This document shows positions 1-64,000 of a stretch of 64,000 bases of DNA, in pieces. The notes under the pieces were generated by a model. It made no database searches, had not been told where the DNA came from, and saw only the letters and a program-made list of their open reading frames with translations. This stretch comes from Pomacea canaliculata. Lineage: Eukaryota; Mollusca; Gastropoda; Architaenioglossa; Ampullariidae. The DNA lies in contig NC_037595.1 of the NCBI RefSeq assembly GCF_003073045.1, positions 11,586,074 through 11,650,073 on the forward strand, in the 5' to 3' direction. The translations under genes were made by a program, and so were the position numbers. Within the stretch, counting starts at the first letter, position 1. Each line of letters starts with the position of its first letter.

Positions 1-1029
1 GTGTCAATGTAAATGACAAGTAAACAAATGCAGGAAAAGCTAATATTAAGTAGAGAATATAAATAAATAATGATATCGTTCAATTTCTTTGTAAAGAACT
101 ACATTTTTATAAAAGTTCTAAGCCTAATTTTGCATAATGTATGCGGTTATACCAACCAATGATACAGCGTTGTCTTGCTGACGTCACGATCTAACAAGGT
201 GATCAGTAACTCTGATTGGTCAAAACGTGTTGGGCCCTGAATGGGATGAATTTCCTTCTTGGCGCCCAATTTTCAAAATGGGCAGTTAGTACTTTTTTAC
301 ACAAAAATATCAACCAAATCACATATGACCAATTTTATTAATCCCAATGGACTATTATAACATGTGAAGTGTGCTCAGTTACGAAATATGTAAGAAAAAA
401 ATGCTAGTTACAAGATGAAGCAAGTGATGCATCGTAGCAAGACACAAAATACACGGAAACAACCTTTTAAAACCATTCTTATAGACACACCTACGACACT
501 TCTCACGTGCGCGCGCGCGCGCGCACACACACACACACAGAACCATTTTATCTACTGCTGAAGAGATAGCATAAAGTTTGCGTAAATAAAACAACTTCTG
601 CCAGGACGTGTTCTGGTATAGACACAATTCTGTTCATAAAAGAATCCCAACGCCTCTGCTTCACATCAGACAACACAGTTTCACAGTGGGCTCGCCATTG
701 TCAATATAAGTATCAATCCTTCTTTAGCGACATAAGTAACTTTGACAAACTAGCAACAGAACAGTCTGGATATTTAAAAACGGGTAAAAATGCATGAAAA
801 CAAACTGAAACTGAAACGTGATAAAGATTACATAACACACCTTGATACAACAAATTCACAACAGTTTAATTTTTTTTGGTTAGCATGCCTCTGGTCTTGC
901 AAGCTGATGAATTGATGACCACAGTCCACATGACAAGTTCTTAGTTGATAATACAACTCCCAGGAAGAGACGTAGTAGCCTGGAAGCACTGACGAGGGTT
1001 ACTTTCGTTTTCTGATCAAAGGAAGCGGA
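1..1029. other. Sequence downstream of peptide gene A
   Basis: No convincing gene is seen. The stretch is AT-rich and lies 3' of minus-strand gene A. It contains a dinucleotide microsatellite near 508..539 and a perfect TGACGTCA octamer at about 179..186, the same CRE-type octamer that occurs in the promoters of genes A and B. The open frames here are short and run through low-complexity sequence. Confidence 0.5.
508..539. repeat. (GC)n(AC)n microsatellite
   Basis: An alternating GC run passes directly into an AC run. It is a plain dinucleotide repeat. Confidence 0.9.
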
Positions 1030-1195
1030 TTGACGAGTGGTTAGAGCGCTGGCGTCCGACCTAAGAGGCGTTAGATACCCGAGTAGTGCAGCAAACTTTT
1101 TCCAGTCCACCCAGCTGGCGGGAATGGGTACCTGACTCCATTCCGGGTTAGGGAAGATAAGACAGAGAGGATAGGAGATGGAAGCCGCCCTCGCG
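1030..1195 (+). mobile_element. tRNA-derived SINE copy
   Basis: A pol III A-box-like stretch (TGGTTAGAGCGCTGG) is followed about 35 bases later by a degraded B box (GCGTTAGATACCCG). The body then carries CCAGCTGGCGGGAATGGGTA and CCTGACTCCA. The same body is found in reverse at about 23285..23490, which shows that this is a dispersed repeat family. The copy lies just 3' of the stop codon of gene A, so it probably forms part of that gene's 3' UTR. Confidence 0.7.
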
Positions 1196-1247
1196 TGACG
1201 CTTTAATACCTCACTCCATAACGACCTGCAGAGGTCAGAGGGCGACC

Positions 1248-2543
1248 TTACAGGGAGCCGCAGTCTTGACAGCCGCAGCATCTCTTGCGGCGGACCAGCG
1301 GCATGCTGCGCGTCAGGGTCACGGCACGGCGCATCCTCATCGTCGTCTTGCAGCAGCGCACGACACAAAGACACCTGTCGGTAGGACTTTGGGGTTCAGG
1401 CTCAAGCACTGAACCTGGAAGGGAGAAAGGAGGGTAGAATGTGTAGGGGGGTGAAGAGTGGGCCAGGGGAAGGGATGGTTATTGTCGGTGGCAAGCTTCA
1501 GCTCACGTAGGACTGCAACAAATGTCAGTTTGGGGCATCATTTCTGCCACTTCTGTGCATGTACGCGTGCGTGCTTGTGTGTCTGTGCATGCGAGAGGAC
1601 GAACAAAGGAGACAACATTGTAGAGTTTCAGAACATAAAAGAAATCAAGCTTAGAAGTCGCTATTATGGAGTTGGTGATGGTCATGGCGTTTGCTAATGT
1701 CGTTCTCTATGACATTTAAGGGAATGTAAAAATAGCCTTCATCTGCCAAAAGAATATAAGTAAGCCAATAATATTGAAACCAGTGTAAAGACACACACGG
1801 AGACAAACAGGAGTCAGTCCTCACCTGGCTGAGTTTGTAACTCAGGTTGGACAGTAAACGAGGACGTCACCGAGGCCAGGATGATCACCAACAGCAGCTG
1901 GAACAACCTGCAGAATAAACGATTAAGTTATGGATGCTGGTGAGCTCTTACCTAAATCAAAACTATTATTATGATAATGGACTACATCGCGGTTTTCATC
2001 AGCTTTGATAACAGTGGTACTGATTATGGTAGTGTATCACTGTTTTGGGCACCTTTCGTCTATACTCCCCTCCTTACCCCCCGGCCTCACTACTTCTCCG
2101 TTCATCTTAATCTTCTAACATCAGCCTTCTTTGAGTCCCGTTAACTAAGACAAAAAACTGTGGAACAGATTTTTTGTTTTCTACTAGGCCTCCATCAAAT
2201 TTCAACAAACTATTTCAACAGCTTCCGTCATTTATACTCTTAATCTTTTAATACAAATTTATGAGTTACTTCTTTTCAAATCAGAGACTTCACCTTTCCA
2301 CATCAGGACTGTTTATATGTGTGTGTGATAGAGACTAGGTTCAAGAATATTTTTTGTAAATATTTTTGAAAATATGCATCAGTAAGCGGATAGAACTGTG
2401 GGAAATGGATACAGATGGGGATCTGAGGCGTGAACGGAAGAGTTTGCTGCTTGTGGTGGACAATATTAAAATGTTTTAATATCACTTTTATCAAAAAATT
2501 AATTTTGAAACAAAATAAGACCAAAATACCTTTTTGCGTACAT
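1248..2543 (-). CDS. Secreted cysteine-rich peptide, gene A of tandem array
   Basis: The exons, read on the minus strand, are 2543..2530, 1907..1825 and 1414..1248, with GT-AG introns and phases 2 and 1. They encode 87 residues. Residues 1-20 (MYAKRLFQLLLVIILASVTS) form a signal peptide, followed by an acidic, Pro/Gln-rich linker. The mature domain has Cys47, 49, 53, 54, 78, 79, 81 and 84, in the pattern C-x-C-x3-CC-x23-CC-x-C-x2-C. The 23-residue spacer contains RRAVTL, MPLVR and RKR just before the second CC, so it carries two basic cleavage-type sites. A paired polybasic arrangement between two cysteine clusters suggests either a knotted single chain or a processed two-chain hormone; neither is shown. 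I do not recognise the family. Genes B and C are paralogues. The start is fixed by the exon 1 pattern M-x-[AT]-K shared with B, C and D, and by a TATA box about 110 bases upstream. Confidence 0.82.
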
Positions 2544-2639
2544 GTTAGGTAAAGAGAGCGATACCTAACGACAAGTCGTTGTCCGAGCTTCACACACGTG
2601 ACTGAACTTTCTCGCAGACGCTCTCTGAGTCGGTATTAT

Positions 2640-3000
2640 CGTCTGTCACCTTTATATCCTCCTCCTAACTTCTCATCGTCACAAGCAGTTCCCTCTTGGC
2701 TACTTATACCTTATCAGTCGGCCGGTGACGTCAGCTAACCTCCAAACATCCGGTAAACTGTCGACAAGGGGGCCGACGCAGAAAACTGGTTTTCAGGTCC
2801 GCTTTGTTGACATGCACAACAACAGACAGTTGACACAACTTTCGTGTTCTGCGGAAGTTTTCCTTGTTGTAGGGTCAGATCACCGGAACAATAAACAAAG
2901 AGCTGTCCTACAGAGAGGAATAAAAAGCTTTGTGTCCTGGAATCAGGAGGTTGAGGTGCCCTTGCTGACCTTTTGCGACAGGAGCGCAACCTCCCTCTTC
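2640..3000. repeat. Duplicated promoter and upstream block (copy 1)
   Basis: This block aligns by eye with 6380..6740 in the same order and orientation. Shared tracts include CCAAACATCCGGTAAACT, AACTGGTTTTCAG, CCGCTTTGTTGACAT, AGCTTTGTGTCCTGG and TTGAGGTGCCCTTG. It is the upstream part of the tandem duplication that produced genes A and B. It is not protein coding on either strand as far as I can tell. Confidence 0.75.
2651..2733 (-). promoter_or_regulatory. Promoter of gene A: TATA box and CRE
   Basis: Read on the minus strand, a perfect TGACGTCA (2726..2733) lies about 70 bases upstream of AGGATATAAAGG (about 2650..2661). The gene A start codon is at 2543. The same arrangement and most of the surrounding sequence recur at gene B. 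TGACGTCA is the consensus for CREB/ATF-type bZIP factors, so cAMP or activity-dependent control is a reasonable inference. Confidence 0.65.
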
Positions 3001-3734
3001 CCCGCAGGTACAACAGGGTGTGACAGATATGATTGTGTCGTCAGTGATGCATGTGAGCGACTTCTGAAACCTGGTGTGAGTGTGAGGTCGGCTTTGACTG
3101 AAGCCCGAGTGTTTGGGCTTAACTTCCTAAAATCATGGTTGGATTGTGTTCATCTGAGGTCTCGAAGATGAAGTCAACTTCCATAATCAGGTCAAACTAT
3201 TTCTTTTGCCACTGGAGGCTAGTGACTGATTTTCATTGAGATGCACACCAGTCCACGTTCACTTATTTAAGACTTTCAGCTAAGGAAGGGGAAAGGGTCA
3301 GGGTGAACAAGGAAGGGAAGAACATCAGACGGGGTTGGGGCGAGGTAAGGAAGGGAAAAAAAAAGAAAGAAAAAAAGAGACAGACTCCAAAATAAAATGT
3401 CGCTAGCTTATTTACTCTCTCCTATTATCGAGTCTATTTTAATGGACTAGTGGCTTACTGCATTAAGTTAAAGATTTAAATATTCGACTTAAGTTTGAGA
3501 GAAATTCCTTTACTCTATGTTCTTTATCTGTTACCACACTCGAATGCCTCGTACTCTAGAGAAATACGTCTTGAAATTATTTTCTAAAAAAAAAAAAAAA
3601 AACTAAAAAAGAAAAGTTTCGTTGACACGTACTCTGTTCATCCTTGCCTCAATTTTAGTATTTATCTACTGTGTATATTTTTTGGTCTTGCGAGACAGCA
3701 GTTTGTGCGATTGATCGAAGTCATTAAAAACTTC
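3001..3734. other. Intergenic, A to B
   Basis: AT-rich sequence with homopurine and poly-A tracts around 3350..3375 and 3585..3610. No gene or element is recognised. Confidence 0.4.
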
Positions 3735-3764
3735 CATGTGAGCCAGATGACTGTGACTCAATTG

Positions 3765-3900
3765 TCGCATTTATTTTGTCACAATAAACTGTGTCACAGT
3801 GTCACACAATTATTTTCATATTGTGTCAGTGTCACACACAGTGGCTACTTTATGTCACTCGCTCTCGGTCACAGTGTCACATGAAAAGGTCACGATCACC
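3765..3900. repeat. Cluster of GTCAC motifs
   Basis: Eight copies of GTCAC, mostly as GTGTCACA, occur within about 130 bases with irregular spacing. The following segment (GGGCTGGGTTACTATGTCAAG, near 3911) has a relative at about 5468 (GGGCTAGGTTACAGTGTCAAG). The cluster therefore seems to belong to the intergenic part of the tandem duplication. Confidence 0.5.
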
Positions 3901-4529
3901 CTGATACGAGGGCTGGGTTACTATGTCAAGAGGACTTTTCTGACAAGGGCAACAAGTCTGTCATCAAGACACTTTACTTTATTAGAAAGAGGAAATGGCT
4001 ACTCTGTTATATTTATCAAGCTAAAGTACATGACATAACCATTTCCTCTTTTCTAAAGAATACACGAAGAACTTGATTTTTCTTTTTAATCTTATTTTGT
4101 GGCTGAGTATGGCTGCCTCAGGGGCATGAGAATTTCACCCGTTCGTGAGCTGATATTAAAGTTCACATTTTGTCGTAAGATCAGGGCAGTGACTTTTGGT
4201 CGTTATTTTTAAAATCGCTTCTTAAGATTAAAGTAAATGTAAAACATAGCCTTGTTATTTTTTTCAGTGTCTAGCAGACAAGAGACAGATGAGAAATACT
4301 AAAAACAAGAAAGGCTAAAGGGAAACCACCCAGTGAAGCATCAAAGTAGCAGGAGTTACGCTCCATTTTCATAACTTTTTTTACTCGAGAATTGCTTTGC
4401 AGAAAAAATGAATTCATGAACACATGAGCAAATGAGAAGCAGAAAAAAGAAATTAGAGAGAAAAAATATGTTAACGAAACTGGAGTAAAGGTGTGACAGT
4501 GAGATTAATTAAACTAATTAACATAAGAT

Positions 4530-4665
4530 GGTGTAAAGGATTTATCCAGTATCTGATACACATTAATATGATATAAATCTTAAGCTTTGTGGGTCGGGGA
4601 TGAGGTGATGAAACACATGTAGCAGCAAACAATTTGTTTGCCATCATCTTTCTCGCGAACACTCC
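4530..4665. repeat. Duplicated intergenic block (copy 1)
   Basis: This block resembles 6808..6930. Both carry a CAGTATCTGATACACAT-like tract, then ATATAAAT-TTAAGCT, GTGG-TTGGGG-GAGGTG, a CAGCAAA tract and TTGTCGTGAAC-like sequence. It marks a second homologous stretch between the A-B and B-C intergenic regions. The intervening 4666..5004 is unremarkable AT-rich DNA. Confidence 0.55.
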
Positions 4666-5005
4666 GTCCTACATTTTGCTGATCTTAGAAAAAAATTATT
4701 CCATTCTTAGCTAAGATGGCGGAGGGTTTTCTGTGACCCTGACTTGCTACTTTAAGTTCATCGACAAACGTGATTATCCAAGTGAATTAAACCAAAATAC
4801 TTTTTTTCAGTTTGTGGAGTTCAAATTCAGCTGAGTGAACATACAACTAAGTATATGATAACAGCAGTTGCGAAATAAAAACGAATAGGTTAGAGGCTTG
4901 GGGTAAAAAAAATATCTCTCTGTTTCTATCTCACTCTCTCCATCAATAAGATGATAAAGAATATACTATAAGCCACACATGCTAAAAATAGCATCATTGT
5001 TCAAT

Positions 5006-5011
5006 TTTATT
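5006..5011 (-). terminator. Polyadenylation signal of gene B
   Basis: Minus-strand AATAAA lies about 90 bases after the stop codon. The surrounding TTCAATTTTATT-CCATG is conserved at the 3' end of gene C (7398..7403). Confidence 0.55.
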
Positions 5012-5098
5012 GCCATGAACAGGTTAGTTATCTGTGGAATTTCTGCCCACAGGTAATGTGACATTCATAAGTTTTTAACCAGAAGCGCAGCAGCCTGA

Positions 5099-5390
5099 TT
5101 ATTTCAAGCAGTTGGTACATCCGCAGCATCGCTTGTGTCGCACCATGGGCATGTTGAGTGCAAGGGTCACTGCCCTGCGTTTCTCCCGTATCTCCTGGCA
5201 ACAGCGAATTTCGCAGGTACATATCATTGGCTCGGGGGTGGTAGGGGCAGTATCCATACTCAAGTCTGCAACACATGACAGTTTCGATAGTCATTTCCAG
5301 GACTCATTAACACGTTCGAGAGAGTATTTAAAGTGGTTAAGCAGGAAACCTGCGCATTACAAATCATCATCATCGTCGTCGTCGTCGTCG

Positions 5391-5438
<48 letters not shown>

Positions 5439-6317
5439 ACTAAAACATCAGTATTTTTTGGTCACGTGGGCTAGGTTACAGTGTCAAGCGAAAAAAAGAT
5501 GACGATGTCCTTGGTTCAAGACTTGCTAAAGTAAAGTATTACTGTAATCTGCTCGTCTTGCTAAGTGACAAAAACGACTCCTTCCCCAACAAAATAAAAC
5601 ACAAGAAGTGGTTCATGCGGACCAGTCAACTGTGTATGTCACGTGTCGCTTGCTGCAGTGTGGGGACGATATGCTTCGCTGCTCGCACCGTGACAGTCTG
5701 CTTGTGTGACTGTGAGCGTGCCTGTGAGAGCAAGTCTCGCTACACCCGATCGCGTTACGCGACAGTGAAGAGAACACAGTAAAAATAAATCACATCGAAA
5801 GCTTGTAGCTTACAATTGAAAACAAATTAAAACGTTGTAGTCGTTGGTGCCATCGTAGACATCGTGGTGGTGTGGTGGTGTGGTGGTGGTGGTGGTGGTG
5901 GTGGTGGTGGTGGTGGTGGTGGTGGTGGTGGTGGTCGGTGGTATTGCAGTTTACATATGTTAGTTTGGCAAAGACTGCATAAAACCCTTCGTAACCTAAA
6001 CATTTACATCTATTATTTCCGGGAAGACTTTACATAAAGCTTTATGAAAGAGTTGGCTCTCACCTGGCGGAGGCGTGACACTCTGCGAAGCTGCTGCCGT
6101 GATCAGGGTTGTCAGCAGGGTCAGGTAAATAAAGCTGTTGATTACAGAAAAAAAAAGTCAGGAAGCGATTATTTTGGCCACAACAAGAAAGTTCTAGTTT
6201 TGACTATCACCAGTGTACTGATGATTACACGGACAATATTAAAATGTTCTTATGTCATTTTTCTCAAGAAAAAGCACTTTTGAAACAAAATAAGACAAAA
6301 TACCTTTTTGCGTGCAT
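5099..6317 (-). CDS. Secreted cysteine-rich peptide, gene B of tandem array
   Basis: The minus-strand exons are 6317..6304, 6134..6064 and 5265..5099, with intron phases 2 and 1 and all junctions GT-AG. They encode 83 residues. Residues 1-21 (core AKSFIYLTLLTTLITAAAS) form a signal peptide. A short linker rich in Thr and Pro follows. The mature domain has Cys44, 46, 50, 51, 75, 76, 78 and 81, the same framework as gene A, and the last exon has exactly the same length (167 nt). The spacer contains EKRRAVTL, NMPMVR and HKR before CCGCTNCLK. The coding exons are closest to gene C, while the promoter is closest to gene A. Intron 2 carries two trinucleotide microsatellites. Function is unknown; a secreted bioactive peptide (hormone, venom-like or defence) is the general class. 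Confidence 0.85.
5364..5440. repeat. (TCA/TCG)n microsatellite in intron 2 of gene B
   Basis: About 25 trinucleotide units, with a CGT-type core inside a CAT-type run. It generates a meaningless serine run in one frame. Confidence 0.95.
5863..5940. repeat. (GGT)n microsatellite in intron 2 of gene B
   Basis: A long GGT run, slightly interrupted at its left end, lies inside intron 2 of gene B. Confidence 0.95.
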
Positions 6318-6379
6318 CTTAACTGAAAGAGCTAACGACAGATCGTTGTCCGAGCTTCACACACTTGTCTCTGTGGCGG

Positions 6380-6740
6380 TATTATCACCTGTCACTTTTA
6401 TATCCACCTACTAACCTCTCATTCGTCAGAAGCAGTTTCCCCCTTGGCTACTTGTACCTTGTAAGTCGGCCGGTGACGTCAGCAGTCTACCCTCCAAACA
6501 TCCGGTAAACTATCGACTAAAGGAGGCCGACGTAGGTTGGGCAGATGGAGAAAACTGGTTTTCAGATCCGCTTTGTTGACATCCTGGAGAGATCACACCA
6601 GTTGACACCATTTTCGTGCCTATTTACCTTGTGGTAGGCCTAGATCACCCAATAAACGAAGAGCTGCCTACACGAGAAGAATTAGAAGCTTTGTGTCCTG
6701 GGATGAGGCGCTTGAGGTGCCCTTGTTGACCTTTGCAAAC
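6380..6740. repeat. Duplicated promoter and upstream block (copy 2)
   Basis: Partner of 2640..3000, with small insertions and deletions (for example an extra stretch near 6525..6545). Confidence 0.75.
6395..6481 (-). promoter_or_regulatory. Promoter of gene B: TATA box and CRE
   Basis: The minus-strand TGACGTCA (6474..6481) lies about 70 bases upstream of GGATATAAAAG (6395..6405). The gene B start codon is at 6317. Sequence and spacing match gene A. Conservation of this block between paralogues supports shared transcriptional control, though recent duplication alone could also explain it. Confidence 0.65.
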
Positions 6741-6807
6741 CCGGAGTTTGGTCTGTAGAAGATATCAGTTCCATGGCGGTACTCCAGGCTTCAGGTCTAA
6801 GAAATTT

Positions 6808-6930
6808 AAAACTCAGTATCTAATACACATAAACGTGACATAAATTTTAAGCTGAGTGGATTGGGGCCGAGGTGTTGACAAACACTCGTGACAGCAAAAA
6901 TTGTATTTACAATGTTTGTCGTGAACCTCC
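6808..6930. repeat. Duplicated intergenic block (copy 2)
   Basis: Partner of 4530..4665. The remaining sequence to 7397 is AT-rich with no recognised gene. Confidence 0.55.
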
Positions 6931-7397
6931 TGTCAAGCACTTTGCAGGTCCATAAAAGAATTTTTGTAGATTATCTTATCTGAAACGACCTACGGTCACG
7001 ACCTACATAAAGGTCATCGACAAACTTGATTGTCTCAGTGAACTCCCCCCGTCTCCTAAAAATATAAATACTGTATATATTGTTTAGTTTGGGAGTTCAA
7101 ATGCCAGCTGCGTGAACACGTCACTAAATATATGGCACACAACCTAGTCTTGTTGATATGTGACTAAAATGAACTGAAAATTAATGGTTGACTGGCCAAC
7201 ATAGAATGCAGTGGTCAAAATATCTTCTATCACTCTGTCCATTAAAAACCTAGATCAAAATAATAATTTCAGATTTTCCTTTCTAACCTCAACAAGACAA
7301 ACAAATAACATCTGTGCGTGACACCCCCTTCATCTCTCTCTCTCTTCATGACTAACATGATCAAGATAAAACAATAAATAGCACATCCTAGTTCAAT

Positions 7398-7403
7398 TTT
7401 ATT
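7398..7403 (-). terminator. Polyadenylation signal of gene C
   Basis: Minus-strand AATAAA lies about 85 bases after the gene C stop, in a context shared with gene B. Confidence 0.5.
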
Positions 7404-7486
7404 CCCATGGTCGCATCTGTGAAATTTATGCGCCTCCAACCGTGACATTTGTACATTTTTAGCCACATGTGAAGTAGTTTTATTAT

Positions 7487-8316
7487 TTAGGACACGACGG
7501 TGAGAGCTGAGAGAGCCAGCTGCTGTGACAGCAAACAGTCCTGACAGCCGCAGCAGCGCTTGTGACGCACCATGGGCATGCTGAGTGCAAGGGTCACGGC
7601 CCTGCGCTTCTGCGATGTCGCCTGGCAACAGCGAATTTCGCAGGTACAGTACCTGTCGCCGAGGGGCCAGGTAGAGGGCAGGACTATCTCACCTTTTAGC
7701 AGTTCAAGCAGGTCTGCAACACATGACAGTCTCGATGGACATAGCCAGGACTCGCTAGCACGACCACAAATGTTTGTGTGTATGTAAGAGAGTGAGAGAG
7801 AGAGAGAAAGAGAGAAAGTTGAGGACATAAGAAGACAACAGAAGTGACACAAGCAGACCAGTCGATAGTGTAGAGTAAACAGTGAAAAATAATTCACCTC
7901 CACAACCTGTAGTTTACAATGGAAAACAAATTAAAATGTTGTAGTCCTAGGTAGCCATTGTGTAGTGTTATTGGTGTTGCTATCGTCCATCACATATATC
8001 AGGTTGGGGAAGACTTTGTATAAAATTCTTCCAGCTTTGTGGAAGAGTCGGTTCTCACCTGGATGAAGCTGGACACTCTGCGAAGCTGCCGTGATCACAG
8101 TTGTCAGCAGGGCCAGGTAAATAAAGCTGGCGATGAGAGAAAAAAAGATGAGGGAGTGATTAATTTGGCCACAACAAGAAATTCCAAGTGACGAGAAAGA
8201 CTACTTTCCATTGTTGATATCATCAACTTCTTCAGCCGATATACTAATAACTGTTTTAGCATCATGTTGCCGAAATAAATATTCAGAGGGAGGACAGCTT
8301 ACCTTTTTGTATCCAT
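7487..8316 (-). CDS. Secreted cysteine-rich peptide, gene C of tandem array
   Basis: The minus-strand exons are 8316..8303, 8126..8059 and 7713..7487, with phases 2 and 1 and GT-AG junctions. They encode 102 residues. The signal peptide core is KSFIYLALLTTVITAAS. The linker is longer than in A and B and contains LLELLKGEIVLPSTWPLGDR. Cys50, 52, 56, 57, 81, 82, 84 and 87 keep the framework and the exact 23-residue spacer, with QKRRAVTL, SMPMVR and HKR. After the last cysteine the protein runs on for 15 mostly hydrophobic residues (LLSQQLALSALTVVS), a tail absent from A and B. Exons 2 and 3 are closest to gene B. The differing linkers alongside a fixed cysteine domain suggest that the domain is under constraint. 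Confidence 0.84.
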
Positions 8317-8393
8317 TCTCGCAGGACAGAATCAGACAGAGGACTGTTCTTCGAGTTTTGCAGGAAAAGTCAGATATCAATGTCGAACAATGG

Positions 8394-8407
8394 GTTATAT
8401 TTATATC
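8394..8407 (-). promoter_or_regulatory. TATA box of gene C
   Basis: Minus-strand GGATATAAATATAA lies about 80-90 bases upstream of the gene C start codon. No TGACGTCA is seen here, unlike genes A and B. Confidence 0.5.
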
Positions 8408-8409
8408 CT

Positions 8410-9526
8410 TCTTCTTATCACTGGTGCCGCACCTCAACCAGATATTGCTCAGTTACATCAGAAAGAGAGAATGAAGGTGGGGACAGACTAGAAAGAATAG
8501 ATAGCATGGCACAAGCTTGTAGACTGTCTACTGTTTTGCGCAGAACTCACTATTTTCACACGTCTGGGTCACAGTCATTGTATGCAAGTATGTCATTGTT
8601 GTCGAGGAGGTAGGTCACAGCGACACCATCCCCCTGCTACAGCAGCTGGATCGTGCAAACATCATCATTCATAGCGAGACTTCATCTCAGTTTGCTTCTA
8701 TTTTCGTCTGTTGACTGCCTAGAAAAAGGAATTGATCGATGACTTCGCTTTCAAAATTACCGATAATTCGTTTTTTCATACTGTTTTATAGTAACTACTG
8801 TTGCTTATAAGAGCTAGTTGTACAATACCTTTCTAAAACTTAAAACTTTTCAACATGCATTAGATCGTCTAACGACTGTCCTAATTCTCGTATCTGTCGT
8901 CAAAGTACTCCCAAAAATGTGACTTTTATTGTTTCAACTTTTGAGGTCGGAGCAACATTTATAGAAAGTAATGACATGTGCAAATGTTGAAAGGAAAGCT
9001 ATGATGTCATCTTTTCCGGGTGTTACTTACTTGGGACTTATGCCAGCTGATAGCTTCCGGTTAAATATATATATATCATTGAACCATAATTCTAAGGAAA
9101 ATAGAAACTAAATATTTACTCCTACAGATTCGAACCCCACTGAGTGACTAAAGACGAAAAACGCATCTATCATATTTTTATTGTGAGACAAACCACGAAC
9201 TATTTTCAGAACCTTCCTGTCCTTATTTCCTTCCAATAAAAATAATGAGACGAACAAGCTCCAACCGTAATAAAGGAGTTCTAGAAAGAAAACATCCACA
9301 TCTTGCCGAAGATGCTTCATTTCAGCCATCCAATTTGTTGTAGCTTACTTTTTTCCTAACAATCAGTTGGTGTGTTTATTGTGGGAAGGAGAGAGAAAAA
9401 AAAAAAAAAGATGTGTGTTTATGAGAGACAGAGATTATGTATGTCTGCCTTGTAAAAAGTCATTATAATAAACAACTGTATTTTTTATGTAATTAAAGCG
9501 TGAAACGACCAAACAGTTGAGAAAAT
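8410..9526. other. Intergenic, C to D
   Basis: AT-rich sequence with no recognised gene. GTCACAG-type motifs near 8570..8625 recall the GTCAC cluster at 3765..3900. A B-box-like sequence (GGTTCGAATC on the minus strand, near 9130) may be a remnant of a SINE but has no convincing partner A box. Confidence 0.35.
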
Positions 9527-9532
9527 TTTATT
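9527..9532 (-). terminator. Polyadenylation signal of gene D
   Basis: Minus-strand AATAAA lies about 105 bases after the gene D stop codon. The spacing is similar to that in genes B and C. Confidence 0.5.
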
Positions 9533-9637
9533 AAGAGCAATGGTAGACAACAACGGGAATTGTTTAGTTTTGCTGCAGTGGTTTCTGTAGGACTTGCTTA
9601 CAGCGTCTCAGGACCCTTGGATGTGATGCTACCCTGT

Positions 9638-10910
9638 TCAGGGGCCCAGGCCGGACAAACGCAGGTCAGGCCAATGCCGAGCAGGAATCAAGTCGTCGAA
9701 AGGCACCGGGAAGCGGAAAACGGTCCGAAGAGGAGGCCACGTGAATGGGAATAGTCTCTCCCGAAGTAGTGCTGGAAAACAAGACAGAAATTCTGAAAAG
9801 ATTATTTTATTAACATTTCATGGACAATGACAATGAAATAAAGACTGTATGTGTATTTAGGTAGATATTCGAACCTGGAAGATCGTTTAAGTGTCTAGTT
9901 TAAGTAATGTTTTTTTTCTGTATTTTGCATTCATCACCAAAAACTCATGAGTTCAAGCTAAGCTTTCTCGTCCACGCCTTGACTAAGAGATCTTGTTCCT
10001 CTACTTTCATGCTATGCTGATGTGTCTTTTATGTTTTTGGTTTGTTGATATATTTTGGTCTACGTTTCATGCTATGTTTATTTTGAGTTTACATAAATTT
10101 GCGAGTTCACTTTGTGTTTGAAAAACGCAGCGTGCTTATTTCAAATGCAATAAAAAAAATATACTTCTAATACTTAGTATTGGATTATTGCTCTATTATC
10201 ATTGTTTTTACTATTCGGTAATTATTGTACTGTCAAGGCGTGATATCGTAGTCTCCTGGAACTGAACTTCAAACAAAACAGTTCAATATGTCTCGACATA
10301 CTGCAGAATAATTTGTCAATTCTGATTTTATTTTAAAAGCAATTGATCAGTAACTTTAACAAATTCTATTAAGGTCTATATGGAGCACCGCACTATAGAC
10401 AGAATTTAAAAAAAGGGTCTAATGAATAACTTACAAAGATCAACTTCTCGTGCAACTTCGACTTTTTCAGGAACAGGGAGGGAAGTTACCGCCGAGAACA
10501 GTAACATCAGCAACATCAGATCAGACAGCCTGGTGAGGACAGAAACCGACACTTGAACACTGTTCTCGACTAAGTTCGATATTTCAGTCAAACTCAGTTA
10601 TGTAATTATGTCTCAATTAAAAAGGAAAAAACAGTTGTTGACAAAAACTTGTGCGAATACAAATTTCTTCGTTACAAAAAACTCCTCCCACACTGACATC
10701 ATCATCATCATCTTTCCACAGCGTTGGGTTGAAATGTATATCCTCCCAAGGAGCTTACTTCTGGTTGTTACAAACTCTTCCTTTTTGCTTTTGTACACTA
10801 ACTACAACTACTTAGTCTCCTTTAGCTTTAATACGTGTAGCTAAAGTCTGTCACTAATCCTAAGCAATACAAAAGTGAGTAGAATCATTACCATACCTCT
10901 TAGCTTGCAT
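9638..10910 (-). CDS. Secreted proline-rich peptide, gene D; divergent member of the array
   Basis: The minus-strand exons are 10910..10897, 10529..10435 and 9771..9638, with intron phases 2 and 1, exactly as in genes A-C. They encode 80 residues. Exon 1 spells MQAK plus two bases, matching MYAK, MHAK and MDTK of the neighbours. Exon 2 encodes a hydrophobic signal peptide (LMLLMLLFSAVTSLPVP) and an acidic stretch. Exon 3 encodes a cysteine-free tail rich in Pro, Phe, Arg and Leu (FPFTWPPLRTVFRFPVPFDD, ending SGLGP). A TATA box lies upstream and AATAAA downstream. The open frame looks intact. The last exon shows no similarity to A-C, so either this exon was replaced or it diverged beyond recognition. 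Another internal exon in the 663-bp intron 2 cannot be excluded. Confidence is lower than for A-C because nothing in exon 3 is conserved. Confidence 0.55.
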
Positions 10911-11000
10911 ACTGGACGAAGGAAGTGAACGAAATGTAGTGCAGGATGCTGAAAGGTGGTTCAGAGTTAAAGTTGTTTCAGTCTTTGCCTAGAAGATCCC

Positions 11001-11010
11001 TTTTATATTC
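11001..11010 (-). promoter_or_regulatory. TATA box of gene D
   Basis: Minus-strand GAATATAAAAGG lies about 95 bases upstream of the gene D start codon, comparable to the spacing in genes A-C. Confidence 0.5.
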
Positions 11011-12179
11011 TTGAAATGACCTAACATATCGAAAATATTTACCTCAGCAGCCCGCCTTCTTTATCTATATTCCTTATTAATCACCAAAAATCCAAGTCCA
11101 ATCAAAACAAACAACATTATTTTTCTATTTACGGCTGTCCTTGAAATCCTTAGCGGCACTACCTTTCTATCATTTGGAAAAAATATAAAATAAAGCCCAA
11201 ACAGTATATTATCTGTTAAAGTCGTCGATGTGTTTTTGGACACTGGGACTTTATTATATCAAAGGACGTAATTTACCCTCGTCAATTACTATATATGTAA
11301 ATAAAACACAAGTTCATGGTCACAAAAACGTGATCAACTTCTAGATAAAAATCTAAAACAAGTAGATAGAAACGGGAGTGCCGAGGACTGGTTGTCCTGT
11401 GTAGGACCTACTCAGTCATCCAGGACAGGCGTGTCTGTCCAGGTTCCCACCTCCCAACGACCGGTGCCGAAAAGAACGTTCAAAAATCCACTCTTTCTGA
11501 CAATTAGACCTGCGTGAAAGGTTAAGGGAAGCTACTCCAGCTCAACAAAGGAAACAAGAGTTATTCCCCTTACTTTAGAAAATTGGAGGCAACAGTTGAC
11601 ATTTAAGACAAAAACTATTGTTCGTTAGCTATACTTAAGAGCTGAGATTCTAAAAAATTAAAAAGTTATTTAATGTTATGGTTACATTATACAAATACAT
11701 TCGTCGATAATTAATAATATAACCACACCGCTCCTGATTCTGTGCCGTGGGGCAATCTTCTTTCCAGTCCAGCATTAAATGTCCCACTACAGTTGATCTT
11801 TCACACCACAAACGAGGTCAGCACATCGCTAACTCCGGTACAGCAGGTAACAGTTCGCTCACTTTGTTGTACAATGTTTTAGACACGTAGGCCAAGCAAC
11901 AAACAGTGGATTGCAGAGTAGACATCGGGTGCTCACCCTGACTGTCAACGTGTGAGGTAAGTTAGCAAGTCTAGTGTAGGTGTGTGACTGGGTTTGCGCG
12001 TGACAGGGAGTAGTATGGGTGGACATGTAATAATGAGTTAGCGTTCTTGATCCCACGTCGTCTGCTCTAAAGTTTTTTACTAAAAGTAAATTGTATGTGG
12101 TTTATGTTGTTTTGCTTAGTTTAATATAGCGTGGGAAAACTAGAATGGCAATGATATGCTTTCTCTTTTGTGTTCGCTA
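11011..12179. other. Intergenic between gene D and LINE fragment
   Basis: No gene is recognised. Composition is AT-rich with a GC-richer patch around 11380..11470 that has no clear coding frame or repeat signature. Confidence 0.35.
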
Positions 12180-12870
12180 TGTATCACAGTCATCGCCGTC
12201 GTCATCATCATCATCATCATATTTATCACCTTCATCTGGCAGCGGCTGAACCCGTAGCAAGCCGGACCTCCCCCTGTACTTGTAGGAGGGTAGGGGGAAG
12301 GGTTCGATGAATCGCAACAGCATCATCGGGGCTGATGTGCACTTGTTAGAAGGTCCCTCTCTGGGTGGCCTGTCCACCCTTTTACGTTCGCCAGAAAGGT
12401 TTTCTTCTGCTTGCCTCTACATCGTTCTCCTTCCAGGAACCCCTAAAGGGCTGTCTTCTGTAAGGTGTCATGGCGGAACTTTGAGCACTTTTCCTATAGA
12501 CCCACCAAGGTGGCGACCGTGCTGCCAACAAAATCGTTGGTTGTTTTCTTAGTAAGACATCCGGAGCAGTCTCTTTAAAATTTTACTTTGCATGCCTGAT
12601 CCGTCTCAGCGTGTCGATGAGCAAGGTCCATGTTTCACAACCATACAGCAGGATGGGGACGACAGGACTTGTCAAGCTTTTATTTGGCGATGAAGCTCAT
12701 ATTTCCGCTGTCCCATAATCTGTTCAGTCTGCCTCACAATACAGTGCACAAGTCTGCCAAATTTACTTTTCATGCCAAAGTTCTGCTTATATTTGCTAAA
12801 GATCGCTAAACTTTGCCATATTTTCTCTTCTCTGCCTTTCCTTAGCAGTTTCACGACACCGAGGCATACT
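12180..12870 (-). mobile_element. 3' fragment of a non-LTR retrotransposon (LINE)
   Basis: Read on the minus strand, the order is that of the end of a LINE reverse transcriptase. A degraded IWQSLAIF-type segment (about 12835..12870) comes first, then VVPILLYGCETWTLL (about 12620..12665). After that comes a C-terminal tail with LQGSLEGERCRGKQKK (about 12415..12470) and VKGWTGHPERDLLTSAH (about 12340..12390). LLYGCETWTL followed by a basic GRxRxxW-like and WTG-DL-T-A tail is a hallmark of animal endonuclease/reverse-transcriptase LINEs. The 3' end runs into a short (ATG)n tail at about 12190..12222. Frames are broken throughout and the 5' part is missing, so it is a dead-on-arrival copy. Exact clade (RTE, Jockey or CR1) is not determined. 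Confidence 0.72.
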
Positions 12871-14034
12871 AAATGTAGGCCAAAGCAGTTTTGACCCGAC
12901 CGCTCAGTGCTATCACAAACACTTGACTGACAGTGTAGATAGTCTGCTTGTTGCTGAAGTTCACTTACTCTATCATACATAACGGTCTGTGGAGTCGGAG
13001 TCTCGAGGTTTGTTGCGGCTCCAACCAGTGACACCTGACCGGAGAACACCTGTAAACCTGTCATTTGCACTGATGTTCAAACCGTAGCACCAAACATGTT
13101 ATTTATTTATAATCTGATGCACTCTTAGATAACACCTCGTCCAGCTGTCTGCTTACCCGCAAAGTCATCGCTCTATGTTTGCTTATCTGACATGAACGGA
13201 GAAGGGCAAAGGTCACAATGACCCAGCCTCGCTACAGCTCCTCCACTGACTCGATAGTCCCAGTGATTTCAGCAAAAATAGTTCATCAAGTGTACGGAGA
13301 TGACTCCGACGATGAAGGACAATAGATGGAGAGAGATGTAGAAAGATAGGCTGCTATATGTACAATAGCAAGATCAGTAACGACAGAGTTTGCGCATCTG
13401 GCATGTCAACAATAACAACATGATAATAGAAAGCGACATCTGCAGGATGTGCAAAGAATACAATGCCTTTACAATACTTGTGTGTTGAGGAAACTTAATT
13501 GTCGAATATTGCCGTCGTTAACTTATTCAACGGCCTGACTCCTTCATAAGATAAAAAAAAAAATTCAGATGCTGTTGTTGTCAGCACTTACTTCCATCGC
13601 TAGTGCTAACGCAACAAGAGTTCAAAAGAATAGCTTGTCGTGGATTTTGCATTCCCTCACAAACAAGTTGGCTGCAGACGCTAACCATCCATCCCTGTGC
13701 TGTGGCTTTCAGCTTAATGAGGCAACACCTAATCAATAAGTGCGGGCCACAAACTGACCGAAAAAATCTGGATCGGTTTCAGGATGTGGAATTTAGTGAT
13801 AACGAAAATTTCTTTCCCACTGTACTGTTCTTTTCTTTTCCTTTCATTTTCAGTAAAATATTTCTTTCTTCTTTTTTTTTTTTTTTTTTTTCGTTGTCTT
13901 ACTTCGTGAGAACTGCCATAAGTCCTGCCAGCCTATCTAAACCACAAGATATCCAATCAAAAATACTAAATATTAGTATTTACTATCTTTAATCCAATTA
14001 TGAACACGCAAGTGTGTGTGATTGTGTGTTTACA
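12871..14034. other. Intergenic upstream of hydroxylysine kinase
   Basis: No second gene is recognised. A poly-T tract lies at about 13870..13893. An acceptor-like TTTACAG ends at 14034, just before the hydroxylysine kinase start codon, so a 5' UTR exon of that gene should lie somewhere in this interval or farther upstream. Confidence 0.4.
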
Positions 14035-14040
14035 GAAATC

Positions 14041-17000
14041 ATGTCTGATACCAAATCAGAAACGTCGGATGAGCGAGATAAAAATTTCAACTCATTAAAC
14101 ATGGGACAAAACTCTGCAGCCGAACCTAGGATTCAGCAGCCAGGAGAGGTTATCGCCCCTGAAGTATCTCAATCGGATGTTACGAAAGCTGCAGAGGAGG
14201 TATACATTCATTTCTATGCTCTTTTTGTGCTTTGCGGAAATTTGGTAAAACGCTCTGCCAGAGAAGATTTATTAACACATCCAACTAAAAATCGAATGAT
14301 TAAAATGGCAAAACACTGGCTGATGAAAGCCGCATCTTCAATTTCACTCAACTCCTCATCCCTCCTAATTGTTTTCTTAGTTAGTAATATACTTACTTAT
14401 TTTTGATTTACTTAGCTTTATTGCTTGGTTTTAGTAAATTTTAGTTCACAATCATTTTTTTTTAAATTTTATAATCACTGTCAACAAATAATTGTGTTTT
14501 GTTGTTAGGAGGTGGGGATGGAGGCGCGATAATGAGTCAACCCTTCGAAAAGTCCTCGTGCACATTATTTTCGAAAAAGATTTTAGTATTCTGTAATTTT
14601 GGGACCTGTCGCATGGCTTGCTGTGCTTGTTATGCAGATTTACGGCCTGCAGATCATCAGCTGTCGTCAGCTGAACGGCTACGACGATAAGAACTATCAC
14701 CTCGTGACTTCCGGTGTCACCTCCAACCCACACCTGAGTGCGCCTGCACCCGAGGGCTATGTGCTCAAGATCATCAACTCCATGGACACTCAACGACCAG
14801 AGATTCTTTGTAAGCTGGGACAAGGGGTGAGAATGAGGAGGCTGGATCCGGCCATCTCTTGGGTGGAATGTGAGGCCGGAATTTTAGGTTTGATTTAGGA
14901 TTAGTCTGGGATTTCTTTAGAAACTGATTGTGGGTTGAAGAGGTATGCTGGTTACTCGAACAAAGATAAGAAAATTTTCTCGGCAACCTGGCAATTCTCA
15001 CTGGCTCTGTTCTCACTAATACATCGATGGTTATAATAATGCATGTCTTTGGTTAGTTGCAGTAATAGATTTAACAATTGGTTGTAACAGTTTGATTGTA
15101 GAAATACATCGAGTAGTTTGCTTGTAGTTTAATTGGAAGTTGGATGTTGGTAACGTTGCCATCCATTCATTCTGTCTATTCCTGCAAAGACAGAATGATA
15201 TATCTTACAAGAATTCTCTTGTTTCCAGATGCCCAGGTCGCCTTCATGAAGCATCTCAGTGCGCGTGGCATCGGTGTACAGGAGCCGCTACCTGATAAAA
15301 ATGGCGACCCGGTGGCTTTCTACACCTTCCCATCCCCGGACGGGAAAGGTAAAGTGGAAGATGGCTGATGTAGGCAAGCACCAAACAATCAAGTTTATTT
15401 TCCATCTTATCAGGATCGACCCTGCTGTCGATTCCGTAATTGTTGTAGCGAATTTAAACTTGTATTCATTTTTGTTTTTACCTGAGCTGGCAGGTAGGAC
15501 TGTATACGACTGACATTCGTAAGATGTCGCGACACAGGTCAAGCACTTTCATACGATTTAAAAACAGTCTTGTCATGCACGTGGAAAGTTGATATGAAAG
15601 GTTTTATATGTAAATCAACACGCAAGGCGACTTTCAAAATGACTTTTCGTCTAGGGAAAACGCCTTACAAACGATTACAGATTTTTTCCAAGACTACGAC
15701 TTCGCTGACATAATTGCCTATTTGAATTTTGATGATAGTGGTTTATTTGACTTGCTTGATTACAGACATTTACCGTGCATTCAACACAGACTCTCCGTTA
15801 GAAACAATCTTGTTAAAATACAAATTAATAAACAACAGTTAAATAAAGGAGAACCGGAGGCTTCACTAAGTAATCGATGTGACAAACGATAAATTGAACG
15901 ACTGCCGATAACGTTGCCTTTTGACCTTTCTCAGGCGAGGGCCGAAGGCACGCAGTGTGTTTGCGATCCTTCATGCCAGGGAAGATTCTGGCTGACGTCA
16001 CGCTGACCCCTGACCTTTGCTACCAAGTGGGTCAGTTCCTGGGCAAGATGAGCGCAGCTCTGCAGTATGTTATCTTTATTTTCTGTCCTCCAAGCGTTAC
16101 CTTGAAGACAAATCAGATTTGTGACGTAACGCTGGTGAGAGGGTGGGAAACAGTCCGCTCGGGTGGCGCTGACATGTCTGCTCCTTTCTTTTGCGGACTG
16201 GTTCGCTTTTCCTGTCTTCCTTCGAGAATGTCCTTCCTGCAAGTGTAAGACATTGGAAGCAAAACGCTTATGGTGTAATTTTTGTTGTATTAATCTGTTT
16301 GAGATTTAGTTAATGAGCTGAAGTTGTCTATGTCAGTGCTGGTAGAATTTCAACAAAGTAGTTGTCTAGGGTCATGGTTTGGCTCCTTCCTGCAGGATTT
16401 TGATCATCGTTTCTACGACATCTTTGACTGTCTGTGGAGCATGAACAACATCTCGAAGCTGGGTGAGTTCACCGCACGCTGTCGCGGACCCACAGGATCG
16501 ACGCCTGGTGGAGGAGGTCATTGCAGAGTTCAGTCGATGTGTGCTGCCAAGCGAGGAGAAATAAGACAAGGTAACACCTGGCTGACAACTGAAGGAACCG
16601 ACAGACGAGAATAAGGGTTGGGATTGGGGAGGAGAGAGTTCTGGGAAAAACGAGATTATACGATCAAAGCCATTTTCTCCATCAAAAAATGCTAATCAGT
16701 TACAACATCATCTGCTGATGATGTCAAGACTGAACAGCCACATAGTGCTCGTTCATTTATTTATTTATTTACAGGTTTCGTGCACGGGGATCCCAACGAA
16801 CAGAACATCCTCGTCATCGTCAAAGATCGTGACTCCCAGCTTCCGCCGTCTGTCGATCACACAGAATACGTCATTTCCGGCATTTTAGACTATCAGGACG
16901 TAGCCCGCACCCACCCTCTGTACGACCTGGCCATGTGCATCGCTTATGTCATGCTCACGGCCACGACCTTCGACCCCTTGGAGGTCGGAGGTCACATACT

Positions 17001-17237
17001 AGCCGGGTACACGTCGCAGCTGGCGTTGCCGGCCCTGGAGAGGGCGCTGCTGAAGACGACGGTGGCCAGCAGGTTGGCGCAGTCGCTGGTGCTGGGCGCC
17101 TACACTCACAGCCTCGACCCACCAACCACTACGTCCTCACAACGGCGGCGCGCGGATGGCCCGTTCTGCGTTCGCTGTGGGCCGCGCCTACACCGGAAGC
17201 TAGACTCGAGATGGTCTACAATCGAAGCTTCGTATGA
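14041..17237 (+). CDS. HYKK: Hydroxylysine kinase (aminoglycoside phosphotransferase fold); frame irregular
   Basis: HYKK phosphorylates 5-hydroxylysine with GTP in lysine and collagen breakdown. Exons: 14041..14199, 14638..14809, 15229..15348, about 15935..16064, 16396..16570 and 16775..17237. Visible blocks are GYDDKNYHLV and EGYVLKIINS (nucleotide-binding lobe), RSFMPGKILADVTL, the catalytic loop HGDPNEQNIL, and ILDYQDVARTHPLYDLA at the metal-binding position, then VGGHILAGY and AQSLVLGAYTHS. Order and length fit the family (about 375 residues). Four places break the expected frame: the exon 4 donor lacks one base (CAGTATGT at about 16063); there is one extra base near 16474..16479; one base is missing near 16557..16560, restoring frame; and one base is missing near 17119..17121, after which TNHYVLTTAARGW continues in another frame to a stop at 17237. 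Without the last shift the frame would end at 17244. Either this is a decaying copy or the assembly has local base errors. Confidence 0.85.
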
Positions 17238-17244
17238 CAGATGA

Positions 17245-18220
17245 CTGCGACACAGTGACACAACTAAGCTGCAGGGTCTGTGGTTCGGGTTCTCGCCTTC
17301 ACACGAATGCAACAGGTGCAGCTATTCTTAGTTCAGCCATTTTCCGCTTCATTACTAAGCAGATTGATTAATATTCTTTAAAAAAAAAATTACTTTCTGG
17401 TGGATAAAAACCTGAAACGTTTCCTCATACAAAATTATACAAGTGATACCTTTGAGGAAGCAGAATGTGGGTGCGATGCAGTATATGTACTTCGCTTGAA
17501 GCAAGAATCTGCTTCAATGATACCTGCAGCACCACTGGATACAAAAGTTCTATGTAATGGCAGTCATGAAGTTTTGGAAAAGATGACATTGGCATGACAG
17601 CAGACTAATGTTGCTCTTCACCGATGATTGTCATGGCATCTGCCACATTGGCATTTCATGTACCATTCGTAACTTCATTCCCTACCAAGTCCCTCTTCTC
17701 TACATTTTCAGTCCCGACACTGTACTCGGGTTCTTAGCCGTATAGAACGATTCCCAGATCCATTATGCCAGCTTTTCTATGACCAGAAAAGTATATCTTG
17801 ACTAATTTTAGTCAAATGACCCGACTATGAACAAACATTTATCCATGGCGTTGCGAAAACCGGAGCTGAACACTGATTTCTCATCTACCTTCCTTTCATT
17901 TTCACACCACGACCTCATTTTATCCTCAAAAGTGTAAAACATCTCAATACACACGGTTCATTTGTTTGTTTTGTTAAAGAGTGCTATCACTGGTTTAAAG
18001 GACCACGATACATCCACCCACGTCAGCTCAAAAGGGAGCTCACTCCGATAATCCCACTCGAACTGTCATTAGACATTAGACGCCAAGCTGGCTGTCCAAC
18101 GTTTAGCAGACAGCTCAACTGTTTCTATTCAGCCGACTGGTGTAAGCTAAGCCATCCAGCTAAGCACTTGCTGTAATAAAGCGAGTGTTGTGCTCCTGGC
18201 CCCAGGACGGCGCTGTCAGC
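17245..18220. other. Intergenic, hydroxylysine kinase to rapsyn upstream region
   Basis: No gene is recognised. A short open frame at 17400..17597 has no recognisable motif. AATAAA at about 18174..18179 could be a distal polyadenylation signal of the kinase gene. Confidence 0.35.
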
Positions 18221-18221
18221 A

Positions 18222-18244
18222 TGACGTCACGGGGTTATTTATAG
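18222..18244 (+). promoter_or_regulatory. CRE plus MEF2-type composite site
   Basis: TGACGTCA at 18222..18229 is followed five bases later by TTATTTATAG at 18235..18244, which fits the MEF2 consensus YTAWWWWTAR. The site lies in a locally GC-rich stretch on the 5' side of rapsyn. A cis-regulatory role is inferred only from motif content. Confidence 0.35.
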
Positions 18245-18578
18245 CTTAGAAGCGGTAGACAGTGTCAAGAAAAGTGAAGCTGACTTGGAAAACCTCCCGT
18301 CTCCCCTCACCCTACCTCCACCTCCTCCTCTCCTTGTTTTGTCTTTGTCTATCAAGCAGCTTAAAGATCTCTGCCCCTTTGCTAGCGTGCGCCAAACTCT
18401 GTGATATGGCGATAGTAAGCAAGCTTGCAAAATAAACCAAACAGAAAGGCAGGACTAATGCGTTGGACGGTTCAGTGCGCATGCGCGAATCTGAGTGAGA
18501 GTCTGAGGGCTTATGGGAACGTTCTCACACACACGCACACAGATGGGATTATCTGGACACAGCGAGATTAATAAGAAT

Positions 18579-18606
18579 GTTGTTGTTGTTGTTGTTGTTG
18601 TTGTTT
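18579..18606. repeat. (TTG)n microsatellite
   Basis: About nine TTG units. TG/AG-rich simple sequence follows at 18720..18805. Confidence 0.9.
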
Positions 18607-19394
18607 TGTGGGGGTGAGCGGGAGATAAGGGTAGATTAAAATATTTGCTTTGGAATGCAACGGAAGTTGGGCTCATAGTGAAAGATTTGGTCAATTACAA
18701 ACATACACTGAACATATGCTCTGTGTGTGAGTCTGTGTGTCTGTGTGAGAGAGAATGTATATATGAGTGTGAAGGAAAGAGAGAGTTTTGTGTGTGTGTG
18801 TGCGCGTGGGCTTTTGTCGTGCGCTTTTAGATATACGCTTTACTCTTTACAAGCTAACCATCAGGAACTTTATATATATATCAGCATTATTTTAAGAAAG
18901 TATAAAATGTAACTTTGCTGTGTAACGGTCCCTTACAGCAAATCAGATCAAAAATTTTTGAATGACCAAAATAAATATACTATCAGCAATAGCCAGGAGG
19001 ACCCAACATGGTTCATCAACGTATACTTAACTTGTGCTTACCACTCTTCTCGAGCTACTCCGGGGCCAACAAGCGAGCCTAACCACGCTAGTGTATTCCT
19101 GATTCCTACACAGTGTATTTCAAAGCTTCTGTACCGATGCTCCGGGGTTGACACTTTATTTTCTGTGTACTCCTCTTCCAAAGCTCAGGCCACGTTACAT
19201 CAAAGTTCTTACTTCAAAGAATAGCTTAGTTTCTTTTGCTAGTTACTAGCTGGTGAAGAGTTTTCACTTCAGATGTTACATGCTTCTGGCTCTCTTTGTA
19301 GACGACGACATACGATGTTTTAACGAGGTCACTTGGTGGGGGATGATTATTATTTTTTTTTTTTGAAATGCTTCCACCTTCAGTGATTTCTTAA

Positions 19395-19590
19395 TAGGAG
19401 AGGAGTAGAGGGGGCTAATCTCACGACCAGGCCTGCGAGCAGGTGTCACATTCAAAGAAGTACGTGCCTGTAATGAGATCTGAACCAGGGATGTACGACC
19501 TTTCCTGCCATGATGATCAGCCAGCACTTCACCACCACGCGAGGGCGGTCCCCTACAAAGGTCATTGGAGAGGTCGAGAGGTCGGGCCGG
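19395..19590 (-). mobile_element. tRNA-derived SINE copy
   Basis: Read on the minus strand, a GTGGTGAAGTGCTGGCTGAT stretch (A-box-like) is followed about 35 bases later by CTGGTTCAGATCTC (B-box-like). This tRNA-like head differs from the copies at 1030 and 23285, so it is probably another family or subfamily. The reverse-strand open frame through it has no coding meaning. Confidence 0.5.
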
Positions 19591-19639
19591 AGGCTCGTCC
19601 CGTAACAATCATTATTTTATTTCCTGTATTTTTTTTCCT

Positions 19640-20560
19640 TTATCTTAAATATGGAAGTACAGAAGGAAAAACATGGCGTCAGCATCCGGCACCGAAATTT
19701 GCCCAGCGTAATCGTAAGCATAGACTTTTCTGTGCGTCCATAGCTCATGGCAGCAAGGAAAGGGTAAGGGGCGATAAGGCACACGATTTAGGAGAGTTAT
19801 CTCCCTTGTGCAGGCAAAAGGACACGTCGGTGCCAGGAGCTTGCCTGCGTGTGAACCGCACGCGTCAGCAATCTTGTCAGTCGAGTTTCGCCGATTTAAT
19901 TGTTCCAGGTAGCCGGCGGGAAGAGCGCGCCATGATGCTCCCCACAATGGCGTCCAGAGCTCTTCCGGCTTGTAGACGCACCACCTCCTGCAGACGTTCA
20001 GTGTTTCTTGAGTGTATATTCTAGCAGACGCCGGGTCTTTCTCTCTCTCTTGCAAGCTGTTGTTTCATTTTGTTTTCAGACTGAATATCGGTGTCTGTGT
20101 GTGAGAGAGAGAGAGTTCTGATTTTTTGTGTTTGTGTGTATATGTGTGTAGGTTTATTGTGTACACGACATGCCTGTCCTCATGTAGTCTTGACTTTTTA
20201 CACCTGTGTTGAACATTGATAATCAGGGAAAAAAAGGTGGAGAAGCAAACAAGATATATATATTGAAAACACTCCCCAAACTAAAAAAAAACAGAACAAC
20301 AAAATCATCAATATTGTCTTGCAATGTATCTGTGAATTATGGAACAACTTTTATGACCGCTGAAAGACAGGTAGGTATATAATCAGTAAGAAAAATAAAG
20401 GACTGTGGTATAAAGGTCTTTGAAGCATCATGTGTCCGTCCACTTCCCTCCCTAGGGACCATGGTGTTGCTGATGTCTAACCTTGCTCCCAAGTCGAATG
20501 AACTTGTATAGCACAGCTAGCACACGTTAGAGATACCTGTCTGTCTCGTCTGTCTGTCCT
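19640..20560. other. Upstream region of rapsyn, no gene recognised
   Basis: GC-richer sequence to about 20030, then AT-rich with CT and GT simple repeats. Open frames on both strands lack protein-like composition. Confidence 0.3.
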
Positions 20561-20679
20561 CGAGTCTGTCTGCATCAGTCAGCCTGCTCCTCCCCTTCTC
20601 TCTCTCTCCTTCGTTCGCCAGTGGCTGTTGGCTCCTTTTCTGCATCCTCTCCCCCTGCAGGGCCCCGGCTGCTGAAGCA

Positions 20680-21072
20680 GGCGGCAGGCAGGCAGCGCCG
20701 CTCTCCATATTACACGGCGGGACGGTCGGGGAACGACAGCGGTTGAGAGTCGGTGGTGTGGTGTGGAACGGCGTGGGACACAGGGGAGGTTGTCGTCGAC
20801 ATCGTTGTCATCCGTGGGGAACAGCACGGACCGGACTCCCACCCAAAAAGGCGTGCCTTGCTTTTGCTGACCACGGCGGGAGGCAGACTTCGAACCAGTG
20901 GTCGTTTCGCTCTGCTTGTTCCAGCACTGGCTTGCAGGATCTGGCAGAACCTGGAAGATCCGCTTCCTACAACTCGACCCTCTATGTACACATCGACCAA
21001 CGCACAGGCGAGCGCTCTTTGCTGAGAGAGCGACTCACAGGGGGAGTAACAGCATCAGCAGCCAAGAAGAAG
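20680..21072 (+). other. Candidate non-coding first exon of rapsyn
   Basis: A GC-rich island ends in a strong splice donor, AAGAAG|GTAAGG, after 21072. No frame across it resembles a known protein. The rapsyn start-codon exon is preceded by its own acceptor at 31626, so at least one upstream non-coding exon is required, and this is the best-looking candidate within the window. The left limit is arbitrary. The link to rapsyn over a 10.5-kb intron is inference. Confidence 0.3.
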
Positions 21073-21089
21073 GTAAGGGAGAGCAAAAA

Positions 21090-22430
21090 AAAAAAAAAAA
21101 GAAAGAAAAAAAAGAAAAAAATGTTGATAACACAATCAGCAGAACCACATGTTCTTGCGCGTGCAAGTACGAAGTTTGAGACGACGGTAGTGTGCTTGAG
21201 CGTGCAGATTTTGTAGCAGACTAATGACAATTTTGGGGAGCTGTCTGGTTGTGATTATACCTGATTGTTATTGATGTTGTTTACTTTCTGCAGTGACGCT
21301 TGAAGGAGAGATTATAGTGGATCTGATAAACTTTAGGAGCAGTTTATCCCTTGCATAGAAATGAAAACAGAACTCGATATATTCAGTTTGGTGTTTGAAG
21401 CCAGGCTTGACGCTTGAGTTAAAATTTAATCAGATATTTTCTTAATATGTCGTGAATATTAAGGACTAAGAGGTAGAAAAATCTATTGATGGACCTAAGG
21501 GATGCAAACGAGCCAGGGTAGGAGGGGTAGGATTGCTTCGTTGTTTATAACTGATCACTAATCACTGTGAAATTTTCCTGCAAGGGATCCCATCACTTGA
21601 CACTGGGATGCTGAGGTCAGATTTCACTTTCGTGGTTCGCTTCCCTGTAGTCATTTATGTAGACAGAAAATTAAGATTTGAAGCAAAAATTCGACACTAC
21701 ATTCATATACAACAATATATGATGTAGACGTTGACATCGGGTTATAGAAACCACTTCTTGGTTTAATTAACCAAGAGATGCCTAATTCCTCTGTTAAACA
21801 TTATAATAATAATACACATTAATGTTCTTGTAGCAGCACAGAAATTATGTTTTTAATCAGAAGGAGGCTGTCTGGAGGTGGCATTACACTGGTATTTAGG
21901 GCTGACTCTCAATCCTCTGATACTCAGCATCACATCTGTTTTTATTTAGGGTTAGATACTGTTCTCTCAGAGCAGTCTGCTTTATTTAATGGTAGACACC
22001 TGTACTTTCTTACAGCAGTATACATGTTTTTGTTTACTTCTAGCTTTCTTACAGCTAAACAGCATTTTTTCCTGTTAAGTGGCGGAAACAGTGCTGTCGT
22101 ATCACAGTATACCATCTGAGTTTGTATCTAGTGGTAGAAACATCACCTTAGCAACATGAATATTGTGTACATCTTCGTGCTGCAGACGCGAGGACCTGCT
22201 GCAGCTGCACACCCATTCGTTTTTGTTTTGTTTTGTTTACTTCTTCAGACAACAGAAGCAAAGTGTTATTGCTTCCACAAACTCTTCTGCTTTTATTTCA
22301 TTTTCTCGTCTTTTTTTTCTGTTCCTGCTTCTACAGACGCCTGATTCAAACATCTTGAGCAGCCTGTAGAGATTGTGATTCAAACTGCTCGACATTTTAT
22401 TTCTTTTACTCGTACGCACGTGCCACTGCG
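21090..22430. other. AT-rich intron or intergenic sequence
   Basis: Contains a poly-purine tract just 3' of the donor (21085..21121). No gene or element is recognised. Confidence 0.3.
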
Positions 22431-22438
22431 GAGGGCTG

Positions 22439-22448
22439 CTATAAATAG
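22439..22448 (+). promoter_or_regulatory. MEF2 consensus site
   Basis: CTATAAATAG is a perfect match to YTAWWWWTAR and palindromic-like, so strand is arbitrary. It lies about 9.3 kb upstream of the rapsyn start codon, in a small GC-rich patch (CGTACGCACGTGCCACTGCG) that also holds a CACGTG E-box. It could equally be a chance TATA-like sequence. Confidence 0.35.
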
Positions 22449-23284
22449 GTCTTGCGAATAACAGACGGACTCCTCCCCGACCCATTAAGTTTACGATAAC
22501 AGGCACCACCGCATGATTTTGAACACGATTCCTGGCAACAACAAAAATGTAAATATCCGGAGGCCCTTTCTGCGCAGATGCGAGATTTGACACAAAAGTA
22601 AAAAAAAAAAAACATAAAAAACAAAAAGCTAGCTCTAAATTAAGGCTCAAATCGGAGCCATTACTCAAAATTACTGAGTAATTTTTTTTGTTCCTAGACT
22701 ACTGAGGTGAAGGATTACCATCCTTAATGTCTAACCCAGGGTTGTGTTAAAAAAATCCAAGTATTTTTTTCCCCTGGGGTACAATATTTCCACGGTTTGC
22801 ATTGAAGGTTGGCAGCTCTAGAATCCGGTTTCTGTCGGTGGTCTCCGTGTTTCCCTCTTTTAGCTTTCTTTATTTCCGACTCCCTAACATTTTCAGCTTG
22901 TTCACCTCTAGTCTTTTTCTCTTTCGATTTCTCTTCCTTTGATACAGGACTCTCAGTCATTTAATACTGAGTTGCCGGCCTGAGAGCCACACACGTGCAT
23001 GCAAAGTGACCCAGCCTGAGCTTACTTATTCGTTAGGGGGGAAAAAACAAGCCATGGTGAGCTGAGTTCACCCTCCTAGGTTTGCAGGATACTTGCCGCA
23101 GGGATCCAGTGTTCTAGATGTCCATGTCCGGTACCATGAGTGTTCCGGGTGTTGAATTTTGTTTTTCAGTCATAGTGAAAATGGCAACTTACTAATAACA
23201 CTAAATATCTTGTAGTACAAACTGTCATTAAATACAAAGGTAAAGGTTTTCTAGACCTTTTCAGGTCGTTAGGGAATCTGGTGT

Positions 23285-23490
23285 TAGAGACCTAGCTTTT
23301 CTCAGGGCCAGCTTTTATGTGAGGGTGTTGCCCATCTCTTCTCCCTCGCTGCCTTACCCTCCTCAATCCTCTTTGGAGTCAGGTACCCGTACCGCCAGCT
23401 GGGTCGACAGGGAAAAGTGAGCCTCTCTACACGGGCATCGAACGGCACGCCTCTCAGTTCGGACTAACTAGGCTATCACGTCATTCAATG
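23285..23490 (-). mobile_element. tRNA-derived SINE copy, same family as 1030..1195
   Basis: Read on the minus strand: a GTTAGTCCGAACTGAGAGGC stretch, B box CGTTCGATGCCCG, then CCAGCTGGCGGTACGGGTAC and CTGACTCCA. The body matches the copy near gene A, which defines the family in this window. Confidence 0.72.
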
Positions 23491-26119
23491 GGTAGTTTAA
23501 CACCCTTGTTGCTGAGAACATTATAGTGTGGTGATTGCACCCAGGCCTGAGGGCCCGCGGCTGTAACTGGGTTCGGCCTCTGACTGTGCGATTTTTTGCC
23601 AAATTTATATTTTTGTTCTGCTTTTATTTAGGAATGTTTGAGAAAAACATGAAAGCACTACACTTGGCTATGTCGAGTATCATGACAGCAGAGTGTTTTT
23701 TCCCAGGCTCGGAGGAAAGGTTAAGAAATGAGTAAAATGTTCTCGTTTCGCTGGACACACTTGATGTAGGACTGTCGCAGGACACCGGTATCATTGCTGG
23801 CACACTTGACGGCCTGGTATCTTTGGCCTGCACACTAGAAGTGGAGTGAAGGAAAGACAGGGGAGGAAAATGTGGGACCGATGAATGGGTGAACGGCGCA
23901 GGGATGGTTCGCACCTAGCGCTACAGGGGAAGTGAATGGTAAAAAAAAGTTTTTTTCATTATAGACGATTCTTATATTGCTGAACAGTCGAGGCCTGGTC
24001 ATGGTTGCAGTTTGGCACGTTTGTGTGTTGTGACCCGCCACCAAGAAATGAGTCCCAACTCACACACAGCAGTTTGTAGCAGAGGCCCGGACCGGTGATT
24101 AGGATCAAGTTTGAGTAGTCACTTTTTTTGTGAAAATGAATTCCTTAGTAATTAAACTAGCAAGGAAACACACTGCTTTGTTAAAACAGAAGTGAAAATG
24201 GTCTAGACATACATTTTAATCAGAGTAACCCATTGCAGTCAGTTCGATTTTCTCAGGAAAATTCAAACTGTTTTCGTACCGTATCCCTGTCAGAGCCCCA
24301 GCATATTATAACTTACCACAGAGCCCGGAGTCTGTATTTTCAGTGTCTGTAATTACTAATTTGACATTAATTAATCATAAAATCAGTCTGAAACGTGTCT
24401 GAAACGTTTATGAGTAATTTGGCTGTTGATCGCAACGTTATCCAATGGGATAATCACATGCTGACATCTCCATGGTAACGAGAAGAAAGGCGCCGAGCGA
24501 TTGGCTGACGGGGAGGCAACTCATTGCTTCCGCGAGTCTTCACACTTTCAAAGTGCGGATTAAGGAGAGAATATTGAAAAATCATCTTACTAAAGAATAA
24601 TTATTAGTGTTACTTAATTCCGATCAATCTTTGATTTTTTTAACATTCAGCACAATCAAAACTCTGAAAATAAATTACAAAATATTTCGAAGATTTTTTG
24701 TGAATTTGAAATGATGTAGCTTGATGTATTTTATAATTGTGCAAAATGTCGTACATTTTTAACTGATAGAAGTACGTTGCTAAGTAACAACCTTGTGGGA
24801 TTGCCGCAAAACTTTGAACCTGCTTTTCTCAAAATGGCCGATGTCGCACGTGCATACTATAAATCTGTATAACTCACTATATTTTGGGACTAGAATGACA
24901 ATATTACCACCAAAAGAAAGTCAGAACCTGTAGATTTTAATGATGTAATTTTTAAACATCTAATTTTTTTATTTAAGACTCATTTTGTGGTTATGGGTCA
25001 CAATTGATTAAGAAGAATAATTAAGGATTTTAATGTATTAGCAACCGACTTGTTTCTTGAGTTATTATGGGTGGTTTTGGTAGATTTAAGTCTTAGTGTA
25101 ATAATTCTAGTTTTTATCGGGTGACTAATACAATCAAAATGCACTTTATGCACTTAAAAAACTTACTTCATTTTTGGTATGTTATTTTTCTCCCTCCGCC
25201 ATCCCCTCCACTCGTTTTGGCCGAGTGAAGAATATCTCTATATCGAGTGGTGTTGAGTCTATGCTGTCTTTTATTTATCCTCTTCTTCAGCTCATTTTTA
25301 TATTGAATTATTAAATTTAGATAACGGTAATCAACTTGTGCGCATACAACTATTTGTCAAAAGCTTATTAGCGATCACAATTTAATGTAAGGTCGTCTAG
25401 CTCGTCTGCTCCGGTTTCTGTTTGGGCTTGTGTCCGCAGTTGTTTGATAGGAACTGCTTTGTAAAAAGTCTCTTTTAGTCTCCCCCTTTTCTTCGCACGA
25501 ACAATTCTCATGTTTTGCGAAAAAAATCAAGGTGCCTACTGTCTGTGCATGGCTCGTCTTTTGGTCGTTGATATTACAGACCCTGCGCCGACTCCTGTCG
25601 ATAGACAGAACAGGTCATCGACTATATAATACTATTGTCATATTACAATATTATTGTTCTGAAAGACCACAGAGCGATGATTCTAAAAGTGGAGAGGTGA
25701 AGCAGGACTTGATCAAAGGATGTGCAATGTAGTTTTAAGCGAATTGTGGACTGTAAATGTAGTTAGATGTGGTTCCTAAATGTTCGCACTTACACATAAG
25801 AAACACATCGGATTGATGGAGACTGGTGCTCGGATTGTTGCGCAATACAACACGCAAAAGGCAAAAAGACCTTGGAAAAACTGAGAGTTAGTTCGGTGCT
25901 TAGTGTGTCTGACTTCAAATCATGTTTCCGGCCAAGACTGTGACTGAAAAACATCTCCTGCCTGCCCTGTACATGGGTATGTGATTTAACACTGATGGTA
26001 GAAATCGTCGGAACAAGAGGTTGGGTTCTGACCTTGACCTAACTACACACATCTGCCAACTCATCCTTTATCTCTGAGCATGAAGATGGAGAGATAAAAC
26101 CGTTTAAAGCCTACATGCA

Positions 26120-26590
26120 GGTGATGATCTAGTCCTTGAAGCATCTGTACCTCTGTCCACATGCAGCCTTCAGCAACCGTTCGCAGCCAACACAACGCAG
26201 GGCAAGGCGGCTGACGAGGCAGATAACTAGACGAGCGGGATGCAAGGAGATGCGATAACGCCATTATTATTGTTACATCGCTGCAGCCCGGCGCAGCTGC
26301 CACGAGGACGATGAAAGGGGCAGGGCGCCGCCCACGCACGCGCATCGGCACGCGCAATGCAGGAGCAGCGGATGTTGCGGATGTTGCGGCATTGCGATAT
26401 AGGCATTACCTGTGGCGATATCCCCCGCTCTAAAAATATAGGAAGGTCACTGCGAACACGAGCAAGCAAGCAGACAAGCAATGTTTTTCCTGTTCGTCCT
26501 CTTCCTTTTCTTCTCTTCAGCGTCGTCGTCGTCATCATCGTCGTCGTCGTCCTCGTCATCCTTATCCTCATTCTCCTCCTCCTACGTTCT
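26120..26590. other. GC-rich patch with trinucleotide repeat
   Basis: GC-rich sequence (26140..26420) with a near-MEF2 sequence, CTAAAAATAT, at about 26430, followed by a CGT/CAT trinucleotide run at 26519..26565. No coding frame is convincing. It could be a regulatory island within the rapsyn 5' region. Confidence 0.3.
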
Positions 26591-26604
26591 AGGAGAACTT
26601 ATAG

Positions 26605-26720
26605 ATTAGTGCAACGGCATCCGTATCCAGAGGTTCGATACCCGTGTAGCGCAGCATACAGCTGTGGAGAGGACACCTGTTTCCCTAGAGGTTTGGGTAA
26701 AGGTGAGGTGCTATGGAAAG
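26605..26720 (+). mobile_element. tRNA-derived SINE copy
   Basis: GATTAGTGCAACGGCATCCG is followed by a well-preserved B box, GAGGTTCGATACCCG. The head is SINE-like, but the body differs from the 1030/23285 family apart from the CCCGTGTAG-GCAG segment. Confidence 0.55.
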
Positions 26721-26829
26721 GTCATGGGCCGCGCCTTCATAAATTCTGGGCGCAAGATGAGTGAGCATCTCATTTCCATACAACCAAAAGCTCAAGGGAC
26801 TACCGTTACCTTGCCTTACCTTTAACTTT

Positions 26830-29390
26830 TTTCACCTATTTTTCCTCCCCTTTAAACCATTTGGACCATGCGACGCTTCAATCCTGATCAATTTTTAAAA
26901 AAATGTCATGGACTAGACCCCTCCTTTCCAGTTTCTTAATAAAATTTAATCTTGTTAAAACAATAAAAAAAAATAGAACGTCCATTACGTCCATGAAGAG
27001 TCAAAGAATAATTTACAAGTGATTTTCATCCAGAACTTTCGGAAATGGAAGCTGAAAAAATATATATATATTTCAAAGAAGGACCTTGAATATTATTATT
27101 ATTACAAAAATAACAGAACAGCTGTGTGTGTGCGAACGTGTGTGTGTGAGAGAGGAATGGGAAGAATTTCAGCAGTAGAGGAATAACGATAATAATAATT
27201 TTTTAAAGTAGCTTAATGTGGATCATATCCTAGCCCTATAGGTAAGTGAGGTCAAGGAATTATCACAGGTGGGAGTAAAGAGACTTCGTATCAGCAGTCA
27301 GCTGATGTGTTCATGCTACTGCGAAATGAGAATGACCTCATGATAAGTGATTTCTTGTTGGCCTCCACATCACCTCCAGACACCATTGTGGAGGTAGCAT
27401 TGCATGGCGGCGATGGAAAGCAAGATAACGGTGCCAGCAACATTGTGTCTGCTCGCAGTCTCCTCAGGACCACAGAAAGTACAGTGGATACCCGGGTACC
27501 GGGTGGTGTCGGCAAAAACTAATGTAACTAGGGTCCTCTTGGCAACAACCTTTCTCCCTCCTTTTATCTCCATTTTTAAAATTTTGTGATCCAAACTCGC
27601 ATTGACTGTGTGTGTGCACGTATGTGTGGTTTAATTACTTATTCTATTAACCACCCAATGATAAGCATATCCATCCTCGCTATCCACTTCAACAGACAAG
27701 TGATGGTTGTGATTGTAACAGCCAAAATTTTTTTTAAAGGTGTCACTGTTGATGCTTTTGCATACAACTATTATTTTTATTTATTATTTTATTTTTATTA
27801 ACATCATGGTTATGACCACAGAGTATGCACGGTTATTTGTGTAACTACAAACAAACAAGTGAAGAGAATTTTTTTTGTTCATTGGCGACAAATTCGTCAT
27901 CTGCAGCAACAGCAGCAATAACAAAACTAAAGACAAGTATTACTATCAGCAGCAATAAGGATGCAGCACAACCAGCATCAGCAGCATCAGCAGAATACAA
28001 CAGGGAGCAGCTCATGGGAGTGGTGCAAAGTGGTTGTTCTCAGAGTAACAAGGGCAGAATTTTAATCTGGGCTGTGTGCCTAAAATTACTTTTCCTTCTG
28101 AAACAATAAACCTTTTCTCTTTCTCTCTCTCCTACTACCCACCTCCACTTCTTACTGCTTCATCACAACATTTTTTGCCAGTGATAGTGCTTTCCCAAAG
28201 CAACACGACGAGAAACCTGTCTTTTGTCTGAAATCTTAAATTTCCTATTTATTTTGGCCTTTGTCTAACGCCATCTATTTCTTGTTTTTGTTCCATGCTT
28301 ATAAGTTTGCATCCATGATAGGATCTTCATCCTTCTTCTTTCTTCTTGTTCTGTCTGTTTCTCCGTCGGGATCGGCCTTCTTGCTAATGTCTGTCTGATT
28401 CTCTCTCCTCTTTCGTCCCGAAATCCGTGTTGGCACTCGCCTGGCTGTGTACACCTTTCTGCGCTAACCTTATTTTTCAAACACCCCATTACATCATCCA
28501 GGTTCACAAATATACACACAGTTAAAGTTGTGACTCATCCTTTCTCTTCAATTGCCACCATCTGCATCGAAATTATCTCGCGCCTTTTTTAAAAAAAAAA
28601 GAAAGGTTGGGGAGACTGGAAAATTGCTTTTTGTGCGTCTAGCGGTTAAAATTACATACTATATATAGACATACATATATATGTGTGTAAAATTCGGAAT
28701 AAATAGAAGATGTTTTGAATCCGATTTACTTAATTTTTGACCGACTTTCCTTCAAAGACGAATTGGAAATAGGTAGTGGTGTATGGTGTGGGTGGCGGGT
28801 GGATTTACTGAGACAAAAACTATTCAGATAAATATAGAAAACGAAATGAAAGTGGGTTGAGAGCGAAGGAAACTTAAACTTCCTATCAAATCGAGGCTGG
28901 AGAAGATGTAGAGGGCTAAAACTATCCGTTGGCTATATTCTCTCTGTAGCTTTTCGTCAGTTCTCGCTCTCTGGATGCTGGCGGGCCAAGTGTCTGGCCG
29001 ACAACTTCAGTTCAACGACCCCTTGTGTGGCTAAATAAGCGTCTGCTTGTTTGTTGTTTCCCTGTTCTTGTGTACTGTATGTTGAGTGTTGCCATTTTTA
29101 TCCCCGTGTCTTCTTCTTTAGCAGTAGTTGAATGTATTTACATTAGACTGTGTCATCGATGTACTAATCGTCTTTCAGAGAGAGGTGACCTCTGGGTCAA
29201 AGAACGTTGTCGTTATTAACGGGACAGATTGTCAAAGCGTCAGTCCCTCAAACTATTCCAAAGTTGTGTTTACTGGAATTTCTAGCTTGTGTGATGCAAC
29301 AAGCTACCTTTCCTGACTATAAGCACTGGAAGACATCACTCATCCGCTACTTTCTGCCAAACTGACAAACTCGTGCAGTGAGCGAAATGT
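26830..29390. other. Non-coding region upstream of rapsyn
   Basis: AT-rich, with GT and CAG-type simple repeats (27121..27160 and 27897..28000). No gene is recognised on either strand. Confidence 0.35.
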
Positions 29391-29439
29391 CATCTTAGTC
29401 CCGTCTGTTGACAGTTTAATTCTTTGCAATTGTCAAAAA

Positions 29440-29830
29440 GTCTTAGAACCTTGTGTGCCCTTCTCCACTTGTCCGAAAGTCTATAGACTGCGTGAAATTC
29501 CCTCTTCCCGCCTTCCATCTTTCATGCCCGTTCAAGTCCTTTACGGTGTTTTGTAATCGGCATCCCACCCAGGAATCCCACAGAGTGCTTATTGCACGCA
29601 ATGTAAAGTTCCGCTGCCTATAAAATAGTCCAGTTTATTGCAGTTTGCATAAATGTTGCCCTGTGCCCTTTCACACGAAGTCCCCACGTTTGTCAGGCAG
29701 AGAAACGCTGCCCTGTGCCCTTCTGGATAAAGTTCCACGTGTTGCAGTCTGAGAAACATCCTCCACAACATGAAATGTCATGCCCTCCCGTTACAGTGTT
29801 GCAGTCTGGGAAAGCTCCGCTAGTTCTCTG
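29440..29830. repeat. Degenerate minisatellite, unit about 50-60 bp
   Basis: Related phrases recur in order: TGTGCCCTTCTCCACTTGTC, then GTTGCCCTGTGCCCTTTCAC, GCTGCCCTGTGCCCTTCTGG, and GTTGCAGTCTGAGAAACATC, then GTTGCAGTCTGGGAAAGCTC. The spacing is 51-60 bases and the copies are strongly diverged, so copy number (about four to six) is approximate. Confidence 0.5.
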
Positions 29831-29849
29831 CCATACTTGCATGCAGCGC

Positions 29850-30831
29850 CAGGTGAAGACAACAGTCACGTGACCTTGCTGCCTGGGTCTGTGGTCTTGG
29901 ACTTGTCCCTGACACTCTTTCAAAACCATGAAACTTTTTCTCACACTTTTCGTATGATGTAGAATATCGGTATTGGAATAATCTGACATAGCATTTACAC
30001 TCTACCTTTAAATATCCATTTATTACAATAATAATAATCATAATAATAATAATTTAATATAATAATAATAATACAGCAGTATTGGAAGAAAGTAATGATA
30101 GTGAGAGAATATGAGGGAACAAAGAAAAATTTAAGATGGAGGGGAAATCTAAAGAGACCCTTTTTCAGTCCACATGTACAAACTCACCAAACGCAAAATT
30201 ACTCTTAATTTTAATTTTTTACAAACCACGTGAATAAGAGAATACTCCCGTTAATTACTTGAGCATATATTACAGAGATCATTGACCAGCCGGTTACCTC
30301 CAAAGTAGGTGTGGATGGAAAGTGAAGTCGCACAGCTCAGTCGACATCACAAAGGTTTCCTCTCTTGTGTCCGGTCCAACATTCAGGACCAAGACATCGC
30401 CCTGGTGCCGTTAAATAATATGTCAGATGAAACTAAGCTTCGTGGGACATAACTTCGGACTTCTAACCCTAACCAAGACTCTTGCGTGAAAGGTATTTTC
30501 GGGTGGATTCTCGACATGGGGTAGTTTCCAGACGACAAAACCGTTGTAGTTTCTGTGGGTTGTGCTTTATTGGCTTTATTGCAAAACACTGGAAATATTC
30601 CATATCGCATATCTTCGAGTAAGCCCGTTTTACATACCAGTAACATGTTCACATGCTGTGAAACTACGTTGTAAATGACAGACAATAACACGATAAAAAG
30701 GATCAATGTCACATCCTGACGAACGGGTTCGTGTAATTACAAGTTATTTTAATTTTAAATTTAGTAACTGTATTTCACATTGAATTTGTCGATGGTTTAT
30801 ATTAAAATAATAAATATTTCCACATGCAATT

Positions 30832-30862
<31 letters not shown>

Positions 30863-31626
30863 CAAATAAGACACACAGACATGAACGAATTTATGTTTGC
30901 TGTATTCAGTTTACCTAGCAGACGATCTCTCAAGATAATCTACCCTTTCAATACCCTTACCAGGGTACAACATACCTCATATTTTATTAAATACTTTGTG
31001 TGCTGTTCCAATTCACTGTGACTGGGATGCTATCACCGTTTTGAAAGTCTAAGCAAATAACAGCCTTCTTTTAGCAGATAATTAATCTGCACAGGAAAAA
31101 AAAACATTTACCTCGGGCTAAAAAATGGATTACTCAGTATGAGCATGTGATCTCAGTTCTGCTATTTACTGTTGTCATGGTGATGTAACATATCCATCCC
31201 AACCTGACGCTCTGAATGTGACCTCGGTGTACATTTTTACAAAGTCTCGTCCATCACGTGCACATGTTCCTTACTTTGTATGCTAGACAGTTTTATTTTG
31301 TTGTTATTATTGTTGTTGTTCAAATAGCTGAATAAAATAGAGAAATGCTTTTTATGTAATAAACAACTGGTTATTCAAAATACTCCACTATTTTGCTTTT
31401 CTCTTTTCATTGACCCAATCACATCAGCACAAAAATCTGTTTTCAAAACATCAATATTTCATCGTAAATATATAGATATACACAACAATATTTCGTCACA
31501 ACATTACTATATATCTCTTTGAAAATACCACTATTTCGTCATAGTCTATTAAATATTCCTTACATTTCATGATTTTTTTTTTCATGTCCATCGCTCTTTC
31601 TTTTGTTCCAGACTTTTTTCCCGCAG
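29850..31626. other. Intron or intergenic sequence 5' of rapsyn
   Basis: AT-rich, with an (AAT)n-rich tract at 30025..30072 and a (GT)n run near 30831..30852. No gene is seen. Confidence 0.35.
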
Positions 31627-31735
31627 ACGAGCGTCAACATTTCTTCTCAAGAGCTTGGTTCTTAAAAGTAAAACTCAGTTGGCAAGGAAACCAGCCTGTC
31701 ACCTCCCTGATTGTCCACAAAGAGTTCGGAACCTT

Positions 31736-31750
31736 ATGGTTCAGGGCTGA
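31736..31750 (+). promoter_or_regulatory. Short upstream ORF in rapsyn leader
   Basis: ATG GTT CAG GGC TGA lies 36 bases before the rapsyn start codon, inside the same exon (acceptor AG at 31625..31626). The main start has G at -3 and G at +4, so it is in good context. The uORF could dampen translation slightly. Confidence 0.5.
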
Positions 31751-31786
31751 GCGATCCCAGCAGACGACAGCTGTAGAGGACGAGGC

Positions 31787-34700
31787 ATGGGTCAACGTCT
31801 GGCCAGACGAGAGCGCGAGAGAGGAGCGAGGCTGTACCACCAGCAGCGGGCGGAGGAGGCTGTGGAGAAGTGGAACCATTCCTTGACGAGGCTCCGCGAC
31901 CCTCGCGACAAATTTACGGTAAGAAACCATACAGAAAACTCCCGAGTCTAAACTCATACATGTCTCAGTTCGCTGGCAAAGTTACCGGAGAAGTGGGATG
32001 CGAAATTTGTAATAATAAATAACGAGGATAGAGATGCTTAAGAGGCTTGTATCTTGCAAACATGAAGGATTCTGATTTTTTTAGAATTAGCATGTAATTA
32101 TAATAATGAATCAAACCTATACAAATAATTTTTCACGCTACAAATCCATTAAATTAGAGATTTAAAATATAAAACAGCTTTATTTTAGCACTTTCCTAGA
32201 GTACAATAGTCATCTGTAACCTCCAAGTAAAAAAGTTTGATGATGATCTATGCTGTTATGTAAGGCAGTTTCAATATCAAACTATCGCTAACGGATCAAT
32301 GATAGGACTTTTTCTAAGTGTATCCCTCGAAATTTCAGTTACATGTGAGGCGTTACAAAGCTACATAAATGTTTGATATTAATATAAAATTTGAGGTTTA
32401 ATTTGAAGTATATAGATGAACCCCAGCACAATTATTATTTGGGGAGGAAGGGGGATTTATCTACAGTATGGGGTACCATCGTACGGATCCACTCAGTACA
32501 AGGCACAGGTGACACAAAATCCAATCAAATTACTGAAAAAAATAGAAAAGACAAAATATTACACAAAATCCCGAATATTACGGACAAAATTGCGGTTGTG
32601 TTTATTTATATACAAGCTGATGTTTACAAGTATATTCGCTGCATTATTTATTAATGTCCATTTTCATATAACAAATCACGTAGATGATTTTGACACTATA
32701 TATATAAAAATAGCTCCGAGTGGGCAAAAATTGTGGTTAGACATGAGCTTCATTCTCGTCTTCAATTGGTTCCACAGACTACGCCCTATGGCTGTAACTT
32801 TGAGGGTATACCAAAAAAAAAAATTGTAATGTTTGGGGTATACAGGTAAACTTCCTTTTTCTGCAGGTAAATGGTGATCTTTGTCGAGCACTGTGTGAAC
32901 TAGGCAAGTTTCGCGAAGCACTGGAGCACGCCGGCCAGCAGTGCGGACTGGCAGCCGACATCGAAGACCCGGCGATGACCGCCGAGGCCTACCTCAACAT
33001 GGCGGTGTGCAACCTGCGGTCCTGCGAGTTCTCCAAGGCAGTGTCGTACTGCAGGTCTGCCATGCAGGCTCAGCCAGAAGGAAACCCACTTTTAGGGTCA
33101 GTGTTTGCACCCTGGATATGTCTCGAGATGTTGGTCCCTGACCCTACCCAATAATTTTTGGGCATTAAAGTGACAGACGATTTCATGCCTGACATATTGT
33201 GCAATGGCTGCAAGTTAACTCGTCCTATTCATCTTTCTGTCTCAGGTCCTTGCACCTGTGTCTTGGCGACGCTTTCTTGGGTCTCAGCGAGTTCCAGAAG
33301 GCGTGGAACAACTACTCGCGCGCGCAGGCCCTTGCGCAAAGCACGTCGGACCGGGTGCTAGCCATGCACGTCCAGGCCAGCATGTCGGCCGTGTACACCG
33401 CCCTCAACGACCACGACTCGGCCATCAGCTGCTGCACGACGGCCCAACAGCTCGCCGACGAGGTCAGCAGGGCGCGGCCATCACCGGAAGTCGCAGGGGC
33501 CGTGGCGCGCTTCCGCCGTCGCCTGGCAACGGTCATCGCGCATCCTTACCGCAAGATCGGCCGGTACAACGAGGCCATGGACTATTGCGAGGTGAGATGG
33601 AAAAATATTCTAAGCTGTATAACTGGTATGTGTATGTATGTGTGTATATATATATTTGAAAGTGTTTTCCTTTTCGACCCATTTATTTATTTCGAAAACA
33701 CACACACGGGGCTAAAAGGAAAACAATTTGACTTTTTTTTTTCTTACCCAAGATTTACTCCTGCCGGTAGGAAGGCATTTGTTTAGACTCCATTACTTTT
33801 TTCTTTGGCATACCAGCTTCAGAAAACGGAAGAGCTGGTTTATAAAAATCAAGATTGCTGTGTGAGTAGTGGGCCTTTGCTTCTGTACTGTACGACCTGC
33901 CGACCGTTAACACCGTTGCGCACGTTTCTGGATGTTCTTGTGGTCAACGGCGTTGGTCGGGATTATCTGATAATCGACATAATTAATAATAAAATGTATT
34001 GATCTCAAATAATGATTGGTGCTGTTAAGAAATATATTTGATTTGAATCTTTTTTAATTAATTTTTAAATTTTCAAATGTATGAGAGATAAACTTATTGG
34101 GGCGTGAATTGTGGAGTGCACATCTCCGCTTTCACGGCCACTGACAGCAAAGGGGTTAAAAGCGCGATACTTTTGGCATGAGTCATTCCCGTCACCCTGC
34201 GCGATGACTTTCAGATGTCGGAATTTCGCCACGGTTATCCCTTCCTCCCTTCTTTCCATGCATATCTTGCAAAGTGAGGAACGCAGCACACTGAACGAGA
34301 CTATTTAAGTCTTTGAGACTTATTACTTACAAGTTAATTTTCCTTTTGATAATTGCCCGAAGAGAAATATTTTCAAGAAATCGGTTAACTGAATGACCTA
34401 TTTGATCTTCGCGCCCTTTGATCGCTGAATTATTGGCTAAGAGGGAAAAAGCCATTAAGAGACCGTGCTTAGAGGAAAGCACTTACTGGAACTCATAAAA
34501 AAACGACAGGCCACCCGAGGATCGTAAATCCTTTTGCTGATGCAAGCTGAGGTGTTGCTTGAAGACTGCGACCAACGGCCTCGTCGACTTCATTGCGCAT
34601 GTCGCCATTGAAATTGCGGTGGCTTCCTTGGCAACATCTTTGCCGGAGGAAAGGGTCCAACTGGAACTGTTTTTCAATGGAAAACTATACATAAACTTCT

Positions 34701-37700
34701 ATAAGTTACATTAGTCTGCAACAAACACTTGGGTCCAAACGACATAAAATTTTTGGTGAAACAATTCTTTGCGACAGTGATGTACAGGGGAAACCTTTCA
34801 ACCGAAATAAAAAGAGGCTTTAGTTACAAAGTCTCCACCGACTATTCTACTCGGCTTTCTTGGAAGGTGTGAGACAGGCTTAAAGGCAAACAATCCTCAT
34901 GAGATCGACACTATAGTTCTGTTTAAAGACAAACCAGACCTTTACCACCTGTTCTACTCGACTTTCTCGGACCGTGTGAGACGTGCTTAAAGACAGACGG
35001 CGTCCATGAACAGGACCCTGGAGATGCTAAGGTCAGCGATATGGAGAGAGATTTTCTGGAAACTACTGTCATCCACTCCAGACTTACAATTCTTTCAGAA
35101 GAGACAAACACTCCTATTCCCGTTAGGACATATTGTAGTCGTCCATTCTCTCCATCCTCTGTAACTACTGGCTGTTGCCAAGCCCAGTTAATCTGTAGCC
35201 AGCAACCTGCTGTAACACAATGCCTCTGCTCCACCCGTCTGGAATTCTGTCTAAACACATGCATGCAGTGTTTGCGGCTTTCTATTGCAAACCCCTTGCA
35301 GGGCGTGTATCCTGCTCAAACCTCTACCTCCACTATGTAGTATGTACATATACAGAATGTCTCATCTTTAGCGGGACTTTGCGTAGTTGTTATATGTAGG
35401 AATACATATGTGAGTCTTGTTCAAGTCTCCTACAGTCCTTTGTTGATCCCAATGTTCTTGCATTTCATCATTTACCCATTGTAATGTCCCATGTTTACTC
35501 CTTTCTGATTCAAGTCATGTTTTCAGTACATGTTTGACTATATGTTCCTCTTTTACTATTTTCCTATAACCCTTTCGTACCCATCCACACTATTTTCTGT
35601 ATCCTTGTTTATCTGGATGCTAACCCTTTCATTTCTTTGTACTTAAAGTTTTAATCCTTTATATTTTATAGCCTTTCGTTATTTGTGCTTTTAAATATTC
35701 TTCATTCCCCCTTTCTTCATTGAATACATTTTCATTCTGTTTCCATTTTTACTGTGTCGGTATTTTCAGACATCCTCTCTCTCTGCATAAGATACATGTG
35801 CATATCCCTCGCTGCCTTCATTTTAACTCTCATCTTTTTATGTTCTACATGCTTTCTTTTCTGTTGATTTTTTTTTTTTTTTGCAAGTCCCTTGTTTCAA
35901 ATGTCCATTTTTTTCACATGTATTTTTCGTCAAAACATTCTTATTTCTTCGTTTTTACATTCAGCTTTTGGCAGGTTTCTTTTTATTTCTTTAGATTATA
36001 TTTTTCAGTTGCGGTTAATTGAGTTGTCCCTCAAATCCTTATCACACTCTACTTCTTCTTCTCATATTATAATTCATATTTCCCATTATATCTCTCCTCG
36101 CCTTCCTCTCCTCCCTTCAATTTCTGCGTGTGTGTGGTTTTTTTGGTTTTCACATTTTGTGCCACTTCATCATGTCTTTATTACCTGGATTTCTCTCTTC
36201 ACCCAGTCTACCCAACCTTCGTTGTCGTAGTCAGAAATGTCATCGTCTCAACAACTGAAAAATGTTCTCGGATTGCTTCGGCGACTTGCGACAGTCTGCG
36301 TGTATGACTGGCTTATATAATTTAACTTTTTCATAAAAGAAATTTTAGTTTTCACAGAACCTTTATCTACTGAAAGCTTTAAATTGTCCTGTGTAAGTAC
36401 TCCCTGACTTATGTCTCCATGGAAGGATTGACCTCCGATACGCGTGCATGCTCAAACCTACCACGCACGCACAAACATCTCTCTCTCTCTTTCTATTATA
36501 TATATACACACATACACGTAAACACAATCTCTCTCTCACACACACACACTAACACACACATTTTCACGGGTGTAAAATCACACTTACATGACTACAATCA
36601 CACCCAACACACACACACACATACACACGTAAAACACAATCACTCATGCACACACACACACATATTTATGCATACACAAGCGGGTGCACACATCCTCCCA
36701 TCCCTACCCCGCCAGGCACGGCTCCGCCAGACCGTTTCCTCTCTGCACCCTCGAGCCTCGCATGACGTTGCTTCGTCGATCAAACGTATTGCACGTGCGT
36801 CGGGCGTGCTATTTATAGCGCACGGCAGCAGCACGCGCGTCCAGAGTGAGGCCCCCTTGTTGCAATTAAGCGCAAAGCCGGCGCACAGGTGGGGGACAAG
36901 ACTCGCAGAGTAATTCTGGAACTGTACCAAACCTTCGCGGGCCCGGGACTCGAAGACAGAAAGCAGAAGATGTGTTGAACTTATTGCTTATTGCTTTCAT
37001 CTTCCCCCAGCACGCGCTGTCGCTCCCAGTTTTAATCAGCGCGCGAGCTCGGTCCTAATGAACCGTGCAGATTTCTCTCCCTCCCCCCCTGTGCAAAAAC
37101 TGGAGGCCTGTCCTTACCTGGATGATTATTCCACTCGCATGTGGTCGCACACATGATAGTTTGTCACACAGAGTTCTTATTTGGCCACACACGGTTGGTA
37201 TGTGGTCACGTGACGCATGTCCCGTTAGGTCATAGGTAGGTCTCAAAAGGTCACTTGCAGTTTGGTGGTTGATGCAGAAATGCAGAATTCTATCTAGATG
37301 GCTTTTGTATAACTGTGTATGAGCTCTTGCACACTCACATGAACACACATACAAACACACACACGCACCCACATCAACATTCCACTTTGGTGGTTAGCCT
37401 TTCCGCTGAATACTCCAGCATTGCATGTTTCTTATTGTTCAACCTTCAGCACTGAGATCTGAGTTAGCCTATTTATCACACCCGTAAAGCAAAACAAAAA
37501 CAAAAAAAAAAAACCAAAAAAACAAAAGGCCAGTAAGACCTACTTGACTGGGGCCCAACTGTTGTGATTGAACGACAGCCAAGATCCTTTCCTGCGCGAA
37601 ACTACTACTTTGCTTTTGCCCATCTGCAATTCTTTTGAATCACTTCTGCCTTAGCGAAGACATTCTGATTGCTAAGAAAGCGAAAGAAACAAAGAAAGCA

Positions 37701-39393
37701 CACAAATCATGCGCGGACTATATTTTACTGCGCTCTTCTGTGCGAAGGCGGCGTTGAGTTCTCGCGGAGGTTCCCACACCCGGAGTTGCGGAGCCGAATT
37801 TAGCAGCCATAACCTCCCCTTTTAGTTCACTCTTCTGTCTGCTGATTGTTTAGTATTGGAGGCGAAGGGGGGACGAAATGTTACTTCGCTGCAGCAAACC
37901 GCTTTTCAAATCGGAATTGCGCCCAGTAAGCATTTCTGGAAACTTCAGAAAGTTTCCTAACCTACAGTGACTACTTGACTATGTCGGGGCTGGCACCCGA
38001 TGGACAGAAGAAGAAGATGTCGCATTCATTGAAATGAGGGATGGAAACTACTAAAGACAAGATGTTTGTCGCCCATATGGCTTCCAGGTCTGAATACAAT
38101 GATGAATTAGGGTTTGGATGACATGAGAATCTTTCAAAAATAAGCAAGACTTTCATCTTTCATTTTTTGCCTACAATAAGCAAGACTGGAATCTGTCGTC
38201 TATAACCTAAAATAAGTGATGTTAGGCTCTTTCTCATATTGCCTAAAATAAGCAAGGCTGCAACTTTTTTTAATGTTCCTTAAAATAAACAAACGTGCGA
38301 TCTCCAGAAATTGCCTAAAATAAGCACGATACGAATCGTTTTTATATTGCCAAAAACAAGCAAGATTAAAGTTTTTCGTTTATTGCCTTAAACATGTAAG
38401 ATTGGAATCTTCGTATCGTTCCTAAAATACGCAAGCCTGCAATCTTTCTTCTATCGCCAAAGAAAGTACCCCTACACCCCCACCCGGAGATGAGACTGTT
38501 TCTTATATTGCCAAAAACAGAAGTAAGATTTGAAGCAATCACACGTTAGTTATCGCGAGTGAGCGAAAGAAAAAGTAAGAGAGGGTGTAATGGAAGGAGA
38601 GAAGGAGGGGTGAATAGAAGGAGGTCGGAGGATTTGGGTGGGCTAGGGTGGGAGGAGAGGGGTGTGGATCATGAGCCAGCAGGACAAGCTGCGTGGGAAA
38701 TTTAATACGTTACGCGAGCAACACCGGTCTCTCATACCACGTGATGCTGCTATAAAGCGGGTAGACTAGCCTTACAGCTATAAGCGGGTAGATTAGCATT
38801 ACAGCTATAAGCGGGTAGACTAACATTACACTATTTTCCCCATGAAATAGAAAGTATCAAATCGGTGTCTTTTAAGCGTATCACGTGATACAGTTCCCTG
38901 CTCGTAAAAGAAACGTTTGGCGATGACAAAAAACAATGGCGATGACAAAAAAGACGCAAAAGAAACAATAGGCCCTAAAATGACTTTTTGTTGATTGAGT
39001 GATTGAGTGATTGATTGATAACTCCGAAATGCTTATTTTTTTATCAATATAAGGTTCTTTTTTTAAAACAAAAGCCAATAGTAGTGCCATTCGACTAAAG
39101 ATGATATTATTATTATTGGGAGGACGTTTGCGTCAGTACCCAGCTGAAAGTTGTACAGGTTGCTTCAATATTTATTTCATTGGAGAAGCAGAGCACTGCA
39201 TAACAATGGTTGCTATAGCAAACTGTTAGAATGGACATGCAGAGATGTAATATTCCTTGTCCAGAGATGACACGTGGACATTTTCGTGAAGCGATATTTT
39301 GAGCTGAATCAAGCAAACCGAGATTCCGCATGTTGTACGGGTAGTCTGCTCAAAGCTTAGAGACGAGACGGGAAACATGCTCGAGTGCGTACG

Positions 39394-39429
<36 letters not shown>

Positions 39430-42400
39430 TGAGAAACAGAGAGAAAAAAGAAAGAGAAACTTGATATTTTCAAGTCTTCTTTGAAAAAAAAACTATAAAA
39501 AAATGCCAACTCAGGCAAACACATATTTACTTTCGTTTGGAGACAAAACTATGTACATCTTTCAAACCCTGCAACGAATGTGAACAAGTTTATAGGGTCC
39601 TTCCATCCCCATTTAAAAAATATTATTCAGCAAGAAAAGGGAGGTAAATCTCCATGTTTCCTTAGATGGATCTCCTCTCTGTAGGTTGCGCTTTGGTCCT
39701 TTAACTTCTCCCGCACAGGGATTTGAAATGACCTGACAGAGCCTGTATTTTTAATGCCGCAACCGCATTCTCGACATGCTTACGCAGCTAAAATTAGTCC
39801 ATGCTTCATATGTGTATGGTAAACTTGTTATGCGCGCATGCATGCACGCTGGTGCTTGCACGTGAGAAATGTTCAAAGGAAGCTCGTGCAAGAAGTGAAG
39901 GTCACACTCTTTCCGGATCTCGACGTGTTGAGGCCGGGATTCCTACAGAGGCCTCCTCCTCCTCCTCCTCCTCCTCCTCTCACTTTTTCTCCTCCACCCT
40001 CCAGGGTTCGGGTAGGGGGAGAGGTAAAGAGGAGAGCATGCACAGTGTGGAGAATTTTAAAAGATCCCATTGCGTGATGGCTTTTCAAAAATGCGCATCA
40101 CATAAGAATCACGGTAACGAACGCACGGTCTATTTTTGGCAAGACGTGGGAAAAGCGATTGTTGCCATTTTTATGGTTGTCTACTGCACGATCTTCTCTC
40201 TCTCTCTCTCCATCCTCCCCTTCCCCTCCTCCCACAACACACCCGTCCATCCCCGTCCCCACCCCTCCACCACCAATGCCTCTGTCTCGCGCACGAGGTC
40301 TAGGATGCACGTGTGCATGCAGTGCAGGCTGCTGGTGCTGCTGGTGTGTGGGTGTTCAGCAGGATTCACACCAACACACCGATTGCCTACCATGCATTCT
40401 GGACGTTTCCTCTTCCTGGTGACGCAACCCTTCCGCTGCACGTGTGAATGTCTCTCCGTGGGCGTGTGGGCCGCCGTGGCCTCCTTCGTCCTACTCTACC
40501 TTTTAATGCTGTTTAAAAATTAAAATGTAAATATCATTCCTGCAGAAATGATCATCGAGGATGCGATCTGTGAACTGGCTTCCGGCCTCTGTGCCATCTG
40601 GGGATTGGGTTTTATCTTTATCCAATATGCGGGGAATGAAAAGTCAGCCATTAACATTTCAACACCGAAAGGAATAGAGTTCAATTCCAGGGTCTTAGAC
40701 TGACTTTTTCAAAAATTAATAAAGCAAGGCAGCATGCAAAGCTTTCTTTATAGAGATTTCTCTGTTGGTGAAGAAATGCTGATGGTAACAAGGATGAGGA
40801 GGAGAAGTAATTTAAACGTGGATGAATCGATGGCTGGATGCATGGACTTTGTTCTTGCAAATCTTCTAAGCAAGCAAAACAAAAAATTATTCGCTGGTCA
40901 ATGGATGTATGTGTGGTGGACTGCACATTTATATACAGTCATGTAGTTATGGGAACCGAAGGAACTGGTGGAACTATGCAACGTATAAACAGTCCTAATA
41001 GTATGATAATAATGAAGCTCCAGAACCCTTTCAAACTAAGGTGGCATGAACTCAGTCGTATGTATTACAGGCTTGGTGCTGTAAGATTATAGAATGCTTC
41101 CTGAGTTACAGATTGAACAAACAGAATAAAACACGATTTTTTCAATATGGTTGGTGTAAAGCGATGGACAATTTCTCTTCATATCGAAGCTTCGTCCATC
41201 CACAGTATTAGAAAATAAAAGCGCAACATTACAATTGCTGTATATTACATTTGTATATATTTTATGCCTTCTTGCTGTTATTAGTTTTGCATGAGCTAAC
41301 GAATAAATAAATAAATTCTGCGCTGGTGAGAATGATTATCAGGTGTGTTCAGAGTATATATATAGAATGCTGTCCCTGTTATCAAAAAAAGTAGTGTTCT
41401 CAGTTAAACACGTGAATGTCCTTAGGTATGCTCAGGACAAGAGAACACGTGCAGTGTTCTTCTCTGTGTTTGGAAAACATGTAAAGTGTTCTTTTAATCC
41501 AATCCTCGCTCTTTGATACAGGACGCCATGAAGGTGGCGCTGCTCCGGGGGGACCGCCCGGTACAAGCCGAGTGCCTTTTCATCTTCGCCGACATCCACA
41601 GAAAGCGATGTGATTTCGAGGTGAATCTCTCTCTCTCTCTCTTTCCTTTTCTCCAGTCGTCCAGGCGTGGAATGTTCGTGTTTTGAGAAGCCTGTGTTAA
41701 ATCTCAGTATCTTATGAAAGCAAGCAGCGTCGAAACGTCTTCCCCTCCCCAAAATAAATAAATTAATCCTCCTTTTGTTGAGGGTCTACATCACTGCCAA
41801 ATATAAAGGAAGAAATAATTATGGACCATAGTGTGAGGCTTTCTTTGAGGGTTGGAGAGATAGAAGCGACTTATAAAATGTGTCCTTTGTTTGTAAATAC
41901 ATTGCATATGTAGAAATGAATAAATAGATATTAAAATGGGATGTTGGTATGTGTGATTTTTGTGTTCGCAGCGCGCGAGGCCTCGCTATGAATCTGCACA
42001 CAGCATCATGACGGAAACGGGTGAGAGGCTTGGACAAGCACGTGTACTAGGAGGTCTCGCCAAAGTTGCCTCGTCACTTGGTCAACCAGACAAGGTAGGT
42101 AACTCTCACACAGCTCAAAGGTGTACTAGGGTGCTCGTTCCTTGTCACGTGACTGGGCTGAGCTAATAGAATCCTCCTCCTCATCATCATCCTCCTCATC
42201 CTCATCATCATCTGAGCGAACAACAAAGTGTAAGAAATAGCCCACAGATAAACCAGCGAAGACAATGGAGGTGAGAATCTCAGCTTCAAGGCAACAGCCA
42301 ATGAGGAAGCTGTTTACATGTCCCGTGAACATCACTGATGTCATGGTCTTTAACTTCTGTTCACGGGGATGTTTGCAGGCTGGTGTCGCAGCCTCATCAC

Positions 42401-44646
42401 CTGTAGTTGGGGTAAGGTGGAGAGGGAAGTCGGGTGAAGTATTGCATTTTAGTAGATCTCAACGTTTTCACAGCCTTCAAAATCCGTGAACAATATTAGC
42501 CAATCAGAAGACAGTTTCTGTAGTTGGGAGTGAGGGAAAGGAGCTACAATGCAAGAAGAAACTCAGATGCTCTGTATTTCAGCATTTTTAATAATAACAA
42601 GCTCCTCCATGCAGACAATCAGCTATTTACAGCATTCTTCCACCACCACCCCTGCTGTTGTCGCTGTCCTTGTTGTTGAAATCTTCTACTCAGCAGGTTT
42701 ATTATAAAATAAAAGTACATTTTTAAAAGAAAACAGTCATCAATAAATGACTAGTAAATAAACTGTGAAAGTTTTGTTTTAGAAGGGTTTTAATTTTTTT
42801 TTTATTTTGCACAGCCAGTGCATTTTTACAATGACGCATGTGAAATAATATCACCTCTGCTCCTCACATTCTTCTTTTTTTTTCTTTTCCTTTTCATCTT
42901 GTGCGCATGAGTTGAAGGGGTCCTGTTAGCAAGGGTTTAAAGTTCTTCAAAGATTTTCTTCTTCCTTGATTATCCCAGCGATTATCACTCATACCGCCAT
43001 TTCTTCGTCCCCTTTTCCTACTTCTGCTTAGCCTCTTCGTCTTCTCTTCCGGCCACATTTTCGGTCACGTGACTTGGAGGAGAAAGTTTACCGTAGCCTT
43101 ATAGTCTTTCATGCTTTCCCCCTCTGTTCTTTTGTGTTGTGTTCTTCTTATTATTATTCATTTTTTTTCGTTCTTATCTCTTTCCTGCACACGAGACGTG
43201 AACAATTATATCAAACGAGGTTTCTAGCTGTTCTTCACAAACCTTTCCTTTTACATGAAGGCTTTAATTATGTTTAATCAGCGAACAGAGCTTTTTTTTC
43301 CTTTCTTCCATTTTCCGTTTTGTCCGATCACTTCATGCTGTCCCAACTGTTTATCTTGCAAAAGCAAATGGTGAACGTGAGACGAGGGTAGCGACATAAA
43401 TGGAGTATATGATCTATAATTAGGAAAGGTAGCTTTAGAGTTAGGAGGAAAAAAATGGTGAGATAACGAGTTGAGAATGTACGAGTTGAGAATGTACTCA
43501 AAACATACTGACCCTTCTGGACCCTCGAGCGACCGTCACATGCAAGAAACATACAATACACATACTATACAACGCCAGAAGAAAATAGGTATTGCTTGTA
43601 TTCATCTGGGTGGGTGAGTGTGGGGTGTGAGAATGGTATTGGTGTTCTACGCCCAACCAGTAAATCAAAGCAACCAGCTCTGTGTGTGTGTGTGGGCATG
43701 TAGATATATTATAGCTTTATATCTATATATATATAATTTGTGCGTATATGTGTGTACGTTTACGCACGGGTGTCTACGTATTCACATCCATGTGCGTGTG
43801 TGTGTGTCCATGCCCAAAGAAGCCATGTGCTTCGTACATCTGAAGTACCTGCTCCCGGGTAGCCTCGGCGTTGAGCGCGGGGCGAGCCGGCTAAGAAGCC
43901 TTTGTGTTGAAGAGGTTAGGTTGGAGAGATGAGAAAAGCGGCCAGGTAGGAGGGCAGATAATCAAAAGAATGTGGAAAAGGTTCACCTCTGCAGAGCCTC
44001 TGCGAGTGCCGTGTAAGAGGAACCCGTGGGAAAGCGATGGGAAACGCGCCAGACACGCGCGCTATTCCGCGTGCAGGCGCGTGCATTCTATTTATAGACG
44101 ACCTTTCCTGCATTTATGCCTCCGCTTGTTCGTCGTCAGTCCTTGCAGGCAAAACGAGGATAACACTGATGACTAGAGGGCGCTGCAGTGGGAGGTCGGC
44201 GTGCAGAGAAGGGAGGGGAGGGGATTGGGAATGGGGTGGGTCGAGTTGGGCGGTAGGGGTCAAAGGTTGGGGACACTTATCTTACATGACTACCATTATG
44301 TATAACCCGTTTATTTGCTGTGGTGTGTAAAGTAAAATCTGATTTTAGAACATAAACTCTGTGTCAAAACTTGTCATGGGATGATATCAGCAGCTAAATG
44401 CAGACATAAAGGTACAGACCTTGTAGGAGGGAGTGAACATTTCACACGAAGACTTTTTTCCTGCGACAAACGCTTTAGTACAGAAAGGTTTATAAACAGC
44501 ACTCAATCACTTGTAATAACAATGTAATTTGCTTCGAGATGTGTCAAAAAATAAAAAAAGTATATGTTGCTATTTGTAGTCGACCACGTAAGATTTTTGT
44601 TTTGTTTTTTGTTTGTTTTGTTTTGATTTGTTTGTTTGTTTGGGGG

Positions 44647-44677
<31 letters not shown>

Positions 44678-45780
44678 TGCAGTTAGTTTTTTGCATCGAA
44701 TCTAGTGAGCTTCTTTCCTTTTATATATACTGCAAAGTTCGTTTGTCATATCCTTGCTTGTTAGAAGCGATGTATGTTCAGAATGTAACCTCTCTCTGTG
44801 TATGTTGTTTATAGGCGTGTCACGAAAATCAAAGAGGGTTAGTCATCCAGATTTGTGGAAATAGTAGCTCGTACTGAGGTATCCTTAGAAAAAAATATCC
44901 CCCAGCTAGATATTTCAAGGTTCAAATCGTGTCTGTTTCCCTCAATAGCTGTTCGATCTTTAAACTTGAAAGGATATCAAGAACCAAATTTTGATACAGT
45001 CCGACACTTTCTAATTGTACTTTTTTTCAGGCAATCGAGCTCAACGAAAAGGCCCTGGCGATAGCACAGAAGATAGGAAACAAGGTATGGAGAACAGATA
45101 ACTTCGGGAAATTATCAATTAAAAATAATTTTTAAACTGCATGAAGTGAACTTTGACCCTATCCACGTCTATGCTCTACATCCTGCGTGCGCGAGAGCGT
45201 GCATGCATATTGTATAGATTCACCACTTTTTAGTGAAATAAAATAAAAATATCTTGAGTCTTCAACAAATAAACAAACTGTTGCACCTGTTGTAGCTCGA
45301 AATGTTGCGCTGCCACGCGCGGCTACAAGTGTTGTATGACGTCACTGGCGACGCGTCGCTGTCCCACCGTCACGGCAGCGTGGTGCGGCAGCTGTGCGAC
45401 GAGATGGACCTGTTCTGCGGGGTCTGCGACGACATTCTGGGCACCACGCCGGAGAACGTGGAGCCGCTCACGTGCGGACATTTCATCCATGCAAGGTACT
45501 CGAACATGACGATGACAACGATGACAGGATCCTTCTATGATACATGTTTGTCTGAAATATTTCATTTCGAGATACGACAAAAGTTGAAATAAATGAGATG
45601 TACAATTATACTATAGATAATAATTATAATAAATAATTCAATTTGACTCTCTGCAGGTGTGTCATGCACCTGGCGCGCTCCACTCTGGGGCGATCCGGCC
45701 GGCCCAGGCCCTGCCCTGCATGTCGTCGACGCGCCTCGGCCAATCCGCTGCTTCCCTCTGACGTCATGGCGCTGACGTAG
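31787..45780 (+). CDS. RAPSN: Rapsyn (43-kDa receptor-associated protein of the synapse)
   Basis: Rapsyn is a membrane-anchored scaffold that clusters nicotinic acetylcholine receptors. Exons: 31787..31918, 32867..33096, 33246..33591, 41522..41620, 41972..42094, 45031..45084, 45296..45495 and 45657..45780. All junctions are GT-AG and in phase, giving 435 residues (vertebrate rapsyn has 412). It begins MGQ, the N-myristoylation signal. TPR-type helices fill about residues 8-340, with [58 protein letters not shown] and [15 protein letters not shown] closely matching vertebrate rapsyn. Asn88 in AYLNMA is conserved; this is the position mutated in human N88K myasthenia. The C-terminal RING-H2 finger reads CGVC, then CGHFIHARC, then CPAC, and the loop between the last two cysteine pairs is 17 residues, longer than in vertebrates. 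Intron 3 is 7.9 kb and holds two MEF2 sites and two minisatellites. No frame damage is seen. Confidence 0.96.
34835..35010. repeat. Imperfect local duplication in rapsyn intron 3
   Basis: TTCTACTCGGCTTTCTTGGA then GTGTGAGACAGGCTTAAAGG (34848..34889) recurs about 103 bases on as TTCTACTCGACTTTCTCGGA then GTGTGAGACGTGCTTAAAGA. It is a two-copy tandem repeat; the function is unknown. Confidence 0.6.
35380..36235. repeat. Long pyrimidine-rich tract in rapsyn intron 3
   Basis: For about 850 bases the plus strand is strongly T/C-rich (many TTTC, CTTC and TTTT runs), giving T-rich open frames that are artefacts. It shows clear strand asymmetry but no unit repeat. Confidence 0.55.
36809..36818 (+). 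promoter_or_regulatory. MEF2 consensus site in rapsyn intron 3 (site 1)
   Basis: CTATTTATAG is a perfect YTAWWWWTAR. It is embedded in a GC-rich, CpG-containing island (36715..36960) with CACGTG-type sequence (GCACGTGCGTCGGGCGTG) immediately upstream. A second site in the same intron at 44088 has similar surroundings. Confidence 0.45.
38131..38470. repeat. Minisatellite, 36-bp period, about 9-10 copies
   Basis: The phrase TTGCCTAAAATAAGCAAGA recurs with copies starting near 38135, 38171, 38207, 38242, 38279, 38313, 38349, 38385, 38421 and 38457, a regular 36-base spacing. Copies vary by substitution and single-base indel. It lies in rapsyn intron 3. One more diverged phrase occurs near 38505. 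Confidence 0.8.
38751..38832. repeat. Minisatellite, 27-bp unit, three copies
   Basis: CTATAAGCGGGTAGACTAGC plus ATTACAG is repeated three times with few changes. Confidence 0.85.
39386..39430. repeat. (GTGC)n microsatellite
   Basis: About ten tetranucleotide units of CGTG/GTGC type in rapsyn intron 3. Confidence 0.95.
39955..39982. repeat. (CCT)n microsatellite
   Basis: About eight CCT units, followed by C/T-rich simple sequence. The 240-codon open frame that spans it (39801..40523) is not protein-like and is intronic. Confidence 0.85.
44088..44097 (+). promoter_or_regulatory. MEF2 consensus site in rapsyn intron 5 (site 2)
   Basis: CTATTTATAG is identical to the site at 36809. It is again preceded by a GC-rich CpG stretch (GCGTGCAGGCGCGTGCATT). 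It lies between coding exons 5 and 6. Two identical perfect sites in similar islands within one muscle-type gene suggest enhancer function. Confidence 0.45.
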
Positions 45781-45911
45781 CAGCGCGCCCTTGGCACGCC
45801 ACCCAGCGGCGACGTCCAACAACCTGTGTAGTGTCCCCGACCGACCGCTGATTTTTCGACACGACCCGCATCTCCCTGTAAATGTTGATCATCCTTAACT
45901 TTCGCAGTGTG

Positions 45912-45917
45912 AATAAA
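45912..45917 (+). terminator. Polyadenylation signal of rapsyn
   Basis: AATAAA lies about 130 bases after the rapsyn stop codon. A second AATAAA occurs near 46436. Confidence 0.6.
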
Positions 45918-46058
45918 CGACTCATCGTCATAGCTTATCACACGCTCATCGTAGGAAGCATCACGTCTGGCCTCATCGACTCCTTTGTACTTCTAACCTT
46001 TCTTGACTCACCCCGTCTCATTCTCCTACCCAGCACCCGTCCCCGAGAGCTTGAGAGG

Positions 46059-46203
46059 TTTTTTTTTTTGTTTTTTGTTTTTTTTTTTTTTTTTTGTTTT
46101 TTGTTTGTTTTTGTTTGTTTGTTTGTTTGTTTTTGTTTTTTGTTTTTTTGTTTTTTTGTTTTTTTGTTTTTTGTTTTTTTGTTTGTTTTTTTTTTTTTTT
46201 TTT

Positions 46204-46236
<33 letters not shown>
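46059..46236. repeat. Long T-rich tract, (T)nG type
   Basis: About 180 bases of almost pure T broken by single G residues (TTTG and TTTTTTG units). It creates meaningless Phe/Cys/Val or Lys/Asn/Gln frames on the two strands. Confidence 0.95.
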
Positions 46237-46237
<1 letters not shown>

Positions 46238-46669
46238 GCAGAGGGTAAGGATCAGAATAAGTTTCATCAGAAGTTGAAGTTGGTAGTGTAGGAGAATGTA
46301 CTGTCATCGACTTCTAATGCTGTTGCTCTTCGAAGAAATCCTTGACTACCCCAATGTGACCTCGCCACCCTTTTTCCCTACCCGTTATTTCACGGCCTTC
46401 CTTACTTTCCTTAAACACGTTTAGTGGTAAACGACAATAAACTTAACTTGGTCGAAGCCTACTCTGACAGTACAGATATTTACAGTCTTAGTTTGTCTTC
46501 CAGCTACTTCTGATTAATGAAATAGTTTCTAAAAATTAACCAGAAAACACACACACACACACAACACACACATATATATATGCCTACACACACGTACAAA
46601 AAAGTTATGGGGATGGTATACATGTTCATGTTCACGCATCGTTCATTTTATAATAACTGCTTTTTTCAG

Positions 46670-47993
46670 TACCTGCCAAAAGTTAGGGAAGCCCAGTTTT
46701 TGTTCCCCAAGACGCGGTATGTTTTTTCGCTGGAACGAAATGTGTACTGCACTGAATGGATTTATACTTTGTGTCACATATTTATTCATATATATCTTTG
46801 TTGTGTCGGTCCACGTAGCTTTTGTTAAACGCAAAGGAACAGAAGGTATGGAAATGTTCAGGTCTTTGAAAATATCCGGAGAATTGCTAGCAAATAATGA
46901 GAAAGGCAAAGGAAGATAAAAGTCATCGGCTAGGAGACATCTGAGACAGATCATCTAGAGAACTATTATCGTTATTGACATTCTTTTTCTTCCGGTGCCG
47001 CTTGTCGGTGTCTTCTGAAGATGTCTGACAGGAAAAGCAAAATGAAGAAGAAATCAGTTTTTTTTTTCCATCTTGTGATAATGTTCCAAGCGAATTTTCC
47101 CTGTGCACACGACACTTAACTGTTACGACAGCTTGACCCGGAGGTCACTGGAAGGTATGGGAGGTTTTTGCCATGAGGATGATTCTTCGCCTGCAACGTG
47201 GACGAAGAAAGGAAACAACACTTTTTCTGTTGACAGTTACTGATGTAGTCAATAGAAACATTTTGAAAGACGGATTATCTATCTTTAAACAGAGTAAATC
47301 AACAATCTATTCTCTATCTATTTTTTTTCCAACTCTCAGAATAATACCTAGCCAGCAGAAACTTTTCTATTCTCTGATTAGCATGACACTCGCCATGTTA
47401 GCACAGGACACAGCTTCAGACTGGGCGTGTGCAACAGGACAGAAAATAAACGACTACAGAAGAAGACAGGAGGTCAGTGCTTATGCAAAACCCAAAGGTC
47501 AAGCCCCAGCGTGAGGCGTGACGGCCTCGCAAACGTTTCACCAGACGCGACTCACTTTGTGCATCCAGATCATCTTTTCCACTCAACTCGCCGAGCATGT
47601 GTTATTCGTTACCAACTTAGACGCGATTCCACTTTTCGATGACAGACCCGGACGCTCAAAGACTTTCAAGCGGAGGGCGAGAAGGGCAGGCGAGTCTCCC
47701 CCATGCCACCTCCTTGTCCTCGCGCCATCTCTGTTGAAAGGTCTTTAGCGGCTCCTGGGCCACCACTTCGCCACTACTTGTGATACTTTCTTTCCAGGGA
47801 GATGAAAGTTTTGTTCAAAACTGGGCCACGGTTTAAATCTCATGTTACGAGATCCACCACCGACTCCTCCAGAAGCATCAAGAAAAACCAAGAAGAGCAA
47901 AGTCTCTATCTACTCAGCACAATGCAACAAGAACAAACAAAGACAAGAAGTCCCTTTCCGCTGGTCAAGAGGATGCGCCCTAGACCCTCTTGA
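46670..47993 (+). CDS. Unrecognised small basic protein (3' exons)
   Basis: A chain of in-phase exons: 46670..46716 (YLPKVREAQFLFPKT), possibly a 23-nt microexon 47132..47154, then 47420..47472 (DWACATGQKINDYRRRQE), 47646..47740 (TRTLKDFQAEGEKGRR and VSPMPPPCPRAISVE), and 47798..47993. The last exon encodes REMKVLFKTGPRFKSHVTRS, then a Ser/Lys/Gln-rich stretch ending KRMRPRPS and TGA. Junctions are GT-AG; the last intron is only 57 bases. Phase agrees across all joins, including the microexon, which is the weakest part. The start codon and any exon upstream of 46670 are not found. The product is Arg/Lys/Gln-rich with no domain I can name. It lies head to tail about 0.9 kb after rapsyn. The exon series is supported by phase and composition only. 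Confidence 0.5.
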
Positions 47994-50298
47994 CCACGTG
48001 AGCAACATATCACTGACGTTCCAACGTGACGTCACGATGGTGTCATTTTACCGTTATGGACTGCAACGAAGTTTCGATCGAAATCCAGAAGGGAAGTCCT
48101 TCTGTTATTTTCTTAATTTTTCTCCCTTTCCCGAAACCAAGCCCCCCAATTATTGTTAAAATTTTTTTTTTTGTCTTTTTCCTTTGGAGATTCCTTCGAC
48201 TGAAAAAATGGCATGTGTGGTGTCCTCTTTTTAAGATGTGTATTGGAACCACAATTTTTCTATTCTCTTATTCTCTTCATTCACAGCATTGTTCCTTCTT
48301 TGCAGCCTCTTCCTTTCTTTACTTCTTTTTTGTTATTTTCAATGATTATATTGTTACAATTATTATTACTGTTATCTACCTTTCTGTTCTCTAGCAATGA
48401 AGGCTATCCTTCAAAAGCTCTAGAAATTTGCAATAATTTTGAACAATCAACAGAGAATGTTTTTTAAGGGATGCAATATTAGATAAAAATTCTGATCTGT
48501 GATGATCGCCATGAATGTTTGCAGTTTGCGAAAATGAAATGTGTGTGAATGCAAGTGAATGATGAAATTGCTTTTGTGATAATTTTACTAGAGGGTGGAA
48601 AAACAGATTTGGATTGTGTGAATGTACTTTATTTTCTGATATTGCGTTTGTGCGTGCGGGTGTGTGTGTGTGAGTGAGAGAGTGCGAGAGGGAGAGAGAG
48701 AAGACCGAGTGCTTGCCTTGCGTTTGTGGAAGATAGTTATTGGGGAAAGCAAGAGAATATGAAACATGTAACAAATGTTTGATACGCATTATCTTGTTTA
48801 TTTTTAGCCATGTCCGCCTGAATGTGAATATGATGCAGATGTTGAACACTATTGTTTATTTGTGCTCTCTGTCTCTGTCTCTTAACTCCCCCCTCTCTCT
48901 CTCTCCACCTCCTCCCTCTCTCAACGTGCAATACTTACTTCAAGTAAGCCTTCATTAAACATTTCTAAAGCTTTTCGAGCTATTTACAGCAAAAAGCATA
49001 CGAAATTATATTACTACTTTATTTTAATTAGCTCATGGAAATAATTGTGCCTTGCACAGTTTCATTAAGTGTTGACCACTTAATATATTAAGTTCACTTC
49101 CTAAAAGATCTTCAGATCTCGTCAGAATGTCTCGAAAAAATCCACGATGTATTTTTTAGTGGTTTAGAAACCTCTTTTTTTGAAAATTGATCAGTTCCGT
49201 TTGGTGAGCGCTGGTTCGCCATAACAAGTCATTAAAAGCAATGCAATTTTTGTAAGCAGTGTTCTCCTGTGTTGCTCTCTGTTCTCTGACATTTTAATTT
49301 CTCTTTGGTGAAACTTTTTTAATGGATGGGTCTGTTGAGTTGGATGTCTGAGTAATATTTGTCATATTTCTAACGATTGTTGAGTCTGGAGACAAAGATC
49401 CGTCTGCCCACCATCACGTGATTTATCGCGGAGGTGAGAGCTGCGATCCGTCTTCGCGATTCCTTGTCTTGGCACGGTGAACCACACCCCTGTGGTTCTT
49501 GGCTAAACAACCTTTATTTATCATAGTTGACATGAGCGTTGTTCGCGAAACATTCAAAACATGTCAAGCGACACAGACTTGTGCGACTCTTCCCTTCTCA
49601 CGGACTAGCACACACACGTACACACAAACACAATGAATAATGTCGGACACACAACATACACTCGTAAAATCCCATAATCCCTTTCATTTACACCTGTATG
49701 TGCAGAACACAAAACACAGTGACACACACGTTCACAGCCATCATCAAAGATTGTGGGAAATGTTCCAATGGTGTTGGAGTGGAGTCTACAGTAAACAGCC
49801 TGTGAAATGGTTTTATTTGTTATCTCAATATTAAAGATTTAGTATCTCCATGTTGTTCTCCACGCAATCGAAAAGCATCCTAAGACAACAACCCCTTCCG
49901 TTGACTTTATTTGCTTATTATTTACTATTTATTTACAGACGACATTTCTCTCGGCATGTGGCGTGACCAGCTTGCAGTAATATAAACTCAGCTCCTGGCT
50001 CGACATTAAACAGCCACCAACCATTATTTAGTTATTTCGTTTCAACAATATTTTTCTATTTTGTTAGAGGGAAGTGAAAGAAAGATTTCGTCCGTAACTT
50101 GATTACTTTTACCTGATTTAACATGAACGGTTTTCATGGTGGCTCGGCATACAAATGTGCTGATATTCAGAGACTGCTCCCTTTTATCGTGTCGCAAACA
50201 ACAATTTTTTTAGTGGTAGGAGAGCGAGAATTATTGGCCTTCAAATCACTTACGCGCTGTTTACTTTGCATAGAATCGGGCTGAGACCTTCGTGTGAG
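47994..50298. other. Intergenic
   Basis: No gene is recognised. GT/GA simple sequence occurs at 48650..48705 and CT-rich sequence at 48865..48920. Confidence 0.35.
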
Positions 50299-50559
50299 TT
50301 AAAGGTCTAGTAGTGTACAATTTTGTTTTCCTAAAGACTGGATAAAGCTCAAAATTTGTTTCCCAAAAATTTGGATCCTCGAGGTACTCCCCTACAAACA
50401 TCACTATGCACAGACAGAAGGCAAACTGCTGACGTCACGTTTGTACATGCGTACCTCGAGAACGGAAAGGGAGCATTCATCCAGCTGAGGGGAGATACTA
50501 TCTAACACTGAGCTTTACCCAGTCATAAGAAAACAAATGTGGCTTCACTGGACCTTTAA
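50299..50559. mobile_element. Inverted-repeat element (MITE-like), TTAA ends
   Basis: The left end is TTAAAGGTCTAGTAGTG and the right end is CACTGGACCTTTAA, an imperfect inverted pair. Inside, TTGTTTTC, then AGACTGGATAAAGCTC, pairs with GAGCTTTACCCAGTC, then GAAAACAA. Nearer the centre CTCGAGGTAC pairs with GTACCTCGAG. The whole 261-bp segment could fold as a long imperfect hairpin. TTAA at both edges fits TTAA-targeting DNA transposons of the piggyBac type, but the family is not established. It is non-coding and non-autonomous. A TGACGTCA-type CRE lies near its centre (about 50432). Confidence 0.6.
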
Positions 50560-51119
50560 GACATCAGGTAAAGCTGCATGTGTATGCCATGCTTCCGCCG
50601 TTACAACAAGCAAAGCTAGGAGCTGTAACTAACGTAAGAAGCACGAACTTGTATTACTGGACTGCTGGCAGACGATTTTTTTCCAGTTAACTGCTAAAAC
50701 GAGGCATGAGACTACAAAGCTTCCGGTTTATTCACATTCTTTGTTTAGACTCGCCGAGACTAACAGCGGATCACTTCGCTAGAGGCTAATCGTTGGTCTC
50801 GGCAGACAGACAGCAGTCCACCTATACACGTCCATGGAAAGAAAGGGGTGGAGAAGGTATTACACCAGTTAGTTGTCTCCAGTCCGCCCATGAACCTGTA
50901 AGTTAGGCTCATGACCCTTTGTGCGTTGCGGCACTTTTATTCCTGGGAGGTTATAAACCAACAATCAGGCATTTCTCGTTCAACGACCTGTCCGACCACA
51001 CCAAGCCTCTCTCCCACTCTCAAAACCAAAGTTGTACACCGAGCAGAAGACAACTTTCTCTGACTGTTAACCTATCCGCCAAAATCTGAGTTGTGCTCTA
51101 ATTTCGCCAAGAAATGTGA

Positions 51120-51329
51120 GAGGTAGAGTTGCTCGCGGTCCTTACTACCTCGGAGGTAGCGTTATTTGCGGTCGGTAGCTACGGCCTGTAGAGAGGAGAC
51201 AGGGTGATAAGCAAGGGTCGGGGTGTTGGGTGAGCACAGCACGGGTGCCAGGAGTTCACGGCGGTCGTGGCTGGTTGTTGGACACAAACGCAAGTCGCAC
51301 GGAAAGCGAGAGGGAGACCTGAGTTGGAG
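51120..51329 (+). other. Candidate non-coding first exon
   Basis: A GC-rich stretch (GTAGCGTTATTTGCGGTCGG, then CAGTTC-like sequence without ATG-led protein) ends in the strong donor TTGGAG|GTAAGTAG after 51329. TTATAAACC about 170 bases upstream (near 50951) could be a TATA element. It may serve the plus-strand genes at 55.4 or 57.8 kb. No partner acceptor can be proven. Confidence 0.3.
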
Positions 51330-54300
51330 GTAAGTAGCAACATCACAGCTTCTTGAAGGCGTGTATGTTTGTGTATGTACCTATGCATGTGACTGCACTC
51401 ATCATAAGATTGAAGATGAAGTACATGTGTCTCCCTGTGTGAAGGAGAAAGAGAGAAAGAGAGAGAGAGCTTGATGTAATTTCTCTTTCATAGCACGAAT
51501 CACTTCTTTTTTCCCTACTCTCAACAATTTTATTTAAATCAGTCATAAACATATTAAATGGTAAGAGGCAAAGGAAGAATAACACACTAGTTGTCACCTC
51601 GGCACTTTATCTCACAATTTTGAAACAGCCGTTGCCTTTACCTTTCTTACTGCCTTTCAGTTTGAACTCTTTTCTTTCCCTCATTCGCTTTCCTGGTCTT
51701 TTTTTAAAACTCTTATCTAGAGTTACGGGCACTGGTATGATATGTAAGGACCCTAAGTACCCATTATGCCACGAGTAAGAATTAATGGCCTGTTAGTGGA
51801 GGCTAGCTCCGTTGGCTACGTCGACACGTCCACACTCGGTCCTTCACCGTTGCCACTCAAGAGCACTTCAAGAGTGCACGACGCATGCGCGTGGCTAGAA
51901 AAGTGTTTCACTGCGTTTTAACCCCACAGCAGACCAAGGCCACGAGAAATGTGAAAGCCAAAACTATCATAATTATAGAAAGAATCAGAGAGAGAGATAT
52001 GAAAAAAAAAATGAGTATTGAGGACAATAGACAAGAACAGCAACGAAGGAGACGAGGGACTGTCGACACATTTTAGAAGAGACTTGCGCCCTCTCTGTTT
52101 AGTCCCGGAGAAGATAAGCAGGAGAAAGAAGATGCTTTCCATGTTGAGATGCTTCTCTTATTTGATGAGTTCTGCTGTTTCTTGTCCGACAATAACAGAA
52201 TTTTTTTTTAAATGATATAACCAGAAACCTTGTGAGCTTTCCGCAGATAACTCCTCGTTCCAGATATTATCTCTAACGACTCATTTCATTTTCGAAAAAA
52301 AAAACCGAGCGCTTGATGGCTAAAAGCAGCTGCACTCAGTAAAAGATATTGTTGGTGTGACGGATTCTTGATTTGTCGCGTTGTGTGCCGAAACCTTAAT
52401 GTTGAAGGACAAGATGCCGTTTAGAAAAAAAAAAAAACAAAAAAAAACAAGCTTTTGATGTGTTTCTTTGGTGCCAATAAAGCCAAAGCGGCGCTGGCCT
52501 CATTGAAAACAGCACTCATCAAATTAAAATCAACGCAGTGTTTAACATTCTTATGTAAAAATTTATCTTCGTTAATATCACCTGAACAATTTGTGTGGAG
52601 AGAGATGAACAATCATGCCCTGACGCCTACTCTTAAAAAAAGTCGTTGGAGGCATATTTCACTCAAGTCTAGACAAAAAAAAAATTCACTCTGCTCCTGA
52701 CTCTTAGTCACTCTCTTATTCATGTCACATTTTCTGTCCGCTGATTTACCCTCAGTCAAAACCGCCAAGCAAGACCTGGTGCCAGTTCCTTGGCATTCTT
52801 TTGATGACAATGTTTATGTTAGTGTATCTAACGAAAAGAAATTTATTGAGAACAATTAAAGTTAAAAGAAATTTTTACGACAACTAGAACTTAATCCTTG
52901 ATGGGCAGATGAACAAATGCAAGAATGATGAACTTCTCTCATGTCAGCGCTGCGACTTTATGACCTGAGAAGTCCAATAGTTCTGAATACCCTTTCATCA
53001 TCTCTGCACCCTCCCACATCCGATTACAAGTGGTGGGACATCTTCCTGGCTAATAAACCAGCTGGTCAGTCAATAAATAATGAGTCCTGTCCTAAACCCT
53101 TCAAAAAGTAATGAGCACTGTTCTCAAACCCTCAATACCAGTTCGTGAACTTCATAACAAAACGTTTCCTCTATGACCTCTGGCCTCTGTTAGTCAAAGT
53201 ATTCACAGAGTATGTTCGCGAAAACCATCTCTTAAACATTTGTACATGGGTTTCCAAGCTTCGCGAATCGGATTATATTATTTTAAGGCTCTTTTTAACC
53301 GGACGAAAAATGTTTTTGAGGACCTGGCTTTAAATTGAATAGGTGGACTGGAATACCTGTGTGAGAATAGTAACCGTTCCTCAAATCCACCATTGCAATC
53401 TTGATGAATGCTTTTTCTGGACACAGAGGTCTTCGGTCACGTGATAACTGAAATTGGAGTTAAGAGTTCAGTTATTAATTTTAACGGGCAAACACATCAT
53501 GAGCTTCTTGGCACCGTTGTAGTTCTGGCTGCTGATTGGCATATCAAGGTGTCGTTGGTATAAATGTGCTTTGAACATTTTAGGAAAGTGTGGGACACTG
53601 TTATCAGCAAGATTGGCATAACAAATGATGTAGCACTGAAGTACCTACACGCTGCAGATATGAAGTTTTGTGTACATTTATTTTAATCACTATAGGACGA
53701 TAGATATGTGTGTCTATATTAGTCAAGAGGTGCGGAAGCAGATAAAATTATCTTATGTCACGTTCATGATTCGAAAATTTTTCAGCGACATTCACAACTC
53801 GAGGAAATATTCTTTAAGCATCGTTAACAACAGCCCAGTCATCGTCCTCAAAATGAAAGAAACGAGGGAAAACGAGTATGTGAATATGATTGTTGACACA
53901 CAGAAGATTTGTAAATACACATTACTTTATACAGTTAGAGGCTACAGAAGCGAATAAGGATTTATACAAAATTAGAGAAGTATGCCATGTGAAAAAAAAA
54001 AACTTCGAGCCCACCTTTGATTATTTGGTAAGGCTCTGTATAATATTAAATAAATATTATCATAGTATTCTTGAAAAAATAACCATTTTCAATATCTGAT
54101 GACAAATACCTGTTCCCGCTGTTATTTACGTTTTAATTTCTCCTAAGATTAGATTATGTTCACAAACTGTATTTTAATGTCCAGTTTTGTTGCTTATACT
54201 CATTCTCGTCTAATGTCTACTCCTTCGGTTGACAGCATGTGATCGCTGGGATGTAAGAAAATTCCTTTCAGCCCCAATATGACATTCTACCCTTCTGCAG

Positions 54301-54970
54301 GTGTATTTGGACCTCATTGTATCAGTCGAATCTAGGGGTATACATCGAGTACTGAACGGTAAATAAACTCAGGATAATCCCCACTGCCCTTTATATAATC
54401 CATTGATTAAGTCTGGCGTTTACAAAGGAGTACTTCTCAAGCCATCACACGGCCTCAGTCCTGCTCCCAACTCGCGTGACAGCAAGATGTAGCGTGAGTG
54501 AAGTCGATTAAACTTGCCTTGGCACCAGCCCCTACTCGATGAACCACTCCTTCTGCCCTTTGACGCCTCGTTTCAAGACCAACAAAGGGTGGTGCGTGTG
54601 TCGGATGAGATCGTGTGAACGTCAACGACTCGACGCAAACCTAAAAAACGACAAAACCGTCAGTTTATTTTGCACGTGTGGTCGCTGACATTAAGTCCAT
54701 GAGCTGTTATTTGTGGACTATTCTCTTGCGTTTTCTTGGGTCAGCGAACGCCGCTCTAAGGTCAGTTATTTCGCCTGAGCTGCTCTTGATTTCATAACGT
54801 GGAGTCCGACTACAGAAAGACTGTAGTGCTTGCAACACAGCAGATTATATGGAACAAGAAGCATATGTCATCTGGTAAAGTTCGTGGGGAATAAGTTTTT
54901 TTTTTTCACAACAAGCCAGCAACTACATGACGGCAAAGCAGCCAGCTCTTATAAACAGATCCCACATGCA
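51330..54970. other. Intron or intergenic sequence
   Basis: AT-rich throughout. No gene, repeat family or conserved element is recognised. Open frames are short and without coding character. Confidence 0.35.
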
Positions 54971-54974
54971 GAAA

Positions 54975-55080
54975 AAAAAACCAGCTTGCCCGAGACGAGG
55001 TTTGAACCCAGGACAGTCAAACCTTGCTGTATTGGTGACAGGTGCTAACCGTTGCGCCAGTGGACCACCCGGGGAAAGAA
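54975..55080 (-). mobile_element. tRNA-derived SINE copy
   Basis: Read on the minus strand, CACTGGCGCAACGGTTAGCA (A box) is followed about 40 bases later by GGGTTCAAACCTCG (good B box), with a T-rich run after it. It is a tRNA-like head without a clean cloverleaf or flanking tRNA gene context, so a SINE is preferred over a functional tRNA. Confidence 0.6.
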
Positions 55081-55386
55081 GGAGAGGGGCTGCCTTCCAT
55101 CTCCATCAACGAGTATGAGCAGTATTCAGCACACCTACACGTCAGTTAAACGACACAGTGTGCACTCAGGTGCTTCTAAAACTGTTCCTACACGTCTTCA
55201 GTCCTTTGTGGCCGAGCCTTCACCATGCAGACGCTCATTATTCTGCAGTTCCTCGACGTACGTCGATATTTATTTATTTTTCTATACATAAATAGCCTTG
55301 TATGATCGGAAAATTCTGAGCATTGTTTAATCGAACTTCTTTTCTTTTCTTTGGTTATATTTCCCCTTTCATTTTTTTTTTTGAAG

Positions 55387-55879
55387 TGGGAGACGGGAGT
55401 TGTTTACGTAACCACCCTGGCGGGTCGCCACTTTCTGGCTGCGAGGCACAGACAGCGAAAAGGACAACAGCTGCGTCACTTCCAGCCTCAGCTTATCAGG
55501 CGTTTGAGCGCTGGCTGCGTGATCAAAGGGAGTCAGGTGAATGTTTTAATCACACGTGTGGCCATCTCGCCATCAGGGGGCACGTGCTGACAGGAAGATG
55601 ATCCGATAGGAGGATCTGCCAGCAGGTGAGAGAGAAGGTGAGTTACCTAAGTGCTCCCTTGGTTTGTTTTTTTTTTTTCGTTTTGTGTTTTTTGTTTTCT
55701 TTTGTTTTGTTTTTCGTTCTTTCCTTTCTTGTTTTTTTTTTTTTTTATTTTTTGCAACCCAAAGATGTGTGCTGCTATCCAATATTCAGCTCGACGAAGG
55801 TCAGGTTGTGCTGGAGCGACATTTTTCTCGCCATCAAAACACCCTGGACCTGGCGCTGACGCACTTGAGTCGCATATAG
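55387..55879 (+). CDS. Two terminal exons of an unrecognised gene
   Basis: Exon 55387..55536 (acceptor TTTTGAAG, donor AGTCAG|GTGAAT) joins in phase 0 to 55790..55879 (acceptor ATATTCAG), ending in TAG. The second exon reads LDEGQVVLERHFSRHQNTL then DLALTHLSRI and looks like an amphipathic helix. The first reads VVYVTTLAGRHFLAARHRQR and onwards. The alternative frame of the first exon, with SAYQAFERWLRDQRES, is also open, and in that frame the second exon stays open as well (SPSKHPGPGADALESHIA), so the true frame is undecided. I prefer the first because of the helical C-terminus. No start codon or upstream exon is found. A C-rich T tract of about 80 bases lies in the intron. Confidence 0.35.
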
Positions 55880-57835
55880 CCGTGTAGAATGACATCTTTT
55901 ACCTAATACTTTTTCATGATTTTCAAACTGGGTGCAAACCGATCACAAATATTGGGTTAATCAGCAAGTCGACCCCGAGCCTTCCATTTTCTAGTCTCGG
56001 CTACACTCGACCGAATCGACCCGTGGGTCACACACCTTGTAGCACTTTTCAAGCACTCGTGCGCATGTCTTAGTGAAATCCACACTTGATCTCGATAACA
56101 AAAAGTCAATTCTCGTTGATCGAGATCGATCGGAATAACGGGAATAGGCGCGCGCTTGCATGGACCTCGTTCAGACGTGTATCTGTGACGTCACTAGAGC
56201 GCAGCCAAACCAAACTGACATTCTGTGACCAAACTATGGTTTTTTGACACTGAACCAGATCTCTGTTTCAAACTGCCATTCTATTATTCATTTCTGTTCC
56301 AATTAAACATTTCTGTGACAAAAACATTAGCTCAGGAAGGGCAGGGTTAATAACGGGAAAAGCACAGACAGCATTCTTCAGGGGAAAATTATACGAAACT
56401 GCTTTCATAAATGATATTAGTAACTTCTCTATGTTTATGGTGGCAGACGAATGAGTTAAAGGAAAGGAAGATATTCTGAAGAATAATGAAAAAGATAGCG
56501 AAGACTATGAATAAAATAGATAGGATGAAAGAGAGAGGAAAATCAAAAGGAACTTCATAAGGTGTCTAGGCTTTCAGCCCTGTGGTCGGTCTCTTACCTG
56601 GTTGCTAATTTTAATGTTTTTTTTTAATTAAAACCAGTTGCCACGCTACAAAACATAGAAGTGAGGATATAATACATCAGGTTTCACAATGTGTCCTCCT
56701 TAGAAAAATAACATTTTACTAACTTCAGAACGGAATATAACCACTAGAGACTGTCCTTATTGCTTGAACACAGAAGTAAAGCGAAATCCAAGTTCTGTAA
56801 GTCTGTTCTGTATACAAAGTAAGCCAATTTCTTTAAAATATACATCTCAATCATCTTTACTTCAGATCATTTTTCTCCTGTCAAAGCCTAACGGTACCTT
56901 AATCAGAAAATGTGTCAACTTTCACATACTTTACAGTGATACCAGATGCTAGTCTGTAGAAACCTCAGCCTGTCAGTCTTTCCTTTGTTGCTCTGCTGTG
57001 TACTTGAAGATTATTCGACTTTCTAAATTCTGATTGAGACTGTCAGCCTGATGATTACATATTCCGTCTTATTCCCTCAACCACCCCTCCTTTTTTTTTT
57101 AATGCAGTCTATCATATTTTTGTTGTTGTTGCTTGTTGTTGCTGCTGCGTTATATAATCATTTGTTGTCGATTAGTCTTGCACTTGTTCCCTTGCTTATG
57201 TTGTCTAGCATACAAAACATTCTGGGTTTTGTTTGTTTGTTTGTTTGTTTTTTTGTTTGTTTGTTTGTTTGTTTTTGTTATATAATAATTTGCTGTGATT
57301 AGTTTTTCACTTTTCAAGTCTCTGTGTATTGACTCCCGTTTCAGACCCTCTAGTAACGGGCCTAAGTCTTAATGAATAAAGCTCAGTCCAGCACTCCTTC
57401 TCTCCCCCTCCTTCGCTCTTCCAGCCCTTTCTCCCCCTCCCGCCTCCCTTTAACTCCTCGTGCGATTATATGAGAAGATAAATCACACTACCCGTCTCGT
57501 CAGCACCCGGTTATTGAGACCCTTCCTTTGTGCGGTATGAGACATTTAAGATGTGCCATACGTTCCCTGATATACGATCGCATACAAGAGTTAGTGACAG
57601 CCGAGAATCTTTCATAGACTGCAGCGATAAAATGCGAGATGGCCCTTATATTCACCCTGAGTATTTGTTGTCTGTCAAGTGCAAGGAATATACCCGGCGG
57701 AGCAATATTCACCAACGGATTCGATTTCAGAGCCAAGGCCCAGCACTGCGCTCTGCTCGGCGCCGACGTGTTTGGTTACCTCCCCTTATTTTCAATTGGT
57801 GCTGCACTTGAGTCATTCTTTCGCTCTATTCGCAG
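55880..57835. other. Sequence between exon groups
   Basis: Mostly non-coding. Open frames around 57530..57880 overlap in three frames and cannot be resolved into an exon. A (GTTT)n microsatellite lies at 57226..57275. Confidence 0.35.
57226..57275. repeat. (GTTT)n microsatellite
   Basis: About twelve tetranucleotide units with one interruption. Confidence 0.95.
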
Positions 57836-59856
57836 CCGAGTGCCGTCTCTGCGAGAGGTAGGAATCCCTGGAGGGTAGACACCCCACGGACTCACTTCAT
57901 CGAGACTGTGTTACCCAGTGCTCAACCACAGGGTGTCGTGGTGTCACCTGCTGTGCGAGTGCATGCCTTCCACTTCCTGAAGACAGATGGTAGGAATCTT
58001 AGTCTTTAGCTCTGTGTTTGTGAGTGTGTGTGTTTGTGTTTGTGTGTTTATTTGTACGTGCTTGTGTGTGTGTGTGTGTGTGTGTTGCTGAAATCTGACA
58101 CTGACATGTATTTACATTTTACATCTCAACTTCATCTTCGACGCCTTTCCATTTACACCTGAACTGTAACACAAATATTGTCTAACACTTCACTTTACAG
58201 ACAAAAGGAGTCACTTAATCCATTTACACTTTACCTCTGAACTGTAAGATGTCCATATACAGCAGTCTATAAAAAATGTTGGCCTGTGCATGTCTGTTTG
58301 TACACGACCAGGTTATCGCTCAAAACGTCACGCCTTGTCGTCTCATGACGTAAGAAACCTGATCCCCTCGGTGAACGATCTCCCTTCGATCCTGTCCTCA
58401 ACTCGCCAGGCTAACCTTTCCAAGGCCTTGAACTTTCAACCTGTTGTTCGTGCGCAGCGTGCATGACGTTCTGCAGGACAGCTGACGCTGCTCGGTCCTC
58501 GATCCGGTCCGGTGACCGCTCGTCATGCCCTCGCGCGGAGACACCCAGCTACAGCTCCTCCCGCGTGCAGCGGGCCTCTCGCCTCAACTCTATTGAGCAG
58601 GCGCGCCTGCAGCACCAGCTGCACCTGCTGGAGAAGGCCTACGTGCACCAGGCTCGGCTCACCAATCAAGACATCCGCCTCACCTCCCTGGCTCTCGAGT
58701 ACATTCAGGTGAGCAGTCCTCCTACGCGCGTGTATCTGTATTATGTGTGCGCGCGTGTGTGTGAATGAGTAATGAAGTCAATTAAATACAAAAATATGAC
58801 AATGTTCGTCACCTTCTTCAGCTGTTAGCCACTGTCTCTTGCTCCTGACGATGATGAAAACTTGACCAGTTCTCTTGCACAGGCGTGCAGTGGACACAGT
58901 CCGGAAGGTCGGGGACCTGTAAGTCCGCAAGGAGGTGAAGACACGACCCAGCAGGAAGACCCTTGCTTCTTGTACGGAGAGCGAGTAATGAGTCGCAAGG
59001 TGCGCCGCATGGCTCGTCCCCAGTCCGCCGTCGACAGGCCCATTGACCGCCGCAACCAGTCATCTGACATCTCCTCCAGCGCCTCGGTCGACGACAGTGC
59101 CGGCGTGCGAGTCAGTCTTCCTCCGCGTCCGCAAAGTAGCCCCGCCAAGGGGCGTGCGTGGGCCTGGTCGAGCGGCGAGGAGACTACGGACGGCAGCATC
59201 GGGTCAGAGGTCGACCTCGATCGGCCTCAGAGTCGCGCCTCTACGTCAGGTGCCAGCAGGCCCCCAACGCCGGGTAGAGGACGGCACTATTTTCACTGAC
59301 TCCCACCCCTGGGAGAGTCACTCCGCACCAAGCTTGGGAGGACGACACAGACGATGTGACCCGCAAACTGCTGAAGGCCCAGAAACAACAACAGCAACAA
59401 GAAGCTCAGGGACAGTTTCTACACTCGAGAGACTCTCGACGTATGCGGTTTCAGACATTTGGGAATATTTCCCGTAATCGGCTCTCGCACTTGCCATCGT
59501 CTTTGACATCTCCAGTCTCGTCTGGCCGACAAGGAAGCATCACACTGCCACCCGACACGCCCTCGGGACCTACGATGGAAGATCGGAAACCAGTCTCTCC
59601 AAAAGAGAGGCGTGCCCGGTCCGGAAGCGCAGTTCTGGGAAGAAAAGCTGGTGTGGCGGACATCATGAACCAGCCACGGGGGACCTTGTCTGCAGCGGCC
59701 TGGCGACGGCATCTCGCCAATACCCAAACTGCCTCGAGGTCTTCCGAATCCCAGAACCAGATCCTCATGGAGGCACGCAAAGGGAGGGAGAAGGAAAAGC
59801 AAGACCTCATGCAGCAGAAAGTGGAATCTTTCATTGGCCAAATTAACTTATGGTGA
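57836..59856 (+). CDS. Unrecognised Ser/Arg-rich protein with central helical segment
   Basis: Exons 57836..57989, 58458..58708, 58883..59273 and 59351..59856 join in phase with GT-AG borders and read 433 residues to TGA. The first exon may be 5' UTR, in which case the start is ATG at 58463 (MTFCRTADAARSS); otherwise upstream exons are missing. The segment SIEQARLQHQLHLLEKAYVH then QARLTNQDIRLTSLALEYIQ is a strong helix or coiled coil. A disordered Ser/Arg/Pro stretch follows (PQSAVDRPIDRRNQSSDISS), then the Gln run KAQKQQQQQEAQGQ, and finally a conserved-looking C-terminus with SAAAWRRHLANTQTASRSS and QKVESFIGQINLW. A helical start plus disordered basic body is reminiscent of CCDC190-type proteins, but that is a weak impression. 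The 77-bp last intron avoids a stop and could alternatively reflect a frameshift. Confidence 0.68.
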
Positions 59857-60475
59857 CCGGCCGATGCTGCTTTTGTTGGCCTGTTGGACAGTTGACCTCG
59901 AGATTGGCCAAAATCCTGTTCATATTGCTGACAGCCCAAGATATCGTTGATACGCCAGTTTAACACTTGTGACTTGCTCAGACCACATTCATCAACGAGG
60001 TTAACTCTTGAACTAACAGAATAACTTAACTCTTTGTGACTGCTCACATCTTTCACTCATTTTAACACTTAGTGACTTGCTGAGGCCTCATTCACTGGCA
60101 AATTGATTGACTGAGAATGCGATTATTGGCCACTTTCAACCATAACCGGCTTCACTCACTTCAATGATAAACTAATCCAAAGCCGCTATTTACTTCATTT
60201 ACTTACCGTTCGTGTCCATTGTTGATGACTTGTACCTTACAGACTTTGTTAACTACAAAGTTTAACTTGCTAATTTAACTAAACTTGGCAAAGAATCACT
60301 GCTTATTTTAAGGCTTACTGTATTGCAGAATTGCATAAATTAAGCAACTTAATGCCATCATCTCAAAGCGAAAATGTTGATGCTTGAAAATGTTTCCGCC
60401 AACGAAGGGGTTATTTCCTCTGATCTTGAGAATTAGAATCCTAAAATAATCTTGACCCACACATTAAAAAAAAAC

Positions 60476-60481
60476 AATAAA
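60476..60481 (+). terminator. Polyadenylation signal of the 57.8-59.9 kb gene
   Basis: AATAAA lies 620 bases after the stop, within AT-rich sequence. It is the first such signal on the plus strand after the coding end. Confidence 0.45.
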
Positions 60482-63400
60482 ACAATTGACTGTTAATGAA
60501 TCGCTTAACAGTTTACAGACTGAGTGTTAGTACTAGCTTTAATTTACAGTGCTTTCAATTATCAGGCTAGCGTGAAGAAAGATTTGACACGAGCATGTTG
60601 AGAGAATCCACTCTTCCCTCACACACCCAGAGTGTGAAAACGGACACAGCCTGATGAATTTTATCATGGGGTCAATGCTTTTGATGGTCCACAGAGAGTT
60701 CTGCGTCATACCTGGTTATAGAAACAATGGACGAAAATTCAGACACGTGATTTATTCCTCATTCTAACACTGCAGCTCCTTGTACTCAGGATAAACAAAA
60801 GCAGAATAAATTTTATTGTTGATGTTTATTTGAAAATGTGATGAACAAGTACAATGGTATTGGCACATCAACACCACATGCTTATAAACCAAGCAAACAA
60901 TGTGCTGACTGAAAAATTTACATAAAAACTGCAGGCTTTTACCTTGCATTTGAAGGAACCAAAGAAAACAAATCAACTGAAGAGGTTTGCAATATTGCAC
61001 AGGTTAAAATGCACAGAATAATTGATTGAGATTATAACAGAATTCTTCGCCCGTTTGTTACTAGTGCACTTCAACAAAACAACTTTATACACCTGGAAAC
61101 GAATAGTTACAAAGAATATTGTTTGCCTTTCTCATAAAATGGATGCATCTGTGTTCAGTGTTCACAAGAATGCACTGAGTATTTGGCTGTATGGTTTGCT
61201 GAGCAGGAGGCAGGAAAGGCAAAACCTACCAAAGGTCTTGACAGAAATGCAGATTCTTTTTGAGAAAGTCAATAAGGAAAGATGATCCTCCTAACAACCC
61301 TAAAACATGGGAACATCTGTGTTAGAATGTACCATGATTCATTGTATTTAATATTTCGCACCCTTGCACTATGCTTCATTAGTGAAATGCTAATGGCAAT
61401 TCAGCATGTACCACTTTTAAACTCAAGAAAATGAGCTTGTGGCAGATCACCCTGATGAGAAAGAAAATCCAGAGTTCCTAGGTTATTGTCTTTTATCATC
61501 TCATCTTATGTGACTGAAAGGATTGCTGCTAACATATGCCATATTTCTCAGTTCTCTACCCTTGGACCCACTTCTGCCTGCCTCTTCTTCCCTCCCTCAT
61601 GAGCTAAAAATACAGCCATAGAGTATTGTGCTTGTATGAACACATCATAACACATTTTTGGAGGAATCTGGGAAAGAAGTTATTAAAAAATATACAGTGG
61701 TAAGTCAGAAACAAATAACCAAGATTTACAGTCAATACAAAACCTGCCCAGTCAAAGGTAAGTGAGGAAATCATTGAACAATTAAGGAACAGAGGTAATA
61801 GGTATGAGAAGTTACTATACATTTGACCAACAGGTAAAATAGGAAATAAAAGCAATAAAAAGAACTTGCTACAAAAAAAAGACTTAATTCAAAACAAAAT
61901 ACAAATGTGAAAGGAAGCAATCGAGATGATCAAATTGCAAAACTCAAGAGCAACAATGAAAATTTAACTGCCATTTTGTGAACAGCTTGCAAGGACACAT
62001 CACGTTGAAAGCAAGCCTTAAAAAAAAATGTGACAGAATAACCCAAAGAAATCTTTTCTGTATTTCATGTTGTAGGTTTAACCATGCTTTTCAATGTGCT
62101 GTTCTCATCCTCAGGCATTTAAAGCCTAAAATGCTCCTAACTATTTATCTGCATGCAAAAACAAAATATCCAACTGCGAGTGGGAAACAGTGTGAATATG
62201 TATTAATACATCACATATTAAAAAGTATCAGACAGAATGAGGTGCAGATATGATAACTGTAACACGTTCAGTGGTTCTGATTTATGTGCATGCATGTCAT
62301 AACTCTAAATTCATCATGCTTAAGTCAACTTAAAGGACAAATTAGAAACTTAAAACCCAACTTCTAGTATACCAAATATACAATATACCAAAAATTAAAA
62401 AGAAATATTTTTTTTTAACCACCTTTAGTTTTCAACATTATTAAACAATAATATCATACAAAATGTGCCATATGACATGCTGATGCGGAGAACATTAGGA
62501 GCACATACAGTTCCAACATTCATATGGTTTGCAATACAAATCTAATGGTCCCTTGGTGCAGTTTTTGAAAACACTGACATTGCATTTCACTCTGGTACAA
62601 CTTCCATTCCATATACACCGTAAGCTACCAATCCATGTAATATATTATGTGGACATTCAGTTCAATAAAAATTAATAACAGAGGGGTTTTTTTCTTAAAC
62701 ATTTATGACAAAAAATGACTAGACAGATTTTGAGGAATTTGTTTACAAGACGAAGCAACTTGTGTCTGCTACACTATCACTTCTGCACAGCAGCATATTC
62801 TAAACGTTATTAATTTGCCTTAGTCTATTTCTGGATACCAAAACTAAATATGCATAAATACTAAAATATGGCAAAACATCCATGAAAGGACACATTCACT
62901 TTTCAATGTGTGCACACACACACACAAATACCAACACACACTTGATCTCACAAACTAGTAACAGGAAAACAGCACAAAATAATCAAAATACTGTTCCTGT
63001 ACAACAGCAAATGAGTAAGATCTTCTTAAGTCTTCAGCAAAAAGTGAAGACTTTTTATTATATTAAAGCTCCGTCTATCGAAACAATCTGTGTGTATGTG
63101 CATGCAAGATCTGGTCACGTAAACTGTAACAAAATTTGCAGATTTTTACTGCCCTCACAGAACAAAATCATCTTCAAATACCCTACAAAAGGTCGCCAGA
63201 AAACAACAGTGCAAAGCTCCTGTAGCAAAATCTTACATCAGACTAACGAAGCATATTTTGTTACAAACTCTAAAACTCTAAAGTACAGATTCAGCCACCT
63301 CAACCTTGAGCTAGCCTCATTAACTGTTCAAGTATTTATGAAAATATTATGGAAACCACCTGAGCAAAAGTAAAATATCTTGATTTCACATCTACCTTGA

Positions 63401-64000
63401 CACAAGTGATCCACACAAACTTTTTACATAAACGGTGATTTTTATAAATTCACACACAGTTTCACACATTTTAAAAGGTGAATGTTGAACAAATTCATTG
63501 TTTGTGACTATGACTGTAATTTCACAAGTGAATGCAGTTTCTCTTGGCACCATATTCCAAACTAACTTGAGAAATGATTTCATGCCTGTATTCTCTGAGT
63601 TCAATTCTCTAACTTGGTGAACTTTATCAAATCTACTAACTTGATAACAATCTCATGCCTCGCAAGAAATCTCTCAACTACAAATGACATTTTTTTAATG
63701 CAAGTACACAGCCATCAAACAGAACACACTGAAATCCAAGTTATCATATCCAACCAGTAAATCTTGGGAAAAAAGGACATTTAAAGAGATTCTTCAATTT
63801 ATTAGCACTGTCCACATCTGGTTTAATAAATCTATGAAGTACAGTACTTGTGGTATTGAGTGAATAATTTGGAATGAAGGAAAAGGCAAAATGTTTTAAG
63901 TTTGCAGGATCTAAAAGTTTTCCTTTCTACCGCAGACACCAGTTACATTAAAAGCAAACAGAAATGTGGCCATGTAGTTACTTTGACATCCATTTATCAA
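60482..64000. other. Repeat-poor AT-rich stretch, possibly a long minus-strand 3' UTR
   Basis: No open frame on either strand is protein-like and no repeat family is recognised, apart from a short (AC)n at 62911..62927. A minus-strand AATAAA at 60812..60817 lies at the left edge. Uniform AT-rich, microsatellite-poor composition over 3 kb is typical of long 3' UTRs of neuronal or signalling genes. A minus-strand gene entering from the right would fit, but its coding part is not in the window. Confidence 0.25.

Follow-up and report, generated by a model that had tools for sequence, protein, structure and literature searches.

Conotoxin superfamilies are described as having a common signal sequence and a variable mature part, and the cysteine order of conotoxin framework XI is given as C-C-CC-CC-C-C (PMC4278219, in the portion consulted). 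The same portion of this source describes the conodipine precursor as two chains with a propeptide between them. For the PXRX proneuropeptides of conchiferans, four cysteines and the motif P[FM]R[WY] are given in the consulted portion of PMC6425005. Here we analyse a 64,000-nucleotide stretch of Pomacea canaliculata DNA (the window), in which three genes, A, B and C, are predicted to encode secreted peptides with an eight-cysteine domain.

Gene models and the eight-cysteine domain

The predicted genes A, B and C are neighbouring tandem copies, all on the minus strand and built on one common three-exon plan (Table 1). The span 1248-8316 runs exactly from the stop of gene A to the ATG of gene C. 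All six introns across the three genes are GT-AG; every gene has its first intron in phase 2 and its second in phase 1. The predicted proteins (A 87 aa, B 83 aa, C 102 aa) have the same layout, a hydrophobic N-terminus followed by a linker and the eight-cysteine domain. A GATATAAA box is found 85-113 bases before the ATG of each gene; counting both strands, the 64 kb has five copies of it, of which three are those just before the ATGs. A poly(A)-like signal lies downstream of each gene. The 5' end of gene A exon 3 is uncertain, since the acceptor that lines up with those of B and C, which would start the exon at 1512, does not keep the reading frame of the domain in this window; an acceptor at 1414 is in frame. 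In P0001, a fragment of a related protein, the stretch corresponding to the 1512-1414 region is open in the domain frame.

Table 1. Features of genes A, B and C in the window
Feature	Position	Strand	Remark
Gene A exon 1 (ATG, 14 bases, ends in phase 2)	2530..2543	-	
GATATAAA of gene A	2658		its TATAAA 113 bases before ATG
Gene A exon 2, hydrophobic signal-peptide core	1825..1907	-	gene model, hydropathy
Gene A exon 3: linker end, domain, stop	1248..1414	-	5' end uncertain
Gene A eight-cysteine domain CLCVVRCC..RRKRCCGCQDC	1260..1373	-	coordinates derived from gene model
Gene A RRKR codons (residues 74-77), candidate convertase site	1281..1292	-	before second cysteine cluster; coordinates derived from model
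ATTAAA of gene A	1207		poly(A)-like signal
Gene B exon 1	6304..6317	-	
GATATAAA of gene B	6404		its TATAAA 85 bases before ATG
Gene B exon 2, signal-peptide core	6064..6134	-	88% DNA identity to C exon 2
Gene B exon 3: linker, domain, stop	5099..5265	-	
Gene B eight-cysteine domain CTCEIRCC..RHKRCCGCTNC	5108..5221	-	
Gene B RHKR codons (residues 71-74), candidate convertase site	5129..5140	-	coordinates derived from model
AATAAA of gene B	5011		poly(A)-like signal
Gene C exon 1	8303..8316	-	
GATATAAA of gene C	8407		its TATAAA 89 bases before ATG
Gene C exon 2, signal-peptide core	8059..8126	-	
Gene C exon 3: linker, domain, tail, stop	7487..7713	-	
Gene C eight-cysteine domain CTCEIRCC..RHKRCCGCQDC	7535..7648	-	coordinates derived from gene model
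Gene C RHKR codons (residues 77-80), candidate convertase site	7556..7567	-	coordinates derived from model
AATAAA of gene C	7484 and 7403		poly(A)-like signals

The domain C-x-C-x3-CC-x23-CC-x-C-x2-C (searched as C.C...CC.{23}CC.C..C) is matched in all three genes. A relaxed version with a gap of 10-40 gives no match in 200 shuffled windows, in which bases were permuted inside 200-base blocks, and a similar pattern with a gap of 10-45 finds only the A, B and C domains in the real 64-kb window. A fourth copy is not found in the 64 kb by a profile of B, C and five relatives, for which the best score outside the A-C exons is E 0.36. With intact three-exon models and the pattern in 3/3 genes, the first-pass annotation of A, B and C as genes for secreted eight-cysteine peptides stands.

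The same annotation suggested selection on the cysteine domain, and this is supported. Within the domain, pS/pN is 0.59/0.27 for A-B (Fisher p 0.004), 0.58/0.20 for A-C (Fisher p 0.0009) and 0.27/0.11 for B-C (p 0.10), the last being short of significance alone. Comparison of the copies supports purifying selection, significant in two of the three pairs. Genes B and C are 88% identical in exon 2 (DNA), 86% in the domain and 55% in the exon-3 linker, so the earlier statement that the signals vary freely fails for this pair. Their blastn match covers 5117-5221 in B and begins at the codon of the first Cys.

Relatives and family searches

Among some 5.8 billion proteins searched, six match: two in Littorina saxatilis, one each in Nucella lapillus, Babylonia areolata and Haliotis rubra, and the fragment P0001. 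The five named relatives are all gastropod, the Haliotis member belonging to Vetigastropoda, and every one is an uncharacterised predicted protein. A follow-up search with seven query sequences, in which the 7994 candidates with the most shared words were scored, gives five matches, all within the original six. When the Haliotis domain is the query, the sole candidate of this word-based search is the Haliotis protein itself. The protein search requires shared exact words, so it does not prove that the family is restricted to gastropods. The gap between the CC pairs is 23 residues in both Littorina proteins, 30 in Nucella, 26 in Haliotis and 32 in Babylonia. The 23-residue gap reported in the first-pass annotation is thus constant within the A-C cluster and Littorina but is no family constant. 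That annotation would have taken hits confined to gastropods with the same spacing as support for a new family; all five named relatives are gastropod, but the spacing differs in three of them.

A, B, C and the five named relatives make up a set of eight full-length sequences, five of which are paralogs within two species. All eight have a hydrophobic N-terminus as judged by hydropathy only, and all eight follow the family pattern of C-x-C-x3-CC, a basic pair, R-x-[KR]-R and CC-G-C-x2-C. P0001 is a fragment without the signal; its cysteines and basic sites also fit this pattern by eye.

No family match is found in Pfam for all eight full-length sequences, in NCBIfam for the five scanned (P0002, P0004, P0005, P0006 and B), or in the PDB sequences, in agreement with the earlier remark that no named family could be matched. 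The NCBIfam silence says little, since this library is built for prokaryotes. Weak matches to ataxin-7-like protein 3 (E 0.23 and 0.039), formylmethanofuran dehydrogenase (E 0.12 and 1.5), TagV (E 0.04), Taq exonuclease (E 0.35) and DUF2496 (E 0.24) are taken as chance. AlphaFold gives no usable fold, with pLDDT values of 55.5 for the relative P0002 and 45.5 for gene C exon 3. The cysteine-motif strings of the domain and the three locus names are absent from the main texts of open-licence PMC papers, and topic searches of titles and abstract starts in the same collection return no description of the eight-cysteine family.

Basic sites flanking a variable spacer

All eight sequences have a basic pair following the first CC, and in each the second CC is preceded by RHKR or RRKR; the ninth, P0001, has RRRR and a basic pair by eye. 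In these nine sequences the basic pair ends 8 or 10 residues past the first cluster, while R-x-[KR]-R abuts the second. The R-x-[KR]-R motif fits the furin-type consensus. Over the eight sequences, mean pairwise identity is 0.94 in R-x-K-R, 0.87 in the first cluster (0.73 without Cys) and 0.77 in the second (0.45 without Cys), where conservation is poor beyond the Cys and Gly residues and the basic site. Seven of the eight have CTCE[IV]RCC as their first cluster. The spacer, whose boundary in this comparison is set by our own rule around the basic pair, has a mean pairwise identity of 0.34 and lengths of 11, 12, 18 and 20 residues. The earlier account lacks the basic sites that bound the gap on either side, and these likely change what the mature product would be.

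Possible mature product and role

Our preferred reading, which we hold tentatively, is that these sequences encode a convertase-processed secreted gastropod peptide, possibly made of two disulfide-linked chains. The signal peptide would be removed from the precursor, and disulfides would link the first cluster (C-x-C-x3-CC) with the second (CC-x-C-x2-C). Disulfides are likelier than metal binding by C-x-C and CC because the peptide is predicted to be secreted. A proprotein convertase would cut at R-x-[KR]-R, perhaps also at the upstream basic pair, and this cleavage would free the variable spacer and leave two disulfide-linked chains in an insulin-like layout without insulin homology. The product would most likely be an extracellular, endogenous signal and not a venom component. 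A non-venom role is favoured by the presence of a member in Haliotis, a grazer without venom, and by the domain being better kept than the linker.

Whether the precursor is cut internally is the point on which a single-chain folded secreted peptide differs, with RHKR serving as a surface loop or binding motif. We consider this unlikely. The spacer could be a functional loop, as it hardly varies among A-C and the two Littorina proteins (11 residues in each) and has a common start (AV, SV or SI in 8/8) and end (P-x-[VI] in 7/8). On the other hand, the spacer ranges from 11 to 20 residues at low identity across the set while R-x-K-R stays nearly invariant, and the fit of the latter to the furin-type consensus points to cleavage. 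The basic residues may instead be membrane or polyanion binders. The domain carries a net charge of +4 to +9 in 8/8 sequences (K/R minus D/E), which, together with small, tandemly duplicated genes and probably secreted products, is consistent with a cationic cysteine-rich antimicrobial peptide from epithelium or haemocytes whose basic residues bind microbes. We regard this role as doubtful: no Pfam defence-peptide family is matched, the first cluster is conserved, and selection on the domain is purifying rather than diversifying, although conservation is weak evidence here, since many defence peptides are conserved too.

That the peptides are toxins of venom or saliva, akin to conotoxins with framework XI, is very improbable. 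The cysteine order is that of type XI, the relatives are gastropod, and mature conotoxins often begin after a basic site; but here it is the linker that varies and the domain that is conserved (B and C resemble each other in the signal as well), 23-32 residues separate the CC pairs, and members occur in Haliotis and in Littorina, which is likewise not venomous. The conservation pattern and these two genera led us to drop the toxin as the leading idea. Hardly any weight falls on a structural role, such as that of a cysteine-rich component of the shell matrix, the egg capsule or mucus. Gastropod-only named matches, probable secretion and richness in cysteine would suit it, but the proteins are short and have no internal repeats by eye, the residues between the first-cluster cysteines are strongly conserved, and a candidate convertase site would have no obvious use.

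The processed signalling peptide that we prefer could belong to a hormone-like family of two four-cysteine chains joined by disulfides, a layout like that of insulin but arrived at independently, with its own receptor and at least as old as the Vetigastropoda-Caenogastropoda ancestor; this further step is speculative and on balance unlikely. If the two-chain reading is true, snails would have another route to a disulfide-linked two-chain secreted peptide, and the family would be a candidate orphan ligand. Even without the two-chain form, abalone, periwinkles and whelks have in common a family outside the curated libraries searched. The protein database yielded nothing but uncharacterised predictions for it, so it can now be named and sought in existing transcriptomes.

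Comparison with known systems

I-type conotoxins have few residues between the CC pairs, unlike the 23-32 of the snail family, and the snail family has members in venomless snails, unlike conotoxins. The snail peptides resemble framework XI (the I1, I2 and I3 superfamilies) in cysteine order, secreted precursor and gastropod origin, as far as the consulted portion of PMC4278219 describes it. The framework had been called apparently undescribed; its spacing and family are indeed unmatched, but its cysteine order is that of conotoxin type XI in this source. A kept domain with a variable linker is the reverse of conotoxins, the I superfamilies being compared by description, and the conotoxin definition by conserved signal and hypervariable mature peptide does not describe the snail family (PMC4278219, same portion).

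Like the PXRX proneuropeptides, the snail family is molluscan and probably secreted, and both have a Pro/Arg motif alongside conserved cysteines. It differs in having eight cysteines and mostly P-x-[VI]-R-[HR]-K-R (PMC6425005, in the portion consulted), and inspection of the eight sequences by eye shows no P[FM]R[WY] motif. Conodipines resemble the proposed two-chain layout in having chains parted by a propeptide (PMC4278219, in part). They are phospholipase A2-type enzymes, with which the snail family was compared via Pfam only, and no match is found. Among the eight proteins scanned, no insulin-type Pfam family is listed at E up to 10, a range in which HMMER filters drop most Pfam matches above about 0.1. 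Unlike insulin-related peptides, the snail family has eight cysteines, in other positions. What the two would have in common is the layout, with two cysteine-bearing ends, a variable segment between them and basic sites flanking it.

Gene models and their surroundings

Genes A, B and C, each encoding an eight-cysteine domain, are arranged head to tail. Each gene has two GT-AG introns, the first in phase 2 and the second in phase 1. Every product has a hydrophobic N-terminal stretch, judged by hydropathy only, and eight cysteines in total. A TATAAA inside the motif GATATAAA starts 113 (A), 85 (B) and 89 (C) bases 5' of the ATG; the motif occurs five times over 64 kb on both strands, two of them not at A-C. 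Intron 2 is 798 bases long in gene B versus 345 in gene C, and simple triplet repeats make up part of this excess.

Features of the window
Feature	Position	Strand	Remarks
Gene A exons	2543-2530, 1907-1825, 1414-1248	-	product 87 residues
Gene B exons	6317-6304, 6134-6064, 5265-5099	-	product 83 residues
Gene C exons	8316-8303, 8126-8059, 7713-7487	-	product 102 residues
Poly(A)-like signal, gene A	1207		ATTAAA
Poly(A)-like signal, gene B	5011		AATAAA
Poly(A)-like signals, gene C	7484, 7403		AATAAA
GATATAAA not at A-C	4570	+
GATATAAA not at A-C	43723	-
Triplet repeats, gene B intron 2	about 5365-5435, 5862-5937	-	ATG/ACG and CCA type
Exon-like ORF	16696-17241	+	Pfam APH phosphotransferase match, E 1.4e-5; presumably resembles hydroxylysine kinase
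Two exon-like ORFs	32804-33783	+	first with Rapsyn_N and TPR matches, second with TPR matches; perhaps a rapsyn gene, judged by these matches
Three long ORFs, overlapping or adjoining	58415-59853	+	no Pfam match at E 0.001; perhaps exons of one unassigned gene

Gene A carries a splice acceptor at the site where exon 3 begins in B and C, but an exon starting there, at 1512, does not read into the domain in frame in the window. Splicing to 1414 keeps the frame, and the fragmentary relative P0001 has an open frame across the corresponding stretch, running into the domain. Thus, either the downstream acceptor is used, or the linker frame of gene A has changed relative to P0001, in reality or through assembly. 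A count by eye gives 2 residue differences in 55 between P0001 and the modelled exon 3 of gene A, whereas the part of P0001 aligning with the gene A intron is gapped and far less alike, as would be expected if the exon is constrained.

Chance and selection

A relaxed cysteine pattern (10-40 residues in the gap between the CC pairs) has no match in 200 shuffled windows. A similar pattern (gap 10-45) finds the three domains of A-C in the real window and nothing else. When B and C are aligned, the identical fraction of aligned DNA positions is highest in exon 2 (0.88) and the domain (0.86); intron 2 stands at 0.73 (aligned over 342 of its 798 positions), the 3' flank at 0.69, intron 1 at 0.63, the exon-3 linker at 0.55 and the upstream DNA at 0.47. 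Their exon-3 blastn match begins at the first Cys codon. The selection on the domain proposed in the first-pass annotation is supported: synonymous exceeds nonsynonymous change in all three pairs, significantly in A-B (pS/pN 0.59/0.27, Fisher p 0.004) and A-C (0.58/0.20, p 0.0009); the closest pair, B-C, is not significant alone (0.27/0.11, p 0.10). For pairs with A, dS is about 1.1 (NG86), near saturation.

Despite this near saturation, promoter, exon 1 and intron 1 start of A and B (2458-2973 and 6231-6734) align over 545 positions with 77% identity, possibly through gene conversion or cis-regulatory constraint. No such match is found in the 600 bases upstream of gene C.

Relatives and shared layout

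A profile search of proteins gave six matches: two from Littorina saxatilis (V1264_015995 and V1264_015997, locus numbers two apart), one each from Nucella lapillus, Babylonia areolata and Haliotis rubra, and P0001. Two further protein searches added no relatives. All five matches with a species name are annotated as hypothetical or uncharacterized. Their species are gastropods (three Caenogastropoda, and Haliotis of Vetigastropoda), as the first-pass annotation suggested, but the equal spacing it looked for fails in three of the five: the gap is 23 in both Littorina sequences, 30 in Nucella, 26 in Haliotis and 32 in Babylonia. The 23-residue gap is therefore not the family constant.

In A-C and the five named relatives (8/8), a basic pair ends 8 residues past the first cluster, C-x-C-x3-CC (10 in Haliotis), and R-[HR]-K-R immediately precedes the second, CC-x-C-x2-C; P0001 has RRRR there. 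Each sequence has eight cysteines, except Haliotis with two extra close to the N-terminus. R-x-K-R is the best kept part, with a mean pairwise identity of 0.94; the first cluster has 0.87 (0.73 excluding cysteines), the second 0.77 (0.45 excluding cysteines) and the spacer between the basic sites 0.34, a value depending on the boundary we set.

Possible function and known families

Conserved basic sites flanking a variable spacer are, as read from sequence, the layout of a precursor cut at both spacer ends, with these as candidate sites. Cleavage immediately before Cys-Cys occurs in conotoxin precursors. A convertase would cut the eight-cysteine precursor, giving an endogenous signal, and we rank this putative function first. 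A putative defence peptide and a putative uncut single-chain peptide rank next, and a structural role ranks low; predicted structures gave no usable models for the family. A venom role also ranks low. By its C-C-CC-CC-C-C order the domain of A-C would be named conotoxin framework XI, but in conotoxin superfamilies it is the signal that stays constant and the mature peptide that varies (PMC4278219), whereas here the domain is kept; moreover, abalone and periwinkle carry the family.

Searches of Pfam, NCBIfam and PDB gave no match to the eight-cysteine proteins above chance level, and the family is undescribed as far as our searches of open-licence literature reach. Members of the molluscan PXRX family are described with four cysteines (PMC6425005), against eight here. 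To insulin, the eight-cysteine precursor is alike in layout only.
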